Assembly (NCBI RefSeq): GCF_963677155.1
Contig: NZ_OY781884.1
Span: 2,903,501 to 2,967,500, forward strand
Direction of reading: 5' to 3'
Length of the DNA: 64,000 nt
DNA from: an uncultured Draconibacterium sp.
Lineage (GTDB): Bacteria > Bacteroidota > Bacteroidia > Bacteroidales > Prolixibacteraceae
A program made the translations under genes and the position numbers. Under the pieces are notes generated by a model. It was not told the origin of the DNA and made no database searches. It worked only from the letters and a program-made list of their open reading frames with translations. Shown piece by piece: positions 1 to 64,000 of the stretch. Numbering within the stretch: the stretch's first letter is position 1; each line of letters begins with the position of its first letter.

Positions 1-62
1 ATCCGATGTATACCTTCAAGAATTGCTTTTATTAAAGCCTTTGATCCTTCTGCTTTATTCAT
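1..62 (-). CDS. rsfS: Ribosome silencing factor RsfS, N-terminal fragment (cut by window edge)
   Basis: Only the first 20 codons are inside the window; the ATG is at 62-60 on the minus strand and the frame runs off the left edge. The visible peptide begins MNKAEGSKALIKAILEGI, which resembles the N-terminal helix of the RsfS/DUF143 family (a lysine-rich start followed by an I-x-EGI segment). RsfS binds ribosomal protein L14 and blocks subunit joining in starvation. In Bacteroidetes, rsfS commonly sits divergently next to birA, as here, and this context carries much of the call. The fragment is too short to be decisive. Confidence 0.5.
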   Translation of the reverse strand, partial: MNKAEGSKALIKAILEGIHR

Positions 63-127
63 AAAAATTTATTGTACCCTACAAAGATAATCTTTTTGTT
101 CATTAACCATTTTTTACGAGAATGGTT

Positions 128-135
128 TACTTTTG
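128..135 (+). promoter_or_regulatory. Putative -7 promoter box of birA
   Basis: TACTTTTG matches the Bacteroidetes -7 consensus TAnnTTTG and ends 8 bases before the birA ATG, so the message would have almost no leader. No clear TTTG lies 19 bases upstream, so the assignment rests on the -7 box alone. Confidence 0.3.
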
Positions 136-142
136 AATTTAT

Positions 143-883
143 ATGTTTTTAACTGACAAAAATATCATTGTATTTAATGAGCTCGATAGTACCAACAACT
201 ATGCCAACCAACTGGTAAAAGAAAAGGCGGCTCAGGGTACTGTCGTTTTGGCACATTATCAGGAAAGTGGACGTGGACAGGTTGGTAACTTTTGGGAAAG
301 CGAACGCGACAAGAATTTGCTTTTTAGTGTGATTTTGTACCCCGGTTTTTTGGAAGCTGGGAAGCAGTTTTACATCTCGAAAGCTGTTAGTCTGGCTTTG
401 GCCGAACTACTAAAAGAACAATTAAATGATGTAAAAATTAAGTGGCCCAACGATATTTATGTGGGCGAAAAGAAGATTGCCGGTATTTTAATTGAAAACA
501 CAGTGAAGGGGATTACGCTTGATTCATCGATAGTTGGCGTGGGGTTGAATGTAAATCAGGAGCGATTTTTTTCGGATGCACCCAATCCTGTGTCGATGAA
601 ACAACTCTTGAAAAAGGATTTTGATATTCAGGATATTTTAAAAGCTTTTTTGCAGAAGCTGGAGTATTATATTGAGGTTTTACGAGAGGGGAGACTCGAA
701 AAAGTTGATGCGGAATATTTTCGATCTTTGTTCAGAAATGAGGGTTTTCACACCTATCGAAAGGACGGCAAAGAGTTTAGCGCCAGAATTGCAGGTATTG
801 GCAGTTTTGGCCAGCTTCAGTTGGAAGAACCTGACGGAAATGTAACCGAATATATGTTTAAAGAGGTGGAGTTTGTTGTTTGA
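143..883 (+). CDS. birA: Biotin--[acetyl-CoA-carboxylase] ligase
   Basis: Biotin protein ligase: it activates biotin as biotinyl-5'-AMP and transfers it to the biotin carboxyl carrier domain of carboxylases, in the cytoplasm. At 246 aa it is the short, catalytic-only form, with no N-terminal DNA-binding domain and therefore presumably no repressor role. Visible signatures are the biotinyl-AMP loop GRGQ (residues 43-46) followed by N49 and W51, the KWPND motif (100-104) and KKIAG (110-114), then the C-terminal beta-barrel region. The ATG at 143 gives a family-standard N-terminus (FNELDSTN). It is divergent from the rsfS fragment and convergent with the SRPBCC gene. Confidence 0.93.
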   Translation: MFLTDKNIIVFNELDSTNNYANQLVKEKAAQGTVVLAHYQESGRGQVGNFWESERDKNLLFSVILYPGFLEAGKQFYISKAVSLALAELLKEQLNDVKIKWPNDIYVGEKKIAGILIENTVKGITLDSSIVGVGLNVNQERFFSDAPNPVSMKQLLKKDFDIQDILKAFLQKLEYYIEVLREGRLEKVDAEYFRSLFRNEGFHTYRKDGKEFSARIAGIGSFGQLQLEEPDGNVTEYMFKEVEFVV

Positions 884-1085
884 TAAAATCGTTAGAGATT
901 GAAAAATAGATTGAAGGAAGATTGTCATCTTTCAATTTTGCCTCTTTTCTGAACCCCTATAGATACTATGAACACATTCGGTTTTGCCGATTGCCTACTT
1001 CTTCCAAAATCAGCAATCGTTAATCATTTCCAATGCTCGGATTGGGACTAGTTCCACTCACCATTCTAACTGCAACTGCAAACGA

Positions 1086-1481
1086 CTACTTATAAGGCAG
1101 CTTCGATAGTGTGTCGGCCAGTTGATTAATTCCTTCTTCCAGTTTACTTCCTGCCATCATTTTAATCATCATGCTCATTTCGGCATGCAGTGTTAAGCGT
1201 AGTTTTGTTTTGTATTCGCTGACCGGCATTAACTGAATCCAGAAAGTAAAACTCAGCGGCAAACCACCCGAACTTTCAATTTTTATCGTTTTAAATGGCT
1301 CGCGGTTAACAATCTTAATTTCGGCAAGTCCTAGTCCGGTAATGTTGAATTTACAAGAATCCTGATCCGACTCAAAATCAGTAATTTTAATTTGAGGAAC
1401 CTTTTCAGTTATCTTCTCTATCAACCCTGAATTAAGGTAAGTAGACAGGTTTTCGAAATTCGACAGGTAATTAAAAACCAC
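1086..1481 (-). CDS. SRPBCC-family protein with an uncertain start
   Basis: Small START/polyketide-cyclase-like (SRPBCC) protein of a type often found near pyrE in Bacteroidetes; no biochemical role can be assigned. From the GTG at 1481 the protein is 131 aa, with a beta-rich middle and a C-terminal helix rich in M and K. That start looks too late. The same frame continues upstream as NKYVSEVKVIEHNQQV, which fits the family's first strand, yet no ATG, GTG or TTG is found there. At the position where family members have Met, this sequence has CTC (1529-1527). An ATG at 1534-1532 is out of frame. Either an unusual start or a small indel is present. The pyrE terminator lies immediately upstream. 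Confidence 0.7.
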   Translation of the reverse strand: MVFNYLSNFENLSTYLNSGLIEKITEKVPQIKITDFESDQDSCKFNITGLGLAEIKIVNREPFKTIKIESSGGLPLSFTFWIQLMPVSEYKTKLRLTLHAEMSMMIKMMAGSKLEEGINQLADTLSKLPYK

Positions 1482-1542
1482 CTGTTGGTTGTGCTCGATA
1501 ACTTTTACTTCGCTAACGTATTTGTTGAGTGCATAGTAGTTA

Positions 1543-1578
1543 TAAAAAATCCCGCCCCAATAGCTATCAGGAGCGGGA
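1543..1578 (-). terminator. Rho-independent terminator of pyrE
   Basis: On the minus strand, a 9-bp stem TCCCGCTCC / GGGGCGGGA (one G-T pair) with a 10-nt loop is followed after one base by six T. It lies 29 bases past the pyrE stop codon and separates pyrE from the SRPBCC gene. Confidence 0.85.
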
Positions 1579-1606
1579 AATATGTATTGTCTTTTTACTT
1601 TTTAGA

Positions 1607-2239
1607 TTATTTTCCCCAGTTTGCAGGGTCTTCGCGCCATTCCATCAACGACTCTACCTGATCTTTTGTAATATCGCCTCTTTCCAGCGAAAAGTCGATC
1701 AGAATCTGGTAACGACTCAACGAAGTAAGCTCGATACCTGCTTTCTCGAAGTTTTCTTTTGCAAGCGGGAAATTGTAGGTGAAAATTGATACCATTCCTA
1801 CAACATCGCCACCAAAGTTGTTAACGGCTTCGGCTGCTTTCAAACTACTGATTCCTGTTGAAACCAGGTCTTCAACAACAACAACCTTTTTGAATGGTTT
1901 CAGGTCGCCTTCAATCAGGTTTTCCAGTCCGTGACCTTTTGGTTTCGAACGAACATAAATAAACGGAAGTCCCAATTTATCGGCTACCAGTGCGCCAATT
2001 GCAATGGCTCCGGTAGCTACCCCGGCAATTACTTCTGCTTCCGGGTACTTTTCCTGAATCAGCTGTACAAATGCATCGCGAATGAACGCGCGGGTATCAG
2101 GATAAGAAAGCGTTTTTCTGTTGTCGCAATAAATTGGAGATTTCCAACCCGATGCCCATGTAAATGGATTATCTGGTTGTATCTTTATAGTGTTAATTTC
2201 AAGTAATCGTTTGGTTACTTCAGTTTGTATATTTTCCAT
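1607..2239 (-). CDS. pyrE: Orotate phosphoribosyltransferase
   Basis: Converts orotate and PRPP to orotidine 5'-phosphate in de novo pyrimidine synthesis. The PRPP-binding motif VVVVEDLVSTGISS spans residues 119-132, and the substrate loop RSKPKGHG (97-104) is intact. The frame stays open to 2368, but I chose the ATG at 2239 because MENIQTEVTK matches the usual N-terminus and gives 210 aa, the normal length. The upstream extension overlaps the divergent NUDIX gene. A strong terminator follows. Confidence 0.95.
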   Translation of the reverse strand: MENIQTEVTKRLLEINTIKIQPDNPFTWASGWKSPIYCDNRKTLSYPDTRAFIRDAFVQLIQEKYPEAEVIAGVATGAIAIGALVADKLGLPFIYVRSKPKGHGLENLIEGDLKPFKKVVVVEDLVSTGISSLKAAEAVNNFGGDVVGMVSIFTYNFPLAKENFEKAGIELTSLSRYQILIDFSLERGDITKDQVESLMEWREDPANWGK

Positions 2240-2261
2240 AATTATGTGCAATTTTAATTCA

Positions 2262-2888
2262 ATGCAAAAGTATAAAGTTTTTTTGAATGAAAAGAGGATC
2301 GGTTTTGTGCCGGGCGCGAATATAACATTGAGTAAACTATGCCGGATTTTGACCGAAAACAGCGGCATTGAAGCGATAATGGACTGGTTGCCGGATTTTG
2401 AAAACAGCGATATACGGGAATCTGTTGTAGAACATCCCGAAGTTGAGAAATTGTTTCAGAATTTCAGATCGGCATTTTTGCAGATTGATGCTGCCGGCGG
2501 AGTTGTTAAACGCGACGGAAAATTACTGTTTATTTTCAGAAATGGGAAATGGGATTTGCCGAAAGGAAAAATCGATGAAGGTGAGAGTATCGAAACAGCA
2601 GCTTTGCGCGAAGTGGAAGAAGAATGTGGCATTACAAATCATTCCATAGTAAAAGCGCTGCCATCAACCTATCATATTTACAAGTCGCCGTACAAAAAAA
2701 CACTGGGGCAGTGGGTTTTTAAAGAAACTTATTGGTTTGAAATGGAATACAATGGTTCGGAAACGCCGGTTCCTCAACAGGAAGAGGGAATTACCGAAGT
2801 TCGCTGGGTTCATCCAAACGAATTGGGCGAGGTGTTCGGAAATACCTATGAAAATCTAAAAGCACTGATTGAACTTTACCGGCTCTGA
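2262..2888 (+). CDS. NUDIX hydrolase
   Basis: NUDIX-fold phosphohydrolase that cleaves a nucleoside diphosphate linked to some other group; the substrate cannot be read from the sequence. The NUDIX box G-x5-E-x7-REVEEECGI is complete at residues 102-124. About 75 residues precede the catalytic domain, an extension seen in Bacteroidetes homologues. The frame is open from 2190, but the ATG at 2262 (MQKYKVFLNE) avoids overlap with pyrE and begins the conserved sequence. It is divergent from pyrE with 22 bases between start codons. Its last 13 bases overlap the convergent TlpA-like gene. Confidence 0.88.
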   Translation: MQKYKVFLNEKRIGFVPGANITLSKLCRILTENSGIEAIMDWLPDFENSDIRESVVEHPEVEKLFQNFRSAFLQIDAAGGVVKRDGKLLFIFRNGKWDLPKGKIDEGESIETAALREVEEECGITNHSIVKALPSTYHIYKSPYKKTLGQWVFKETYWFEMEYNGSETPVPQQEEGITEVRWVHPNELGEVFGNTYENLKALIELYRL

Positions 2889-4297
2889 TTACGCTGACGC
2901 ATAAAGAGTTCGTTGCGCAGCCATGTGCCAAATTGTTGCTCGAAACCGTTTAGCGGTGCTTTGGCATCGTCAAAAACTACCCGGTGTTTTTCGTTTAGCA
3001 AAAAACATTGAGGGAACGACCGGACTTTATATTCCGCAATAGCTTTATTTTCACTGTCGATTAACACGGTTGCCGGCACCTTATTTTCGCTAAAAAAACT
3101 CTCGATTCCTGCTCTGTCGGTGTTTCGTAACACCACAAAAATATCAAGGTTTTTATTAAACAGTTGGTTCAGGCGGCTCAGGTATTTTAAGTGTTCCTGG
3201 CAAACAACAGTTTCAACATCAGCAAAAACAATGTATTTAAATTTTTCCTGGCTGTCGTTCGTACAAATCTTTTTGCCGTTAAGGTCGCTTAAACAAATGG
3301 CCGGTGCTTCGCTTCCTTTTTCCATAAAAGAGATTTTGGTAGCGATATTATTTGCTGCCTCACGTATTTTTCTTTCCGGATTGCTTGTGAAATGTTTGCT
3401 GGCAATCATGTTTTTAATGGCTTTCACCGGAAATTCTTTGGAATAAAAACCATCGTGCAGCATTTTTAATAACACCAAATCGGCCATGGTTCCCGAAAGC
3501 TTATATTTCTTCGCAATAAAATCAAGCAAAGCGTTTATGTTTTCGCTGGCAACTGCAGCCGATACTTTTGCTCCGCCAATGGCTTTTGCCGAAAAGCTCA
3601 GTTGTTTGTCGAAGGTTTTATCGAATAAGGTTTTAAACGATTGATGTTCCCAGAATTCAGGCGAAATTGACTGGAAAACAGCGGAATAATCTTCAGGGCT
3701 CATTCTAAAAATATCAGCTTCCATGAGCTGTAAACGTAATTTTTTGTGCAACTCGAAACTCTCCGAGCCTTTTTCAGGAAAAGCCTTGTCGATACCGCTT
3801 TTTAGTCGGTTAAATGCAGCTTCGGATTGTTGAAAATATAAGGCATTAAAATCTTTATCGGTCAATTCGTTTAGTTTCTGCTCAAAGCGGCTGATCTTGT
3901 CGTTAAGCATTTCGCCGTTGTTGGTATAAATCCAAAACGCAATTGGCTGAAAGTAGGGGTTTTTTTGGTCGGCAAACGATTTCCTTTTTAGGGGAGGAAG
4001 TTTTAAATCGATATTCTTTCCCGGCTCCAGCAACAGCAATCCGCGGTAAATGCCAAATTCGGAAAAGGTAAAAAGCGGCTCACTAATTTGTATGGAAGTC
4101 TCGCCAGTTCCTTCGCTGTTAAAATCTATAGTGAAAGCTACTTTGTTGTTGTTCGAAATAGGGTCGGCATAGGTATAAAAAGTAAGCTGTTCGTTGGCAT
4201 ACTCAGGATTAGTACAACGAATACTGGTTGCCCTTCCATTTAACGAAAAGCTCAATGCAGTGATGAGGATTATTAAGAAACGTATGCTATTGTTCAT
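2876..4297 (-). CDS. Exported TlpA-like thioredoxin-fold protein with a degenerate active site
   Basis: A 473-aa protein with an N-terminal signal peptide (hydrophobic residues about 5-23), a long helical middle region, and a C-terminal thioredoxin-like domain from about residue 330. This is the layout of Bacteroidetes TlpA/ResA-like periplasmic proteins. The CxxC site is not intact: aligning ...VVCQEHLKYL with the usual CxxC-x7 helix leaves only the second Cys, with Thr in place of the first. Thiol-disulfide exchange is therefore doubtful, and a binding or chaperone role is possible. It lies 5 bases downstream of coaD, probably co-transcribed. Confidence 0.75.
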   Translation of the reverse strand: MNNSIRFLIILITALSFSLNGRATSIRCTNPEYANEQLTFYTYADPISNNNKVAFTIDFNSEGTGETSIQISEPLFTFSEFGIYRGLLLLEPGKNIDLKLPPLKRKSFADQKNPYFQPIAFWIYTNNGEMLNDKISRFEQKLNELTDKDFNALYFQQSEAAFNRLKSGIDKAFPEKGSESFELHKKLRLQLMEADIFRMSPEDYSAVFQSISPEFWEHQSFKTLFDKTFDKQLSFSAKAIGGAKVSAAVASENINALLDFIAKKYKLSGTMADLVLLKMLHDGFYSKEFPVKAIKNMIASKHFTSNPERKIREAANNIATKISFMEKGSEAPAICLSDLNGKKICTNDSQEKFKYIVFADVETVVCQEHLKYLSRLNQLFNKNLDIFVVLRNTDRAGIESFFSENKVPATVLIDSENKAIAEYKVRSFPQCFLLNEKHRVVFDDAKAPLNGFEQQFGTWLRNELFMRQRNQSR

Positions 4298-4302
4298 AGG
4301 TG

Positions 4303-4779
4303 TTATTCAACTTTGAATTCGCTCATATCCAATCCCTGTGGCAGGAACATGCTTGCATCGCCACCATGCGAAACAATATCGCGAATTATGCTTGCATTAA
4401 CCGGTGTATGTTCCGGCAATGTGAGCAGGAATACTGATTCAATCTCGGGGTGCATCTTTTTATTTATCTGGGCAATGGCGCGTTCGTATTCAAAATCGGA
4501 GGAGGTACGTATACCTCGTAGAATGTATTTTGCATCCACTTCTTTACAGAAATCTACAGTTAATCCTTCGTGTAAACAAACCTCAACAGTTGGTTCGTCT
4601 TTAAAAACCTGATTGATCCATTTCATTCTTTTTTCAATGGGAAAGAACGATTTCTTATTGGCATTGAAACCGATCATGACATAAATTTTGTCGAACATTG
4701 AAATGGCACGTCGAACAATCGACTCGTGTCCTACTGTAAATGGATCAAAAGATCCGGGGAATATGGCTATTCTTTCCAT
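4303..4779 (-). CDS. coaD: Phosphopantetheine adenylyltransferase
   Basis: Fourth step of coenzyme A synthesis: 4'-phosphopantetheine + ATP to dephospho-CoA. The nucleotidyltransferase signature GSFDPFTVGH (residues 9-18) and the C-terminal NASIIRD segment, equivalent to the ISSTxxR motif, are present. The ATG at 4779 (MERIAIFPGS) gives 158 aa, the usual size. The frame extends eight codons upstream, but these show no family similarity. Followed closely by the TlpA-like gene. Confidence 0.95.
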   Translation of the reverse strand: MERIAIFPGSFDPFTVGHESIVRRAISMFDKIYVMIGFNANKKSFFPIEKRMKWINQVFKDEPTVEVCLHEGLTVDFCKEVDAKYILRGIRTSSDFEYERAIAQINKKMHPEIESVFLLTLPEHTPVNASIIRDIVSHGGDASMFLPQGLDMSEFKVE

Positions 4780-4843
4780 TTTGAATCGTTTAAAGTGCTT
4801 CAAAACTAGCTAAAAAAGCTAATTGTAAAAACGAAAGCGGTGG

Positions 4844-7060
4844 CTAGTTTATTGCTTTTGCCCGGTTTGAGCTTACAAACAGGATGTTGCCCAGATCGTT
4901 ATAGCCTTCGCTGAATTCTTCAATATTTTTCAATGCATCGGTGGTAAAACCAATGATGGTAAGGTCGGCGTCGGCTGAGTATTTCATTATTTTACTTTTG
5001 CGGTCGCCCGATTCGTAGGGCACCATTGAGATATTCGACGGACTGATTGGCAACCGGCCAGCTTTTATTAACTCCATCAATTGTTTGCGTTTTTCTTCCA
5101 TGTTTTGTTCGGGGTAAAGCGCAAATATTTTAATCTTGCCCTTTTTCCATTCCGGGTGCCCTAAAATGATGTACCCTAGTAATATCATTAGATTCGCGTT
5201 CACATAATCTTCGGGGCGAATCCAAATATGGATCTCTTTTTTATACCCAAAACTTTTGTACGAGGTATTCAAGATACAAATGTCGAAACCGGCCGATTCT
5301 ACAATTTGATAGTTACCGGTAATTTCTTTCAGATTGCCTGGATCGGTGCGCGAGAACTCAAACAGAATAAGGTTATTTCCCTTGCCCGATATTCCTGAAA
5401 GTTGTACTACCTGTGCAATAGCAGAGGTGTACGACGGCGAGATTATAGTATCCAGATAAACACGGTTGTTGCTTCCTGCTGAAAGCTGTATCAAACGGTC
5501 GAGCACTTGTTTCGATTCATTCGTATTTTTCTCGTTTAATAGTCCTTTTATAAAGTGGATGTATGTTCCAAAGCCATATTTGTATGAAATCCAGCGCATG
5601 ATATCGAATGCCGAGCGGCGTTTAAAAGTATCGTGCGAAATACAAACACCAAATGGTCGCCATCCTTTATCTTTTTCGCTGTCGGCACGCTGCAGCATAA
5701 TTTGCAACTGTCGGCTAAGCTGGAAAATCACACCCCGGAAAAGTTTGTTCAACCCCTGGTTCTCTTCATTGTTTAGCATGATAACGTAATAGATCATGGC
5801 CATGATTACTACTGAAACAGCTGCATAAGTAGCGTTCATTTTAAACATTAACCACAACGATGAAAGTGTTCCGATAAGCGATAAATGCCAGCTTGAACGG
5901 AAGGTTGGGCGGTAGGCCGGGTCGGCTGCAAAGTGCTCCAGTAACGAAATGAGGCAGATGGCGCTGTAAGTTACCATAAAAAACATGGAGATGATTTGTG
6001 CCACAAAGTTAACATCGCCAATTATCACAAAAACAAATGCAATAATTATGGTTATCAGCGATCCGTTAATGGGCTCGTTATCGGTTTTTCTTCCTTTGGC
6101 AAACCAGCGGTTTATGTACCCCTGTGGAAAAATATCGTCGTAACCAATAGCTTGTAAGGTTCGTGGTGCAACCATTATCGATCCTAATGCTGAACTTAAT
6201 GATGCAGCTGCCAACCCAATTGGAATTATTGGCCCCCAAATGGCAATCTTGCTCATAATCAATTGGTCGGCTACCAAATCTTCGGGTGATGCTGAAACTG
6301 CAAATTTATAAGCAACGGCAACATACACCAACATGCCAACTACTGTAGCCCATAAGGTTCCCCGGGGAATTGATTTTTTAGGATCTTTTAAATCTCCAGA
6401 TAGTCCTAATCCCGCGGCAAGTCCTGTAAATGCCGGGAAAATAATAGTGAAAACAAAGAAGAAATTCAGGTTATTGGGAATTCTGCTGTGAAAATTAACC
6501 ACTTCTGGTTTTATGGAAGAATCGCCTAAAAAAAACATGGCGATAGAGGTTAATAATATGGCAACTACCACATACAACGCTTTCATGCCCACATTTGCTC
6601 CTTTTGTGAGGATTAGTGCCGACAGCAAAAACATTGTAGGAATGGAAATCCAACGTCGGTCGGGAATGAAAAAATTATAAGTTTCACCAATCCATTTTAT
6701 TACCGGCTCAAATGCTTCGCCAAAAGCAATTACATAAAAAGCTACACTAATAGCTTGCGAGAGGTATAATGCAATACCAATGGCTCCTCCAATATTTAAC
6801 CCGAATGAGCGGCTTATAATGTAGTAAGCACCACCCCCTTGCACACGCTGATTGGTGGCAATTTCGGCTACGGCAAAAGCTGTGGGAATTGTAACAATGT
6901 GCCCCAAAGCTACAATGCCAATTACACCAATAAACCCAACTTGCCCGACGGCCCAACCAAAACGCAGAAATAAAATTGCCCCAAGAATGGTAGAAAGTGC
7001 TGTTAGAAAAACCGGCAAGGTGCCAAATTTTGCATTAGTATTTACCAGCGATTTTGCCAT
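4844..7060 (-). CDS. SLC12-like APC-superfamily cation/amino-acid permease with C-terminal cytosolic domain
   Basis: A 738-aa inner-membrane transporter. The first ~440 residues carry about 12 hydrophobic segments, beginning with FGTLPVFLTALSTILGAILF and the GGGAYYIISRSFG motif, as in the Na-K-Cl cotransporter-like (SLC12) branch of the APC superfamily. The C-terminal ~290 residues are soluble, with Rossmann-like segments (for example ADLTIIGF near the end) resembling the SLC12 C-terminal or UspA-like domain. The substrate cannot be fixed from the sequence; chloride-coupled cation or amino-acid transport is plausible. It appears monocistronic. Confidence 0.82.
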   Translation of the reverse strand: MAKSLVNTNAKFGTLPVFLTALSTILGAILFLRFGWAVGQVGFIGVIGIVALGHIVTIPTAFAVAEIATNQRVQGGGAYYIISRSFGLNIGGAIGIALYLSQAISVAFYVIAFGEAFEPVIKWIGETYNFFIPDRRWISIPTMFLLSALILTKGANVGMKALYVVVAILLTSIAMFFLGDSSIKPEVVNFHSRIPNNLNFFFVFTIIFPAFTGLAAGLGLSGDLKDPKKSIPRGTLWATVVGMLVYVAVAYKFAVSASPEDLVADQLIMSKIAIWGPIIPIGLAAASLSSALGSIMVAPRTLQAIGYDDIFPQGYINRWFAKGRKTDNEPINGSLITIIIAFVFVIIGDVNFVAQIISMFFMVTYSAICLISLLEHFAADPAYRPTFRSSWHLSLIGTLSSLWLMFKMNATYAAVSVVIMAMIYYVIMLNNEENQGLNKLFRGVIFQLSRQLQIMLQRADSEKDKGWRPFGVCISHDTFKRRSAFDIMRWISYKYGFGTYIHFIKGLLNEKNTNESKQVLDRLIQLSAGSNNRVYLDTIISPSYTSAIAQVVQLSGISGKGNNLILFEFSRTDPGNLKEITGNYQIVESAGFDICILNTSYKSFGYKKEIHIWIRPEDYVNANLMILLGYIILGHPEWKKGKIKIFALYPEQNMEEKRKQLMELIKAGRLPISPSNISMVPYESGDRKSKIMKYSADADLTIIGFTTDALKNIEEFSEGYNDLGNILFVSSNRAKAIN

Positions 7061-7135
7061 AGTAACTCTGTTTGTGATTTTAAAGGTGAAATATAATTCG
7101 GAAAAATCAAATCTTTTTTCTCAAACTAAGAATAA

Positions 7136-8599
7136 TTATTTGTCAGCATCATTCTCAAGGTCGTCCATGCTGATTATCAGATATGGTTTGTTGGCGGGCA
7201 GATTAAAATATTTTGGATTAAGACTTTCTATGTTCCATTCCAACCAGAAATCGGCTCCCAGAAAAAACTGCATACCTGGTTGCTCGGTATATTTTTTATA
7301 CTTTCCGGTTTGATTTGCAAGAAAAATGGTTTGGGGTGGTACATTCACATCGATTGTGCTCAGAATCAGGGTTTCAAATGAGTTTGACCAAAATGCGAGG
7401 AAATGATTGTCCATCTCTGCCTTATTCATGATAAATTTTCGATTGGGGTACTGAGCCGTTTTCTTTAAAAGTTCTTGATTAAATGTTGTCCTTAATTTGA
7501 ATGACTTCCCTTGATTGTATATCCTGTTCAATCCAAAAAGGACAATTAGAATCAGAAAAACCGGTTTTAGAAATCTCAAACTTTCCTTTCTATGTTTTAT
7601 TTCGGCCATAAAAGGGATGGCGGCAAATAATGAAAGTGGCATAAAGGCGCGTTCCATCATTAATGTGGCATCTCCATTGTTGTAGGTAATTACAGTTATA
7701 AATAAGAAACCGATTTGTACTCCCAGTGTCCAAAACAGTTTTAAATATTTTTGCTTACGAACAAAATGAACTGCAACAATAACTTCCATAATAATTACTG
7801 CGAGGTAAAGAGTTGTGGTTCTGGAAACGAAAAACTTTAAGCTTTGAGTTTCGGAAAGACTAAAAATGGTTTCTGAAGACTGAAACAGTTCCGCGAAAAA
7901 CCTGCCTTCGTATGAATTGCCTGCGGTAAGCATTACTTTTGCAACCGCTAATATTACGGTTATTAGAAGTAAGAAGTAGGGGAAAACAGATTTAAGTTGT
8001 TTGTTAGTAATAGCAACATAGCCAATAACAAAAACATTTGTATACAACGCTACCGGATGTGCTAAAAAAGAAATGGTGATAAGAGAAACGGCCAGAACAG
8101 GCTGGATGAAAGCATAGCGAAAGTTTTTAAATTGTAAGACCGCGTAGAGAAGCGTAGTAAAAACTAGGCTTTGGTGTGTTTCGGTTACAGGATGGAAAAA
8201 AGACTGGCTTATACATGCTGTTAGCACCAGAAGTATGATAAACCCGGCTTCAGCATTTTTTAATAAGTGTACTGTTATAACATAAATAACATAATACAGA
8301 AGCACAAAAGAACAACTAAAAATAATTGTTAGAAGCTTAATATTTAAACCCAATTTACTAAACAGTATTGTTGGTAATTGCGGTAATATTGCACCATACC
8401 TTGAAGCTTCAATGTTTATCTTTTCAAAGTTTATTATTTTAAAATATTGAAATGCAGAATCAGTAAACAGGATTCTTTCTTTATAAAAATAGATGGAGAA
8501 AAGTAATAATACAAAGAAGAACAAGTGACCAGAATAAATTAATAAAGTATCAGTTTTTAAATTACGGAAGGAAATTTTTGTTGGCAGATGTTTTATCAT
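7136..8599 (-). CDS. Polytopic membrane protein of the envelope glycosylation cluster
   Basis: 487 aa with roughly 10-11 hydrophobic segments followed by a soluble C-terminal part of about 110 residues. No motif places it firmly in a named family. The overall plan (many membrane helices, then a small soluble tail) and the neighbours suggest a GT-C-type glycosyltransferase or related lipid-linked sugar protein. It is the last gene of a five-gene minus-strand run with two GT2 enzymes and two GT39-like proteins. Function is inferred from context only. Confidence 0.6.
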   Translation of the reverse strand: MIKHLPTKISFRNLKTDTLLIYSGHLFFFVLLLFSIYFYKERILFTDSAFQYFKIINFEKINIEASRYGAILPQLPTILFSKLGLNIKLLTIIFSCSFVLLYYVIYVITVHLLKNAEAGFIILLVLTACISQSFFHPVTETHQSLVFTTLLYAVLQFKNFRYAFIQPVLAVSLITISFLAHPVALYTNVFVIGYVAITNKQLKSVFPYFLLLITVILAVAKVMLTAGNSYEGRFFAELFQSSETIFSLSETQSLKFFVSRTTTLYLAVIIMEVIVAVHFVRKQKYLKLFWTLGVQIGFLFITVITYNNGDATLMMERAFMPLSLFAAIPFMAEIKHRKESLRFLKPVFLILIVLFGLNRIYNQGKSFKLRTTFNQELLKKTAQYPNRKFIMNKAEMDNHFLAFWSNSFETLILSTIDVNVPPQTIFLANQTGKYKKYTEQPGMQFFLGADFWLEWNIESLNPKYFNLPANKPYLIISMDDLENDADK

Positions 8600-8668
8600 T
8601 TCAGCAATTATTTGTCAGAAGAAGAATTAATCAAGACCAGCAAATTATTATTTATTTTTTGGGAGGAA

Positions 8669-9595
8669 TTATTTTATCAGATCGGATTCAGCGATAATGT
8701 AGTTTGGTCGTTTTTTATTTTCGATGAACATTTTACCCAAATACTCACCAATAATACCAAGCATTAACAGGTTTAAACCACCAATAAAAAGTACACTCAT
8801 TACAATAGAGGTCCAGCCAGGAATGGCTCTGTCGGTAAAAATATTCACCCCTAATGCATATATGCCATATAAAAATGCTAAAACTGCTATAGTTAATCCG
8901 AGGTAAATTGAAAAGCGCAGAGGTTTAATGCTAAATGCAGAAATTCCTGAGAGAGCAAAAGAGAGCATTTTTCGAAGGGTGTATTTTGATGTACCTGCAA
9001 CTCGCTCCGCAGCCTGGTATTCAATAGTAATCTGTTTAAATCCAAGCCATTGTATAACTGCCCTTAAAAATATCTGGTTTTCAGAAAAGTTTTTTAATGC
9101 GTTAAGTACTATCCTGTCGAGCAGACGGAAATCAGCTACACCATCTTCGAGTTTTACCTCCGAGAAGCGATTGGTGAGTCTGTAGAATAACTTTGAAGTT
9201 GTTTTTTTGAAAAATGATATCGATTCATGATCAATTCTTTTTGTAATAACCGATTCGTATCCTTGTTCCCATTTTTCAAGTAAATCAGGGATTAAACCTG
9301 GAGGGTGTTGCAGATCAGAATCCAAACAAATAGCACAATCTCCGGTTGCGAGATCAAAACCTGCTTTTAAAGCATTCTGGTGACCAAAATTCCTTGAAAG
9401 TGAAACAAAATGTACAGATGAATTAGCTGTTGCAATGTTCTTTATAATTTGTAATGTATCATCATTGCTTCCGTCGTTAACCAAAATAATTTCGTATTCG
9501 TAACTTTTGGGCAGGTGCTTTTTCAGTTCCTCATAAAAAAGGGGTAGCGCCTGTGATTCGTTGTAACACGGAACAATTATCGATACTTTTTTCAT
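8669..9595 (-). CDS. GT2 glycosyltransferase, DPM-synthase/GtrB type, with two C-terminal membrane helices
   Basis: Probably transfers a sugar from a nucleotide donor to undecaprenyl phosphate at the cytoplasmic face, making a lipid-linked sugar for the neighbouring GT-C enzymes. The GT-A domain begins VSIIVPCYNESQALPLFYEE, with DGSNDDT (donor site) and DSDLQHP (metal site). Two hydrophobic segments follow at about residues 230-255 and 263-290, as in GtrB/ArnC proteins. Length 308 aa is typical. It sits between two membrane-protein genes of the same cluster. Confidence 0.88.
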   Translation of the reverse strand: MKKVSIIVPCYNESQALPLFYEELKKHLPKSYEYEIILVNDGSNDDTLQIIKNIATANSSVHFVSLSRNFGHQNALKAGFDLATGDCAICLDSDLQHPPGLIPDLLEKWEQGYESVITKRIDHESISFFKKTTSKLFYRLTNRFSEVKLEDGVADFRLLDRIVLNALKNFSENQIFLRAVIQWLGFKQITIEYQAAERVAGTSKYTLRKMLSFALSGISAFSIKPLRFSIYLGLTIAVLAFLYGIYALGVNIFTDRAIPGWTSIVMSVLFIGGLNLLMLGIIGEYLGKMFIENKKRPNYIIAESDLIK

Positions 9596-9639
9596 CTAAC
9601 ACATAGGTTTACTTTTCAAAAATAGAATTTATTAAGTGT

Positions 9640-11226
9640 TTATTCCTCTTTTAGCTTATAAATACTGATGTGGTTGTATTGTCCTACCTTTTTTCCAAGG
9701 AATGCTTTAGTAAATTCGTCTAATTCATTTCGGGTATTAATCGCAATATAAGTTGCTCCTAGTTCGATCATTCGTTTTATTTTTGCGGTACCTGAATAGT
9801 TCTTTTGATAGTGGTATTCAGTAAAACCCCTAACTTTCATTAAGCTTAAGGTTAGATTGGGAGTCGGATCTCCAACGCTTATTACTTTGTCGTTATATTT
9901 AATGCCTATTTCTTTCAGGTATTTATCTATTCCCTGATATTCATGATCAGAAATCTGTTGTCTCCAATAGGTGTAATCCCAAAAGCCTTTTTCTCTTGAT
10001 TTTAAGGGGATATTGTTTGTAACAAGTTTGTTGTTAGGGTTATAGTGAGACCGTGTTATAATCATTTCATTATTAATGAGTAGAATTAAAACGATTGTCG
10101 CTGTAATCTTTGTTATCAAGGATTTTATAAAAGAAGGAAAATGTTTTTGTAGAGCAAGAATGGCAGCAATTAATGTTGCCGGGATAAAAATAAGGGTATT
10201 TATCAGGAAATAATCGTGGTCGCCAAGTCCTTGAAAAAACAAAATTATAAAACAAATGAACCCTATAAAATATATCCATGCTGCTCTTTTAGCAAACGGG
10301 CCGGACTTTTTTGGAATAATAAAAAGTAAGATTAGTATTAATAGCAGGGTGTATATTGCAAATTGATTAAAATAGATGGGTAAAATTCTAAAATAAAACT
10401 GGTTAATGACGTGTTTAATGGTCGGCCAGTCTAATTCCCAAACAGGAATAATCGATTGATTAAAGATATAATGTATATCTTGTTTGTTGTACTTTCCTGC
10501 ATACGTATACCATTGCCAATAACAAAATAGTACTATAATTCCGCCAAGAGCAAACTTTAAGAATTGCCATTTTTTAGTTTTTAAAGCAGGTATATAATAG
10601 GTTAAAGCGACAAAGGATGCACCAAGAAAAGAAATAAGTGCAGTAACCTTAATTAATGATGCCAGGCTAAAGAGTAAAGTGAACAAGATTAAATCTCGTG
10701 TCATTTCTTTCGTTACATACATAAACATGTAATACAAACCTGTTAAGGCCAGTCCAAAAGCCGGGATGTTAGGTATAAAATTAAATCCATAATAGCCTAG
10801 TACCGGTGATGAAAAAAGAAACAATACCACAAATATCGACCAAAAGTTATCTTTCAATATTTTACTGGAAAGTAATAGCAAATGAAACAACCCCGTTAGC
10901 AGCAGAAAAAAATTAATAAATTTAAGAATAGCAGGCGTTACACCGGTAATCTTCCATATTTTGGCTGTAACAAAATAAATTATAGGGAATTCACTTACCG
11001 CTTTCCCGTGCCCATTTTCGCCTACAAACAATACTGATGGTTCCAGTAGTTTATTGTTTTCATTGAAATAGGTTAAGGCAAATGAGTAGCTGTCGCTTTG
11101 CCTCCAGGCGTGTATCGACATTGGGCCCGTTGAGATGAGTTTGTTATACCCAAAGAAGAAGAAGATAAAGACAAAAACGAAACAAAATAATACTGATAGT
11201 TTCTGATTATTTGATAGTTGTTTCAT
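9640..11226 (-). CDS. GT39/ArnT-like membrane glycosyltransferase
   Basis: 528 aa, about 11-12 predicted membrane helices. After the first helix comes GPMSIHAWRQSDSYSFA, in the place where PMT/ArnT enzymes have the first periplasmic loop with a catalytic acidic residue (here D in RQSD). The C-terminal ~130 residues are soluble. It likely transfers a sugar from a polyprenyl-phosphate carrier onto an envelope glycan or lipid; the acceptor is unknown. Downstream of another GT39-like gene. Confidence 0.75.
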   Translation of the reverse strand: MKQLSNNQKLSVLFCFVFVFIFFFFGYNKLISTGPMSIHAWRQSDSYSFALTYFNENNKLLEPSVLFVGENGHGKAVSEFPIIYFVTAKIWKITGVTPAILKFINFFLLLTGLFHLLLLSSKILKDNFWSIFVVLFLFSSPVLGYYGFNFIPNIPAFGLALTGLYYMFMYVTKEMTRDLILFTLLFSLASLIKVTALISFLGASFVALTYYIPALKTKKWQFLKFALGGIIVLFCYWQWYTYAGKYNKQDIHYIFNQSIIPVWELDWPTIKHVINQFYFRILPIYFNQFAIYTLLLILILLFIIPKKSGPFAKRAAWIYFIGFICFIILFFQGLGDHDYFLINTLIFIPATLIAAILALQKHFPSFIKSLITKITATIVLILLINNEMIITRSHYNPNNKLVTNNIPLKSREKGFWDYTYWRQQISDHEYQGIDKYLKEIGIKYNDKVISVGDPTPNLTLSLMKVRGFTEYHYQKNYSGTAKIKRMIELGATYIAINTRNELDEFTKAFLGKKVGQYNHISIYKLKEE

Positions 11227-11314
11227 AATACGAATAGGCTCTTGTTTTAGGATTCAATGCTCAATTTTTTTACAAGCAGTAAATCACATTTCTAAAAAGA
11301 TGTTGTTTAGTTAT

Positions 11315-12838
11315 TTACTCGTTTGGCTTTTTTGCTTCAATATTGTAAATATATGTTCCAAAATCTTTTTTATTTTTTGTGAAAATATAATTTTCTTCAA
11401 TGAATTCCTGTATTTCTTTTTGAGAGGCTATTACAACCGATGGAGCATCTATTTTTTTATAATTTACAAAATTGGTTTTAGTTCCATTATCAGATGCAAT
11501 ATTCGCGTAAAATCTTATATGCGAGTGGTAGCCATTATAAGCAATACCTAATTCTCTCAATGCTGAAAGTTCCTCCGAGTTGTCTCTCAAATAATAGTTA
11601 ATACCCTGCGTTTCATGATTCCACGATTTTTCTTCGATTTCAAACGTTAGTCTTTTTGTTTTTTGACCGGAAATGAACAATAGTGGAGCGAATATCAATA
11701 ACGTAGTAATAATTGCGATGTTTTTTTTATGAGTTATGTTTTTGGTGGAGCTATATAGCTGAAAGAAACTTAAAGCGAGTAATATTGCAAGTACAGGGAA
11801 TAGCGGTGCATCGTACCAGGTTCCTTTACTTCCTCCCGAAATGATAACCAGAAATGAAATCCCTACAACTAATATATACAAAAACAGCGATTTAACTTTT
11901 GCATTTTTTGATGATAAAAGAAGTACTACTCCCAGTGGGAGTATGTATATCCAGGGAGCAAAACGTTTGTTCCACAGATTTCGAAGATAGAACAGATAGT
12001 CAGAGGTATGTTCATACGTGTAATTACTGGCAGTATTGGTATATCGCGGAACAAGTTCGTTTTCCCACACAGCTTTTAAATACCCGGGATCAGCTATTTC
12101 CCGTAAAGAGTAATAGCCTCCAACGGATATCAGAAATGCAAGAATGCATAAATAAACGTTTCTGTTAGATAGTACATTTTTTAACTTGGAGCTAAATACG
12201 AGGTAAACTGTTATTCCGGGAAGAAAGAACAATCCGGCAACTCCTTTTGTAAATGAGGCAAGAATGAGGGCTAATGTAAACAGAATCAGATATATATTTT
12301 TGTTGCTATCTGCATATTTATAAAAGAATATTAATTGCGCAGTTAGAAAGAATACCAGAATTGAATCATGGTCGCCGGTTCTGGCAACATGATGACCGAG
12401 GTATCCGAAGGAAGTTAAAAGTATCAGTGCAGCGAGTAGGCCAATAAAAGGGTTTTTAAACTCATGGTACAAAAAATAAAAGATCAGTATTACAGTAAAC
12501 AGAGCATACAATGCAGATGGAAAACGTATGGCAAATTCGTTGATCCCAAAAACTTTCATCGAAATTACCTGATTCCAGGTAAGAAACGGAGGTTTAAACC
12601 CCCAATCATCCGGCTGTTCTTCGTAATAGCGAACCAAATAATTACCATTCGTATTCATTTCATAAGCGCTAACAGCATTCTTCCCTTCGTCCCAAATTCG
12701 TAGAGGTAATTTGTCGAGCTTATAGAATAGCTGGAAATAAGCGACAAATAGAAGAATAAAAAGAGCAACTGTTGCATATCTAGTTTTATGTTTGCCTGCA
12801 ATAGGTGTTTGATTGTTTTTGTTTCTGATCGCTATCAT
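11315..12838 (-). CDS. GT39/PMT-like membrane glycosyltransferase
   Basis: 507 aa with about 11 membrane helices and a soluble C-terminus. The first extracytoplasmic loop reads KLPLRIWDEGKNAVSAYEM, with the Asp-Glu pair typical of PMT/ArnT catalytic loops, and further on KPPFLTWNQV, which matches the family's second conserved segment. Predicted to use a polyprenyl-phosphate sugar donor at the periplasmic side. It lies 18 bases downstream of the GT2 gene, which probably makes the donor. Confidence 0.8.
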   Translation of the reverse strand: MIAIRNKNNQTPIAGKHKTRYATVALFILLFVAYFQLFYKLDKLPLRIWDEGKNAVSAYEMNTNGNYLVRYYEEQPDDWGFKPPFLTWNQVISMKVFGINEFAIRFPSALYALFTVILIFYFLYHEFKNPFIGLLAALILLTSFGYLGHHVARTGDHDSILVFFLTAQLIFFYKYADSNKNIYLILFTLALILASFTKGVAGLFFLPGITVYLVFSSKLKNVLSNRNVYLCILAFLISVGGYYSLREIADPGYLKAVWENELVPRYTNTASNYTYEHTSDYLFYLRNLWNKRFAPWIYILPLGVVLLLSSKNAKVKSLFLYILVVGISFLVIISGGSKGTWYDAPLFPVLAILLALSFFQLYSSTKNITHKKNIAIITTLLIFAPLLFISGQKTKRLTFEIEEKSWNHETQGINYYLRDNSEELSALRELGIAYNGYHSHIRFYANIASDNGTKTNFVNYKKIDAPSVVIASQKEIQEFIEENYIFTKNKKDFGTYIYNIEAKKPNE

Positions 12839-12856
12839 TTCCTTAATTATAATAGA

Positions 12857-13645
12857 CTATAGCAGGTTGCTTTCTTTGTTAATGTGTTTTCTCAAATGAG
12901 AAGTATCATTGAATATTTTACTATTTATAAGTCTCCATCTCTGTAATCGAAACAGAAAGGAGGTTTTTAAAACACCAATGCCATAAATTGTACTGTTTTT
13001 AATGCTGATTGATGAAGCATCAGCGAAATATTTCGTAGGGCAGGTGATTTCAGCAATTTCGTAACCGGCATACCAGGCCTGGGCCAGCATTTGGTTATCG
13101 AATACAAAATTATCGGAATTGGCATTGTAGTTTATTGTTTCCAGTATTTCGCGCGAAAATGCCCGGTAACCGGTGTGATACTCTGAAAGTTTTGCGTTGA
13201 GAAGAATATTCTCAATAAAAGTAAGTAAGCGGTTAGCAATGTATTTTATCAAAGGCATGCCGCCTTTTAGGGCTCCTGTTCCTAAAATCCTTGACCCCAA
13301 AACTACATGGTATAATTCATTCCCAATCAAATTGGCCATAGCCGGAATAAGCTTTGGGGTGTACTGATAATCCGGGTGAAGCATTATAACAATATCGGCT
13401 CCAATTTGCAGAGCTTTGTTGTAGCACGATTTCTGGTTTCCGCCGTAACCTTTGTTTTGCTCATGAACCACAATGTGTTGAATCCCGAGTTTTTTACCAA
13501 CTTCAACGGTGTTGTCGTTACTTACGTCATCTACCAGAATTACGTCATCTACAATATTGAAATCGATTTCGTTATAAGTAATTTCAAGCGTTTTGGCAGC
13601 ATTGTATGCCGGAAGCACTACCACCACTTTTTTGTTGTTGATCAT
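12857..13645 (-). CDS. GT2 glycosyltransferase, DPM/DPG-synthase-like
   Basis: 262 aa. N-terminal GT-A fold with VVVVLPAYNAAKTL, the DDVSNDNT donor-site segment and MLHPDYQYTP, the usual form in the DPM/DPG-synthase subfamily. No C-terminal membrane helices are obvious, unlike the 8669-9595 enzyme. First gene of the glycosylation run, probably making a polyprenyl-phosphate-linked sugar. The cyd operon terminator is just upstream, so this run must have its own promoter, which I could not identify. Confidence 0.85.
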   Translation of the reverse strand: MINNKKVVVVLPAYNAAKTLEITYNEIDFNIVDDVILVDDVSNDNTVEVGKKLGIQHIVVHEQNKGYGGNQKSCYNKALQIGADIVIMLHPDYQYTPKLIPAMANLIGNELYHVVLGSRILGTGALKGGMPLIKYIANRLLTFIENILLNAKLSEYHTGYRAFSREILETINYNANSDNFVFDNQMLAQAWYAGYEIAEITCPTKYFADASSISIKNSTIYGIGVLKTSFLFRLQRWRLINSKIFNDTSHLRKHINKESNLL

Positions 13646-13700
13646 TAGTGGTAAATTTTGTGCTGTAAAAATAACAAGAATAAGGAGAAATTATTCTTTA

Positions 13701-13745
13701 TAAAAAAGAATGCCTTCTATTATATCACATATAATAGAAGGCATT
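13701..13745 (-). terminator. Rho-independent terminator of the cyd operon
   Basis: A perfect 15-bp stem (13709-13723 with 13731-13745) and 7-nt loop, followed on the minus strand by CTTTTTTATA. It lies about 50 bases past the CydX-like ORF and ends the cydAB unit. Confidence 0.85.
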
Positions 13746-13795
13746 TGTTCCCTAATTCTTAATATAATGGAAGAATAGTATTAATCTAGTCAATC

Positions 13796-13906
13796 CTATT
13801 TTTCAATATTTTGCTCATATTTTTTCAATACAAACCGAATAACCGCGTACGAGAGTATAATAAGTACGGGCCAGGTTAGCATTTCTATTATTGCATTTGT
13901 ATACAT
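13796..13906 (-). CDS. CydX-like small membrane protein (36 aa)
   Basis: Short ORF 20 bases downstream of cydB and before the operon terminator: MYTNAIIEMLTWPVLIILSY then AVIRFVLKKYEQNIEK. It has one membrane helix (about residues 10-27) and a charged C-terminus, the same plan as the CydX/CbdX single-helix subunits that stabilise cytochrome bd in Proteobacteria. The sequence itself is not recognisably CydX, so the call rests on position, size and topology. A second in-frame ATG at codon 9 could be the start. Confidence 0.55.
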   Translation of the reverse strand: MYTNAIIEMLTWPVLIILSYAVIRFVLKKYEQNIEK

Positions 13907-13926
13907 ATTCTCAAATTTTTAATTCG

Positions 13927-15057
13927 TTAATAAACATGCGATTCCGATTTCATTTCATCGTCTGTAATTTTCTTCCGGTTCATAGCCCGCCAGAAATAAG
14001 TGATGTAGGCCAACACGAACGGAATAAGCAGAGAAACATAGCTCATTGCCACCAGCGTAAATTTACTCGACGATGCATTTTGTATAGTTAGCGACGATTG
14101 TAAATCGAAGTTCGAAGGGTAAAAAGCTGTGTTGTTAAATCCGGCCAAAAGAAATAGCGCGAATACAACCAGCACGGTTCCTGTTCCGGCAAACCAAAAA
14201 CCTTTGTTACTTTTCATAAACACGGTAGAAATAATGCCCCACAAAACACCAACAACGCCAAGCAAAAGAATTAAGGTATTCACCGGCATTTCAATAACAT
14301 TGTGCAGGTATTTATATTTTTCCATAAAAACCTCGCCGGTTTCGGGATTTACAGCATAACCTTGTTTCAGTAGTAGCGCAATAACAAAATACAGGAAGAA
14401 CACCAAAAAAGGAATGCTACAAAGCATTAACGTTTTTCGTGCGCGTTCAACAATCGTTTTGTTATCGATGGTGAAAATAAAATACAGGTTTCCTAAAACG
14501 CGCGATAAAAACAGAACCGTTAATCCTAGTGCCACATTGTGAAAAGTTAGTACGGCTTCCAGGCCACGGAAAGGAGTTTGCCAGTCAACCTGATTCATAT
14601 TATTTAACGAAAATTCAGCTCCGTTAAAAAATGTTCCAACAGCAGTGCCAACTAGCAAAGTGCCAAGTACGCCGTTTATTACCAGAAATATCTCGAAGGT
14701 TTTTTGACCCAAAAAGTTGGATGGCTTTTTTCGGTATTCGTATGAAACGGCTTGTATTACAAAAGCAATTAAAATGGCCAGCCATACCCAGTAGGCCCCT
14801 CCAAAACTTGTTGAGTAAAATAAGGGGAATGAGGCAAAAAAGGCCCCCCCGAAAGTTACTAATGTTGTAAAAGTAAACTCCCATTTGCGGCCAAGCGTAT
14901 TTAGTAGCATTGTTTTTTCATCCTCGGTTTTCCCGATTTGATAGATCAATGTTTGTCCGCCCTGCACAAAAGTGAGGAATACAAACATTGCTGCAAGAAT
15001 GGATACCAGTACCCACCAATATTCTTGTAAAGCTAATAGCGATAAATTTTCAAACAT
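13927..15057 (-). CDS. cydB: Cytochrome bd ubiquinol/menaquinol oxidase subunit II
   Basis: 376-aa integral membrane partner of CydA, about eight to nine helices. The N-terminus (MFENLSLLALQEYWWVLVSI) and the QGGQTLIYQIG segment after helix 1 match Bacteroidetes CydB. It carries no heme but stabilises the oxidase and forms the substrate channels. It follows cydA after 18 bases and precedes the small CydX-like ORF. Confidence 0.95.
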   Translation of the reverse strand: MFENLSLLALQEYWWVLVSILAAMFVFLTFVQGGQTLIYQIGKTEDEKTMLLNTLGRKWEFTFTTLVTFGGAFFASFPLFYSTSFGGAYWVWLAILIAFVIQAVSYEYRKKPSNFLGQKTFEIFLVINGVLGTLLVGTAVGTFFNGAEFSLNNMNQVDWQTPFRGLEAVLTFHNVALGLTVLFLSRVLGNLYFIFTIDNKTIVERARKTLMLCSIPFLVFFLYFVIALLLKQGYAVNPETGEVFMEKYKYLHNVIEMPVNTLILLLGVVGVLWGIISTVFMKSNKGFWFAGTGTVLVVFALFLLAGFNNTAFYPSNFDLQSSLTIQNASSSKFTLVAMSYVSLLIPFVLAYITYFWRAMNRKKITDDEMKSESHVY

Positions 15058-15075
15058 TTTTGTTTCCTCCTGATT

Positions 15076-16638
15076 TTAGTGATTCGGACCAATTTTAATT
15101 TGTCGCAACATAATTTTTACTTCGGCAATCATAAGTATGGTGAACAGCACTGCGAACAACCAAAATGTGACTTGTACCGATCCTGAACTTATGCGTGTTA
15201 CGGCAGCCATTGTGGGCATCATATCTTGCACTACCCAGGGCTGACGACCAACTTCAGCAACTATCCAGCCCGCCTGACTTGCGATGTATGCCAGCGGAAT
15301 AGCGATTAACGAAAGCCTCAGTAGCCATTTCTTTTCGGCAATTTTGTTTCTTAATGTAAACCACAAAATCAGTATAAAGCCTAAAACAAATGCAAAGCCC
15401 AAACCAACCATAGTGTGGAAACTGTAAAAAGTTAGAGGAACATTAGGCACCAGTTCGTTCACATCTTTAAAATAGCCGTATCCAAAATACTTAAAGTAAT
15501 TTTTTTGAAAGTTGTCACTTGTCAATTCTGTTTTCAGCGTTTCTGCAACAGCGGTGTTGCCTTCTTTTTTCGCCGTTTTAAACTCGTTGAGTTTGGCGAT
15601 GGCTACTTTCCCCCGTTCAATCTTTTCGGTGGCCGACATAACACCGTATTTTTCATTCCCATCAATAAGGTCGTTAATGCCGGGAACAAAAGCATCCCAA
15701 TCTAAAAATGCCATGTACGACAGTATGTTCGGTATCTCCAGCTTTATGGTCATGTCTTTCAGATTCTGATTCTCCGGATCATTTTCCGAGGTTGAAAACA
15801 TCCCGAGTGCAATCAATCCTGCACCTTCGCTTCCGTTGTATAAACCTTCAAGTGCTGCAAATTTCATGGGTTGTTCGTTTGCAATGGTTCGTGCCGAATT
15901 GTCTCCGGTCCAAACCACATACATCGACGATAGTAAGCCAAAAATAGCGGCAACCAACATACTTTTTTTTGCTAATTTAACTTCTCGTTTTTTTAGCAAA
16001 TACCATGCTGAAACTCCGATTACAAAAATGGCAGCCAGCACAAATCCCGATGAGGTTGCGTGTAGCCACTTGTCGATTGCCATGGGAGAAAAGAGTACAT
16101 CCCAAAAATTGTTCATTTCGTTACGTGCTGTTTCCGGGTTAAATGTCATACCTACCGGTTTTTGCATCCAGCCGTTGGCCACCAAAATCCAGAGAGCCGA
16201 AAGGTTGGCTCCGATGGCTGTTAACCAGGTTGCCAGCAGGTGTGTTTTTTTGCCCACTTTATTCCACCCAAAAAACATGATGGCAATAAAGGTCGACTCC
16301 ATAAAAAAGGCAAAAATTCCTTCAATGGCTAGTGGCGCACCAAAAATATCGCCAACAAACCACGAGTAGTTCGACCAGTTGGTTCCAAACTCAAACTCAA
16401 GAATAATACCTGTTGCGACACCAATGGCAAAATTTATCCCAAAAAGTGTCATCCAAAACTTGGTTATTTTTTTCCACTCTTCATTTCCGGTTTTTACGTA
16501 AATGGTTTCCATGAAAGCCAAAATAAACGTAATGCCCAGTGTGAGCGGAACAAACAACCAGTGATACATGGCTGTTAAGGCAAATTGTGCCCTCGACCAA
16601 TTAACTAATGCTTCACCAGCAACTCCAATTTCATTCAT
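15076..16638 (-). CDS. cydA: Cytochrome bd oxidase subunit I
   Basis: Quinol-oxidising, heme-bearing subunit (b558, b595, d) of the high-affinity bd oxidase, 520 aa. Visible: the N-terminal RAQFALTAMYHWLFVPLTLG with the conserved His, a Q-loop region between about residues 250 and 390 containing the VLFS/TALHAI-equivalent helices, and the GRQPWVVQ motif near the C-terminus. The enzyme reduces O2 to water without pumping protons and suits low-oxygen growth. Order DUF4492-cydA-cydB is characteristic of Bacteroidetes. Confidence 0.96.
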   Translation of the reverse strand: MNEIGVAGEALVNWSRAQFALTAMYHWLFVPLTLGITFILAFMETIYVKTGNEEWKKITKFWMTLFGINFAIGVATGIILEFEFGTNWSNYSWFVGDIFGAPLAIEGIFAFFMESTFIAIMFFGWNKVGKKTHLLATWLTAIGANLSALWILVANGWMQKPVGMTFNPETARNEMNNFWDVLFSPMAIDKWLHATSSGFVLAAIFVIGVSAWYLLKKREVKLAKKSMLVAAIFGLLSSMYVVWTGDNSARTIANEQPMKFAALEGLYNGSEGAGLIALGMFSTSENDPENQNLKDMTIKLEIPNILSYMAFLDWDAFVPGINDLIDGNEKYGVMSATEKIERGKVAIAKLNEFKTAKKEGNTAVAETLKTELTSDNFQKNYFKYFGYGYFKDVNELVPNVPLTFYSFHTMVGLGFAFVLGFILILWFTLRNKIAEKKWLLRLSLIAIPLAYIASQAGWIVAEVGRQPWVVQDMMPTMAAVTRISSGSVQVTFWLFAVLFTILMIAEVKIMLRQIKIGPNH

Positions 16639-16644
16639 AGGTTT

Positions 16645-16872
16645 TTATTTTGTATCCGTTAAAATTTCTAATACATGTTCAGTTCGTGCTTCATCGGTTT
16701 TAAAATTTGTTTTCAGAAAATCGGGAAAAAAGAATATTCTCAGAATCGCAAACATGATAAAAAGTTTTATCAGAATGATAATCCAAACCTGTTTGCCCCA
16801 GTTGTTTAGGTTTTTAAATCCGCTGATATAGAATTGTAAGATCCTGATGAATATGTTTTTTTTGTTCTTCAC
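16645..16872 (-). CDS. DUF4492 small membrane protein linked to cytochrome bd
   Basis: 75 aa with one central hydrophobic helix (IIILIKLFIMFAILRIFFFP) flanked by basic and acidic tails. This matches DUF4492, a family that almost always precedes cydA in Bacteroidetes. It sits 6 bases upstream of cydA, so translation is probably coupled. Function is unknown; an assembly or accessory role for cytochrome bd is inferred from the fixed linkage. Confidence 0.85.
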   Translation of the reverse strand: MKNKKNIFIRILQFYISGFKNLNNWGKQVWIIILIKLFIMFAILRIFFFPDFLKTNFKTDEARTEHVLEILTDTK

Positions 16873-17030
16873 AAATTGGTTTTTCTTTTTTTAGTTGGAT
16901 TAATATTCAACAAATTTCGCATTTTAAAACAAATTGTATGAAACAAATGTTCATAAAATCATTCTAAATTAGGTAACTATATAATTATATAATTGTATGC
17001 ATTCCAGAGGGAGCTGTAACTGTTTTATTT

Positions 17031-19439
17031 TCATTGTTTTACTGTCTTTTGTAATTTAATTCTGCCAGCCAGGCGCGTTGCAAAAGTTGCAAAAGCAACT
17101 ACCGACACCGATGAAATTGGCATTAGAATAGCAGCTATTACAGGCGAAAGATTTCCGCTAAGGGCAAAAGTAATTCCAACGATATTGTAACAGAAGGAAA
17201 TGAGGAAGCTAAGTTTTACAATGTTCAGCGAGGTTTTTGTGAAGCGGATAAAATTAGCTAGCTGACTAAATTGTTCGGCTTCTAAAACGGCATCGCTGGC
17301 TGGAGAGAAGTGGTAAACTTTATCCGCAATCGTCAGGGCCACATCGCTTTGCATCAATGCGCCGGCATCGTTTAATCCATCGCCGGTCATAAGCACGGTA
17401 TTTCCTTTGTTTTGTCGCGATTTTATAAAGGCTGCTTTATCTCCGGGTTTCTGATTGAAAAGCATGTGCTCTCTATCAAAAAATGACGAGAGGTTTTCGG
17501 CTTCGGCATCGTTATCGCCAGAAATAAGAAATAGGCTAAAACGTTGTTTCAATGAGCTTAATACGTTTTTGAAACCCGCGCGGTATTGGTTGCTAATGGT
17601 AAAATATCCTTTCAGTTCTCCTTCGATAGCTACATAAACCACCGATGTTTTTTTCTTTTTCGGGGAAGGTGTATTTGTTACGTATTCTTCCGATCCAATT
17701 CGCAGATTCAGGTTGTTTGCTTTCCCAAAAATTCCACGTCCGGCCACTTCAACAAAGTGTTCCGGGTTGTGGTATGATGATCCGTTGAACGATTGCGAAA
17801 GTGCTGTACTCAGCGGATGAGTCGATTGACGCGTAAGCGAAAAAACAGCTTCTTTTTCCGATTCTGAAAGTTCGGTACCCGAATAAATCACCTTGTTTTG
17901 GTTGGGCTGCGTTAAAGTGCCGGTTTTATCAAAAACAATGTTGTTAATGTGCGAAAGTTTTTCAATTACATCGGTGTTTTTGATGTAAAGCCCCCGCTTG
18001 CCAAAAATACGCATGGTGTTGCCAAAAGTAAACGGAATGGAAAGTGCTAATGCACACGGACAAGCCACAATTAATACCGCTGTAAAAACAAAAATGGCCG
18101 TATGATATTCACCTTTGATGGCCCAAAAAGTAAAGCCCAGGATGGCAACGGCAATAACAATTAAAGTAAAGTATTGGCTAATTCGGTCGGACAAAGTTTT
18201 TAGTGAGTCGCTGGGCTTTTCGTACGATTTATCCTGGTTCCAGAGTTTGGTGAGGTGACTTTGGTTCACCTCCTTTTTCACTTTAATGCGAATAATCCCG
18301 CCCATTTGGCGTCCACCCGCATAAATGAAATCGCCGGGCTTTTTAACAATCGGTGTCGACTCGCCGGTAACAAAACTGTAATCAATTCGGCCTTCACCGT
18401 CAACGAGTTCTGAATCTGCCGGAACAAGCTCTTTGTTGCGGATAATCAACTCATCATCTACTTCGATCTTCTCAATCAGAATGCTTTCTTCAATTTGTTT
18501 ATTGATCTTGGTAACCGCAATCGGAAAATATGATTTGTAATTCCGGTCGAACGAAAGCGCTTCGTAGGTTTTGCTTTGGTACCATTTGCCTACCAGCAGA
18601 AAAAAGATGAGACCCGATAAACTGTCGCTATAACCAGGATTGCCGGTAAAAATTACCTCGTAGCTGGTTACCAGGAAGAGCACAATTATTCCCAGCGCAA
18701 TAGGCAAATCGATGCTTATGTTCTTTTTCAGCAGGTTTTTAATAGCCGAAATATAATAGTCGCTGCCACTGTAAAATACTACCGGAATGACCAGAATATA
18801 ACTAAGAATACTAAATAGCGATTGTAATTTGTCGCTCAGCGGTTCGCCGTTAAAATAAGCAGGCAAACTGTAGGTCATTACATTAATAAACACGAAGCCT
18901 GCAACGCCAATTTTATACAGAAGTTTTTTGTAGGATTTATCTTCCTTTTTGTCGCTTAAACTTTGCGACAGGTCGGGGATGTAATGAATGGATGCCAGCA
19001 GTTCTACAAGCTGTCGAAGCGAGATTTTCTTTTCATCGAAAGTAATGTCAACCTCTTTTCGGGTAAAATTAACAAAGGAATGGCGGATGCCGTTGTGCAG
19101 TTTCTGAAGGTGCTCGAGCAACCAAATGCACGAAGCGCAGTGGATAACCGGCACATAAAATTTCACTTTCGAGATGCTACCTTCGGAAAACGAGATCAGT
19201 TTTTCCTTTACCTCATCGTTATCTAGAAAAGCATATTTATTGCCGAATTCGGTGGTGGCTTCCACCTTTATTCCCGGTGTTTCTTCCAGGTTGTAGTAAT
19301 TGTAAAGTTTGTTTTCGTTCAGGAGCTGATAAACCGTTTTACAACCGTTGCAACAAAAATTTAGCTCGTTCCAAACCACTGGATTATTCCCACAATCGGC
19401 GCCACAATGTACACAGTTATTTTCCTCCTTTTTCCCCAT
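17031..19439 (-). CDS. ccoI: Copper-translocating P1B-type ATPase for cbb3 oxidase assembly (CcoI/FixI)
   Basis: 802-aa heavy-metal P-type ATPase. The N-terminus carries a Cys-rich segment (C9, C12, C16, C29, C30, C33) typical of the CcoI type, then an HMA domain with CASC (101-104). Downstream come the membrane CPC motif (VACPCALALS), the phosphorylation site DKTGTLT and GDGLNDAGAL. Known CcoI proteins export Cu needed for the CuB site of cbb3 oxidase. Position at the end of the cco gene run supports this over general copper resistance. Confidence 0.92.
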   Translation of the reverse strand: MGKKEENNCVHCGADCGNNPVVWNELNFCCNGCKTVYQLLNENKLYNYYNLEETPGIKVEATTEFGNKYAFLDNDEVKEKLISFSEGSISKVKFYVPVIHCASCIWLLEHLQKLHNGIRHSFVNFTRKEVDITFDEKKISLRQLVELLASIHYIPDLSQSLSDKKEDKSYKKLLYKIGVAGFVFINVMTYSLPAYFNGEPLSDKLQSLFSILSYILVIPVVFYSGSDYYISAIKNLLKKNISIDLPIALGIIVLFLVTSYEVIFTGNPGYSDSLSGLIFFLLVGKWYQSKTYEALSFDRNYKSYFPIAVTKINKQIEESILIEKIEVDDELIIRNKELVPADSELVDGEGRIDYSFVTGESTPIVKKPGDFIYAGGRQMGGIIRIKVKKEVNQSHLTKLWNQDKSYEKPSDSLKTLSDRISQYFTLIVIAVAILGFTFWAIKGEYHTAIFVFTAVLIVACPCALALSIPFTFGNTMRIFGKRGLYIKNTDVIEKLSHINNIVFDKTGTLTQPNQNKVIYSGTELSESEKEAVFSLTRQSTHPLSTALSQSFNGSSYHNPEHFVEVAGRGIFGKANNLNLRIGSEEYVTNTPSPKKKKTSVVYVAIEGELKGYFTISNQYRAGFKNVLSSLKQRFSLFLISGDNDAEAENLSSFFDREHMLFNQKPGDKAAFIKSRQNKGNTVLMTGDGLNDAGALMQSDVALTIADKVYHFSPASDAVLEAEQFSQLANFIRFTKTSLNIVKLSFLISFCYNIVGITFALSGNLSPVIAAILMPISSVSVVAFATFATRLAGRIKLQKTVKQ

Positions 19440-19459
19440 TTCACAAGGTCTGTTTTCTG

Positions 19460-20221
19460 CTAATCCACTTTACAACAATCTCCTTTAGTCTCGGTATGCA
19501 TTTGCGCACTTTCTTTTTCCAGACTTTTTTCAAATTTCTGCTCAATTTTTTGTTTTGGCGGACTTAAATAGGGGATGCCCAAACTTAATCCCCGCAACAC
19601 AAACAAAATTCCAACAACCACAACCAGTACAGGAATTAGCTTGTTGATCTTCTTGCGTACCGCTAAGCTCATTGCGTTTCCTGCCAGTGAAATAGCCAGT
19701 AACATCGGAATTGTTCCCAAGCCAAAAAGGATCATATACAGTGAACCTTCGGCAACACCACCTGTGCCAATGGCTCCGGCAATAGCCATATAAACCAATC
19801 CACAAGGAAGCAGACCATTTAGCATGCCAATAAAAAACAGACTTTGAAAGGAACGGATGGAGAACATTTCACCAATTTTCTTTTTCAGTTTTCCCACTGC
19901 CGAAAACCAGCTTTTATCCATTTTGTACTGGTTTTTAAAGAGTTTTGGGAATAGCACAGAGATGATCATCAGCGCTCCCATAATCACCGAAACTTTTTGC
20001 TGAAAACCGATGAGTTGAAGTCCTTGTCCGAGAAGCCCAAAAATAGCTCCCATAATCCCGTAGGTTATTGTGCGCCCCAGATTGTATAACGTTCCTCCAA
20101 ATATTTTTTGAGGTATAGTATTTCCGTGAAGTGGCAATGCAATTGCAATAGGTCCACACATTCCGGCACAGTGAAAACTGCCCATTAGTCCTAAAATAAG
20201 TGCTGAAATAAAAATTGTCAT
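19460..20221 (-). CDS. SafE/TauE-like (DsbD/UreH-type) membrane protein of the cco cluster
   Basis: 253 aa, six or more membrane helices. The first helix contains GLMGSFHCAGMCGPIA, the CxxxC-bearing motif of the UreH/SafE-like family often found between ccoH and ccoI. A C-terminal tail ends with DCCKVD, a possible metal ligand. Its exact role is not settled; in this position it is thought to help copper handling for cbb3 maturation. It overlaps no neighbour and is 20 bases upstream of ccoI. Confidence 0.85.
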   Translation of the reverse strand: MTIFISALILGLMGSFHCAGMCGPIAIALPLHGNTIPQKIFGGTLYNLGRTITYGIMGAIFGLLGQGLQLIGFQQKVSVIMGALMIISVLFPKLFKNQYKMDKSWFSAVGKLKKKIGEMFSIRSFQSLFFIGMLNGLLPCGLVYMAIAGAIGTGGVAEGSLYMILFGLGTIPMLLAISLAGNAMSLAVRKKINKLIPVLVVVVGILFVLRGLSLGIPYLSPPKQKIEQKFEKSLEKESAQMHTETKGDCCKVD

Positions 20222-20270
20222 GATATTATAAATCGAACAAAAGGTTGATATTTTTTTAAAGATAGTGAAT

Positions 20271-20711
20271 TTACTGAATACTTACAGGGCGGTCAACTTC
20301 ATAGCGTAAACCGTTGGTGTACCACGTAAATTTCAAAATATATCTGCCGGTTATCAATTCGGTTTTTGGGAATTTGATCGATCTGTTTCCCGTCAAAATT
20401 TCGTGCCTGATGTCTTTTGTATAATCCGAGGGGCGATATAATTGCATATTGCCTGAATCGATTTTTGTTGCCAGATCATTCTCGATAGTTACTACCATTG
20501 CCTCGTTGTTTAGGTTCACATCAAATGACCGGGCAAATGGTTTCGATCGGGCATTTACATTCATCTGTTCGGAATAGTCAACACCTTTTTCGTAATAATC
20601 TTTATGCACCAGGTTTACCGGTTGGCGCACTGCAAATACAATAAAAACAGCTGATCCGGCTAAAAACAACGCCAGAAAAAGAAATATCCCTGTACCCCAA
20701 TTAAACTTCAT
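20271..20711 (-). CDS. ccoH: FixH/CcoH-family cbb3 oxidase assembly protein
   Basis: 146 aa: one N-terminal membrane helix (about 7-28) and a periplasmic beta-rich domain. The post-helix segment NLVHKDYYEKGVDYSEQMN is the FixH hallmark. CcoH stays associated with the cbb3 complex and is needed for its stability. Lies between ccoG and the SafE-like gene. Confidence 0.9.
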   Translation of the reverse strand: MKFNWGTGIFLFLALFLAGSAVFIVFAVRQPVNLVHKDYYEKGVDYSEQMNVNARSKPFARSFDVNLNNEAMVVTIENDLATKIDSGNMQLYRPSDYTKDIRHEILTGNRSIKFPKTELITGRYILKFTWYTNGLRYEVDRPVSIQ

Positions 20712-20747
20712 TTGTTTTTCCTATTTATTATTTCTGTTTCTTTTTTC

Positions 20748-20821
20748 CTGTCATTTCGACGAAGAATGAGGAGCAATCTATTGCCTTAGAGCCAACATTC
20801 TCACTTTGTTCGAAATGACAG
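20748..20821. repeat. REP-like palindromic element
   Basis: A 12-bp perfect inverted repeat (CTGTCATTTCGA at 20748-20759, reverse complement at 20810-20821) encloses a weaker inner palindrome. It lies between ccoG and ccoH. Related elements starting GTCAT are at 34005, 37998 and 48659. Confidence 0.7.
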
Positions 20822-20864
20822 TGCTTTTTTACTTTTCTATTGAAAACTGCGACTGTCCACTTTC

Positions 20865-22226
20865 TCAAGGCCCAACAAAACTGGCTTTATAAGTCTCAAT
20901 TAATTCATTATTGCTGAAGACGCCAAATTCAACTTCTGTTTTGTCGCTCGTAACTTCGCTTTTTGGCAAGAAAAGAATAAATGTTGATTCGTACATATCC
21001 TGATCCTTCAGAATTATCTTATTTCCGGCCATTTGAATTTTGCCATTATGAGAGATAACACGCAATTCAAGCGGAAGTTCGTCGTGTGTTTTATTTACTA
21101 TTTTAATGTTGTAAACGTTCGATAAAGTAGAATCCTGTTCCTGGTAAAGCAAACCCGGTGAGCGTAAAATAGTTGTTTCCAGTACCGGCCTCGTAAACAG
21201 TGTGTATACAAAAAACGAGAAGATAAGCAGCAGCACAACCGAATAAGCGCGATTACGCGTATTCCATATTGAATTTTGCTGACCTTTTATTTGGGCCTCC
21301 GAGGCGTAGCGAATTAAACCCGGAGGTTTGCCGGTAACATGCATAATTTTGTTACACTGGTCGATACAGGCGGTGCAGTTGATACATTCAAGCTGCGAGC
21401 CGTTGCGGATATCAATTCCGGTTGGGCACACAGAAATACACTGTTTACAATCGGTACAATCTCCATCGCTGTGTCCGCCGCGCGGTTCACCACGTACATA
21501 ATCGTAAGTAACGGCAATCGATTTCGAGTCGAGCAAAACGCCCTGCATACGTCCGTAAGGGCAGACCATTGTACAAATTTGTTCGCGGAAAAACGAATAC
21601 ACCCAATAAAAAAAAGCCGATACAAGTAACATCACCAAAAAACCGGAAAGGTTTTGGCGGATCGGCTCTTGTATCATTTCAAGCCAACGATCGCTGCCAA
21701 TAAACCACATCAGAAAAACATTGGTCATGGCAATTGAAATGAGAATGAAAATTCCGTGTTTCAGTGTTTTTTTAACGATTTTTTTTGTGTTCCACGGACT
21801 GTTATCTAGTTTGTGGCGCTCGCGGTAATCACCTTCAATTAAGTATTCAATTTTGCGAAATACCATTTCCAGAAATATGGTTTGCGGACAAGTCCATCCG
21901 CACCATAATCGACCAAAGGTTACTGTAAACAATACCACAAAAAGAACAAACGACAGCATTAATAGTGCCAGGATAAAAGTATCCTGCGCCCAAAATATGG
22001 CTCCGAAAATGATAAATTTCCGGTGGGCAATATCGAGTAAAATCAGTGGATGGCCATTTATCCGAATAAATGGTACACCAATCCAAAACAACAATAGAAA
22101 ATAGCTAACGATGGTTCGTCGGTTAAACCATTTTCCCGAAGGCTTTTTGGCATATATCCATTTGCGTCCTCCCCGCTCGTCCCAGTTAATGGGGTAGTCT
22201 CTGAAGTCGAGTTCTTGATTTGCCAT
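20865..22226 (-). CDS. ccoG: Cytochrome c oxidase accessory protein CcoG (FixG/RdxA)
   Basis: 453-aa membrane ferredoxin, thought to reduce Cu(II) for delivery to cbb3 oxidase. It has about five membrane helices, a polyferredoxin region with two 4Fe-4S motifs (CTDCKQCISVCPTG and CINCTACIDQCN), further Cys such as CGWTCPQ, and a C-terminal Ig-like FixG domain from about residue 340. I chose the ATG at 22226 (MANQELDFRDYP); the frame is open to 22271, but that part would have no conserved sequence. It follows ccoP after 67 bases. Confidence 0.93.
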   Translation of the reverse strand: MANQELDFRDYPINWDERGGRKWIYAKKPSGKWFNRRTIVSYFLLLFWIGVPFIRINGHPLILLDIAHRKFIIFGAIFWAQDTFILALLMLSFVLFVVLFTVTFGRLWCGWTCPQTIFLEMVFRKIEYLIEGDYRERHKLDNSPWNTKKIVKKTLKHGIFILISIAMTNVFLMWFIGSDRWLEMIQEPIRQNLSGFLVMLLVSAFFYWVYSFFREQICTMVCPYGRMQGVLLDSKSIAVTYDYVRGEPRGGHSDGDCTDCKQCISVCPTGIDIRNGSQLECINCTACIDQCNKIMHVTGKPPGLIRYASEAQIKGQQNSIWNTRNRAYSVVLLLIFSFFVYTLFTRPVLETTILRSPGLLYQEQDSTLSNVYNIKIVNKTHDELPLELRVISHNGKIQMAGNKIILKDQDMYESTFILFLPKSEVTSDKTEVEFGVFSNNELIETYKASFVGP

Positions 22227-22293
22227 ATGTTCAATTTGTAGGTAAAAAAGATGGGAAACAATGTTCCCCAACTCTTTTTATAGAATTTTTCTT

Positions 22294-22866
22294 TTACTCA
22301 CATTTTTCTCCTTGCGGATCTTTGGCATTGGCCGGATTTGTTCCTCTGAGCGACATGATATAGCTGGCCACTTTTTGGATTTTTTCATCGCTCATCTGTG
22401 TTTTATAAGCGGTCATTCCTTTTGCCGGGACACCATTTTTAATGGTGTTGAAAGCACTCTCAAAATCACATCCGTGTAGCGTGTAATCATCCGTCAGGTT
22501 CGGGCCAATTGCATTTCCTTCTCCGTTCATACCGTGGCAGGCCATACAAGCTAAATCAGTGTAAATTTGCTTTCCTTCAGCAAGTGATTTTTCATCGGTA
22601 AAAGCAACAAGGTCGTCAGCCGAGAGCGACGCGATCTGGTATTTTGCATCGTGTTTCATTGATTTTTGTGCATATTCTTCATCCTGCGTGTTGCCTTCTT
22701 TTAACCAGAAATAATAGGCTCCGTAGATAATCGACCAGCCAATGGTGATATAGAATAACATCATAATCCATCGTGGTGGCGGATTATCCAACTCCTTAAT
22801 ACCATCGTAGTCGTGGTCCATCAGGTGTTCATCCTGCTCCAGTATCTGTTTGTTTTTATCTGACAT
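22294..22866 (-). CDS. ccoP: cbb3 oxidase subunit CcoP with a single heme c domain
   Basis: 190 aa. N-terminal CcoP region with DNPPPRWIMMLFYITIGWSI (helix anchor), then one cytochrome c domain with heme motif CMACH (C107, C110, H111) and a distal Met region (AKGMTAYKTQ). Canonical CcoP is about 300 aa with two hemes; this one has only one. A very similar heme domain is fused to the end of the ccoNO gene in the same operon, so the usual heme count is kept. See findings. Confidence 0.92.
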   Translation of the reverse strand: MSDKNKQILEQDEHLMDHDYDGIKELDNPPPRWIMMLFYITIGWSIIYGAYYFWLKEGNTQDEEYAQKSMKHDAKYQIASLSADDLVAFTDEKSLAEGKQIYTDLACMACHGMNGEGNAIGPNLTDDYTLHGCDFESAFNTIKNGVPAKGMTAYKTQMSDEKIQKVASYIMSLRGTNPANAKDPQGEKCE

Positions 22867-22877
22867 AGTTGTATTTT

Positions 22878-23066
22878 TTAAGTATTGATATCGTTAGAAT
22901 CACCATCCATTAGAATTGAATTCTTTATATCTTCCATTTCCTGGTTTGGAATTCGCATGGTGCGAATAAAGATTACGATAAAGAGTAGTACAAAAATGAG
23001 TAATCCGATAATGTAGAAAATCTGGATTCCTTCGATACTTGTTAATAGATTACTTACGATCTTCAT
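22878..23066 (-). CDS. ccoQ: CcoQ-like small cbb3 oxidase subunit
   Basis: 62 aa, one membrane helix (about 16-36) and an acidic tail. It lies between ccoNO and ccoP with 1-2 base spacing upstream, which is the normal place of CcoQ, a small protein that stabilises CcoP binding. Sequence similarity in this family is weak, so position and topology carry the call. Confidence 0.75.
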   Translation of the reverse strand: MKIVSNLLTSIEGIQIFYIIGLLIFVLLFIVIFIRTMRIPNQEMEDIKNSILMDGDSNDINT

Positions 23067-23067
23067 A

Positions 23068-25527
23068 TTACTTATTTTGTAGAGTTGTTAAAACGTAACT
23101 AGTTAGCTGCGTTATCTGCTTTTCGGAATATTGCGTTTTATACGGCACCATTCCTTTTGCTACATTTCCTTCTGAAATAGAATGGAAAACCTCTGCTGGA
23201 GAATTTCCGTGTAGCCATTCATCGTCAACCAGGCTTGGGAAAGTTGCAATTCCCTTGCCATCCGGGCCATGACAAACGACACAGGTTGTTTGGAATATTT
23301 TCTCGGCTGCTGCCAGATCTTCAGGACTATCTAAAAGTGTAACTTCTTTTAATGCAGTGGTATCGCTTGCCGAGTTTTGTTGTGTATTCGGAGTATCCGA
23401 TTCTCCTGCAATATCTTTACCTAGTTTGTGCATGTAGGCAATTAATGCAACGATCTGCTTTTTTGCGTCCGTTTCAATTCCCGATGCTTTTAAATCGGCA
23501 ACAATTCCTTCTGCTTGTTCCAGATAATCGTCAACGGCTTTTTCGTCGTATCCTTCAGGGTAAGGAACGCCCAGTGTTTGCATAGCCCTGATCTTTTTCG
23601 GTGTTTGCGATAGATCGGTGTTTTTAACCGCCAGCCATGCATAATTCGGCATTATCGATTGTTCGTTCATTTTTTGCGGATCCATAAAATGGTTGTAGTG
23701 CCATGCTGCATTTTTATACATAGGCCCGCCAACTACTCCGGCGCGTGCCAAATCGGGGCCGGTACGTTTCGATCCCCATTGGAACGGATGGTCATAAACG
23801 AACTCACCAATTTTTGAATACTCGCCATAGCGATCGGTTTCCCAGCGGAATGGACGAACCATTTGCGAGTGACATACATAACAACCTTCTTTTACATACA
23901 GGTCGCGCCCCTCCAGCTCAAGTGGCGTATAGGGTTTCACCGAGTCTATGGTTGGTACGTTCGATTTTATAAATATCATCGGAATAATCTCTACTGCTCC
24001 ACCAATAGCCAGTGCAATAAATACCAGGATAGAGAAACGAACACCTCTTCTTTCCATCCATCGGTGAACGGTTTCTTTCATCGGGTTGCGAGCTCCGGCC
24101 AATACAAGGGCAGGTGCTTCGGCAGCTTCGTCGTTAACAAAACTTCCGGCAGCCATTGTTTTTGCCAGGTTGAATACCATAATAAGGAATCCAACAAGGA
24201 ATAAAATTCCTGAAAAAATACGAGCGATGTACATTGGTATCAACTGCGTTACTGTTTCAAGGAAGTTTGGATACTGAAGGAAACCTTCGTCGGTGAAGTT
24301 TCTCCACATCAACCATTGAGTAACAGCTGCCCAGTAAAGCGGGATGGCATAAATTAAAATTGCCAGTGTTGACAACCAGAAGTGTGTATTGGCTAATTTC
24401 TCGGAGAATAGTTTTGTTTTAAACAGTTTTGGTACCAACCAGTAAAGCATCCCAAATACAAGACCGCCGTTCCAGCCCATACCGCCAATGTGTACGTGAG
24501 CAATAGTCCAGTCGGTAAAGTGGGTAATTTGGTTTACTGATTTCAGCGACATCATTGGCCCCTCGAAAGTAGACATACCGTAAGCCGTAACAGCCACCAC
24601 CATAAATTTCAGTGCAGCACTGTCGCGAACGCGATCCCAGGCACCACGTAGAGTAAGCAAACCGTTTATCATACCACCCCAACTTGGGGCAATCAGCATT
24701 ATCGAAAATGTTACACCTAAAGCTTGTGCCCAATCGGGTAAAGCCTGATACAGCAAATGGTGTGGTCCGGCCCACATGTACAAAAATATAAGCGACCAAA
24801 AGTGAATGATCGACAGTTTATACGAGTAAATAGGGCGGTTAGCCGCTTTGGGGAGGTAATAATACATTAAGCCCAAAAACGGAGTTGTAAGGAAAAATGC
24901 GACGGCATTGTGCCCGTACCACCATTGTACTACTGCATCTTGTGCACCGGCATAAATGGAATAACTTTTAAACAGCGATATGGGCAGTTCGAAAGAGTTT
25001 ACCACGTGCAACATGGCTACGCCAAGAAAGGTAGCCAGGTACCACCAAATAGCTGCATAAATGTGCTGAACACGGCGAACAACAATTGTTCCGATCATGT
25101 TCCATCCAAAAACCACCCAAATTATGGCAATCAAAATATCAATTGGCCACTCCAGTTCGGCGTATTCTTTCGAGGTGGTAATTCCTGCCAGCAAGGTAAC
25201 GGCTGCCAGAACAATTATGGTTTGCCAGCCCCAAAAGTGAATCTTACTTAAGGTGTCGCTAAACATTCTGGTTTTAAGCAATTTCTGCATAGAGTAATAC
25301 ACCCCCGCAAAAATGGCGTTTCCTACAAATGCAAAAATAATAGCATTGGTATGCAGTGGTCTCACCCTTCCGAAAGTGGTAAATTCGAGACCAAAGTTGA
25401 ATACAGGGAAGGCTAGCTGCGCCGCAGCAAGAATGCCTACCAGTACGCCAACAACACCCCAAACCAGTGTAGCCAGAATAAACAACTTAACTATTTTGTT
25501 GTCGTAATTAAATTTTTGATTTTCCAT
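23068..25527 (-). CDS. ccoN: Fused CcoN-CcoO cbb3 oxidase subunit with an extra C-terminal cytochrome c domain
   Basis: 819 aa. Residues about 1-480 are CcoN, the catalytic heme b/b3-CuB subunit, with HTNAIIFAF, YGHNAVAFF, AGPHHLLYQ and AHVHIGGMGWNGG histidines. Residues about 500-700 are CcoO, with heme motif CYVCH followed by QMVRPFRWETDRYG. A third module at the C-terminus carries CVVCH (about residue 750) and VAKGMVPYKTQ, closely resembling the CcoP heme domain. N-O fusion is known in Bacteroidetes. The enzyme is a proton-pumping, high-affinity O2 reductase. Confidence 0.95.
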   Translation of the reverse strand: MENQKFNYDNKIVKLFILATLVWGVVGVLVGILAAAQLAFPVFNFGLEFTTFGRVRPLHTNAIIFAFVGNAIFAGVYYSMQKLLKTRMFSDTLSKIHFWGWQTIIVLAAVTLLAGITTSKEYAELEWPIDILIAIIWVVFGWNMIGTIVVRRVQHIYAAIWWYLATFLGVAMLHVVNSFELPISLFKSYSIYAGAQDAVVQWWYGHNAVAFFLTTPFLGLMYYYLPKAANRPIYSYKLSIIHFWSLIFLYMWAGPHHLLYQALPDWAQALGVTFSIMLIAPSWGGMINGLLTLRGAWDRVRDSAALKFMVVAVTAYGMSTFEGPMMSLKSVNQITHFTDWTIAHVHIGGMGWNGGLVFGMLYWLVPKLFKTKLFSEKLANTHFWLSTLAILIYAIPLYWAAVTQWLMWRNFTDEGFLQYPNFLETVTQLIPMYIARIFSGILFLVGFLIMVFNLAKTMAAGSFVNDEAAEAPALVLAGARNPMKETVHRWMERRGVRFSILVFIALAIGGAVEIIPMIFIKSNVPTIDSVKPYTPLELEGRDLYVKEGCYVCHSQMVRPFRWETDRYGEYSKIGEFVYDHPFQWGSKRTGPDLARAGVVGGPMYKNAAWHYNHFMDPQKMNEQSIMPNYAWLAVKNTDLSQTPKKIRAMQTLGVPYPEGYDEKAVDDYLEQAEGIVADLKASGIETDAKKQIVALIAYMHKLGKDIAGESDTPNTQQNSASDTTALKEVTLLDSPEDLAAAEKIFQTTCVVCHGPDGKGIATFPSLVDDEWLHGNSPAEVFHSISEGNVAKGMVPYKTQYSEKQITQLTSYVLTTLQNK

Positions 25528-25538
25528 GAGTTGGATAA

Positions 25539-25730
25539 TTATTTTTTATTATTCTTTTTTTCTTCATTGGTTTCAGATTCCGATTCCACATCGTCGTCGT
25601 CAAAAAGTATCCGCATCGATGGAGTTTCGCTATCATCGTACTGCCCCGATCGAACCGACCAGATAAATGCGCCCAGAAAAATGAGTGCTACCAGTAAACT
25701 TACTCCTATAAGCAGATAAAAAATGTTCAT
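25539..25730 (-). CDS. ccoS: CcoS, cbb3 oxidase maturation protein
   Basis: 63 aa. One N-terminal helix followed by FIWSVRSGQYDDSETPSMRI, the CcoS signature (W-x3-SGQ-YDD). CcoS is needed for cofactor insertion into cbb3 oxidase. Unusually it precedes ccoN, directly abutting the stop of the cytochrome c gene (1-base spacing). Confidence 0.9.
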   Translation of the reverse strand: MNIFYLLIGVSLLVALIFLGAFIWSVRSGQYDDSETPSMRILFDDDDVESESETNEEKKNNKK

Positions 25731-26606
25731 TTATTGTTTTTTGCCGGCTCTGCTAATTTTAAAAATCTGAAATACAACATAGCCAATTGTTCCCCATGCA
25801 CCTAAAACAGCTGCCAGATATGACAACAACAGCCAAACTTGTATATTTTCGTTTGTCGACCAAAGCACTTCTTTATGTATCAGTTTAGGTGTTGGTTTTG
25901 GCTGGCCTACTTTTGCAGCGTCGAGCACAACATTTTCGTTAATAAAACCTTCGCCAAGGTCGATAACCAGCGTTACCATTCCCTTTTCGTCACCAATCAG
26001 GCTCTCAGGAATATGGTATTCTGCACGTCCTTCTTTATTAGTTAGAACCTGTCCGATGGGAAGTGTACCAAAAGCTTTTTTAGCTCCAATTGAAATTGGT
26101 GCTTCAGCCAGTACCACATAATTACTGTCTTTATCCTGGTACTCGGCGAATACTTCTACCTGGTGTTGTTCTTCATTTACCGAAGCCAAAATCTTAGCTT
26201 TTTTAGGTGGTTCTTCTACCAATACCGGTTCGTTTCCCGGATTGAAGTTGCGGATGTAGTTTACCAAACGCCAGCGGTCGTCTTCCGAAATGGTGGTTTC
26301 GAACTGTGGCATACCACCGCGGCCGTGCGTAATTTTATAGAATAACTCGCCGTCGGTGTTGGCTTGCATTACTTCGCTGGCAAAATCGGGTGGGGGAGGC
26401 ACTAATGGCAATCCGTTATTTTTGCCCGGATCTCCGTGACACGATTTACAGTCGCGCAAGTATATTTCTTTTCCTTTTTTTACGTTGTCGAGATTATATT
26501 CCGATGGATTCTGAACGCTTTTCTGGTCTTCAGGAACCAACCACTCCTGAGCCATTCCCTGCTGTGCAAGAAAAAATAATGCTACAAATAATAATTTGAT
26601 CTTCAT
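25731..26606 (-). CDS. Membrane-anchored monoheme cytochrome c
   Basis: 291 aa with a signal peptide (cleavage near AQQGMAQ, residue 20), a heme motif CKSCH (C53, C56, H57), a middle beta-rich domain (about 140-240) and a C-terminal membrane helix (about 258-282). It lies between nrfD-like and ccoS genes, so it can take electrons from the upstream quinol module and pass them to the oxidases. The extra domain after the heme domain is unusual; its role is unknown. Confidence 0.85.
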   Translation of the reverse strand: MKIKLLFVALFFLAQQGMAQEWLVPEDQKSVQNPSEYNLDNVKKGKEIYLRDCKSCHGDPGKNNGLPLVPPPPDFASEVMQANTDGELFYKITHGRGGMPQFETTISEDDRWRLVNYIRNFNPGNEPVLVEEPPKKAKILASVNEEQHQVEVFAEYQDKDSNYVVLAEAPISIGAKKAFGTLPIGQVLTNKEGRAEYHIPESLIGDEKGMVTLVIDLGEGFINENVVLDAAKVGQPKPTPKLIHKEVLWSTNENIQVWLLLSYLAAVLGAWGTIGYVVFQIFKISRAGKKQ

Positions 26607-26612
26607 GTTCGT

Positions 26613-27971
26613 CTATTTTTTTGGTTCAGAGAGGATTTCTTTTTCTACACCTTTTTCTTCAGCATATTCCCAAATGGTGATTACCGGGAACATTTTTGCC
26701 AAAACAGTAATAATAAGCAGCGCAGCAGCAAAGGAGAAAATGGTAATCATTATCTCGATACTTGTTGGTGAGTAATGTTTAAAATAATCAGGAACATTTT
26801 GTACTGGCAAAAACGGGTGCTCCATTGTAGGAATTACAATAATGTAACGTTTTAACCACGATGCAATCAATACGAAAACCGAGATAATAGTTAACGGTAA
26901 CGGTTTTCTGAAAAATTTGAAAAGCATTAGGAATATCGGTAAAATCAAACCTGTCATTTGTGTCCACCAAAACATGGGAGCAAAACTTCCCACAAAAAGG
27001 TTGCGCAGGTGAATTCCTTCAGCGGTTTTCATTTTATAGGCAGGTACCCAAAATTCGTTGATGTTAAAATACAGGTAAACCAGGCAAACAAAAACCAGTA
27101 GTTTTCCCATGTAATCGAAATGCAGATCTTCAAAATATTCGCCTAAACGGTAACGAATCCGGTAGGCATACATTAATATTACCACTGCTGCGGCACCGGC
27201 AACAAATGCACCGGCAACAAAGTATGGCCCAAAAATGGTGGTATCCCAACCCGAACGCAAAGTGGCTGCAAACAGCCACGATGTTACAGTGTGGATGGAT
27301 AAACCTACCGGAATGATCAGAATCATAAGAATACGCATGGCATGGTAAACCAGTTTGTATTGTTCTGCATTTCCGTTCCAGCCAAGGGCCATTATCTTGT
27401 ATACCTTCATTTTCCAGGCGGGAATATCATCTCCGCCCCTGTCGCGAATTAATGCTAAATCGGGGATAAGTGGAATATAATAAAGCAATACCGAAATGGT
27501 AAGGTAGGTAGTAACTACTGTTACGTCCCATATAATTGGCGAGGCAAAACGTCCGTGTAAAAACACATTGAGAAAGCGATCAGGACGTCCCATGTCGTTT
27601 ATAATAATGATACCCGCTAAAGCTACTCCGGCAATTGCTACTTGCTCGGCAACACGTGAAATGGGGTGCGACCATTTTATTTTTAACAAGTGTAAAGAAG
27701 AGCTTATTAAAAAGCCGATTAGGCTAATTGCCACAAAAAACACAAAGTTGGCAATGTACATGCCCCACGAAACGTAGTCGCGCATACCGGTAACACCCAG
27801 TCCGTCGCGAATTTGTATTCCCCAGCCCCATAGTCCAACACCGGCAAACATAATGAGTATGAAATACCAAAAATTCGTGAGCTCGTCGCGTTTTACAATC
27901 GAGCGGGTGAGGTCGAAAGTTATTTTATCCAATAATTTCCGGGCTTCTTCCGGCGATTTTGTTTTTTCCAT
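26613..27971 (-). CDS. NrfD/PsrC-like quinol-interacting membrane subunit
   Basis: 452 aa, about ten hydrophobic helices, of the NrfD/PsrC family that binds menaquinol and exchanges electrons with a ferredoxin-like partner. Family-typical segments include MRDYVSWGMYIANFVFFVAI and INDMGRPDRFLNV. It is 19 bases downstream of the 4Fe-4S gene and 6 upstream of the cytochrome c gene. No molybdopterin subunit is present, so the trio looks like a minimal quinol:cytochrome c reductase rather than a polysulfide or nitrite reductase. Confidence 0.88.
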   Translation of the reverse strand: MEKTKSPEEARKLLDKITFDLTRSIVKRDELTNFWYFILIMFAGVGLWGWGIQIRDGLGVTGMRDYVSWGMYIANFVFFVAISLIGFLISSSLHLLKIKWSHPISRVAEQVAIAGVALAGIIIINDMGRPDRFLNVFLHGRFASPIIWDVTVVTTYLTISVLLYYIPLIPDLALIRDRGGDDIPAWKMKVYKIMALGWNGNAEQYKLVYHAMRILMILIIPVGLSIHTVTSWLFAATLRSGWDTTIFGPYFVAGAFVAGAAAVVILMYAYRIRYRLGEYFEDLHFDYMGKLLVFVCLVYLYFNINEFWVPAYKMKTAEGIHLRNLFVGSFAPMFWWTQMTGLILPIFLMLFKFFRKPLPLTIISVFVLIASWLKRYIIVIPTMEHPFLPVQNVPDYFKHYSPTSIEIMITIFSFAAALLIITVLAKMFPVITIWEYAEEKGVEKEILSEPKK

Positions 27972-27990
27972 CGTTTAAAGTTTAGTCGAT

Positions 27991-28908
27991 TTATGAGTGG
28001 TGTTCTTCAATTTCGCCCTGAAACGGGAATGCCCTATCTTTTGGTGGCAGGTAATAAACTCGTGGTTTTGTACCCAATTCCGGCATTAATGTATAAGCTG
28101 CATTGTCTCTTACTAACTTGCTAAAGCTCACCGTTTCGTGTGTAGTTCCGTTGGTAACCGCATCTTCGTTTTGGTCGCCAAACCAGTAAACTCCGTTGGG
28201 GCACGACGAAACACATGTTGGTAGTTTTCCATCGCGCAAACGGTCGGCACTGAATAAACATTTTGAAATAGTACCTTTTTTCTGCGGAACGTTGGCTTCT
28301 ATATTATAAGTAACACCTTCGTATTTTTCTGCATCGCGTGGCTCGAACCAGTTGAAAACCCTTGCCGAATACGGACAGGCTGCAATACAAAAACGGCACC
28401 CTATACAGCGCTCATTATCAATAAGAACAATACCGTCTTCGCGTTTAAATGTGGCGTTAACCGGACAAACTTTTGTACATGGCGGGTTATCGCAATGCTG
28501 ACATGGTTTTGGCATGTAGTACGGAGCTGTGTCTTCAGCATCCTGCATTTGCAATACATTAATATGATGTTGCTCCGGACGTAATTGGTGATGTTTTTGG
28601 CAGCCTTTCATACATTCGCGTGCATTCCTGCATTTCGATAAATCGATAACCATCACAAACTTGCGGTTTGGTAAGCCTTTCCGTCCTCGCTTTTGTTGTT
28701 CTGTGAGGTTCGGCATATCGGCCGGTTTTAGCTGTGCTTTGCTCACTTCAACAAGTTCTCCGCTCGATGTAAGCAGTTTAATTGTATCTCCCGAGGCGGT
28801 CTCTACCTGGTTGCATGAACTTAATAGACTGGAGCCTCCAACTAGTCCGGCTGCACCAACCGATACACCCAACTTTTTTACGAAATTTCTGCGTGATTTA
28901 TTTTCCAT
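27991..28908 (-). CDS. Tat-exported 4Fe-4S ferredoxin-type subunit (DmsB/NrfC/HybA-like)
   Basis: 305 aa. The N-terminus has a twin-arginine motif (SRRNFVKK) and then LLSSC, a possible lipobox at residue 32, so the protein is probably exported folded and may be lipid-anchored. Cys clusters for up to four 4Fe-4S centres are visible: CRNARECMKGC, CQHCDNPPCTKVCP, CIGCRFCIAACP and a C-terminal CVSSCPNG region. It is the first gene of the long cco/cyd run and partner of the NrfD-like protein. Confidence 0.9.
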   Translation of the reverse strand: MENKSRRNFVKKLGVSVGAAGLVGGSSLLSSCNQVETASGDTIKLLTSSGELVEVSKAQLKPADMPNLTEQQKRGRKGLPNRKFVMVIDLSKCRNARECMKGCQKHHQLRPEQHHINVLQMQDAEDTAPYYMPKPCQHCDNPPCTKVCPVNATFKREDGIVLIDNERCIGCRFCIAACPYSARVFNWFEPRDAEKYEGVTYNIEANVPQKKGTISKCLFSADRLRDGKLPTCVSSCPNGVYWFGDQNEDAVTNGTTHETVSFSKLVRDNAAYTLMPELGTKPRVYYLPPKDRAFPFQGEIEEHHS

Positions 28909-28973
28909 AAAAAGACATTTTTTTAGAACTATAGTGCTAAATCCAATGCTAAATTCAGCTAAATTTGGTTTCT

Positions 28974-29004
28974 CAACCTTACGAATTTATAAAATAAGCG
29001 CAAA
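28974..29004 (-). promoter_or_regulatory. Putative promoter of the quinol reductase/cbb3 operon
   Basis: On the minus strand TTTG-N19-TAAGGTTG, one mismatch from the Bacteroidetes consensus TTTG-N19-TAnnTTTG. It would start transcription roughly 60 bases before the 4Fe-4S gene's ATG. Confidence 0.55.
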
Positions 29005-29577
29005 GCGGCAAACTAATCCGGTCATCTTGATAATAAAAGACTAATTTAACTTTAAATGTTATAAGTGAGTAAGTTACAGTGTTTTTCTGTGTTTGTGAAA
29101 TTTTATCTTTGCTTTAATAACTTGATATTTGATGAGATAGGTTTTAGAGCCCTGAAAAAATATTTCTTTCGGGTGAACAAATATATTCTCGTGTTGTTTA
29201 TAATGGATTTTTTTGAGGGGCTGAGCTTCTTTGTAGTGTGATGAATATCACATATGAATGTGTTGTAAAACATGTTTTAAATAAGCATTGCTCACTTTCT
29301 GAATGGTATAAAGTTACAGGATTTCCTGAAAATTCAAGTTTTTAGCTTTATATACTTCGAGCTAAAATATTGCAAGAAAGAAGTCGATTTGTAAAAAAAT
29401 AGAAGAAACTGATTCTTTACATAAACATTATCAGGGTTTTGTCGTTTTATCATATGAAAAAGGGTAAAAAGGTATTATTGTTTTTAGCAGAGACTGAAGT
29501 TTACAAAACTTAAAAACGATAATAGCGTATTAGCCTTTAAAAACTAAATAAACCTTGCCGTATATTGATCTGGCTCT
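29005..29577. other. Divergent regulatory region between the cbb3 and caa3 operons
   Basis: No gene is apparent in these 573 bases; with the first 96 bases they form the 669-base gap between two divergent respiratory operons. It holds a CRP/FNR-type palindrome at 29237-29252, almost exactly at the midpoint, and a 12-bp palindrome AAAACATGTTTT at 29267-29278. I could not find a clear promoter for the SCO/caa3 side. Confidence 0.6.
29237..29252. promoter_or_regulatory. CRP/FNR-family operator-like palindrome
   Basis: TGTGATGAATATCACA fits TGTGA-N6-TCACA, the CRP-type consensus, exactly. It lies about 330 bases from each flanking start codon. A loose promoter-like arrangement (TTTG at 29230, TATGAATG at 29253) brackets it. 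A CRP/FNR-family regulator controlling both operons is a reasonable inference. Confidence 0.55.
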
Positions 29578-30387
29578 ATGAAAAAGACTGTAACCTATAT
29601 TACCACGTTTCTTGCAGGTATCTTTCTTTTACTTGCTCATAGCTCAAATGCTCAAAGTGTTATTAATCCTGCTGCAACCGACGATGATGTTGAAATCGGA
29701 GTTGTTGAACATCTCGACGATTATTTACCCGACAGCATCTCTCTTATTAATGAAGCTGGCGAACAGGTTTGGTTGTCCGAGCTCATTGATAAACCAACAA
29801 TTCTGAATTTTGTGTATTACCGTTGCCCGGGAATTTGCAGCCCTTTGATGGAAGCGGTTGCCGGGGTAATGGATAAATCAGATCTTGTTCCCGGAGAAGA
29901 TTACCAGGTGTTAACCATTAGTTTCGATCCGGGTGAGACAATTGACTTGGGGATTAGAAAAAAGAATAACTACCTGGGACTGATGAATAATCCAGGAAAA
30001 GTTGAAGAAGCAAAAACCGGTTGGTTGTTTTTTGTTTCCGACAGTGCCAGTATAATTAAAGCTACCAATGCAACAGGTTTTAAGTACAAGAAAACCGGTA
30101 ACGATTTTACACATGCAGCTTCGTTAATTGTTATTAGCCCCGATGAAAAAATTACCCGTTATTTAAATGGCCTGTACTTTTTGCCGTTCGAATGGAAAAT
30201 GGCTATTGTAGAAGCTTCGAAAGGCCAGTCGGGACCAACCCTGAACAAAGTATTGCGTTTTTGTTATTCCTATGATCCGCAAGGACAAACTTATGTATTA
30301 AATATAACTAAAGTTAGCGGAGTCATAATAATATTTTTCGGACTGGTTTTACTGCTGTTTCTGGTATTAAAACCAAAGAAAAAGTAA
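29578..30387 (+). CDS. SCO1/SenC-family copper chaperone
   Basis: 269 aa: signal peptide (about 1-25), thioredoxin-like SCO domain with the copper ligands CPGIC (C83, C87) and a distal His in NDFTHAAS, and a C-terminal membrane helix (about 245-264). SCO proteins help load the CuA site of cytochrome c oxidase subunit II. It is the first gene of the caa3 operon, 15 bases ahead of subunit I. The C-terminal anchor is additional to the usual N-terminal one. Confidence 0.93.
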   Translation: MKKTVTYITTFLAGIFLLLAHSSNAQSVINPAATDDDVEIGVVEHLDDYLPDSISLINEAGEQVWLSELIDKPTILNFVYYRCPGICSPLMEAVAGVMDKSDLVPGEDYQVLTISFDPGETIDLGIRKKNNYLGLMNNPGKVEEAKTGWLFFVSDSASIIKATNATGFKYKKTGNDFTHAASLIVISPDEKITRYLNGLYFLPFEWKMAIVEASKGQSGPTLNKVLRFCYSYDPQGQTYVLNITKVSGVIIIFFGLVLLLFLVLKPKKK

Positions 30388-30402
30388 ATTAAACTAAACT
30401 TT

Positions 30403-32016
30403 ATGCATACAACAAATGCTGTTAATGGAGCAAATTACTTAACCTATCAAGGGAAATACAAGGGTTTGCTTGGCTGGATCTTATCCACTGACCATAAACG
30501 TATTGGTCTTCTTTATTTGTATTCGATAGCTGCTATGTTTGCAACGGGTGTTTTGTTAGGGCTTGCCATGAAATTTGAATTGCTTGCTCCCGGTAAAACA
30601 ATTATGGATGCACAAACTTATAACGCTACGTTTACGGTTCATGGTGTTATAATGATTTTTATGGTGGTAGTGCCCGGTTTACCTGCGGTTTTTGGAAACC
30701 TAATGATGCCCATAATGATTGGAGCAAAAGATGTGGCTTTTCCAAAGCTTAATTTGCTGTCGTGGTGGTTGTACATTGCCGGAGTAGTTTTGGTGCTTTG
30801 CGCACTACTGTTTGGATCGGGTTCGCCTGACACTGGCTGGACTTTTTATGCACCCTACAGTTTTAAAACCGGAACCAATTTACTTCCTGCAGTATTCGGG
30901 GCATTTGTTTTAGGTTTTTCTTCCATCTTAACCGGGTTAAACTTTTTGGTAACCATTCACCGCTTGCGTTGCCCCGGAATGAAATGGACAAAGCTTCCGC
31001 TATTTGTCTGGACTTTGTACGGAACAGCCTGGATTCAATTGCTGGCAACACCGGTGGTTGGAATCACTCTGGTGTTAGTTGCATTGGAAAGAGTGTTCGG
31101 TGTAGGCGTTTTTGATCCGGCTTTGGGGGGTGATCCTGTTCTGTATCAACACCTGTTTTGGATTTACTCGCACCCGGCAGTTTATATTATGATTCTGCCT
31201 GCCATGGGAGCTATTTCGGAGATAATTCCAACATTTTCGCAAAAACATATTTTTGGATATAAAGCAATTATCGCTTCAACACTGGCTATTGCATTTGTGG
31301 GTTACCTGGTATGGGGGCATCACATGTTTACTGCCGGAATGAGCGGAACTGCACAATATTATTTTTCACTCCTCACATTTATTGTTGCCATACCAAGTGC
31401 AATAAAAGTATTTAACTGGATATCGACGATGTATAAAGGATCGATTAATATCCAAACGCCCTTTTACTGGGCAGTGTCATTCATATTTGTGTTTATGGTT
31501 GGTGGTTTAAGCGGCCTTGTTTTGGGGGCACTGGCTACCGATATTTACGTGCACGACACTGCCTTTGTTGTTGCTCACTTCCATTACATTGTTTTTGGCG
31601 GAACAGGCTTTGCCTTTTTTGCGGCAATGCACTACTGGTTCCCGAAAATATTTGGAAGAATGTATGATAAGGCCTGGGCCAATGTTGGCTGGCTGATTTT
31701 CACCATTGGTTTCCTGGCGTTGTATTCGCCCATGTTCTATCTCGGGATGATGGGAATGCCAAGGCGTTATTACGATTACCTCGAAGAGTTCCATGGTGGA
31801 AATATCCTGAGCACTATTGGCTCGTGGGTATTGGTAACCGGTTTTATCATCATTGTTGTAAACCTGGTTCGCTCGGCCCGAAAAGGACCAGCTGCTGAAA
31901 TGAATCCGTGGCACAGTAAAACACTGGAATGGACAGTTACTTCGCCGCCACCGGTATTAAATTTTGAGAAAGAACCTGTATTGGGAGAAAAAGACGGACC
32001 TTATAACTATGACTAA
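30403..32016 (+). CDS. ctaD: Cytochrome c oxidase subunit I (aa3/caa3 type)
   Basis: 537 aa, about 12 helices; carries heme a, heme a3 and CuB. Visible markers: STDHKRIGLLYLY at the N-terminus, TVHGVIMIF (heme a His), HPAVYIMILPAMGAISEI (CuB His-Tyr region), GHHMFTAGM (two CuB His) and VVAHFHYIVFGG (heme a3/a His). It pumps protons while reducing O2. The stop codon overlaps the start of subunit III (ATGACTAA). Confidence 0.96.
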   Translation: MHTTNAVNGANYLTYQGKYKGLLGWILSTDHKRIGLLYLYSIAAMFATGVLLGLAMKFELLAPGKTIMDAQTYNATFTVHGVIMIFMVVVPGLPAVFGNLMMPIMIGAKDVAFPKLNLLSWWLYIAGVVLVLCALLFGSGSPDTGWTFYAPYSFKTGTNLLPAVFGAFVLGFSSILTGLNFLVTIHRLRCPGMKWTKLPLFVWTLYGTAWIQLLATPVVGITLVLVALERVFGVGVFDPALGGDPVLYQHLFWIYSHPAVYIMILPAMGAISEIIPTFSQKHIFGYKAIIASTLAIAFVGYLVWGHHMFTAGMSGTAQYYFSLLTFIVAIPSAIKVFNWISTMYKGSINIQTPFYWAVSFIFVFMVGGLSGLVLGALATDIYVHDTAFVVAHFHYIVFGGTGFAFFAAMHYWFPKIFGRMYDKAWANVGWLIFTIGFLALYSPMFYLGMMGMPRRYYDYLEEFHGGNILSTIGSWVLVTGFIIIVVNLVRSARKGPAAEMNPWHSKTLEWTVTSPPPVLNFEKEPVLGEKDGPYNYD

Positions 32017-32647
32017 TATGGCTGAACATCAACATGCTCATGTGGAGCACCCCGACATGTACGATCCTGAATCGTCGAAAATCGGAATGTGGCTGTTTAT
32101 TTTTACAGAACTACTGTTGTTTGGTGGCCTGTTTATTGTTTACTCGGTATATCGTTATCTGAATCCCGACGCTTTTCACCTGGCGGCCGAAGAACTAAAT
32201 ACTTTTATTGGCTCATTTAATACCGTTATTCTTCTGATTAGCAGTATGACCATTGCTATGTCGACCACCGCTTTGCAAAAAGGACATAAAAAAGTGGCTA
32301 TTGCACTGGTGGTAATAACTTTCATTATTGGTATTGGCTTTTTGGTGAATAAGTATTTTGAATGGGGGGTAAAATTCTCGCACGGAATCTGGCCGGGATC
32401 AGAACAGATGCTAAATGAAATGAGTCAGGGCGAAATTTTATTCTTCGGACTTTATTTTGTGATGACCGGACTTCATGCACTGCACATTATTGTCGGGCTG
32501 ATAATTATGGGCTTCGCAATACGAGGTGTTGCCAATGGAAAAGTAAATGCCAAACGCCCGTCGTTACTCGAAAATTGTGGCCTGTACTGGCACCTTGTCG
32601 ACTTGATCTGGATTTTCCTGTTCCCGCTATTTTATCTCATCCATTAA
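32009..32647 (+). CDS. ctaE: Cytochrome c oxidase subunit III
   Basis: 212 aa, about five helices, from the ATG at 32009 that overlaps the ctaD stop; another in-frame ATG is at 32018 and the frame stays open to 31964. Recognisable segments are SSKIGMWLFIFTELLLFGG (with the conserved Glu) and GLHALHIIVGL. The final GLYWHLVDLIWIFLFPLFYL is the typical family end. No metal centre; stabilises subunit I and lines an oxygen path. Confidence 0.94.
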   Translation: MTNMAEHQHAHVEHPDMYDPESSKIGMWLFIFTELLLFGGLFIVYSVYRYLNPDAFHLAAEELNTFIGSFNTVILLISSMTIAMSTTALQKGHKKVAIALVVITFIIGIGFLVNKYFEWGVKFSHGIWPGSEQMLNEMSQGEILFFGLYFVMTGLHALHIIVGLIIMGFAIRGVANGKVNAKRPSLLENCGLYWHLVDLIWIFLFPLFYLIH

Positions 32648-32657
32648 AACTAATACT

Positions 32658-32945
32658 ATGTCAGAAGATAAACATCATATTGTTCCGTATCGATTATACG
32701 TCATTGTTTTGGTGGCGCTGTTGGCACTAACTTTTGGGTCGATAGGAATTACCTCGATAGAACTGGGCGAATTTACCGTTGCGGCAGCCTTGCTGTTTGC
32801 CGTAGTAAAGTCGGCACTGGTGTTAACGTACTTTATGCACCTTAAATACGACAAACCATACATTAAATTGATGGTGGCCTTTGTGTTTGCCATTTTTGTG
32901 GTTGTAATTGTGATAACCTTTTTAGATTACCTCTATAGAGTATAA
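32658..32945 (+). CDS. ctaF: Cytochrome c oxidase subunit IV (caa3 type)
   Basis: 95 aa with three hydrophobic helices. YFMHLKYDKPYIKLM between helices two and three is the characteristic motif of prokaryotic COX IV. Tightly packed between subunits III and II (10 and 2 bases). Confidence 0.88.
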   Translation: MSEDKHHIVPYRLYVIVLVALLALTFGSIGITSIELGEFTVAAALLFAVVKSALVLTYFMHLKYDKPYIKLMVAFVFAIFVVVIVITFLDYLYRV

Positions 32946-32947
32946 CT

Positions 32948-33898
32948 ATGTATAGCTCAGAAATAACCAAAGCCTCAAATTTTGTTCAGGGTGTCGACAC
33001 TGCATTTCTTGTCATAATGGGCATATCGTTTTTGTTCCTTATTGGGCTAACGGTGGTAATGCTGGTGTTTATTTTTAAATACAACAAGAAAAGGAACCCA
33101 AAAGCAACACAGATTGAAGGAAGTACCAAGCTCGAAATCATTTGGACTGTTATTCCTTTTCTTATTACCATGCTGATGTTTTACTACGGCTGGGCAGGTT
33201 GGAAACCCATGCAGCGGGCACCAAAAGATGCGATGGAAATTACCGCTTACGGGCGTATGTGGAACTTTAGTTTTGAGTACGAAAATGGCCGTCGCACCGA
33301 CACGCTTTTCCTGCCAAAGGATCAGCCGGTAAAACTCAACCTGGTGGCTATGGATGTGTTGCACAGCCTTTATATCCCGGCTTTTCGTGTAAAACAGGAT
33401 ATGGTACCCGGCAAAAAGGATAACTTCATGTGGTTTGAGCCGCAAAAAGTGGGAACCTACGAGTTGTTTTGTGCCGAATATTGTGGGTTGCAGCACTCCT
33501 ACATGTACACTTATGTGGAGGTGATGGAAGATTCAGCTTTTCAGGCATGGATTACGGATACAACAAGTGTTGCTGCCTCGGTTGCCGAAATAGAATCGCC
33601 GGCGGCTACCGGAAAACGTATTATGCAAAACATTGGCTGCTTTGCCTGTCACACGCTTGACGGAACAAAACTGGTTGGGCCAAGTTTTAAAGGTATTTGG
33701 GGTGAAGAACAAACGGTAAAAACCGGAGGCGAAACACGGCAGATTGTGGTTGATGAGGAATACATCCGAAAATCGATTTACGAACCCAATGCCGATGTTG
33801 TGGATGGCTTTAACAAAGGATTAATGGTATCATACGAAGGGCAACTTTCGGATGATGATATTGATAATATTATTGAATACCTGAAAACGGTGAAATAA
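32948..33898 (+). CDS. ctaC: Cytochrome c oxidase subunit II with fused cytochrome c domain
   Basis: 316 aa. Two membrane helices (about 18-43 and 63-82), a cupredoxin domain with CuA ligands His139, C175, C179, H183 and M186, then a cytochrome c domain with heme motif CFACH (231-235). The heme fusion defines a caa3-type enzyme that accepts electrons through its own heme. There is no signal peptide; the first helix serves as anchor. It is the last gene of the oxidase operon, whereas subunit II more often comes first. Confidence 0.95.
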   Translation: MYSSEITKASNFVQGVDTAFLVIMGISFLFLIGLTVVMLVFIFKYNKKRNPKATQIEGSTKLEIIWTVIPFLITMLMFYYGWAGWKPMQRAPKDAMEITAYGRMWNFSFEYENGRRTDTLFLPKDQPVKLNLVAMDVLHSLYIPAFRVKQDMVPGKKDNFMWFEPQKVGTYELFCAEYCGLQHSYMYTYVEVMEDSAFQAWITDTTSVAASVAEIESPAATGKRIMQNIGCFACHTLDGTKLVGPSFKGIWGEEQTVKTGGETRQIVVDEEYIRKSIYEPNADVVDGFNKGLMVSYEGQLSDDDIDNIIEYLKTVK

Positions 33899-33902
33899 CA
33901 AC

Positions 33903-33934
33903 AAGGCAAAAGTTTAAAGGATAAAGGCAAAAGT
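33903..33934 (+). repeat. AAGGCAAAAGT short-repeat cluster
   Basis: Two copies of AAGGCAAAAGT, at 33903 and 33924, just past the caa3 operon. The same word recurs at 47548, 47999 (reverse), 48040 (reverse) and 63488. Confidence 0.6.
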
Positions 33935-34004
33935 TGAGTGTCGCAAATTTAAAATCGGCCACAGCCAAATCCCAATCGTAGTATCGGGAGCAAAAGTAAA
34001 AGTG

Positions 34005-34030
34005 TCATCCTGAGCGTAGTCGAAGGATGA
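34005..34030. repeat. Short REP-like palindrome
   Basis: TCATCCT (34005-34011) pairs with AGGATGA (34024-34030) around the loop GAGCGTAGTCGA. It is related in its GTCAT start to the longer palindromes elsewhere in the window. Confidence 0.55.
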
Positions 34031-34122
34031 ATATCGAATAATGATTAACGATTTAAGATTTTAGAACGAATGTGTAAAGTGCTATTGTTTCTTATGTGAT
34101 CTGGGGGATTCAAAAAAAAACA

Positions 34123-34983
34123 ATGAAAGAACAGCTAAAAATAATATACGAATTGGGCAAGGTGCGAATATCGCTACCCATTGCTTTGTCGGCATTAACC
34201 GGTTATGTGCTTTTTACCCATGCCGTTGATGCACAAGGATGGTGGTTGTTGTTCGGTGTATTTTTTATGGCTTGCAGTTCAAGTGTTCTTAACCACTGGC
34301 AGGAGCGCGATGTTGATGCACAGATGCCACGCACAAAAGACCGCCCGTTACCTTCGGGAAGGATTAGCCCTAAAAATGCATTTTTGGTAGCTATTGGTTT
34401 TGCAGTTCTTGGTTCAGTTATTCTTATTTTTAGTAATCCGCCAATGGCTTTGCTTTTAAGCTGGCTAACGCTTTTCTTTTACAATGGCGTTTATACACCG
34501 CTAAAAAAAGTATCGGCGTTTGCCGTAATTCCTGGCTCTATGGTAGGGGCAATTCCCCCAATGATAGGTTGGGCCGGAGCAGGTGGAAGTCTCACGTCAG
34601 AAGTTATTTTAATGGTAGCTGCCTTCTTTTTTATCGGGCAAATACCACATTTCTGGTTACTGCTTTTAATGTTTGGCGAGCAATACAAACTGGCGAAAAT
34701 GCCCAGCCTGAACCAGCTTTTTTCCGAACTACAAATAAAACGGGTAACCTACACCTGGATTCTTACAACAGTGGCATCTGCATTTCTGGTTATCTTTTTC
34801 GTTATTGGTAACAAACTCATCATGTTTTTGCTGATGTTTTACATCTTTTACCTGCTGTCGTCGCTTACCATGGCCGTTTTTGTTCAGGACGAATTTAAAG
34901 TGCGTCCATCATTCTATAAACTCAACTTCCTTTACCTTTTTATGATGATCTTTTTAATTGTTGACAGTTTGGTTCATACATAA
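34123..34983 (+). CDS. ctaB: Protoheme IX farnesyltransferase (heme O synthase), UbiA family
   Basis: 286 aa, about eight to nine helices. The aspartate-rich prenyl-diphosphate site is NHWQERDVDAQMPRTKDRPL (from residue 57), and the second site lies near GQIPHFWLLLLMF. Makes heme O, precursor of the heme A used by the neighbouring caa3 oxidase. The ATG at 34123 (MKEQLKIIYE) is preferred over the earlier in-frame start at 34096. It is 224 bases past ctaC. A heme A synthase (ctaA) is not in this window. Confidence 0.92.
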   Translation: MKEQLKIIYELGKVRISLPIALSALTGYVLFTHAVDAQGWWLLFGVFFMACSSSVLNHWQERDVDAQMPRTKDRPLPSGRISPKNAFLVAIGFAVLGSVILIFSNPPMALLLSWLTLFFYNGVYTPLKKVSAFAVIPGSMVGAIPPMIGWAGAGGSLTSEVILMVAAFFFIGQIPHFWLLLLMFGEQYKLAKMPSLNQLFSELQIKRVTYTWILTTVASAFLVIFFVIGNKLIMFLLMFYIFYLLSSLTMAVFVQDEFKVRPSFYKLNFLYLFMMIFLIVDSLVHT

Positions 34984-35017
34984 AGTAGTGTAACCTTACT
35001 GTGCAGTTTATTTTAAC

Positions 35018-35025
35018 TACATTTG
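35018..35025 (+). promoter_or_regulatory. Putative -7 box of the RNA helicase gene
   Basis: TACATTTG matches TAnnTTTG, 27 bases before the start codon. The -33 region 19 bases upstream is only CTTA, so the match is partial. Confidence 0.4.
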
Positions 35026-35052
35026 TAAGCACATATTTATTAAAAGTATTGA

Positions 35053-36306
35053 ATGACGTTTGAAGAACTTGGCATTAATTACGATTTATTGGATGCCATA
35101 GAATACATGGGATTTAAAAATGCTACTCCGATTCAGGAGCAGGCAATCCCGGTAATCCTCGATGGTGAAGACCTGATTGCCTGCGCACAAACAGGAACAG
35201 GAAAAACCGCTGCTTTTTTACTGCCTATACTCGATTTAATAGCCGATTTACCTGGTGGAGAAACATCAACACTGATTATTGTTCCAACACGTGAGCTGGC
35301 CATGCAAATTGATCATCAGGTGCAGGGAATTGGCTATACCATGGGGATTCATTCCATAGCCTTGTACGGCGGTGGCGATGGCGACGAATGGGGCCAACAA
35401 AAAAGAGCACTTACCAAAGGAGCCGACATTATTATTGCCACTCCCGGGAAACTGATCTCGCACCTGAACCTGGGCTATGTAAAATTTGATAAGATCGAAT
35501 TTCTGATTCTCGATGAGGCCGACCGAATGCTCGATATCGGTTTTTACGAAGATATTACAAAGATTATTTCTTATCTGCCAAAAGAGCGCCAAACGCTGAT
35601 GTTCAGTGCAACCATGGCACCAAAAATCAGGAAGCTGGCATCAGAGATTCTCAATAAACCAAAAGAGATAAACATCGCTATGTCGAAACCGGCAGAAGGC
35701 GTGTTACAGGCCGCGTACCTTATTTACGATAAACAAAAGGGCGATTTGGTGGCGCACCTTATTTCGGAGAACCCGGATTACAGCAGTGTTATCATTTTTT
35801 GCTCAACCAAACGGGTAACCAACGAATTAGCAAAAAGGCTAAAAAAGAAAGGTTTTGATGCCGAAGCTATTTCTTCGGACCTGGAACAGCGTGAACGTGA
35901 AGATGTGCTGAATGGATTTCGCTCAAGACGAATTCGCATTTTAGTGGCAACCGATGTAATGAGCCGCGGTATCGATATTAAAGATATTAACCTGGTGATT
36001 AACTACGATGTGCCGGGCGATGCCGAAGATTATGTGCACCGCGTTGGACGTACTGCCCGTGCCGATTCAACAGGTGTGGCACTTACCCTGGTGAACGAAG
36101 ACGACATGTACAAGTTCCATCGTATTGAGGAGCTGATAGAGCGCGAGGTATTTAAAATTCCGCTACCCGAACAGTTTGGAGAAGGCCCGGAATGGAGAAC
36201 TCCTTCGAAAGGGAAAAAGAACAAGCGCGGGAAATTCCATAAATACAAAAAAGGAAGCAGCCAGCACAAACACCGCAAGTCGTACGAGCAAAAGAAAAAA
36301 CAATAA
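35053..36306 (+). CDS. DEAD-box ATP-dependent RNA helicase, RhlE-like
   Basis: 417 aa. Motifs in order: Q motif TPIQEQAIP (25-33), Walker A AQTGTGKT (45-52), PTRELA, TPGK, DEAD, SAT, the helicase C segment with DVMSRGIDI, and HRVGRTARAD. A basic Lys-rich tail of about 35 residues follows, as in RhlE/DeaD-type enzymes acting on rRNA or cold-structured RNA. Predicted cytoplasmic RNA unwinding in ribosome assembly or RNA decay. Confidence 0.93.
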   Translation: MTFEELGINYDLLDAIEYMGFKNATPIQEQAIPVILDGEDLIACAQTGTGKTAAFLLPILDLIADLPGGETSTLIIVPTRELAMQIDHQVQGIGYTMGIHSIALYGGGDGDEWGQQKRALTKGADIIIATPGKLISHLNLGYVKFDKIEFLILDEADRMLDIGFYEDITKIISYLPKERQTLMFSATMAPKIRKLASEILNKPKEINIAMSKPAEGVLQAAYLIYDKQKGDLVAHLISENPDYSSVIIFCSTKRVTNELAKRLKKKGFDAEAISSDLEQREREDVLNGFRSRRIRILVATDVMSRGIDIKDINLVINYDVPGDAEDYVHRVGRTARADSTGVALTLVNEDDMYKFHRIEELIEREVFKIPLPEQFGEGPEWRTPSKGKKNKRGKFHKYKKGSSQHKHRKSYEQKKKQ

Positions 36307-36554
36307 AATTTTGAACGCAGATAACACTGATTTAGGTGATTATCGCTGAAAGTAGAAGTTTAAACATAAAGTCACAAAGCTGTTTTTAACCACATTAGAC
36401 ACATAGAACACATTACTTTTGCCGACTGTTTTTTGCTTACTGCCTACTCATTCTGCGATCAAAAATCGTTAATCATCATTCGAAATTCTTTTTCGATGTA
36501 GGTTTCCCTGAACGTGAGATGGCTTGTTTTGGCACTAACCGTCTAAAAAAGAAA
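36307..36554. other. Intergenic region with interspersed repeat-like text
   Basis: No gene seen. It begins with GAACGCAGATAACACTGATT, a phrase resembling interspersed repeats seen in several bacterial phyla. A stretch near 36410-36480 (GAACACATT, TTTTGCCGA, TGCCTACT, AATCGTTAATCAT) is shared in order with 970-1030, downstream of birA. Confidence 0.45.
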
Positions 36555-36586
36555 TAAAAAAATCCACCGGCGTTCACCGGCGGATT
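36555..36586 (-). terminator. Rho-independent terminator of the spondin-like gene
   Basis: Minus-strand stem AATCCGCCGG / CCGGTGGATT (10 bp, one G-T pair) with a 6-nt loop, followed by a T run. It lies 38 bases after the stop codon. Confidence 0.85.
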
Positions 36587-36623
36587 CTCTCTTTTCATTT
36601 CCCCTCGTTTATACTAGATGGTA

Positions 36624-37859
36624 TTAATTGCTTTTATTGATTGTTACCTTAATAATTTTGTCTACGTCAGGATACATAAAACCATCGTTAAGCAAACGAA
36701 CCAGGCCGCCTTCATCTTCATCCATCGATTTTGTTCCCGGGTACTCATTTACTTCCGTTCCGGCATCCCACAACATCAGCTTGTTGGTAATGTCCTGGGC
36801 ATCGCTACCAAAGTTCAACTTAATACCACTGTCGCCAAAGGCAAAGAAGATATCGTTGGAGTTACCTAACATACTGGCAATACTTAAATACTGATTGGGT
36901 TTTGCATCAATGCTAAAGGTATATTTATCGCCGGGGAAAAGAGGACCTGCACTGTTTTTCCCGTCAGGAATAGCATAAGCTCCTGCGTTGTATCCCATGC
37001 CAAAAAGACTGGCCGCCAAATCACCCGGATTTCCTGTTTCAGCTAATAGCTCCAATCCTTCGCCACGATCTGCAGTGTTGTTGGTAAAGATGGGCATTTC
37101 ATCTTTTTCGTGTACTGCCCAAAGTATGGGAGCCACCGGCGATACATAACCGCTGTGCATTTCAAGGTATTCACCCAGAGGGCCGGCATTTCCTGTTTCA
37201 GCCAAAGCTTCCAGTCCCATTCCGTAATCCAGCTCTCCATCCATAAAAATCGGGTGCTGATCCATTGAATGAACCACCCATGCAACCGGAGATAGTGGTG
37301 TTGCCGATCCGGGAAGTACATTTATCGTTAAAGTAAACATACTTTCACCGTTGTATTCAAGAAGTACCTCAATGTTTTCTTCTGTTGTGGAAACCATGCC
37401 AATAGGATTACTTTCCTCTTCGTCGGTTGTCGATCCGTCAACCTCTGTTCCGGCATCCCATAAATAAACCATGCCGGTAATATCGCCTTCCAGTGCCGAT
37501 CCTCCGGGGAAGAGTTCGATCCCGTCATCGTTGGGTGCATAAAACCAGTCGTTTGATGCGCCGTACATCGAGGCAAAAGATAATTTGTGATTTGGTCCGG
37601 CGTGAAAATGAACCGTAATGGTTTCGCCGGGATGTGCCGGAGGAGTAGCATCGCCGCCGGTAACGCCAAACTCAGCACCTGCTTCAAAATAGTGGTAGGG
37701 CAAAGAGACGTTTTCAACCGTTATCGTGTACATTTTTGCCGGAACCACATCGGGTAACATACCGCTTTTTGTTTCCGGTTCCATCAATTCGTCTTTTTCG
37801 CAACTTGTAAAAAGGATTACAGCCAAAGCTGCTGCCATTGTAAATCGTAATGCTTTCAT
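36624..37859 (-). CDS. Spondin_N-like lipoprotein with internal duplication
   Basis: 411 aa. Signal peptide and lipobox LFTSC (C20). Two similar domains flank two shorter repeats: the large repeats share SxASMxGxSNDxF and LWDAGTEV (first near residues 90-145, second near 330-390). The short repeats share VAWVVHSMDQHPIF / ILWAVHEKDEMPIF and ALAETGN / LLAETGN in the middle. The fold resembles the Spondin_N domain found in surface proteins of marine Bacteroidetes. Ligand unknown; probably exported to the outer membrane surface. Confidence 0.75.
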   Translation of the reverse strand: MKALRFTMAAALAVILFTSCEKDELMEPETKSGMLPDVVPAKMYTITVENVSLPYHYFEAGAEFGVTGGDATPPAHPGETITVHFHAGPNHKLSFASMYGASNDWFYAPNDDGIELFPGGSALEGDITGMVYLWDAGTEVDGSTTDEEESNPIGMVSTTEENIEVLLEYNGESMFTLTINVLPGSATPLSPVAWVVHSMDQHPIFMDGELDYGMGLEALAETGNAGPLGEYLEMHSGYVSPVAPILWAVHEKDEMPIFTNNTADRGEGLELLAETGNPGDLAASLFGMGYNAGAYAIPDGKNSAGPLFPGDKYTFSIDAKPNQYLSIASMLGNSNDIFFAFGDSGIKLNFGSDAQDITNKLMLWDAGTEVNEYPGTKSMDEDEGGLVRLLNDGFMYPDVDKIIKVTINKSN

Positions 37860-37997
37860 TTTTTTTAAGATTTTAATGTTAACTCACATCAAAATTCCGA
37901 AGAAAGTATCACGACAAAGTCACAAGGATTTCAAACTTTTATAAAGTTTTCTAAGGACATCTGAATGATATACTTTTTTTATTTGTTGCTACGCTTC

Positions 37998-38083
37998 CGT
38001 CATGCTGAACTTGTTTCAGCATCTTAATCCACTTTAATCAGGTAGGATTTATAAGAAGGCCCTGAAACAAGTTCAGGGTGACG
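37998..38083. repeat. Large REP-like palindrome between convergent-edge genes
   Basis: Arms 37998-38022 and 38059-38083 pair over most of 25 bases; both contain CTGAACTTGTTTCAG or its complement. It lies 36 bases past the histidine kinase stop codon and may also act as a transcription barrier. Confidence 0.75.
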
Positions 38084-38118
38084 TTCTTAATGAGCCAAGT
38101 CGGATAGTAGAATGAATC

Positions 38119-39588
38119 CTATGCCGAAAAAGCTTTGGGCAGATCGAAGATGAATTTAGCTCCTTTTCCGTATTGGCTTTGCACCCGAATGTTTGAATGG
38201 TGCAAATCGATAATCTTTTTAACAATGGCCAGCCCGAGGCCGGTGCTGTTCTCATCGTTACGGCCTTTAAAGTAACGCTGGAAAACATTCGGCAGATCCT
38301 CCTGTTTAATGCCCGGCCCAGAATCAACCACGCGGACTTCCACTTTTTCAGGTTCTCTGGTATCAATTTCTATTTTTATACTGTCGCCCTCGTGGCAAAA
38401 TTTCATGGCGTTATCGATCAGGTTTTGCAATACCCGGTTAATCAGCGAAATATCGGCTTCTACCACAGGAACGTTTTTCGCCATCACCGTATCGATATTA
38501 ATACCTTTCTTTTGAGACAGAATACGGTATTTATTTACGATATCGTACACCAGTTCCGAAATAGAAAATGGCTCGGTGTGCAGTTCTATCTGGTTGGTTT
38601 CCAGTTTTGATAATTCGAACAGTTCTTCTACCAATCGTTGCAAACGGCCACAGCTTTTGAAAATGATCTGGTGGTATTTGTTTCGTTCTTCATCTGAAAT
38701 ATTATCCTGTTTTAGTATCAATGTTTCGGCATAACCCTGTATGGAGGCGACCGGCGTGCGTAAATCGTGCGATACATTGCTGATTAACTCGCGGCGAAGA
38801 TTATCAACGCCTTCCAGTTCGCGGATGTTTTGTTCGATGGTATCGGCCATCTGGTTAAAAACCAAAGCAATCCGGTCGATTTCTCCTTCGCTTTTAACCG
38901 TAATACGCGATGCCAGATTCCCTTTTTTAAATTCCTGAATTCCGTCGATAATCGGGTTTAGTTTTTTGGTAATAAGCCAAATGGCCAGCAAACCCACCAG
39001 TGCAGAAATGATGAGGATAATGATAACCGAGCGGATGGACAAGCCCAGAATATAACTGCCGATTACGGTTTGCGCTGCCGAAACATACTCCTGGCTGCCC
39101 AAAACAATATAAATGTACCCTTTCAGCACATCGCCTTCGGTAATGGTGGCTGCCGAGAAGGTTTTAAACTCACCCGGATTCCGCGGATCGTCGCCGTAAA
39201 TAATGCTGTGATCCGGATCGGCAATAAATTCCTTTATCGGAGCCAGGTTTACGCTTTCGAGTTTTACCACTTTTTCAGGTGCTACGTAGTTCAGGATCTT
39301 TCCTTCGGGATCGAGCAAATACACTTCAACAATAGGATTGATCACCATCATCGAGTGCATCAGGTCGGCAATGGCTTCGTCGCTGGCAATTTCGTCTTTC
39401 ATTAGCGGCTGAATCACTTCAACGGTGCTGGTGGCCAGGTTGCGGTTCAGGCGCTGGTTAACCTCTACCGAATATTTGGCCGACGATTGTACCGAAATAT
39501 ACAGCGCAATGGCCGTAAACATAAAAAGTACCAGCAAAAATATGGCCGACACTTGCAGGTATAAGCGGTTAAATATCTTTGTTTTCAT
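38119..39588 (-). CDS. Membrane sensor histidine kinase
   Basis: 489 aa. Two membrane helices (about 9-31 and 180-206) flank a periplasmic sensor of about 150 residues. A HAMP linker follows (about 207-260), then the HisKA domain with H274 in NVSHDLRTPV, and the HATPase domain with NLIDNAMKF (N box), DSGPGI (G1) and GLGLAIV (G2). Signal unknown; the extracytoplasmic domain resembles a double-Cache/PAS-type fold. Partner of the response regulator 115 bases upstream. Confidence 0.93.
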   Translation of the reverse strand: MKTKIFNRLYLQVSAIFLLVLFMFTAIALYISVQSSAKYSVEVNQRLNRNLATSTVEVIQPLMKDEIASDEAIADLMHSMMVINPIVEVYLLDPEGKILNYVAPEKVVKLESVNLAPIKEFIADPDHSIIYGDDPRNPGEFKTFSAATITEGDVLKGYIYIVLGSQEYVSAAQTVIGSYILGLSIRSVIIILIISALVGLLAIWLITKKLNPIIDGIQEFKKGNLASRITVKSEGEIDRIALVFNQMADTIEQNIRELEGVDNLRRELISNVSHDLRTPVASIQGYAETLILKQDNISDEERNKYHQIIFKSCGRLQRLVEELFELSKLETNQIELHTEPFSISELVYDIVNKYRILSQKKGINIDTVMAKNVPVVEADISLINRVLQNLIDNAMKFCHEGDSIKIEIDTREPEKVEVRVVDSGPGIKQEDLPNVFQRYFKGRNDENSTGLGLAIVKKIIDLHHSNIRVQSQYGKGAKFIFDLPKAFSA

Positions 39589-39703
39589 CTCATTAAAATT
39601 GTTTATTTCATTTGTATTCGATGTAACTCTCGATGAATTTTAATTCTTCCTGTTTGTGAATTTGAAGAATAAAAATTCATGTTCGTTTCATAATGTTTTG
39701 CTT

Positions 39704-40399
39704 TTAGTTTTCTCTGAATTTGTATCCAACTCCCCAGGTGGTAAGAATATATTTCGGCTCGTTCATATTGGTCTCTATCTTCGAGCGCAAACGGTTAATA
39801 TGCGAGTTAACGGTGTGCTCGAATCCTTCGAACTCGTAGCCCCAAATCTGGTTAAGTAATTGCATGCGGCTGTACGTTCGTCCGGGGTGCGATGCCAGGT
39901 AAATCAGCAGGTCGAATTCTTTTGGCGAAAGCTCAATCCGGTTCCCGTTTAGTTCAACAATACGCATGCCTACATTAATGTACAGATCACCGAAACGAAT
40001 TTCTTTTTCCTCATTATCACTCGGATTTTGTGCCGAATCGTAACGGCGGAGTACCGCTTTTATACGTGCCAGCAATTCGCGAATACCAAAGGGTTTCGAG
40101 ATGTAGTCGTCGGCACCCATTTCAAGCCCGAGTACCTTGTCAATCTCTTCCGATTTCGATGTCAGCATTAATATTGGTGTATTTACCTTCTCCATTCGCA
40201 GGCGTTTACAAACCTCGAAACCATCGAGCAGCGGAAGCCTGATATCGAGCAAAATAAAGCGGTACTGGTTGTTGAGGGCTTTCATTAATCCGTCTTTTCC
40301 GTCAAAAGCTTTATCAACTTCCAAATCCATATCGTTTAGATGGATGGCTACCAATTCGGAAATATCCTTGTCGTCTTCAATAATCAATGCTTTATCCAT
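39704..40399 (-). CDS. OmpR/PhoB-family response regulator
   Basis: 231 aa. Receiver domain with acidic pocket E8-D9-D10, phosphorylation site D52 (LLDIRLPLLDG), T79 (MLTSK) and K102 region (ISKPF), then a winged-helix DNA-binding domain (ELSPKEFDLL onward). It precedes the kinase gene in the same direction. A pair of 11-bp-spaced direct repeats upstream may be its own binding site. Confidence 0.93.
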   Translation of the reverse strand: MDKALIIEDDKDISELVAIHLNDMDLEVDKAFDGKDGLMKALNNQYRFILLDIRLPLLDGFEVCKRLRMEKVNTPILMLTSKSEEIDKVLGLEMGADDYISKPFGIRELLARIKAVLRRYDSAQNPSDNEEKEIRFGDLYINVGMRIVELNGNRIELSPKEFDLLIYLASHPGRTYSRMQLLNQIWGYEFEGFEHTVNSHINRLRSKIETNMNEPKYILTTWGVGYKFREN

Positions 40400-40442
40400 G
40401 CTATTGTTTTCTTTGTTGAACAGGCGAAAGGTAGTTTGGGTT

Positions 40443-40460
40443 TATCACAGAAGTATCACA
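40443..40460. promoter_or_regulatory. Direct repeat, candidate response-regulator box
   Basis: TATCACA-N4-TATCACA: two identical heptamers whose starts are 11 bases apart, 44-61 bases upstream of the response regulator start. OmpR/PhoB-type regulators commonly bind such 11-bp-spaced tandem half-sites, so autoregulation is plausible. Confidence 0.45.
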
Positions 40461-40561
40461 AAAGGGTAATTGTTGTATTTCAGCTTGTTGGTTTAGCTGG
40501 GGGCGAGGGCTGTTTGTTCTGTTGTGAGCCGGAGTTGATGAGCATAAATTCATAATTTCTC

Positions 40562-40593
40562 TTGACATAAGTCAAATAATGTCGTAACTTATG
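40562..40593. promoter_or_regulatory. FNR-like palindrome upstream of the 159-aa protein gene
   Basis: TTGACATAAGTCAA (40562-40575) is a perfect TTGAC-N4-GTCAA palindrome of the same geometry as FNR sites (TTGAT-N4-ATCAA). A second inverted repeat overlaps it: CATAAGT at 40566 and ACTTATG at 40587. It lies 141 bases before the gene and 163 bases from the divergent response regulator. Confidence 0.45.
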
Positions 40594-40733
40594 TGTGGAT
40601 TCTTTCTGTCCCCGGCATTAAAATCCAATACAAGGAAAGCCGAAAACCTTTAAAATTAACCGGACCTGCGGGTGTTGGATGGGTGAGACACCCTCAAGCA
40701 CGTCCTGATTTTTACACAAAAAAACCACGTAAA

Positions 40734-41213
40734 ATGACAGACAAATTTTCTTTTAAATTAAGCGAAGAGGAGAAAAGCGATGTTAATAACGCGATTCAGA
40801 CCCTGGTATCGATTCTCGAATCAAAGTTGATAACCCTTACGCCCGAAGAGCGTATGGAGATGCCCAAAATGGGTGATAAAACAGTGGCTTTTGTTGAAAA
40901 GGCCATTGAATATGCGCAGGAATATCCGCAATATATGCCTGCATTTATTGATGTGCCGGAAACGGAACTCGATTTTAATGCGGTAAAAGATATTCGGGTA
41001 ATCTTTAATCAGTTGCAACGATTAACTTCGGAGCTGAACGATAGTATGATTTTGGCCGGAAGCGAGGCCTACAGCTCTACTTTATCGGTTTATAAAGTAT
41101 TAAAGAATGCCGCCGATATGGGGCAGCCCGGTGCCGAAAATGCTGCCCGCGAACTGGCCAGCCGTTTCCCGCGAGGTAAGCGCACTACTTCGGCCACAGC
41201 CAAAACGGAATAA
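40734..41213 (+). CDS. Uncharacterised helical protein (159 aa)
   Basis: I do not recognise the family. From the ATG at 40734 (MTDKFSFKLSEEEKSDV) the protein is acidic, almost entirely helical by composition, without Cys, signal peptide or membrane helix, and ends in a basic, Thr/Ser-rich tail. The frame is open upstream to 40593, but that part is unlike coding sequence. Its TAA stop codon is the first unit of the 21-bp periodic tract that follows, which suggests the tract grew from, or is tied to, this gene's end. Confidence 0.8.
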   Translation: MTDKFSFKLSEEEKSDVNNAIQTLVSILESKLITLTPEERMEMPKMGDKTVAFVEKAIEYAQEYPQYMPAFIDVPETELDFNAVKDIRVIFNQLQRLTSELNDSMILAGSEAYSSTLSVYKVLKNAADMGQPGAENAARELASRFPRGKRTTSATAKTE

Positions 41214-41441
41214 AAAGCAAGCCCGTTTTTGCTCTGAACTGCGTTATGCTGGCTAAAAGTGCCGATTGTTTTGTTAAAAGCCAGCTAATTCCGGCTAATC
41301 GGAAGAATAAGCTGGCTAAAAGCGAGGACATTTAAGCTTTAAGGGAGGATTTTCTACCTCGAAGCAAGAACTTTTTAGGTAAAAGCCAGGAATTTCTGGC
41401 AAAAAGGGAGCTCGTTCCGGCAAAAAACCAGGTGAACGAGG
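41211..41441 (+). repeat. Degenerate tandem repeat with exact 21-bp period
   Basis: Eleven units start at 41211 and then every 21 bases to 41421 (41232, 41253, 41274, 41295, 41316, 41337, 41358, 41379, 41400, 41421). The core resembles CTAAAAGC (examples: taaaaagc, ctaaaagt, ttaaaagc, ctaatcgg, ctaaaagc, ctttaagg, ctcgaagc, gtaaaagc, caaaaagg, caaaaaac); the second unit is the weakest. The register is kept without indels although the units have diverged. It is not CRISPR-like, since there are no spacers. See findings. Confidence 0.8.
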
Positions 41442-41521
41442 GGTTTTGCTCCATTAAGCGGGTTAAATGTGAAACCGATAAGATAATTGCCCGGCAGCTC
41501 TCTGCTTATTATCATACTTAA
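41246..41521 (+). pseudogene. Possible decayed heptapeptide-repeat ORF
   Basis: Read in the frame beginning at the ATG at 41246, the 21-bp tract gives seven-residue units built around LAKSxxF (LAKSADC, LAKSEDI, LGKSQEF, LAKRELV). A TAA at 41333-41335 interrupts it; after this stop the frame stays open to the TAA at 41519-41521. The frame is different from that of the preceding gene. There is no promoter or other sign of expression; it may equally be non-coding DNA. Confidence 0.35.
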
Positions 41522-41658
41522 TACACTAAAAATAAAACAAACTATAAATTATATGAGTAGCAGCTAATCAGATAGCTATGCACCTTACCTTCAGGCATAC
41601 GTTGGGTGTAATAGAGAAAGGTACTCTTGCTAACATTAAGAATCACAAATTAATAGAA

Positions 41659-42609
41659 ATGAAAAAAAGAAATTCCTCAATCATCTATTTATTAGGAATA
41701 CTATACCTGGTAGCATTATCAAGCTGTTGTGGTACTAAAAATTTTACTATCGACAATGAGCTGTACAAAGGGTATCAACCTATTGAACCAGTTCCTTCAA
41801 AAACAGTTGAGATTTACGACAAAGCGAAACAAGGCTTTTCAATAGTGCCATGGGCTTCTTTAAATGACAGTATCGTAAGGACATTGTTGCCGAATCAATC
41901 GGCACAAGTTGCTCTAAGATCTACTGATATTTCTGGCAAAGTAAGCTATTTACCTGCATCGGTAACATACGAAGCTGGAAGCTATGAGGTAATTATGGAC
42001 TATATGAAATACCTTATTGAAGATGTTATTGTTGATTCAGTTTATATTGGAAGTGGAAGAACCGGAATTGGATTAAGAATCAGAGCATCGGTTAATACCA
42101 AAAAGGCGAATCTTAATCTATCGGGTCTTGCAAATCTTGGAGTTGAAGCAAGTAAAAATAATTTATCAGGTTTATTAACTGTTGATATTGTTGGAATAGA
42201 TTCAAAAGACATAACCAGCTATTTACCATTAACGGCAAAACTTGACGAGACATCAATTCAGAATGCCTTACAAGCTATTGCAACTATTAAATCAAAAATT
42301 TGGGATGATGATGTAAAAATTACCCCACATTTAATCGCTATAAATCAAAACAAAATCTCAACAGAAGAAATATTGAGAGAAAAGTTAACAGATGCCAGCA
42401 CTTTCAGTTATACAAATTCAAGCGAGCTAATTAATAAATACTGGTGTCCTGACGGAAAGAATGTTAATCAAGAAAATGAAATCCATCTAAAAAACTGGAT
42501 GGAGTCAAATAACCTTTCAACAGGACCAGGAACAATTACCAAATTTATTTACTCGAAAGAGATGGAAGAATTAAGGCAAAAAGCTATTAATGATTTGAAA
42601 TTAAAATAA
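41659..42609 (+). CDS. Uncharacterised lipoprotein
   Basis: 316 aa. Signal peptide ending in a lipobox (ALSSC, C23), followed by a mixed alpha/beta protein I cannot assign to a family. The ATG at 41659 (MKKRNSSIIY) places the signal peptide at the N-terminus; the frame opens earlier at 41578, but that extension would bury it. It is AT-rich relative to the flanking housekeeping genes and is followed after one base by a 46-aa ORF, probably co-expressed. Confidence 0.75.
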   Translation: MKKRNSSIIYLLGILYLVALSSCCGTKNFTIDNELYKGYQPIEPVPSKTVEIYDKAKQGFSIVPWASLNDSIVRTLLPNQSAQVALRSTDISGKVSYLPASVTYEAGSYEVIMDYMKYLIEDVIVDSVYIGSGRTGIGLRIRASVNTKKANLNLSGLANLGVEASKNNLSGLLTVDIVGIDSKDITSYLPLTAKLDETSIQNALQAIATIKSKIWDDDVKITPHLIAINQNKISTEEILREKLTDASTFSYTNSSELINKYWCPDGKNVNQENEIHLKNWMESNNLSTGPGTITKFIYSKEMEELRQKAINDLKLK

Positions 42610-42610
42610 T

Positions 42611-42751
42611 ATGGCACAACAGAAAATCAAAGACATTCCAAAAGAAAAAGTACAAGATGTAGTAAAAAGCTTTGAACGAGAAGGTTGTTCTACGCAAGTT
42701 GTAAAACAGAAAAATGGTTTATATACTGTAATTGCAACTTGTAATGATTAG
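42611..42751 (+). CDS. Small protein of 46 aa
   Basis: Begins MAQQKIKDIPKEKVQDVVKS and ends with YTVIATCND. Its start is one base after the lipoprotein stop, which favours translation. The pattern (amphipathic helix with VQDVVKSFEREG, then two short strands) resembles a small SPOR/ferredoxin-like fold, but that is only an impression. No membrane helix. Function unknown. Confidence 0.55.
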   Translation: MAQQKIKDIPKEKVQDVVKSFEREGCSTQVVKQKNGLYTVIATCND

Positions 42752-42908
42752 AATTCAATAAGAAACGTAAACACAATAATGTGTGCTGTTGCATGCTGGG
42801 GACAACAAATTTATAGTATATTGAAAAATAAAACAACTTAAGTTGGTAATGTTATCAAAGCTGGCCTTATCTTTTGGATTGGCCGCAATAGTGGTAGAAG
42901 AAAACAAT

Positions 42909-43544
42909 ATGTGCTATAAGGAAACGAATAAGGAGAAGATTGAACAACTTATTAAATCGCTAAAAAAGAATCGGATTGAAGGGATTTATTTCTCTTCGAC
43001 ACAAAAATTAATTGATTTCTTTATCGGAAAATTGAAGCCTAACATTACAGTAGGTACTGGCGATTCATTGACACTTGAACAACTTGGAATATTTGACCTT
43101 TTGAGAAAAAGTAACGTAAACTTTCTCGATAAATACAGAAAGGACATCACACGAGAAGAGAAAGATAAACTCTATAGAGATAATTTTTCGTCAGACCTGT
43201 TCCTTAGTGGAGTTAATGCTATTACTACAGAAGGGAAAATATTTAATTTGGATGGTAATGGGAGTCGGGTGGCTCCTGTTATCTATGGGCCAAAACAAGT
43301 ATTTCTTGTATGCGGAATGAATAAAATAGTTGAAAATGATGAAGAAGCTATTTCGCGAATAAGAAATATTGCAGCACCTATTGATGCAAAAAGGCTAAAT
43401 AAAAAGACACCGTGTACAAAAACCGGAAAATGTATGGATTGCAAATCGGCAGATAAAATATGTAACTATTACACCATAATACAAGGCCAGTTTGACAAAG
43501 AAAGGATAAAAGTACTTTTAATTGATGGCGAATATGGATTTTAG
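42909..43544 (+). CDS. LUD-domain protein (LutC/DUF162-like) with C-terminal Cys cluster
   Basis: 211 aa from the ATG at 42909 (MCYKETNKEK); an earlier in-frame start exists at 42843 but adds a non-conserved hydrophobic stretch. The LUD domain is indicated by TVGTGDSLTL, FLSGVNAIT-EGKIFNLDGNGSRVA and KQVFLVCGMNKIV. Near the C-terminus are PCTKTGKCMDC and KICNYY, Cys that could bind Fe-S or zinc. LutC-type proteins take part in lactate oxidation with LutA and LutB, but neither is adjacent here, so the role is open. Confidence 0.82.
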   Translation: MCYKETNKEKIEQLIKSLKKNRIEGIYFSSTQKLIDFFIGKLKPNITVGTGDSLTLEQLGIFDLLRKSNVNFLDKYRKDITREEKDKLYRDNFSSDLFLSGVNAITTEGKIFNLDGNGSRVAPVIYGPKQVFLVCGMNKIVENDEEAISRIRNIAAPIDAKRLNKKTPCTKTGKCMDCKSADKICNYYTIIQGQFDKERIKVLLIDGEYGF

Positions 43545-43652
43545 GAGGAGTGCTGTACGCGTCAATTTCGGATTTACAGGAAACACTTGTGCAACCTACA
43601 GCTGGTTATAACCAAGACTGTTGAGCTTGAAGAAAAAAGACTCGGAGTATAA

Positions 43653-44399
43653 ATGAGACATAATTCAAAAATAGTTGTTGACAACGGAATAATTATTTAT
43701 GCCGGGCAATCATCTGAAACTAAAAAGCATAAACATTATGCTATACAAATAGGAATTGTACTACAAGGCGATTATAAACTATACATAGAGGATAAAGAAT
43801 ACCAAGACAACCATTTTATTATTCATTCGAATATTCCGCATAAACATATTTCAACCAATGGTGTGTTGCTGTGTATATTAATTGATCCAACAACCGATTT
43901 AGGCAATACTTTAATTAATAGTTATTCTGCACCTTATCAGTCGGTTTCTATTTCTGAAAAGGCCCTGTCGGAACTACAAAAAGAATTATTAGGCAATAGT
44001 CAGACGATTGACAACTTAGAACATAAAATATTTGAACTCTTAAAGTTGGTTCCATCCCCCAAAACAACCGATAATCGTATTACTCAGTTAATTGAAAAAA
44101 TTAATTTGGACAATGAACTTGATACGGATTTAGATGCTATGTTAGAAGATATTCCGTTGTCGAAAAGTCGAATCCGGTTTTTATTTAAACAACAAACCGG
44201 ACTGTCGATACAACGATACATCTTGTGGGTAAAAATAAGGAAAGCATTTTCCCATATAATGCAAAACAAAAGTCTTTCTGACGCTGCTTTCTTAGCCGGT
44301 TTTGCAGATTACTCCCATTTGAGCCGGGTAGTGAATCAAATTTCGGGCATGACAATGAAGTCATTTTTAAAAGACAGTTATTTCGTTCAAGATTCTTAA
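43653..44399 (+). CDS. AraC-family transcriptional regulator
   Basis: 248 aa. N-terminal cupin-like sensing region (KHYAIQIGIVLQGDYKLYI...), C-terminal AraC domain with two helix-turn-helix motifs: the first around LSKSRIRFLFKQQTGLS, the second around SLSDAAFLAGFADYSHLSRV. It lies between the LUD and HXXEE genes in the same direction and may regulate one of them. Confidence 0.88.
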   Translation: MRHNSKIVVDNGIIIYAGQSSETKKHKHYAIQIGIVLQGDYKLYIEDKEYQDNHFIIHSNIPHKHISTNGVLLCILIDPTTDLGNTLINSYSAPYQSVSISEKALSELQKELLGNSQTIDNLEHKIFELLKLVPSPKTTDNRITQLIEKINLDNELDTDLDAMLEDIPLSKSRIRFLFKQQTGLSIQRYILWVKIRKAFSHIMQNKSLSDAAFLAGFADYSHLSRVVNQISGMTMKSFLKDSYFVQDS

Positions 44400-44460
44400 A
44401 TACAGACTCGATATTTTTGTAAGCAGAAAATAGAAGTATAATTAACTTAAATTATCTGTT

Positions 44461-45003
44461 ATGATTTTTAATATCGAGATCTTAAAAGAATTATTTTTTG
44501 TGGTACCTCTTGTGTTGTTTATACATGAAATGGAAGAATGGAATATCTATCATTATCATCAGAAAAATTATCCAACGGGAGTAATTAAAGAGAGCATATT
44601 AGGAACCCGACTTTGGTTGTTTTTTCTAAGCTTTGTAGGATTTGCCTGGACTACGATTTCTTACCTGATTCCGAATCTTACAATCAGTGCCATCGTAATG
44701 ATGTTTTTAATTGATTTTACAATATTGAATGCATTGCAACACATCATACTAACAGTAAAAACTAAAAAATATAATCCGGGGGTTCTATTTGGAGGTGTCA
44801 TTGCATTATTTGTTGCAATTGTAGCTATTATAAACATACTACACTACAGTATTACACCCGTTTGGGGAATGGTTTTATTACTTTGTTTAATCCTCCCGAT
44901 TTTGGTTGAAAGTGCGCTAAGCGCTAAGAAAGGTAATTTACCATTGATGCTAAAAGGAATATTAAGGGCCTCCGATAAATTAGAGAGATTTATGTCTGTT
45001 TAA
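44461..45003 (+). CDS. HXXEE-domain membrane protein
   Basis: 180 aa with about five hydrophobic helices. The name-giving motif appears as HEMEEW in the first segment, and the second conserved region as NALQHIILTVKTKKYNPG. The family is of unknown function and occurs sporadically, often in accessory DNA. It lies 61 bases after the AraC-family gene, which may control it. Confidence 0.82.
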   Translation: MIFNIEILKELFFVVPLVLFIHEMEEWNIYHYHQKNYPTGVIKESILGTRLWLFFLSFVGFAWTTISYLIPNLTISAIVMMFLIDFTILNALQHIILTVKTKKYNPGVLFGGVIALFVAIVAIINILHYSITPVWGMVLLLCLILPILVESALSAKKGNLPLMLKGILRASDKLERFMSV

Positions 45004-45069
45004 AGATTAAATAATTACGATATAAACACAAAACAGCTGGCAATATTATCAGCCGACAACTAAGAGAGA

Positions 45070-45149
45070 ACATATTGTAGGGCGGATTTCGGAGTGTGTT
45101 CAGGAACTCATATTTCGCAGGCGCTTCAAAATCTGCCCCAACAATATGT
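45070..45149. repeat. Long imperfect inverted repeat at the end of the accessory island
   Basis: Arms 45070-45089 and 45129-45149 pair over about 20 bases with two or three mismatches (ACATATTGT + GGGC..GATTT against its complement), around a 39-base loop. It lies 66 bases after the HXXEE stop codon. It could be a recombination site or a large terminator-like hairpin; no T run follows. Confidence 0.6.
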
Positions 45150-45321
45150 AATAACCGTTCTTGCCCGATTTCCACATCGTTAATTTCCATTTATAATTGC
45201 TTAATTTTTCTACTTCGTTGAGGATGATGCTTCTGCCTGTTGAATTTGGCTAATTAGCCCCTCAATTTTTCATTTACTAATTTGCTCAATTATTATTTAA
45301 TCCTTAATCGCTAATCCTTCT

Positions 45322-45352
45322 TTTGCCTTTCCACTTTTTCCTTGTATTTTTG
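45322..45352 (+). promoter_or_regulatory. Promoter of mnmA
   Basis: TTTG-N19-TATTTTTG: exact match to the Bacteroidetes -33/-7 consensus with the standard spacing. It ends 19 bases before the mnmA ATG, giving a very short leader. Confidence 0.75.
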
Positions 45353-45371
45353 CCGCCCTAAAAATGTATAA

Positions 45372-46550
45372 ATGAGCAGGGTAGTAGTAGGACTTTCCGG
45401 AGGTGTTGATTCAAGTGTGGCGGCCTGGCTGTTAAAGGAGCAGGGGCATGAGGTGATCGGGTTGTTTATGATTAACTACCGCGAGCGCGAAGGAGTGCTT
45501 ACCAGTTCGTGTACGTGGGAAGAAGACTCGCTGATTGCCAAAATGGTAGCTAAAAAACTTGATATTCCGTTTCATATCGTCGATTTAAGCGAGGATTACA
45601 AAAAGCGCGTGGTAGATTATATGTTTGCCGAATACCAGGCCGGGCGTACACCAAATCCCGATGTGCTGTGTAACCGCGAGATTAAGTTCGACACCTTTAT
45701 GGAAGAAGCCCTGAAGTTTGATGCCGATTTTGTAGCAACCGGTCATTACTGCCGTAAATCGGAAGTAGAGGTGGATGGGCAGATCATTCATCAGCTTTTG
45801 GCCGGAAAAGATCCGAATAAAGACCAGAGTTATTTCCTGTGTCAGCTCAACCAGAAGCAGCTGTCGAAAGCAATGTTCCCGGTAGGCGAGTTGTTAAAAC
45901 CTGAAGTACGCGAAATTGCACGTCAGCAAAAACTGCCAACTGCCGAGCGTAAAGATTCGCAGGGCATTTGTTTTGTTGGAAAAGTCGATCTGCCAACCTT
46001 CTTGCAGCAGCAGCTGAGACCCAAAGTGGGCAATGTAATCGAGATTCCGGCCAAATTCATGGAAAAGAAGAAGCAGCTTGAAGTTTCGGAGGAAAACTAT
46101 AAAAAGCTGTGTTTCCAGTTTCCGTATAAACCCTGGAATGGCGAAGTGATTGGCGAACATCAGGGGGCCCACTTTTATACAGTTGGGCAACGTAAAGGAC
46201 TGAATATTGGTGGTCGTAAAGAGCCGCTTTTTGTAATTGGCACCGATGTAAAACGCAATATTATTTATGTGGGCGAAGGTTTTGAACATCCCGGCTTATA
46301 TCGCAAAGGATTGTTTGTTGCTGCCGAAAATATGCACTGGATACGCCCTGATATGAAAATGCAGGTTGGTGAAAAACGCGATTTTGATATTCGTATTCGT
46401 TACCGTCAGCCGCTGGAAAAAGGAACGATACATATGAAAGAGGATGGTGCCTGGTTTCTGTTCGAAAACGAACAACGGGGAATTACCTCCGGGCAATTTG
46501 CTGCCTGGTACCTGGATGATGAACTGATTGGATCGGGAGCGATATTGTAA
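45372..46550 (+). CDS. mnmA: tRNA 2-thiouridine(34) synthase
   Basis: 392 aa. Adds sulfur at U34 of tRNA-Lys, -Glu and -Gln. PP-loop GLSGGVDSS (7-15), catalytic Cys in PDVLCNREIKF, DQSYFLC, second catalytic Cys in SQGICFVG, and C-terminal beta-barrel with GQRKGLNIGG and SGQFAAWY. Slightly longer than many MnmA proteins because of a segment around residues 220-255 common in Bacteroidetes. Confidence 0.95.
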   Translation: MSRVVVGLSGGVDSSVAAWLLKEQGHEVIGLFMINYREREGVLTSSCTWEEDSLIAKMVAKKLDIPFHIVDLSEDYKKRVVDYMFAEYQAGRTPNPDVLCNREIKFDTFMEEALKFDADFVATGHYCRKSEVEVDGQIIHQLLAGKDPNKDQSYFLCQLNQKQLSKAMFPVGELLKPEVREIARQQKLPTAERKDSQGICFVGKVDLPTFLQQQLRPKVGNVIEIPAKFMEKKKQLEVSEENYKKLCFQFPYKPWNGEVIGEHQGAHFYTVGQRKGLNIGGRKEPLFVIGTDVKRNIIYVGEGFEHPGLYRKGLFVAAENMHWIRPDMKMQVGEKRDFDIRIRYRQPLEKGTIHMKEDGAWFLFENEQRGITSGQFAAWYLDDELIGSGAIL

Positions 46551-46670
46551 ATTGAGGGATTAAATTGATTTGTGTTGTATCCAACATACAGTATCAAGCA
46601 TTAAACTATCGGTTACCCCTTTTGCTGTTTTTACAGACTTTATGCTAATTTTGAATAAAAATATTTTCAC

Positions 46671-47546
46671 ATGATAAAATCAATGACCGGCTTTGGTAAA
46701 GCTGAATTCGAGGTAAACAATAAGAAAATTACCATTGAAATTAAATCGCTAAACAGTAAACAAATAGATATCAATACCCGGACTCCCGCTTTGTATCGCG
46801 AAAAAGATATTATAATTCGTAAGGCGATTGCTGAAAAACTGGTTCGAGGGAAAGTTGATTTTAACATTTACGTGGAAAATCTGGGCGACGAAACCAATTC
46901 GAAAATTAACGAACCCATTCTGAAAGGTTATTACAATCAACTGAATGAGATCAGCAAAGATCTTGGTTTAGCAGTTGACCACAGTACTTTGCAAGCAGCT
47001 ATGCGTTTGCCCGATGTGGTGAAGACCGAATACGAAACACTCGACGAAACAGAATGGGAAACCATATATAATAATATTCTCGCTGCACTTGACGATATTA
47101 ACGATTTTCGTGCAAAAGAAGGAAAAGCCCTTGAGACAGATATTTTGGGCAATGTGGAGAACATCAGTAAGTTGTTGAAACAGGTAGAGCCGTTCGAGAA
47201 ACAGCGTATTGAAGCATTAAAAGTTCGTTTAACAGATAATCTGGAAGCGTTGAAAATGAATGGTAGTGTAGACGAAAATCGTTTTGAACAGGAACTGATT
47301 TTCTATCTCGAGAAACTGGACATTAACGAGGAGAAAGTGCGTTTAGCCAACCATTGCGAGTATTTCTTCGAAACCGCAAAACAAAATGGTTCCTCGGGTA
47401 AAAAGCTGGGGTTTATTTCTCAGGAGATTGGTCGCGAAATCAATACTATTGGTTCAAAAGCCAACGAAACCAATATTCAGCGTATCGTTGTACAAATGAA
47501 AGACCACCTGGAGCGTGTAAAAGAACAATTGTTGAACGTATTGTAA
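46671..47546 (+). CDS. yicC: YicC-family endoribonuclease
   Basis: 291 aa. N-terminal MIKSMTGFGKAEFE and the C-terminal GSSGKKLGFISQEIGREINTIGSKAN are the two signatures of the family (YicC_N and DUF1732). Members are endoribonucleases linked to RNA turnover. It heads a conserved yicC-gmk-nadD block, here interrupted by a frameshifted gene. Confidence 0.93.
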   Translation: MIKSMTGFGKAEFEVNNKKITIEIKSLNSKQIDINTRTPALYREKDIIIRKAIAEKLVRGKVDFNIYVENLGDETNSKINEPILKGYYNQLNEISKDLGLAVDHSTLQAAMRLPDVVKTEYETLDETEWETIYNNILAALDDINDFRAKEGKALETDILGNVENISKLLKQVEPFEKQRIEALKVRLTDNLEALKMNGSVDENRFEQELIFYLEKLDINEEKVRLANHCEYFFETAKQNGSSGKKLGFISQEIGREINTIGSKANETNIQRIVVQMKDHLERVKEQLLNVL

Positions 47547-47547
47547 C

Positions 47548-47580
47548 AAGGCAAAAGGCAAAAGTAGAAAGGCAAAAGGA
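47548..47580 (+). repeat. AAGGCAAAAG repeat cluster
   Basis: Three near-identical copies of AAGGCAAAAG within 33 bases, directly after the yicC stop codon. Confidence 0.6.
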
Positions 47581-47601
47581 AGAAGAGCAAAGTAAACTCA
47601 A

Positions 47602-47960
47602 ATGGAAAATAACCTTCAAAAAAGAATCGTTGAATTTGTTACTGAAGTAATACTTTCCTGCGGACTTTGCCGGATACGCAAGAATATAAAGTAATAAAGT
47701 ACCAATTAATCAAAGCGGCATCGTCTACCTGCGCCAATTACGAAGAAGCGCAGGCTGCATCGTCAAAAGCTGATTTTACCTACAAAACGGAAATTTCGTT
47801 AAAAGAAATGAGGGAAAGTAATTGTTGGTTGAGGTTAATTCGATCGATTAGCAAAAACTTGAATTCTGACGGTGAAAAATTGAGCTACTTAATCAAGGAA
47901 TCAGAAGAATTAAAGTTGATTTTAGGAAGTATTGTTTCAAAAACCAAAAGGGACAAATAA
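47602..47960 (+). pseudogene. Frameshifted four-helix-bundle protein (23S rRNA intervening-sequence-protein family)
   Basis: The ATG at 47602 opens MENNLQKRIVEFVTEVIL and then ends early. Without the frame change the protein continues from about 47658 as LRTLPDTQEYKVIKYQLIKA to the stop at 47960, which is the family's conserved sequence (about 120 aa in all). A single missing T near 47655-47658 (CTTTCC for expected CTTTTCC) explains the break. Homologues occur as free-standing genes or inside 23S rRNA. This copy is flanked by AAGGCAAAAG repeats on both sides, which suggests insertion into the yicC-gmk block. A sequencing error cannot be excluded. Confidence 0.75.
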
Positions 47961-47998
47961 GCATACTCAATTTTTCTCCCTTTTTACTTTTCAGTCCT

Positions 47999-48050
47999 AC
48001 TTTTGCCTTTTTACCTGAAACTTTTTCCTTGAAAAACTTACTTTTGCCTT
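47999..48050 (-). repeat. AAGGCAAAAGT cluster, reverse orientation
   Basis: Two reverse copies (ACTTTTGCCTT at 47999 and 48040), each preceded by T to give TACTTTTG, which also fits the -7 promoter consensus on the plus strand. The cluster lies 27 bases before gmk. Confidence 0.55.
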
Positions 48051-48076
48051 TTTACTTTAAACTTTTTACTTGAATA

Positions 48077-48643
48077 ATGAAGGGAAAATTGATTATATTT
48101 TCGGCTCCGTCAGGTGCTGGTAAAACTACTATCGTAAAACATTTATTGCAAAAAGGCTTCGATCTTGAGTTTTCAATATCAGCCACAAGCAGAGAACCTC
48201 GTCACACTGAAACGCACGGTAAAGATTACTACTTTTTATCGGGTGAAGAGTTCCTGTCAAAAGTGGAAAATGAAGAGTTTCTGGAGTGGGAAGAGGTGTA
48301 TAAAGGAACGAGCTATGGAACACTGAAGAGCGAAGTAGAACGAATTCGCGAACAAGGTAAAAATGTAGTCTTCGATGTAGATGTAGTTGGTGGCCTGAAT
48401 ATTAAGAAATATTACGGAGATGAGGCACTGGCTGTTTTTGTGCAGCCACCTTCGGTTGAAGAGCTGCGTAACCGCCTGGTTGGAAGATCAACCGACAGCG
48501 AAGAAAAAATAGCCATGCGTGTTGCCAAAGCCGAACACGAGCTGAGTTTTGCTCCGCAGTTTGATGTGGTGATTATTAACGACAAACTGGAAGATGCTTT
48601 TGTGGAAGCCGAGAAAATTATTTCTGGATTTCTGAAAAGCTAA
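48077..48643 (+). CDS. gmk: Guanylate kinase
   Basis: 188 aa. Phosphorylates GMP to GDP with ATP. P-loop SAPSGAGKTT (9-18), GMP-binding SATSREPRHTE and DYYFLS, and lid-region residues near VGRSTDSEEKIAMRV. Length is usual. Between the frameshifted four-helix gene and nadD. Confidence 0.96.
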   Translation: MKGKLIIFSAPSGAGKTTIVKHLLQKGFDLEFSISATSREPRHTETHGKDYYFLSGEEFLSKVENEEFLEWEEVYKGTSYGTLKSEVERIREQGKNVVFDVDVVGGLNIKKYYGDEALAVFVQPPSVEELRNRLVGRSTDSEEKIAMRVAKAEHELSFAPQFDVVIINDKLEDAFVEAEKIISGFLKS

Positions 48644-48658
48644 CGAATCGAGAATAAC

Positions 48659-48743
48659 TGTCATTCCGAACAACTTGAGGAATCTGATGCTCAGAAGCTT
48701 TAACCAATAAATTTCGCGTTGGTTCCACTCTGTCGAAATGACA
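48659..48743. repeat. REP-like palindromic element
   Basis: TGTCATTCCGA (48659-48669) pairs with TCGAAATGACA (48733-48743) with one mismatch. Similar in ends and size to the element at 20748-20821; located between gmk and nadD. Confidence 0.7.
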
Positions 48744-48780
48744 ATTAAATTCGTAATTTGGTACTTGAAATTGATTTCGG

Positions 48781-49404
48781 ATGAGCAATATCGTTACCGA
48801 CATACTCGCACCTAAAACCAATCTGCAGTTAACGATTGGGCTTTATTTTGGCAGCTATAATCCTGTCCACATAGGGCATTTAGCCATTGCCAATTATATG
48901 GTTGAATATACCGATATTGATCAGCTGTGGTTTGTGGTGTCGCCGCATAATCCGCTTAAAAAGAAAAACAACCTTTTGGCTGATTACCAGCGTTTGGAAC
49001 TTGTGCACCGCGCAATTGATGATGATGGTCGGTTCCGGGCTTCAAATATTGAATTTAGTTTGCCCAAACCCAGTTACACCGTTGACACTCTGGCTTATTT
49101 AAAAGACCAATATCCAAACTATCATTTCAAGATTTTAATGGGATCGGATAATTTGGAGAGCTTTCATAAGTGGAAAAATTACGAAGTTATACTTGAGGAG
49201 TTTGGGGTAATCGTTTATCCGCGCCCCGGTTTTGACCCGGACAATGTACAGGTGGAGAAAAACATAACAATTGCTAAGGGGGCTCCGCTAATGGAAGTCT
49301 CATCATCGTTTATTCGTAAAGCCATAAAAAAGGGGAAAGATGTACGTCATTTTCTCCCACAAAAAAGCTGGGAGTATCTGGATGAAATGAATTTTTACCG
49401 ATAG
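48781..49404 (+). CDS. nadD: Nicotinate-nucleotide adenylyltransferase
   Basis: 207 aa. Makes deamido-NAD from nicotinate mononucleotide and ATP. Signature GSYNPVHIGH (23-32) and the C-terminal VSSSFIRKAIK. The N-terminus is about 15 residues longer than in many homologues (MSNIVTDILAPKTNLQ), so a later start cannot be excluded, though none is better supported. Its stop meets the convergent LuxR-type gene with no gap. Confidence 0.94.
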   Translation: MSNIVTDILAPKTNLQLTIGLYFGSYNPVHIGHLAIANYMVEYTDIDQLWFVVSPHNPLKKKNNLLADYQRLELVHRAIDDDGRFRASNIEFSLPKPSYTVDTLAYLKDQYPNYHFKILMGSDNLESFHKWKNYEVILEEFGVIVYPRPGFDPDNVQVEKNITIAKGAPLMEVSSSFIRKAIKKGKDVRHFLPQKSWEYLDEMNFYR

Positions 49405-50178
49405 CTAAATTACTCCTTCGCGAACGCAACGTGCAATTAATTCGGTGGTGTTGTTACAATCGGTTTTTTTCAGGATATTTTTTTTGTGAGTGTTAATGGT
49501 GTGCGGCGAGATGTTTAATATATCTGCTATCTCTGCAAATGTTTTTCCTTTGGCAATATTACCCAGAATCTCCCTTTCGCGGTTAGTAAAAAGCGTGTGG
49601 TAGTCGAGCTCTACCGGGTGAAAATCATCTTCGGTTAAAAGCGAGTAGTACGATGGAAGTCCGTCGCCTATAAACGAAATTTTATGGTCAACCTCCATAT
49701 TCAGGTGGGTAACATCGGTATGAATACCTAAAACCTGTTGCACTTTACCATCTTCAGAAAGTGTGAGTGCTTTCGATTGCTGCAATATGGTCTTGTAATC
49801 TCCATTGGCATGTCGCAGGCGTAAAAGGTAAACTGCTTTATATTTTAATATTTCTTCTTTCGAAATTCGGTTCAGCGTAAATTCTATTGCTTTTGCTTCC
49901 TTGCGGTGCATTTGTTCCTGATCCTCGGGGTGTATCATCTCAAACAATCGTTCAAGGCTCCAATCTTTGGTGTTTACTCCTAAAACTGTTTCTATCCGCG
50001 AATCAACGTAATCCATTTCTAAGGTTTCGAAGTTCATGATGTAGTAATAGAAACTTCCGGGAGTAAATATGTTTACTACCTGTTCAATGATGTTCAGGTA
50101 TAATTCCGATTTAATCGGGTGTATAACTTTGTTTGGCTCCCAGGCTTGTTTTATTCTGTTTAAACTATTATTGTCCAT
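49405..50178 (-). CDS. PAS-domain LuxR-type transcriptional regulator
   Basis: 257 aa. A PAS-like sensing region (about 35-165, with MDYVDSRIETVLGV and VLGIHTDVTHL) and a C-terminal LuxR/GerE helix-turn-helix (FTNREREILGNIAKGKTFAE ... INTHKKNILKK). There is no receiver domain, so it probably binds a ligand or partner directly. The ATG at 50178 is chosen over a TTG at 50196. Confidence 0.88.
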   Translation of the reverse strand: MDNNSLNRIKQAWEPNKVIHPIKSELYLNIIEQVVNIFTPGSFYYYIMNFETLEMDYVDSRIETVLGVNTKDWSLERLFEMIHPEDQEQMHRKEAKAIEFTLNRISKEEILKYKAVYLLRLRHANGDYKTILQQSKALTLSEDGKVQQVLGIHTDVTHLNMEVDHKISFIGDGLPSYYSLLTEDDFHPVELDYHTLFTNREREILGNIAKGKTFAEIADILNISPHTINTHKKNILKKTDCNNTTELIARCVREGVI

Positions 50179-50340
50179 GTTGTTCTGTGATCTCAATCAA
50201 AAAATCGAAAACCTCCTCAAGGTACGGAAAAATACCCAATATTGGGTATTTGCTTTCTGGCTTTCCTGCTATAACTTGCAGATGCTTTAAAAAGCCGCAA
50301 AATATGAATTAAGAAGTTCTCCGGTCACACGATATTATAA

Positions 50341-50368
50341 AAGCAGGATTCCAGGCACCTGCTTTTTT
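50341..50368. terminator. Bidirectional hairpin terminator
   Basis: AAGCAGG / CCTGCTT stem with a 10-nt loop, T run on the plus side and TTTTATAA on the minus side. It directly follows the ChaN-like gene on the minus strand. Confidence 0.7.
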
Positions 50369-51244
50369 TTATCTGGTTCGCGTCATATTCTCATCCACAC
50401 AAATTGTAAAATCTGCAGCACCCGTATTTTCTTCTGTAAGTTCCGAAATGTTATCCTGAGTTACCGAGTGAATGGTAACAATTTTGAGTTCAGGGTTCTC
50501 ATGTTTCAGGTACCAGTAAATGCTTTCAAAGTTTTGCGAATGATAGGCACCGTGGTAATGCAAAAGTACTTTTCCTGGGAGCCAATTTTTTAAGATAAAA
50601 TGCGCCATGGTGGCATCTTTAATGGCTTGTGCTTTCGGAAAATTAGCAGTGATATGGTTTCTCATTCCTTCCATTTCCATCATGCTGGCATAACAATTTA
50701 GTGTTGAATCGTAGGCAACCGGGAGAGGTGGTAAAAAAGCTTTCGCTTCTTCAGAAAGCTCTTCCAGTCCTTCAAATCCTTTTGTGTTAACAAGCGATGC
50801 ATAGCGGCGCGGAACATTGGTGGCCACAAAATAGAGTCCGCTGTCTTTGGCAAATTCTACCAACGGTTTGTAATCGGTTTTATAATTGGGCCACAGACGT
50901 ATTTCTTCTTCAAAATTGCGCTGCGAAATCTTTCCCGACAGGTACTCATCCATTATTATCTGGTTATCGCTTTCAAACATTTCGGCACCCAAAACCAGTT
51001 TTTTGCCATATTGTTGATACAGATCTTTTGTGAGCTCCAACTGCAGCCAGTGCGAAATTGGATTATCGTGTAATTCGCCAAACAAAATAATATCGGCATT
51101 TTCCATCTGCTTAAGCATCTTTTCGTACTTCACAGCTTTGCCTTCCTTATTAAATAGGAGATAAGCGGGCTTGTCGGATTTAAACGAGGAGAACAAAAGC
51201 AAACAAATACTGGCTATAATTAAAAAGTTCTTCATTAGATTCAT
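50369..51244 (-). CDS. ChaN-family (DUF399) iron/heme-related exported protein
   Basis: 291 aa with signal peptide (about 5-22; no lipobox Cys visible). The motif FGELHDNP (55-62) is the family's metal- or heme-binding site, and AHFI near residue 215 and HYHGAYHS near 235 supply further His. The family is linked to heme or iron uptake (ChaN) and to Tiki-type metalloproteases. Precise role here unknown. Confidence 0.85.
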   Translation of the reverse strand: MNLMKNFLIIASICLLLFSSFKSDKPAYLLFNKEGKAVKYEKMLKQMENADIILFGELHDNPISHWLQLELTKDLYQQYGKKLVLGAEMFESDNQIIMDEYLSGKISQRNFEEEIRLWPNYKTDYKPLVEFAKDSGLYFVATNVPRRYASLVNTKGFEGLEELSEEAKAFLPPLPVAYDSTLNCYASMMEMEGMRNHITANFPKAQAIKDATMAHFILKNWLPGKVLLHYHGAYHSQNFESIYWYLKHENPELKIVTIHSVTQDNISELTEENTGAADFTICVDENMTRTR

Positions 51245-51305
51245 TTTTATTTATAGATTACAACAAAAAACTCAGCACAGAGTTTATCAGGTAAAATCGA
51301 ATTAA

Positions 51306-51914
51306 ATGTTAGAAACAGGTTTTGTATACAGCACTATCATTGATCCATTGTTAAAAAACTTTCGCAAGAGAGTAGCTTTAGAGATACAAGAGGATGAAAC
51401 TGTAATTGACATCGCTTGCGGAACCGGTGCGCAGTTGATTGAACTTGCCAGAAGAGCCAAATCAGTAACCGGTGTTGATCTTTCTCCATCGATGGTGCGT
51501 TATGCGACAAACAGGGCTGAGGCAAAGAATATTGAAAATGCTTTGTTTGTAGTTGGCGATGCTACGGATTTAAGCATGTTTTATCAGCACAGATTTGATG
51601 TAGCCATCCTTTCCATGGCTTTGCACCAATTTGAACCGGGATTACATAAAATCATTCTTGCCGAGGCGAAAAAGGTGGCAGCGAAAATTGTAGTGCTGGA
51701 TTACGCAGTTCCCTTGCCAAAAAATTATGTGGGTATTAGCAGCAAAGTTGCTGAGTTTCTTGCAGGGATTAAACATAACCGCAATTTCAAGAGCTATTCA
51801 AAAGCGGGAGGTTTGGCGTCGATTTTACCGACAAACGGATTTACTATCGAGCGATCCAGACATATTGGGAAAGGTGCTTTTCAATTGGTTGTTGCACAAA
51901 ATCATTCCGAGTAA
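51306..51914 (+). CDS. Class I SAM-dependent methyltransferase
   Basis: 202 aa, UbiE-like Rossmann methyltransferase: motif I VIDIACGTGAQ (33-43), acidic SAM-ribose residue in TGVDLSPSM, and motif with DVAILSMALHQFEP. The substrate is not evident. Located between the ChaN-like gene and the candidate small RNA. Confidence 0.85.
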   Translation: MLETGFVYSTIIDPLLKNFRKRVALEIQEDETVIDIACGTGAQLIELARRAKSVTGVDLSPSMVRYATNRAEAKNIENALFVVGDATDLSMFYQHRFDVAILSMALHQFEPGLHKIILAEAKKVAAKIVVLDYAVPLPKNYVGISSKVAEFLAGIKHNRNFKSYSKAGGLASILPTNGFTIERSRHIGKGAFQLVVAQNHSE

Positions 51915-51995
51915 TAATTTCTTGACCACCTTTTTCCAGAATTAACAATTTTAACATTGATAAAAATTGTTTAACAATAATTTGCCTTAGTTAAA

Positions 51996-52025
51996 TTGCC
52001 TTAACACAATTATCATCTATTTTTG
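51996..52025 (+). promoter_or_regulatory. Orphan promoter with consensus -33/-7 boxes
   Basis: TTG-N19-TATTTTTG, an almost exact match to the Bacteroidetes consensus. No gene follows; the only downstream feature is a terminator about 70 bases away. Confidence 0.7.
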
Positions 52026-52030
52026 AAATG

Positions 52031-52127
52031 TGGTTAGGAAATTAAAGCTGTTAGAATACAGCGAATAGTATTCAGAAAACGTCAGGAACTTTGGGTTGTC
52101 TTTTAATAAAAGGCAGCCCTTTTTTTT
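52031..52127 (+). ncRNA. Candidate small RNA (~97 nt)
   Basis: Bounded by the promoter at 51996-52025 and the intrinsic terminator at 52093-52127. It contains no ORF beyond five codons. A 6-bp hairpin (GAATAC at 52054 with GTATTC at 52068) precedes the terminator stem. I recognise no known family (not 6S, tmRNA, SRP or RNase P). The 5' end is inferred from the promoter, so it may be off by a few bases. Confidence 0.55.
52093..52127 (+). terminator. Rho-independent terminator of the candidate small RNA
   Basis: Stem of 12 bp (52093-52104 with 52108-52119, two G-T pairs), 3-nt loop, then eight T. Confidence 0.85.
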
Positions 52128-52282
52128 GAATGATGATTAACGAATTGTAGTTGCTGAAGTAGTTCTGGCACAGGAGCTATTTCCGGGTTTCAATAAAAAA
52201 ATAAAGGAAAGAACCCAAAGCCGCTTTCGCTCGGAAATGACTTTCTTGTGCTTTGTTACAGGTTTAAGCCAAAATGAAAGTT

Positions 52283-53059
52283 TTACTGGTTCATTTGTTC
52301 TTTCAGCCACTTGGGACGATTGGTTGTAATTCCGCTTACGCCAATATTGGTAAGGCGTTGAGCTTCCGCCGGATCGTCGATTGTCCACGAAAGAACTTCC
52401 AGATTAAGATCTTTGGCTTGTGCCATAATCTCCTCGTCGATAATTGAATGTTTTAAGTTAACGCCGGTGAGTCCCTCGGCTGCAGCCTTTTCCATTTTTT
52501 TCTTTAAACCTGGTTTAAGAGAGCTTAGCCAGTAACATTTATTATCGGGAAATTCTTTATGTGTTGCAACTATGGTTTTCCAGCCAAAACTGATAAACAC
52601 AATCTGTTCCTTTTTATTGCTGTTGTCAACAACCCGGCGTATTTCCGGAATAATTTCATCACCTCCGGCTTTAATTTCAACTACCAGCGTTTTGCCAGCA
52701 GGAACCGTTTCAATAATTTCAGAGAGGAAGGGTAATTTCTCTCCTTTGAATTCTTCTCCCTTCCAACTTCCCGCATCCAGATCGCGCAATAAAATCGATG
52801 GTGTTTGAGCAATGGAAAGGTTGGTTTTCCCGTCGCAGGTACGTTTGGTATCTTTGTCGTGAATAACAATTACACGATTGTCTTTGGTCAGGTGCACATC
52901 CACTTCAACAGCATCGGCCCCCAGTTCCCAGGCCAGTTTTGCCGAAGCAACTGTATTTTCCGGAGCCAGGTATGACGCGCCACGGTGAGCAATAAATGTA
53001 TTTTGAGCCATTGTTGTAATTCCTGCTAAAAGAAAAATCAGGGTAAGTGTTGTTTTCAT
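52283..53059 (-). CDS. Glycerophosphodiester phosphodiesterase
   Basis: 258 aa with a signal peptide (cleavage near TTMAQ, residue 19), so probably periplasmic. Catalytic motifs: AHRGASYLAPENT (H25, R26, E34), VEVDVH (E52, D54) and IHD (H67), followed by KTLVVEIKAG. It hydrolyses glycerophosphodiesters to glycerol 3-phosphate and an alcohol. Apparently monocistronic. Confidence 0.93.
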   Translation of the reverse strand: MKTTLTLIFLLAGITTMAQNTFIAHRGASYLAPENTVASAKLAWELGADAVEVDVHLTKDNRVIVIHDKDTKRTCDGKTNLSIAQTPSILLRDLDAGSWKGEEFKGEKLPFLSEIIETVPAGKTLVVEIKAGGDEIIPEIRRVVDNSNKKEQIVFISFGWKTIVATHKEFPDNKCYWLSSLKPGLKKKMEKAAAEGLTGVNLKHSIIDEEIMAQAKDLNLEVLSWTIDDPAEAQRLTNIGVSGITTNRPKWLKEQMNQ

Positions 53060-53266
53060 ACTAATAAAAGTTGTTTGTTTTCAGAGGTATCATATGTTAC
53101 GCGCAGTATTTTAATCATAATCCTGAAGATGAATGATTTACATGCTTGTCTTATAATTCCCGTTTTCAGCAATCGAATATAAAGATATTTTTAGCGAATG
53201 TAAGCTTAAAGATGTAGATTTGAAACGGCTTTTTAAGCTATTTTAACAGGGCTTGCAATACCGGCA

Positions 53267-54202
53267 ATGAGCAAAACGAGAATAGACAATCAAAGATCTT
53301 CAGCTTTTTTCAAACATTACGGAAAATGGGCTGTGGTTGTATTGTTAAAAGCAATTGCCTTACTTCCTTTTGGGTGTTTGTATTTTTTGTCGGATGTATT
53401 GTATTTGGTAATAAAAAATATAGCAAAGTATCGCAGCGAAGTTATTACCGATAATTTAAAACATGCATTTCCGGAGAAAAACGATGCGGAGATTCTTCAT
53501 CTAAGGAATAAATTTTACCGCTATTTTTGCGATGTATCGTTAGAGAGTATTAAACTTTACCGTTTGTCGGAAAAGGAATTGAAAAAGCGTGTAAGCTTTG
53601 TTGGAACTGAGGCACTAAACGAACTTGCCGAAAAACGAAATGGTGCCATTTTGCTGGCTTTTCATTACAATAACTGGGAATGGTCGGGGGCATTGCAGCA
53701 ACAATTAAATTGTAAGTTGTTGATGGTATATAATAAAATGCGCGACAACGAACCCATGGACGAATTTCTACAGAAAGCGCGTGAAAAATGGGGGGGCGAA
53801 GCAGTGAGTATGCGCAGGGCAGCTAAAGTTGCGTTTCGTTACTTTGCAAAAAAACAAGCGGTTGTACTTGGTTTAATTGCCGACCAAAGTGCTTTAGCTA
53901 GTTCGCCAATGTGGGCCATGTTTTTGAATCGTGAAGCGGCTTTTTTTCAAGGGCCTGTAACCATTGCACGAAAAACAAATCAGCCTGTGTTTTTTCAGGA
54001 AGTGGTACGATTGGCGCGAGGGAAATATGAATGTCGGTATTCGTTGCTTGTTGAAGATCCATCGAAACTAAATGCCAATGAAATTTTATTGCGCTACATC
54101 GAAAAAATGGAGGAAGTGATAAAATCGAATCCGGAGTATTATCTTTGGAGCCACAAACGATGGAAGCACAAACGCCCGGAGGGGACGGCTTTAATTCAAT
54201 AG
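53267..54202 (+). CDS. Lysophospholipid/lipid A acyltransferase (LpxL/HtrB-like), first copy
   Basis: 311 aa. N-terminal membrane helix (about 22-45), then the acyltransferase domain with H133-x4-E138 in FHYNNWEW, and the conserved ADQS segment. Predicted to add a secondary acyl chain to lipid A or a related lipid at the inner membrane. The next gene, 10 bases downstream, is a clear paralogue with matching segments throughout (ends YYLWSHKRWKHKRPEG / YYLWSHRRWKHTRPEG). Confidence 0.88.
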   Translation: MSKTRIDNQRSSAFFKHYGKWAVVVLLKAIALLPFGCLYFLSDVLYLVIKNIAKYRSEVITDNLKHAFPEKNDAEILHLRNKFYRYFCDVSLESIKLYRLSEKELKKRVSFVGTEALNELAEKRNGAILLAFHYNNWEWSGALQQQLNCKLLMVYNKMRDNEPMDEFLQKAREKWGGEAVSMRRAAKVAFRYFAKKQAVVLGLIADQSALASSPMWAMFLNREAAFFQGPVTIARKTNQPVFFQEVVRLARGKYECRYSLLVEDPSKLNANEILLRYIEKMEEVIKSNPEYYLWSHKRWKHKRPEGTALIQ

Positions 54203-54212
54203 ATTCTATAGT

Positions 54213-55157
54213 ATGGTTGACGAAAGCTTACGCAAAAAAGATAAACGCTATTACGAAGGTTTTTTTAAACGCCTGTTAAACGGAGGGGTAGTACTGCTGT
54301 TAAAATTTATTTCGGTGCTGCCATTTTGGATGATTTATGGCATTGCCGATGTTTTTTATCTGGTGGTTCGGTATGTTGTTGGCTATCGGAAAAAGGTGAT
54401 TCTGGATAATCTTCGTCATTCGTTTCCGGAAAAAAGCGGGGAGGAGATTCGTAAAATAATGAACCGCTATTATCGTCATTTCTGCGATTTTTCGCTCGAA
54501 ACAATCAAGCTGCACAGCATGAGCGAAAAGCAAATGGATAAACGACTAAAAGTTACCGGACTGGAGGCAATGAAACCTTATGCCGATGAAGGCAGAAGTA
54601 TAATGATGCTTGGTTTTCATTATAATAACTGGGAGTGGTGTAGCTCTATTCAAAGTAAGGCCTACCATAAATTATTAATGATTGTAAACCCGATTAGGGG
54701 GAATATGGCTTTCGAAAAATATATTGAACATTCGCGAAGTAAATGGGGTGGTGAATCGGTGCCTGTTCACAAATCAGCACGCACAGCTATTGAATATGTC
54801 CGACGTGGCGAACCTGCAGTATTATGGTTGGCGGCCGATCAAACACCCGGAGCCAATTCACCGTTCTGGACTCTGTTTTTAAACCGCGAAGCACCGTTTT
54901 TTACCGGCCCCGAAAAGATTGCCATTAAAACCAAACAGCCCATATATTTCTTACACGTAAAAAAATTGAAACGTGGCCACTACGAAGCTAATTTTACGCA
55001 GCTTTTTGACGATCCTTCGAAAGTAGCATCGAAAGATATTCTGCTTACCTACATTCGGAAAATGGAAGAGGTGATACGTGAAACGCCTGAGTATTATTTA
55101 TGGTCGCACCGCCGGTGGAAACATACGCGTCCCGAAGGAATTGAACTAACCGTGTAG
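54213..55157 (+). CDS. Lysophospholipid/lipid A acyltransferase (LpxL/HtrB-like), second copy
   Basis: 314 aa. Paralogue of the preceding gene, with the same N-terminal helix, HX4E motif (H136, E141) and ADQT segment. The two probably arose by tandem duplication and share a transcript. They may add different acyl chains or act on different positions; the sequence does not tell which. Confidence 0.88.
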   Translation: MVDESLRKKDKRYYEGFFKRLLNGGVVLLLKFISVLPFWMIYGIADVFYLVVRYVVGYRKKVILDNLRHSFPEKSGEEIRKIMNRYYRHFCDFSLETIKLHSMSEKQMDKRLKVTGLEAMKPYADEGRSIMMLGFHYNNWEWCSSIQSKAYHKLLMIVNPIRGNMAFEKYIEHSRSKWGGESVPVHKSARTAIEYVRRGEPAVLWLAADQTPGANSPFWTLFLNREAPFFTGPEKIAIKTKQPIYFLHVKKLKRGHYEANFTQLFDDPSKVASKDILLTYIRKMEEVIRETPEYYLWSHRRWKHTRPEGIELTV

Positions 55158-55583
55158 CGTTTGTTGTTCTTCACCCTAACGATCCAGGTTGTTACTTATC
55201 TGAGTTTTGCTCTTTTTTTTGATCATAGGACTGAAAGTCTGCTCCTTTGACGAATAGTTTGTAAGGGATATTTGATTTTTCTTTTCCCGACACCTGTCCG
55301 GCTTCATTTCTACGATAATCTTTCCCAATACCGCGCGGCGCAGTAGACTTATGTTTATAGATTCTGATTTCAAATTGCCTGATACATAATGTTATCCGGT
55401 ATTTAACGGTGAAATTAGAGAACAGGCCCAAGAATTATCGATTCTTTTAAATTCCGAATCTAAATTTAAACAGCTGTTTGCTGAATATCAGGTAATATTG
55501 AAATTGGAAATTTGATTTATATTAACCTGAGTATGACTTTATAGTAACAAAAAATAATAAATCGGTAAAACCAACTTAACTTT
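55158..55583. other. Intergenic region without a confident gene
   Basis: 426 bases. Two overlapping minus-strand frames of 65 and 79 codons (55176-55373 and 55192-55431) are open, but neither resembles a family I know and they compete for the same DNA. They may be remnants. No clear promoter for the GH9 gene. Confidence 0.4.
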
Positions 55584-58112
55584 ATGAAAAAACTATCATT
55601 TTTATCACTCATTTTGCGGTTACTGGCGGCATGTAGTTCTGAGCCAAACCAGGATTTGGTGCTTAATGATCTTGATTATTTCGAGACACAAGGTGTAAAT
55701 GTACTGGTGTACAGTAACCTTTTTACCGGGGGCTTTAACGATGAAAAGAATGCCGGTATTGAATTGATCCATCATGGAGTAAGAACCGCGCAAGGTGGTG
55801 CTGTACGGCTTTCGAATACCCCTGAGCAGTGGGATCTTGTTCCTGAAATACCTACCCGAACGGTTGATAGTGTGAACAACAGCATTGAGGCTACCTTGCG
55901 GTATGAAGACTACGATTTCGACTCGCGCGTGGTTGTTACAGCTAAGGGCAAAGGTGTTGAGATATCGGTTTTCCTCGACGAACCGCTTCCTGAATCAGTT
56001 GAGGGAAACGCCGGGTTTAACCTTGAGTTTTTGCCTTCGAAATATTGGGGAAAAACCTACTTAATGGATGGGCGTATCAACCGGTTTTCGCGCTATGTGG
56101 CAAGTAATACCATTACAAGGCCTAACACCGAAAAGCCCAAACAATATAAAGGCTACGTAACTTCCGACGATAGGGGGACCGGCAAGTTTATCGATCCGCT
56201 TCCGCTCGAAACCGGACGAACAATGCTTCTTGCTCCCGATGACCCCGAGCGTATGGTGAAAATCACTTCTGCCGATGCCGACATTATGCTTTTCGATGGC
56301 CGTGTGCTGGCACAAAATGGCTGGTATGTAGTTCGCAGTTTGCTTCCTGCCGGGAAAACAGGTGAAGTTTTAAGCTGGATTGTTGAACCCAACGCAATTG
56401 ATGGCTGGGTAAGAGAACCCAATATTGGTTTCTCGCAGGTGGGCTACCTGCCTTCGCAACAAAAAGTTTCGGTTATTGAACTCGACAAAAACGACAAACC
56501 GCTTGCAAAAGCATCTGTTTATAAAGTAGGCGAAGATGGCAATGCCACCGAAGTATTCAGCGGTAAAATTGAATCGTGGGGCGACTATTACAAATATCAC
56601 TATGTGAAATTCGATTTCTCTTCTGTTGAAACACCCGGTATTTACTACATCCAGTATGGCGATTGTAAAACCAATAACTTTATAATAGAAGATAACGTTT
56701 ACGATTGGATTACCGATGCCACGAGCGATGTTTGGGTTCCGATTCATATGGATCATATGTATGTGAACGAAGCGTACCGGGTATGGCACGGCGAGCCTTT
56801 TAAAGAAGGTTACCTGCAGGCTCCGCCAAACACCGATCATTTCGATTTGCATGGTCAGGGCCCAACAACCGATACCAAATATAAAGCACTGGAAACCATT
56901 CCGGGATTAAACGTAGGTGGCTTTTTCGATGCTGGTGATTTTGATATAGAAACCGGATCGAATATTTCCGTTGTACAAAACTTTGTTCAAGCCTGGGAGT
57001 ATTTTAAACCCTTGCGCGATCAGACTTTTGTTGATGAGGAGCAACGGTATGTCGATCTTCATCGGCCGGACGGAACACCCGATATTTTGCAGTATATTGA
57101 GCACGGAACAATGAACCTTGTCGCCCAGGCTGAGATTATCGGTCATATGGCGCAAACGCTTTCTAACTCTGTGCTTGATAATTACCATCATCTTGGCGAT
57201 GCCGCTTCAATAACCGACGGCCTTCCGTATAATCCAACCCTTGGGCCATACGAAATAGCACCCGATGGAAAATCAAGCGGTGTAAAAGATGATATGTGGG
57301 CATTTACAAGTCGCAATCCCGGCCTCGATCTGAGGGCTGCTGCTATGTTTGCCGCCACAAGCCGCGCATTAAAGGGCTATAACGATGATCTTTCGGAAAG
57401 GGCGTTGATACAGTCGAAACGATTGCTGAAAGAATCTACTGAACTACTTGCCAATATGCCGGAAGACAGCCGTGGAAGACGTTTTGGGGGAGATATGGGC
57501 ACCAATCTTCAACTGTACATTTCAACCGGCGAGCAACAATATAAAGATAAGTTTCAGGAATCGCTGTGGCCGGCACTCGACCGTTTTGTAAGTTTCAGCA
57601 TTTTAACGGCATTACATGCCATCCCGCACATGGATGAATCGTACAAAGAAAAGCTCCGACCTTATGTGGTAAAATACAAAGAATATATCGAAGAGCTTGA
57701 ACAGGATAATCCGTACGGAGTGCCGATCGGCCTTCGGAACTGGGCTGGCAATGGCGGTGTTGTTAACTTTGGAACTACCATTTGTTTTGCCAGCAAATAT
57801 TACCCTGACATTATTGACGCAAGCCATGCATTTAAGGCCACCAACTGGCTGTTTGGATGTCATCCGTATCACAACTATTCGTTTGTGGCAGCGGTAGGCG
57901 CAGCTCGTCCAAAAGCGATGTTTTATGGTAACAACAGGGCTGATTTTTCGTTTATTCCGGGTAATGTTGCTCCCGGTGTATTGTTCAGACAGCCCGACCA
58001 TTTTGAAAACTACGACGATTGGCCATTTTTGTGGGGACAAAACGAAGGTACCATTGGAGGAAATACCAGCTACCTGATTTTTGGATCAGCATTTAAGAAT
58101 CTGATAAAATAA
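55584..58112 (+). CDS. Glycoside hydrolase family 9 lipoprotein
   Basis: 842 aa. Signal peptide with lipobox LLAAC (C17), so probably a surface or periplasmic lipoprotein. An N-terminal beta domain (about 20-275) precedes a CelD_N-type Ig-like domain (about 280-375, from IGFSQVGYLPSQQ), then the GH9 (alpha/alpha)6 domain. Catalytic DAGD is at 449-452 and the C-terminal proton-donor Glu at 821 (WGQNEGTIGG). GH9 enzymes are mostly endoglucanases; some cleave other beta-glycans. No SusCD pair is adjacent. The N-terminal extra domain is unassigned. Confidence 0.88.
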   Translation: MKKLSFLSLILRLLAACSSEPNQDLVLNDLDYFETQGVNVLVYSNLFTGGFNDEKNAGIELIHHGVRTAQGGAVRLSNTPEQWDLVPEIPTRTVDSVNNSIEATLRYEDYDFDSRVVVTAKGKGVEISVFLDEPLPESVEGNAGFNLEFLPSKYWGKTYLMDGRINRFSRYVASNTITRPNTEKPKQYKGYVTSDDRGTGKFIDPLPLETGRTMLLAPDDPERMVKITSADADIMLFDGRVLAQNGWYVVRSLLPAGKTGEVLSWIVEPNAIDGWVREPNIGFSQVGYLPSQQKVSVIELDKNDKPLAKASVYKVGEDGNATEVFSGKIESWGDYYKYHYVKFDFSSVETPGIYYIQYGDCKTNNFIIEDNVYDWITDATSDVWVPIHMDHMYVNEAYRVWHGEPFKEGYLQAPPNTDHFDLHGQGPTTDTKYKALETIPGLNVGGFFDAGDFDIETGSNISVVQNFVQAWEYFKPLRDQTFVDEEQRYVDLHRPDGTPDILQYIEHGTMNLVAQAEIIGHMAQTLSNSVLDNYHHLGDAASITDGLPYNPTLGPYEIAPDGKSSGVKDDMWAFTSRNPGLDLRAAAMFAATSRALKGYNDDLSERALIQSKRLLKESTELLANMPEDSRGRRFGGDMGTNLQLYISTGEQQYKDKFQESLWPALDRFVSFSILTALHAIPHMDESYKEKLRPYVVKYKEYIEELEQDNPYGVPIGLRNWAGNGGVVNFGTTICFASKYYPDIIDASHAFKATNWLFGCHPYHNYSFVAAVGAARPKAMFYGNNRADFSFIPGNVAPGVLFRQPDHFENYDDWPFLWGQNEGTIGGNTSYLIFGSAFKNLIK

Positions 58113-58116
58113 TTAT

Positions 58117-58155
58117 AACAGGTGTCGATTGTTAATCGGTACCTGTTTTTGTTTT
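58117..58155 (+). terminator. Rho-independent terminator of the GH9 gene
   Basis: ACAGGT / ACCTGT outer stem and CGATT / AATCG inner stem separated by a GT-GT bulge, 3-nt loop, followed by TTTTTGTTTT. Confidence 0.8.
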
Positions 58156-58538
58156 ATCTTCAGGAATCAAGCTTCTGTTTGATTTTAGCTTTGTCAATTT
58201 TAATCGATTAATTGATAAAATTCTGCTCATGCTGAACGACTGAAATGGATAGTTGTTAGCGTGTTTGATTGATATATAGGATGTAATAGAATTTATATAT
58301 TATTTTTATTCCCGAAAAACTAAAGCAATTTGATGTGTGTTCATCCTTGCATGGTTAAGAACAATAAGCAAATATGTACTCGGATGTTTTAGGGGGTATC
58401 AGGGAGAGGAATTTGATATTCTTATTAATAGAACAGAGCGTATTATTGCATCAAGCAAGTGGACTATGGAGAAACTCTGGTTAACTACCAGTGATAAAAA
58501 TGGATTTAATACAACCAATAAAAAATTATGAAATATAA
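58156..58538. other. Intergenic region without a confident gene
   Basis: 383 bases. A 64-codon plus frame (58337-58531) is open but has no similarity I can name and no promoter. Possibly a remnant (its C-terminal half, GEEFDILINRTERIIASSKW, looks protein-like). Confidence 0.35.
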
Positions 58539-58898
58539 ATGAACGACTTTTTTAAAGGAAGAGCGGCAAGCTTAAAATTTGCAGTAAAAGGGTGTTATCT
58601 TTTAATAAAAACTGAACACAGTATAATTGCACAAATCTCAATATTCCTTTCTATCATAGTGTTGGGGGCAATTGTTGGAATTTCAAAACAGGATTGGATA
58701 AATCAAACACTGGGTATGGGCTTAGTATTGAGTATTGAAGGATTAAACACAGCGGTGGAGAAATTAGCTGACTTTGTACATATCGATCAACATCCCAAAA
58801 TAGGATTTATTAAAGATATTGCTTCAGGAGCCGTAACCTTCGCAGCGATTACCTTCTTTATTATTTTTCTAATTACCTACATCCCATACATTCAGTAA
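58539..58898 (+). CDS. Diacylglycerol kinase-family membrane protein (DgkA/undecaprenol kinase type)
   Basis: 119 aa with three membrane helices. The catalytic segment SIEGLNTAVEKLADFV (from residue 66) corresponds to the family's E-x2-NTAxE motif, and the second Glu is in KTEHSIIAQ (E26). The KDIASGAV segment matches KDxxSAAV. Phosphorylates diacylglycerol or undecaprenol. Neighbours do not indicate which. Confidence 0.85.
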   Translation: MNDFFKGRAASLKFAVKGCYLLIKTEHSIIAQISIFLSIIVLGAIVGISKQDWINQTLGMGLVLSIEGLNTAVEKLADFVHIDQHPKIGFIKDIASGAVTFAAITFFIIFLITYIPYIQ

Positions 58899-59033
58899 TA
58901 GGTTTGAGAAACTAAATAAAAACAGTTTCAAAACTACTTTTAAACCAAAGAAACCAGCTTGGCGGAATTGCAATAAAGACAAACTGTTGTAAAACTGCAT
59001 TCAAAAAAGGTATTGCTATAAAAACCGAATGAA

Positions 59034-60437
59034 ATGAAACTAAAAAACATTTGCTTATTAGCTTTAAGTTTTGTGCTAACACAAGCTTGCACAACAAACA
59101 AACCCGAAAAGAAAGATTTAAAACCACGAATTGTAGTGCTAACCGATATTGCGCCCAATGACATTGAGCCTGATGATATGGAGTCGATGATTCGTTTACT
59201 GGTACATGCCGACCAGTTTGAGATTGAAGCGTTAATTGCCACAACGGGTTGGAGTAATAATGGTGGAAACGAACGTATCGATTTAATTCATGACGCGCTA
59301 AATGCCTATGAAAAGGATTTGCCAAATCTGAAAAAGCGATCTGATCAGGAAGCGTTTATCGATGATGAATCGATGCAGGAAATTGGTTACTGGCCGTCTG
59401 TCGGTTATTTGCGAAAACGAACTGTGCTGGGAAGTACAAAAATGGGCATGAAATTTATTGGTGATGACAACGATTCGGAAGGAAGTAATCTTATAATCGA
59501 TTTGGCTGATGAAAAGGACGACCGCCCGATATGGGTTACCGTTTGGGGAGGTGGCAATACATTTGCCCAGGCTATTTGGCGGATAAAACAAGAGCGGACA
59601 CCTGAAGAACTAAAAGCCTTTCTGCATAAATTCCGTATATATACTATTACCGATCAGGACAGGCCTTGGTCGAGCGGAGATACCATTAATTATAGTATCA
59701 GTTCTCATCAGTGGATGCGGGGTTTTGAAAATGACCTGATGTTTTTTTGGGATGAATGTGCCTGGAAACATCAAAACGCAACGGGCGTTAATAATTGGAA
59801 TGAATACGCACATCATATCCAAAATCATGGTCATCTTGGTGCTTTATATCCAAAATATAAATGGGGAGTTGAAGGCGATACTCCGGCCTTTATGCATGTT
59901 ATGCCCAATGGATTATCAAACCCTGATGTTCCAACGCAGGTGAGCTGGAGTGGTTATTTTGAATTTGGCCAGGGGCGCGATAGCCTCACAAATGCTTACA
60001 CAAATTATACCGGCGAACCCTATCGTATTGGCACAAAATACTTCGCCTATTTTTATCCGGCAATATTTAACAATTTTGCCGCCCGTATGGATTGGGCCAA
60101 AGACGGAAAGGGGAACCGCAATCCGGTTGTAATTGTTAACGGCGATAAAGGCATCAAACCAATCGAGAAAGTTTGTAAAGCAGGAGAGGAATTACAGCTC
60201 AACGCATCAAAATCATTCGACCCCGATGGCGATCGGTTAAACTTTAAATGGTGGGAAATACCCGAAGCCGGGAATTACGTCGGAGAAATAGAAATAACAA
60301 ATAGTGAATCAGCTATTGCTACCGTTCATATTCCGACTGATGCAGAGGGAAAGAACTTTCATATAATCTGTGAAGTAAGCGATGACGGGGCACACAACTT
60401 AACCAGCTACCGCAGGATAATCGTAAAAGCAGAATAA
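59034..60437 (+). CDS. DUF1593 (nucleoside-hydrolase-like, Sde182-type) lipoprotein
   Basis: 467 aa. Lipobox TQAC (C19). The N-terminal domain (about 30-330) is of the DUF1593/nucleoside-hydrolase-like type (VVLTDIAPNDIEPDDMESM with acidic ligands, WGGGNTFAQAIW). A C-terminal Ig-like domain of about 100 residues begins near GIKPIEKVCKAG. Related proteins are linked to carbohydrate binding or degradation in marine Bacteroidetes, consistent with the GH9 gene nearby. Confidence 0.85.
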   Translation: MKLKNICLLALSFVLTQACTTNKPEKKDLKPRIVVLTDIAPNDIEPDDMESMIRLLVHADQFEIEALIATTGWSNNGGNERIDLIHDALNAYEKDLPNLKKRSDQEAFIDDESMQEIGYWPSVGYLRKRTVLGSTKMGMKFIGDDNDSEGSNLIIDLADEKDDRPIWVTVWGGGNTFAQAIWRIKQERTPEELKAFLHKFRIYTITDQDRPWSSGDTINYSISSHQWMRGFENDLMFFWDECAWKHQNATGVNNWNEYAHHIQNHGHLGALYPKYKWGVEGDTPAFMHVMPNGLSNPDVPTQVSWSGYFEFGQGRDSLTNAYTNYTGEPYRIGTKYFAYFYPAIFNNFAARMDWAKDGKGNRNPVVIVNGDKGIKPIEKVCKAGEELQLNASKSFDPDGDRLNFKWWEIPEAGNYVGEIEITNSESAIATVHIPTDAEGKNFHIICEVSDDGAHNLTSYRRIIVKAE

Positions 60438-60789
60438 AATTTTGCAAGAAAAAAGGAGAACCGGGGCTGCCCTTATTTTATAAGGAAGGTGTATACACAT
60501 CTTAGAAAGTTCCATCTTCAAATGATGCTGATATGTGCCGGGATTTTGTCCCTATTATGTAAAAGGGCCAAAGGCCCGAAAGATTATAGGGTGGTCTGTA
60601 TGGGCTCATTTATTAGTTACAAACGAAGGACAGGAGTGTGAAAGTGTTGGTTCAAATAAAACTTGTTGTTGATATTCGCGAGTTCTTGAAGTATGATCAG
60701 TAATTGTTGATGTTCTTTCTAAGGTTCTATTGATGAAGCAGGCAATTCACCGCTTAGTTATTAATATAAGAGTCAAAATAGAGTTTTGA
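60438..60789. other. Intergenic region with possible gene remnants
   Basis: 352 bases, no intact gene. A small hairpin (GGGCC-AAA-GGCCC, 60565-60577) and a 15- to 20-codon stretch reading LVQIKLVVDIREFLKY near 60645-60700 might be a relic, but it is too short to assign. Confidence 0.4.
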
Positions 60790-61056
60790 AAATGCAGAAT
60801 CACTCCCCTCAAGTTACTGATCAAGCCCGAAAGCATCGCTTTATCAAAGGAGCCGGTCCCAAATATCTCGCTCCGCAACCAGGTAGAAGGCACCATGAAA
60901 GAAGTCTTTTTAAAAGACGGTCTGGCCTTTTGTATAGTTGATGTAGGTGAAAACATCATCGTAGAAGTTACCGAAGCCTCACAAAAAAGTATGTGTCTGG
61001 ATAAAGGGCAGCGTGTCTATTGTCTTTTTAAATCGGCAGCCCTAAAAATTTATTGA
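60790..61056 (+). pseudogene. Relic of the C-terminal TOBE domain of a molybdate ABC-transporter ATPase (ModC-like)
   Basis: After an in-frame TGA at 60787, the frame reads ITPLKLLIKPESIALSKEPV, then SLRNQVEGTMKEVFLKDGL and a beta-rich stretch, ending at the TGA at 61054-61056. The pattern IKPESIALS followed by NQVEGT and a final SAALKIY is that of the TOBE/Mop domain at the end of ModC-type proteins. The ATPase domain is absent; only about 88 codons remain. An ATG at 60895 could allow a 53-aa product, but nothing supports expression. Confidence 0.7.
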
Positions 61057-61128
61057 ATCATTCTCTCCACACTATCAGTTAATTACGATTTTGCCTCCCA
61101 GATAGTTGTAATTATTTTGTTTCAAGTG

Positions 61129-61159
61129 CTTGCATTATTAAAAACCTTGCTTACTTTTG
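61129..61159 (+). promoter_or_regulatory. rRNA operon promoter P1
   Basis: CTTG-N19-TACTTTTG. Followed by GCAGCCGCTTTGAGAGAAGCG, a start region shared with P2. About 590 bases upstream of 16S. Confidence 0.7.
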
Positions 61160-61301
61160 CAGCCGCTTTGAGAGAAGCGCAGTTCATAGAAACGGTTGGG
61201 AAAAGGAACGGCAAAGGCAGAGCCGGTAGTTGGGACGGAGATCGAGGTCTTCGAAACGACAAAACGGTTCGAAAAAAGTTTCGAAAAAACTTTAAAAAGA
61301 G

Positions 61302-61332
61302 TTTGGCAGAAACGAAAATAGAATTACCTTTG
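61302..61332 (+). promoter_or_regulatory. rRNA operon promoter P2
   Basis: TTTG-N19-TACCTTTG, an exact consensus match, followed by the same GCAGCCGCTTTG segment as P1, 173 bases downstream of P1. Confidence 0.8.
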
Positions 61333-61476
61333 CAGCCGCTTTGGAAACGAAGCGACGTTCAAAAGACAAAATGATGGTAACAGGCGAGTAGTTGGAAGGC
61401 TGGTGGAACGGCACTGAAGACTGCGCAAAATCACGGAAACGTTAGAAATAAAGTTTCAAAAAAAAGCGAAAAAAGC

Positions 61477-61507
61477 TTTGGTGGTTTTGAAAAAGTACTT
61501 ACCTTTG
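61477..61507 (+). promoter_or_regulatory. rRNA operon promoter P3
   Basis: TTTG-N19-TACCTTTG, again exact, 175 bases downstream of P2 and about 240 bases before 16S. The region just downstream differs from P1/P2 (CGCCCCGTTAAAAGG). Confidence 0.8.
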
Positions 61508-61748
61508 TCGCCCCGTTAAAAGGGAAACGAGTTCTGGTAGTGAGAGTGATTTTAGAAGGAGAAACGCCAGAGAAAAATACAAGAAAGTAGATGGCCGGCA
61601 TTGAGAGGTAAAACAGATTTGCTGGTTTTTTTACGCGAGTTCTTTAAAATTTTGAAGCACAAAAAAGCAAGGTTAATAATAAAACAACTTTGTTGATTTC
61701 TGAGAGACAAGTAAACCTGTAGCGAAAGATATTAAACTTTTTATATTT
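61508..61748 (+). other. 16S rRNA leader with processing-stem arm
   Basis: Leader between P3 and 16S. AAAAAAGCAAGG (61661-61672) is exactly complementary to CCTTGCTTTTTT (63319-63330) beyond the 16S 3' end, so the two can form the 12-bp RNase III processing stem. GTTCTTTAAAA near 61640 may be a boxA-like antitermination element. Confidence 0.65.
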
Positions 61749-63270
<1,522 letters not shown>

Positions 63271-63318
63271 CTGGAGCACAGGTTTAGAAGTTTCAGTGAC
63301 GATATTGACAATAGTTGT

Positions 63319-63330
63319 CCTTGCTTTTTT
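63319..63330 (+). other. Downstream arm of the 16S processing stem
   Basis: CCTTGCTTTTTT, exact complement of 61661-61672 in the leader; see the leader entry. Confidence 0.6.
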
Positions 63331-63408
63331 TAAAATATTACACAATGAGTTGCAAAGCGGGAGCTGCGCTAAAAGCCAAAGCTCAGAAGCTTGGCGCTTA
63401 GAAAAAAC

Positions 63409-63482
63409 AGTCCCGTAGCTCAGCTGGTTAGAGTACTACACTGATAATGTAGGGGTCCCCAGTTCAAGTCTGGGCGGGACTA
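63409..63482 (+). tRNA. tRNA-Ile (GAT)
   Basis: 74 nt. Acceptor AGTCCCG pairs with CGGGACT; anticodon loop CTGATAA gives anticodon GAT. T-arm loop TTCAAGT. The 3' CCA is not encoded. Usual position in the 16S-23S spacer. Confidence 0.96.
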
Positions 63483-63487
63483 CTGCC

Positions 63488-63536
63488 AAGGCAAAAGTAA
63501 AACAAGGCAAAAGTAAAAAAGTAGGAAGGCAAAAGA
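63488..63536 (+). repeat. AAGGCAAAAG repeat cluster in the rRNA spacer
   Basis: Copies at 63488, 63504 and 63526 between the two tRNA genes. It is notable that this dispersed repeat sits inside an rRNA operon. Confidence 0.6.
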
Positions 63537-63591
63537 CGTAAGTCTAGACCAATACTTTTGACTTTAGACTTTGAACTTTTAACTTGAAACC

Positions 63592-63665
63592 GGGGGATTA
63601 GCTCAGTTGGCTAGAGCGCTAGATTTGCATTCTAGAGGTCAAGGGTTCGACTCCCTTATTCTCCA
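63592..63665 (+). tRNA. tRNA-Ala (TGC)
   Basis: 74 nt. Acceptor GGGGGAT pairs with ATTCTCC with two G-T pairs; anticodon loop TTTGCAT gives TGC. CCA not encoded. Confidence 0.96.
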
Positions 63666-63730
63666 CGAGAGGCTGAAAAGTCGTAAAAAGACCACAAAAC
63701 AGTGGCATGTTCATAGTAATAGTGAACAAG

Positions 63731-63776
63731 AGATAATGCTGGTGCACATTTTAAGGTTCGATTCCTTAATTATCTA
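63731..63776 (+). pseudogene. tRNA-like relic in the 16S-23S spacer
   Basis: AGATAAT (63731-63737) pairs perfectly with ATTATCT (63769-63775), and between them lies an intact T-arm (TAAGG-TTCGATT-CCTTA, 63752-63768). The D and anticodon arms are replaced by 14 bases. The 46-nt element is followed by ACAC. It resembles the 3' half of the adjacent tRNA-Ala. Confidence 0.6.
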
Positions 63777-63943
63777 CACAAGTTGAAACAGTTTACTGTT
63801 TCTGTGCTTTAAAGTTCTTTGGCATGTTGGGAAAAAATAATTTTGATGATTACGCGAGTAATTATCGAGAGTCAAATCAAATCACAAGATAGAGACGACA
63901 ATTTTACAGAGATACAATTGAATCAATACGAGGATTCTCTAAA

Positions 63944-64000
63944 AAGAAAGTTACTAAGGGCGTACGGAGGATGCCTAGGCTCTCAGAGGCGAAGAAGGAC
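63944..64000 (+). rRNA. 23S ribosomal RNA, 5' fragment
   Basis: The last ~57 bases match the start of 23S (TTACTAAGGGCGTACGGAGG, then GGATGCCTAGGC and CAGAGGCGAAGAAGG). The gene continues beyond the window. The 5' boundary is approximate. Confidence 0.88.

What the first reader, a model, noticed from the sequence alone, without database searches (positions are those of the whole stretch)
41211..41521. Exact 21-bp periodic tract that reads as a broken heptapeptide repeat
Eleven diverged units keep a 21-bp register with no indels, beginning on the stop codon of the 159-aa gene. In one frame they give LAKSxxF-type heptads (LAKSADC, LAKSEDI, LGKSQEF, LAKRELV), interrupted by one TAA. Strict preservation of 21 bp despite sequence drift implies either former coding selection or selection on DNA phase (21 bp is two helical turns, with phased A-rich cores). 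I know no described element of this form. Decay of a repeat gene and a phased protein-binding tract are both possible.
Basis: partly seen in the sequence, partly recalled or inferred. Interest (0 to 1): 0.7.

Follow-up and report, generated by a model that had tools for sequence, protein, structure and literature searches.

The report
Gene-linked array of 21-bp DNA sites
Just after a small bacterial gene of unknown function lies a row of about nine roughly mirror-symmetric DNA sites spaced exactly two helix turns apart, and most relatives of that gene carry the same kind of row, which suggests an undescribed gene-plus-binding-array module.

Summary
The 21-bp register is real and is not a broken peptide repeat: stops are not depleted and some relatives use 22 bp. 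It is an array of nine dyad sites (centres 41256+21k) downstream of the 159-aa gene (40734-41213). By one period threshold 52 of 74 family loci have such a tract downstream, against 1 of 127 control windows; with the motif test 65 of 74 (the weakest are uncertain). Units turn over in sequence, but 41 arrays aligned on their dyads share TTSNANCTNWNAGNTNSAA (0 of 200 nulls); of 22 held-out loci 14 scored above all 37 controls, the signal being specific to period 21. Palindromic consensus without compensatory change points to double-stranded DNA read by a symmetric protein, not RNA hairpins. Strong arrays of this motif were found only beside the gene family. A second, unrelated gene family also has 21-bp tracts, not palindromic. 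Best reading: an iteron-like cis array, probably bound by the encoded helical protein as phased dimers. Binder and purpose are inferred; no convincing family or fold match.

The parts
40590..40733 (+). 5' leader of the gene, conserved in ten relatives looked at, with a possible ACCC...GGGT stem
   Evidence: alignment and RNAalifold of 10 sequences: 8 pairs, 3 with both-side changes
40734..41213 (+). 159-aa gene (protein P0001): predicted all-helical, acidic, with a short basic C-terminal tail; family of unknown function
   Evidence: homologues in 25 of 101 relatives and 79 loci of other genomes; AlphaFold2 pLDDT 89.7, pTM 0.71; no Pfam match, no NCBIfam match in 29 members; best weak matches an unknown PHROG (E 0.004) and designed helical proteins (E 0.0008); Foldseek best E 1.8
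41214..41245 (+). spacer between stop codon and array; in many relatives it holds an intrinsic terminator, here none was recognised
   Evidence: terminator-like within 110 bp of the stop in 29 of 53 loci against 1.4 expected from mononucleotide shuffles; window negative
41246..41434 (.). 21-bp array: nine dyad sites, centres at 41256, 41277, 41298, 41319, 41340, 41361, 41382, 41403, 41424
   Evidence: autocorrelation; nine units from 41251; own palindromy z 2.19, 6 of 200 nulls; motif-array score 8.26, the only hit >=2 in the window
41435..41521 (+). segment beyond the array, conserved in L012 and L013 and seen by eye as a remnant in two genomes that lack gene and array
   Evidence: alignment; remnant in L124 and L127

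Best explanation
Gene and array form one two-part module. The array is a row of roughly 7-17 double-stranded DNA sites, each an imperfect palindrome of general form TTSNANCTNWNAGNTNSAA, spaced 21 bp (two helical turns) so that every site faces the same side of the helix. A two-fold symmetric protein binds neighbouring sites side by side and builds a continuous nucleoprotein stretch. I infer that the binder is the neighbouring 159-aa helical protein, acting as a dimer with its basic tail on DNA, so the module makes its own binding platform at its own locus, as plasmid iterons and centromere repeats do. Shown here: the array, its symmetry, its shared motif, its linkage to the gene and its place after a terminator in about half the relatives. 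Inferred: that something binds, that the encoded protein does so, and that the purpose is local (maintenance, titration or silencing of the module) rather than genome-wide regulation.
For: Period threshold met downstream in 52 of 74 family loci and in 1 of 127 control windows (one of the 52, L070, really has period 16). Consensus palindromy: mean z 2.7, 31 of 55 arrays with at most 2 of 200 nulls, yet no within-unit covariation (3146 Watson-Crick pairs against 3124.7 expected, z 1.05; z 0.36 without L070, -0.28 without near-duplicates): arms drift independently around a symmetric target, as for a dimer site. Shared dyad-aligned motif in 41 arrays: strength 1.382 against 0.125 (sd 0.029), 0 of 200. 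Held-out test: 22 loci, median 1.77 against -0.27 in 37 controls, 14 above all controls, p 3e-5; medians at periods 17-20 and 22-25 are -0.4 to 0.29. Specificity: the only strong array of this motif in a 1.2-Mb sample of the own genome lies beside a family paralogue (7.99; others at most 2.36), and far flanks of 536 kb reach at most 3.02. Array similarity follows protein identity at the top: 0.90 above 85%, 0.76 at 70-85%, 0.64 at 45-70%, 0.60 below. Gene and array are both gone or decayed at the orthologous site in L122, L124 and L127 (best scores 0.36-0.73). Another, unrelated helical gene family has its own 21-bp tracts, none of 18 palindromic at that threshold, so symmetry goes with the neighbouring gene family rather than with the host.
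Against: The protein is acidic (median pI 5.2 over the family) and has no recognised DNA-binding domain or structural match. Tract-like sites are not enriched before the gene over 50 loci (mean rank 0.52; 9 of 50 at or below 0.1 where 5 are expected), although the window itself is one of the nine (rank 0.04). Below 60% protein identity array similarity hardly follows protein identity (rho 0.06), and common descent alone can give the upper trend. Five same-genome array pairs (0.52-0.78, median 0.73) are slightly more alike than the cross-genome median (0.665 of 148). In one Marinifilum pair (L089/L091) the array is less conserved (0.70-0.83 per window) than the gene (0.94-0.98; four-fold sites 0.95). 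Nine of 74 loci lack a recognisable array, three of them second genes of tandem pairs (L042-L044). The held-out loci are relatives of the training loci, two pairs of them (L074/L076, L114/L117) come from one genome each, and only 5 of the 14 positives exceed the best far-flank score. No binding data exist.
Confidence: 0.5

Rival explanations
1. The array is bound by a host protein encoded elsewhere (a nucleoid or regulatory protein that binds as phased dimers, as BvgA~P does at 22-bp spacing), and the 159-aa protein acts on that complex or not at all.
For: The protein lacks a recognised DNA-binding domain and is acidic. BvgA~P binds as head-to-head dimers every 22 bp on one face at degenerate sites (PMC7250471, passages). 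Five same-genome array pairs are slightly more alike than the cross-genome median.
Against: Strong arrays of this motif were not found away from the gene family in a 1.2-Mb sample of the own genome; the closest arrays are those of close protein relatives in other genomes; the other gene family in the same genome has a different, non-palindromic 21-bp tract.
Confidence: 0.21
2. The array is a recombination or transposition end through which the module is moved by an enzyme acting in trans.
For: L074 and L076 are two copies in one genome, 97% identical over 1.5 kb with unrelated flanks; presence, decay and absence at one orthologous site.
Against: The homologous segment in L074/L076 continues beyond the array on the right, no terminal inverted repeat or target duplication was recognised by eye, no transposase-like gene recurs beside the loci as far as the clusters show (clusters not all identified), no integron integrase over the cut-off.
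Confidence: 0.1
3. The repeats act as RNA: a repeat transcript that partners or inhibits the protein, as in type III toxin-antitoxin pairs.
For: A small gene beside a tandem repeat; units could form short hairpins.
Against: No compensatory changes; terminator-like site before the array in 29 of 53 loci; repeats lie after, not before, the gene in family 1; no Rfam match over a gathering score in the 14 loci searched.
Confidence: 0.08
4. A decaying minisatellite of no function, like other short tandem repeats.
For: Units diverge strongly; whole-unit gains and losses occur; the Marinifilum pair diverges fast.
Against: Same period, place and motif in distant relatives; in the seven pairwise alignments that cover the array, gaps inside it are single 21-column gaps or absent (the eighth, L059/L064, did not reach a common array); array windows 0.84-0.96 against four-fold identity 0.71-0.82 in Flavobacterium and 0.94 against 0.70 in L073/L088.
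Confidence: 0.08
5. Remnant of a gene coding for a heptapeptide repeat.
For: One frame reads LAKSxxF-like heptads with a single stop in the array.
Against: Stops not depleted in 55 arrays, 18 with no open frame; 22-bp arrays; dyad symmetry.
Confidence: 0.01

Closest known systems
Plasmid iterons and their control arrays downstream of rep genes (F incC, P1 incA, R6K 22-bp iterons; recalled, not from a call)
   Same: Tandem repeats of about two helical turns beside the gene of the presumed binder
   Different: Chromosomal, no Rep domain found, units palindromic and strongly diverged; no origin shown
Centromere repeats such as pSM19035 parS (7-10 consecutive 7-bp repeats bound by a ribbon-helix-helix protein; PMC9499535, passages)
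   Same: Contiguous repeat array read by small dimers; contiguity matters there
   Different: No recurring motor-protein neighbour recognised here; no ribbon-helix-helix match; 21-bp palindromic sites after the gene, not in its promoter
BvgA~P promoter arrays (PMC7250471, passages)
   Same: Head-to-head dimers every 22 bp on one helix face over degenerate sites
   Different: Those lie at promoters and are bound by a response regulator
BrickBuilt element of Porphyromonas gingivalis (PMC4596501, abstract, section 5 and passages)
   Same: Intergenic tandem repeat of similar unit length in a Bacteroidota genome
   Different: 23-nt unit, 19 elements in one genome with leader and tail; not described, in what I read, as following a particular gene family

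Membership tests
Plasmid iteron / Rep initiator system | tandem 17-22 bp direct repeats in helical phase | tested here: met
   period 21 over nine units
Plasmid iteron / Rep initiator system | adjacent gene encodes a Rep initiator (winged helix) | tested here: not met
   no Pfam or NCBIfam match, no Rep chain among PDB matches; all-helical model without structural match
Plasmid iteron / Rep initiator system | array is part of a replication origin | not testable with these tools
   chromosomal locus; no replication data
ParABS or ParMRC partition locus | neighbouring motor protein (ATPase or filament protein) | tested here: inconclusive
   besides the family itself (68 loci) only one 14-locus cluster, which I did not identify, and clusters of at most 6 loci recur within 6 kb of the 79 loci
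ParABS or ParMRC partition locus | repeat array bound by a small dimeric protein | not testable with these tools
   no binding data
BrickBuilt MITE | 23-bp unit | tested here: not met
   unit is 21 bp
BrickBuilt MITE | leader and tail with small inverted-repeat ends | tested here: inconclusive
   none seen by eye at the L074/L076 ends
Type III toxin-antitoxin | structured RNA repeats preceding the toxin gene (definition recalled) | tested here: not met
   array follows the gene; no covariation
Integron cassette | integron integrase in the genome | tested here: not met
   no hit over the TIGR02249 cut-off in the own genome
Heptapeptide-repeat coding sequence | open frame kept by selection | tested here: not met
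   stops as in shuffles, 18 of 55 arrays without any open frame

The most novel reading that the evidence does not exclude
A widespread, undescribed class of chromosomal modules in which lone genes for small helical proteins each carry their own array of two-turn-spaced DNA sites. At least two unrelated protein families, and perhaps a third, converged on the same 21-bp architecture with different site symmetry; protein and sites change together, so the array works as a self-recognition platform that assembles a protein filament on one face of the DNA.
Probability: 0.4. Interest if true: 0.88.

Novelty: new variant of a known kind. Interest (0 to 1): 0.74.

Why it matters
If right, it adds a protein family without a convincing fold match that probably reads DNA, linked to an array visible in genomes of several phyla (by record title), and a period rule (two helical turns) by which such modules can be found without sequence similarity. 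It also offers a natural series of protein and site variants for studying how DNA specificity changes while architecture stays fixed.

Tried and rejected
Gene inversion between window and L012: an error of mine, because loci of the genome search are not reoriented for minus-strand matches; corrected in the notebook. RNA hairpins: no covariation. Autoregulation through promoter sites: not enriched over 50 loci, though the window itself ranks 0.04. attC or integron cassette: the end motif occurs at chance level, no integron integrase over the cut-off. Phage or plasmid origin: no phage match and one plasmid record at 32.5% identity, asked with the paralogue in L037, and no relative in viral contigs, asked with alignment A2. 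Known defence genes: three families, one member each, best E 0.004. Search for the empty site of the L074/L076 duplicate gave self and repeats on one side and only self on the other. Literature searches aimed at 21-bp intergenic repeats showed no description of this in the listings and abstract beginnings, which is all I saw of them. L070 (period 16) stayed in the counts and was left out. Before the shared-motif test eight near-duplicates, L070 and the five 22-bp arrays were dropped from 55. The unit counts start at seven by construction.

Full report
The observation. The 311 bases 41211-41521 show autocorrelation at 21, 42 and 63 bases far above dinucleotide shuffles (0 of 2000 each); the next lag up to 69 is 43 with z 2.4. 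It is the only tract of its kind in the window. Nine units are clear. The nearest relative, L012 (protein 92% identical), has the same array with exactly one more 21-bp unit and no other indel inside it; L013 (78%) also differs by 21 columns.

A property of the gene family. The 159-aa gene has homologues in 25 of 101 relatives and 79 loci of genome contigs, by record title mostly Bacteroidota, with Spirochaetota, Verrucomicrobiota and some metagenome bins labelled otherwise (bin labels may be wrong). In the first set 19 of 30 loci scored 0.48 or more at period 21 somewhere within 1.5 kb, against none of nine other own-genome loci. In the second set the 900 bp downstream gave best period 21 in 45, 22 in 4 and 16 in 1; the 900 bp upstream gave 21 in 3 (L041-L043, where a tandem first gene lies upstream), 22 in 1 and 16 in 1; the control window, present in 69 loci, gave 18 in 1. 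With one criterion for all, 52 of 74 downstream segments pass and 1 of 127 controls does (L088). Taking out L070 and adding the motif test gives 65 of 74. Of the 14 added by the motif, 5 score above the best of 536 kb of far flank (3.02) and nine do not; an empty site (L125) reached 1.56 over 3.7 kb, so the low scorers are uncertain. Arrays begin at a median of 110 bp after the stop. A terminator-like hairpin lies within 110 bp of the stop in 29 of 53 loci against 1.4 expected from mononucleotide shuffles; none was seen in the window.

Not a gene. Across 55 arrays stops are not depleted (1070 against 1060.5) and 18 have no open frame.

What the units are. Unit consensus sequences are more palindromic than column-permuted versions (mean z 2.7; 31 of 55 with at most 2 of 200 nulls). 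The window itself has z 2.19 and 6 of 200; its orthologues L012 and L013 have 1 of 200 each. Within units the two arms do not compensate each other's changes (z 1.05; z 0.36 without L070 and -0.28 without near-duplicates). A hairpin would show such compensation; a double-stranded site read by a symmetric dimer would not. When 41 arrays are aligned only by their base-centred dyad, a common pattern emerges, TTSNANCTNWNAGNTNSAA (strength 1.382 against 0.125, sd 0.029; 0 of 200). The null chose its axis in the same way. Part of the shared pattern may be common descent, which is itself conservation. The motif then predicted arrays in loci not used to derive it: 14 of 22 above all 37 controls, with medians of 1.77 at period 21 and at most 0.29 at 17-20 and 22-25. 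These loci are relatives of the training set and two pairs among them share a genome.

Tied to the gene. Scanning the motif array gave one hit of 2 or more in the window (41288, 8.26); in a 1.2-Mb sample of the own genome the only strong hit was beside the family paralogue in L151; in 536 kb of far flanks the best was 3.02. Array similarity follows protein identity above about 70% and is near background below about 45%. Five same-genome pairs score 0.52-0.78 (median 0.73) against a cross-genome median of 0.665; the closest cross-genome pairs reach 0.9-1.0. At the site between the response regulator and mnmA (gene names recalled), two relatives (L121, L126) carry gene and array, one has a decayed gene without array (L122), two keep only the right-hand remnant (L124, L127), four have mnmA directly next (L125, L128, L129, L130), and one (L123) has other sequence there. 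L074 and L076 show that gene and array have been copied together as a 1.5-kb segment.

A wider class. In the own-genome sample seven places pass 0.46 at period 21: the family paralogue (L151), a tract beside a 215-aa gene (L141), one beside a 201-aa gene (L152), one near a transposase gene (L150; IS3-like, recalled), two that look like 42-bp repeats (L189, L196) and one inside a coding sequence (L162). Homologues of the 215-aa gene have 21-bp tracts in 19 of the 30 loci fetched, and those of the 201-aa gene in 4 of 5. The 215-aa family is not detectably related to the first (hhalign probability 0.3%). None of its 18 tracts tested is palindromic at 2 of 200; of the four of the 201-aa family two are, and a third stands at 4 of 200. 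So the period is common and the symmetry goes with the gene family.

Against the reading. The protein is acidic (median pI 5.2) with a short basic tail; the predicted fold is all helix with no PDB match better than E 1.8. In Marinifilum the array diverges faster than the gene. Promoter sites are not enriched in the family, although the window has one candidate. Nothing here measures binding.

How it most likely works. Phased dimers lie side by side over the array, as BvgA~P dimers do every 22 bp (PMC7250471, passages) and as ParB of pSM19035 does on contiguous 7-bp repeats (PMC9499535, passages). The encoded protein is the likeliest binder because sites and protein are inherited, copied and lost together. 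The purpose is open: module maintenance, titration or local silencing all fit.

Noticed in passing
L141:10608-11590: A 215-aa helical protein gene with its own 21-bp non-palindromic tract just 5' of it; homologues in 23 of 101 relatives, 19 of 30 fetched loci with a 21-bp tract on one side or the other.
   Followed up: partly
L152:18678-19546: A 201-aa gene with a palindromic 21-bp tract about 100 bp upstream; matches in 4 of 101 genomes including the own one.
   Followed up: partly
L150:1105-1290: A 21-bp tract (score 0.743) with no helical gene recognised beside it but a transposase-like gene nearby; perhaps an orphaned array.
   Followed up: no
window 40590-40733: Leader before the gene conserved in ten relatives, with a small stem supported by three two-sided changes.
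   Followed up: partly
window about 40496 (forward-scan place, strand not resolved): The window's upstream region holds a site resembling its array units, better than 24 of 25 control segments; the family as a whole shows no such enrichment.
   Followed up: no
L189:9113 and L196:2523: Tracts that look like 42-bp repeats made of two alternating 21-bp halves in the own genome.
   Followed up: no
L041 downstream of 6489: The second gene of a tandem pair is followed by a 7-bp-like repeat (TGACCAA) instead of the usual motif.
   Followed up: no
window 47548-48074: Unrelated short tandem repeats of 7, 14 and 41 bp.
   Followed up: no
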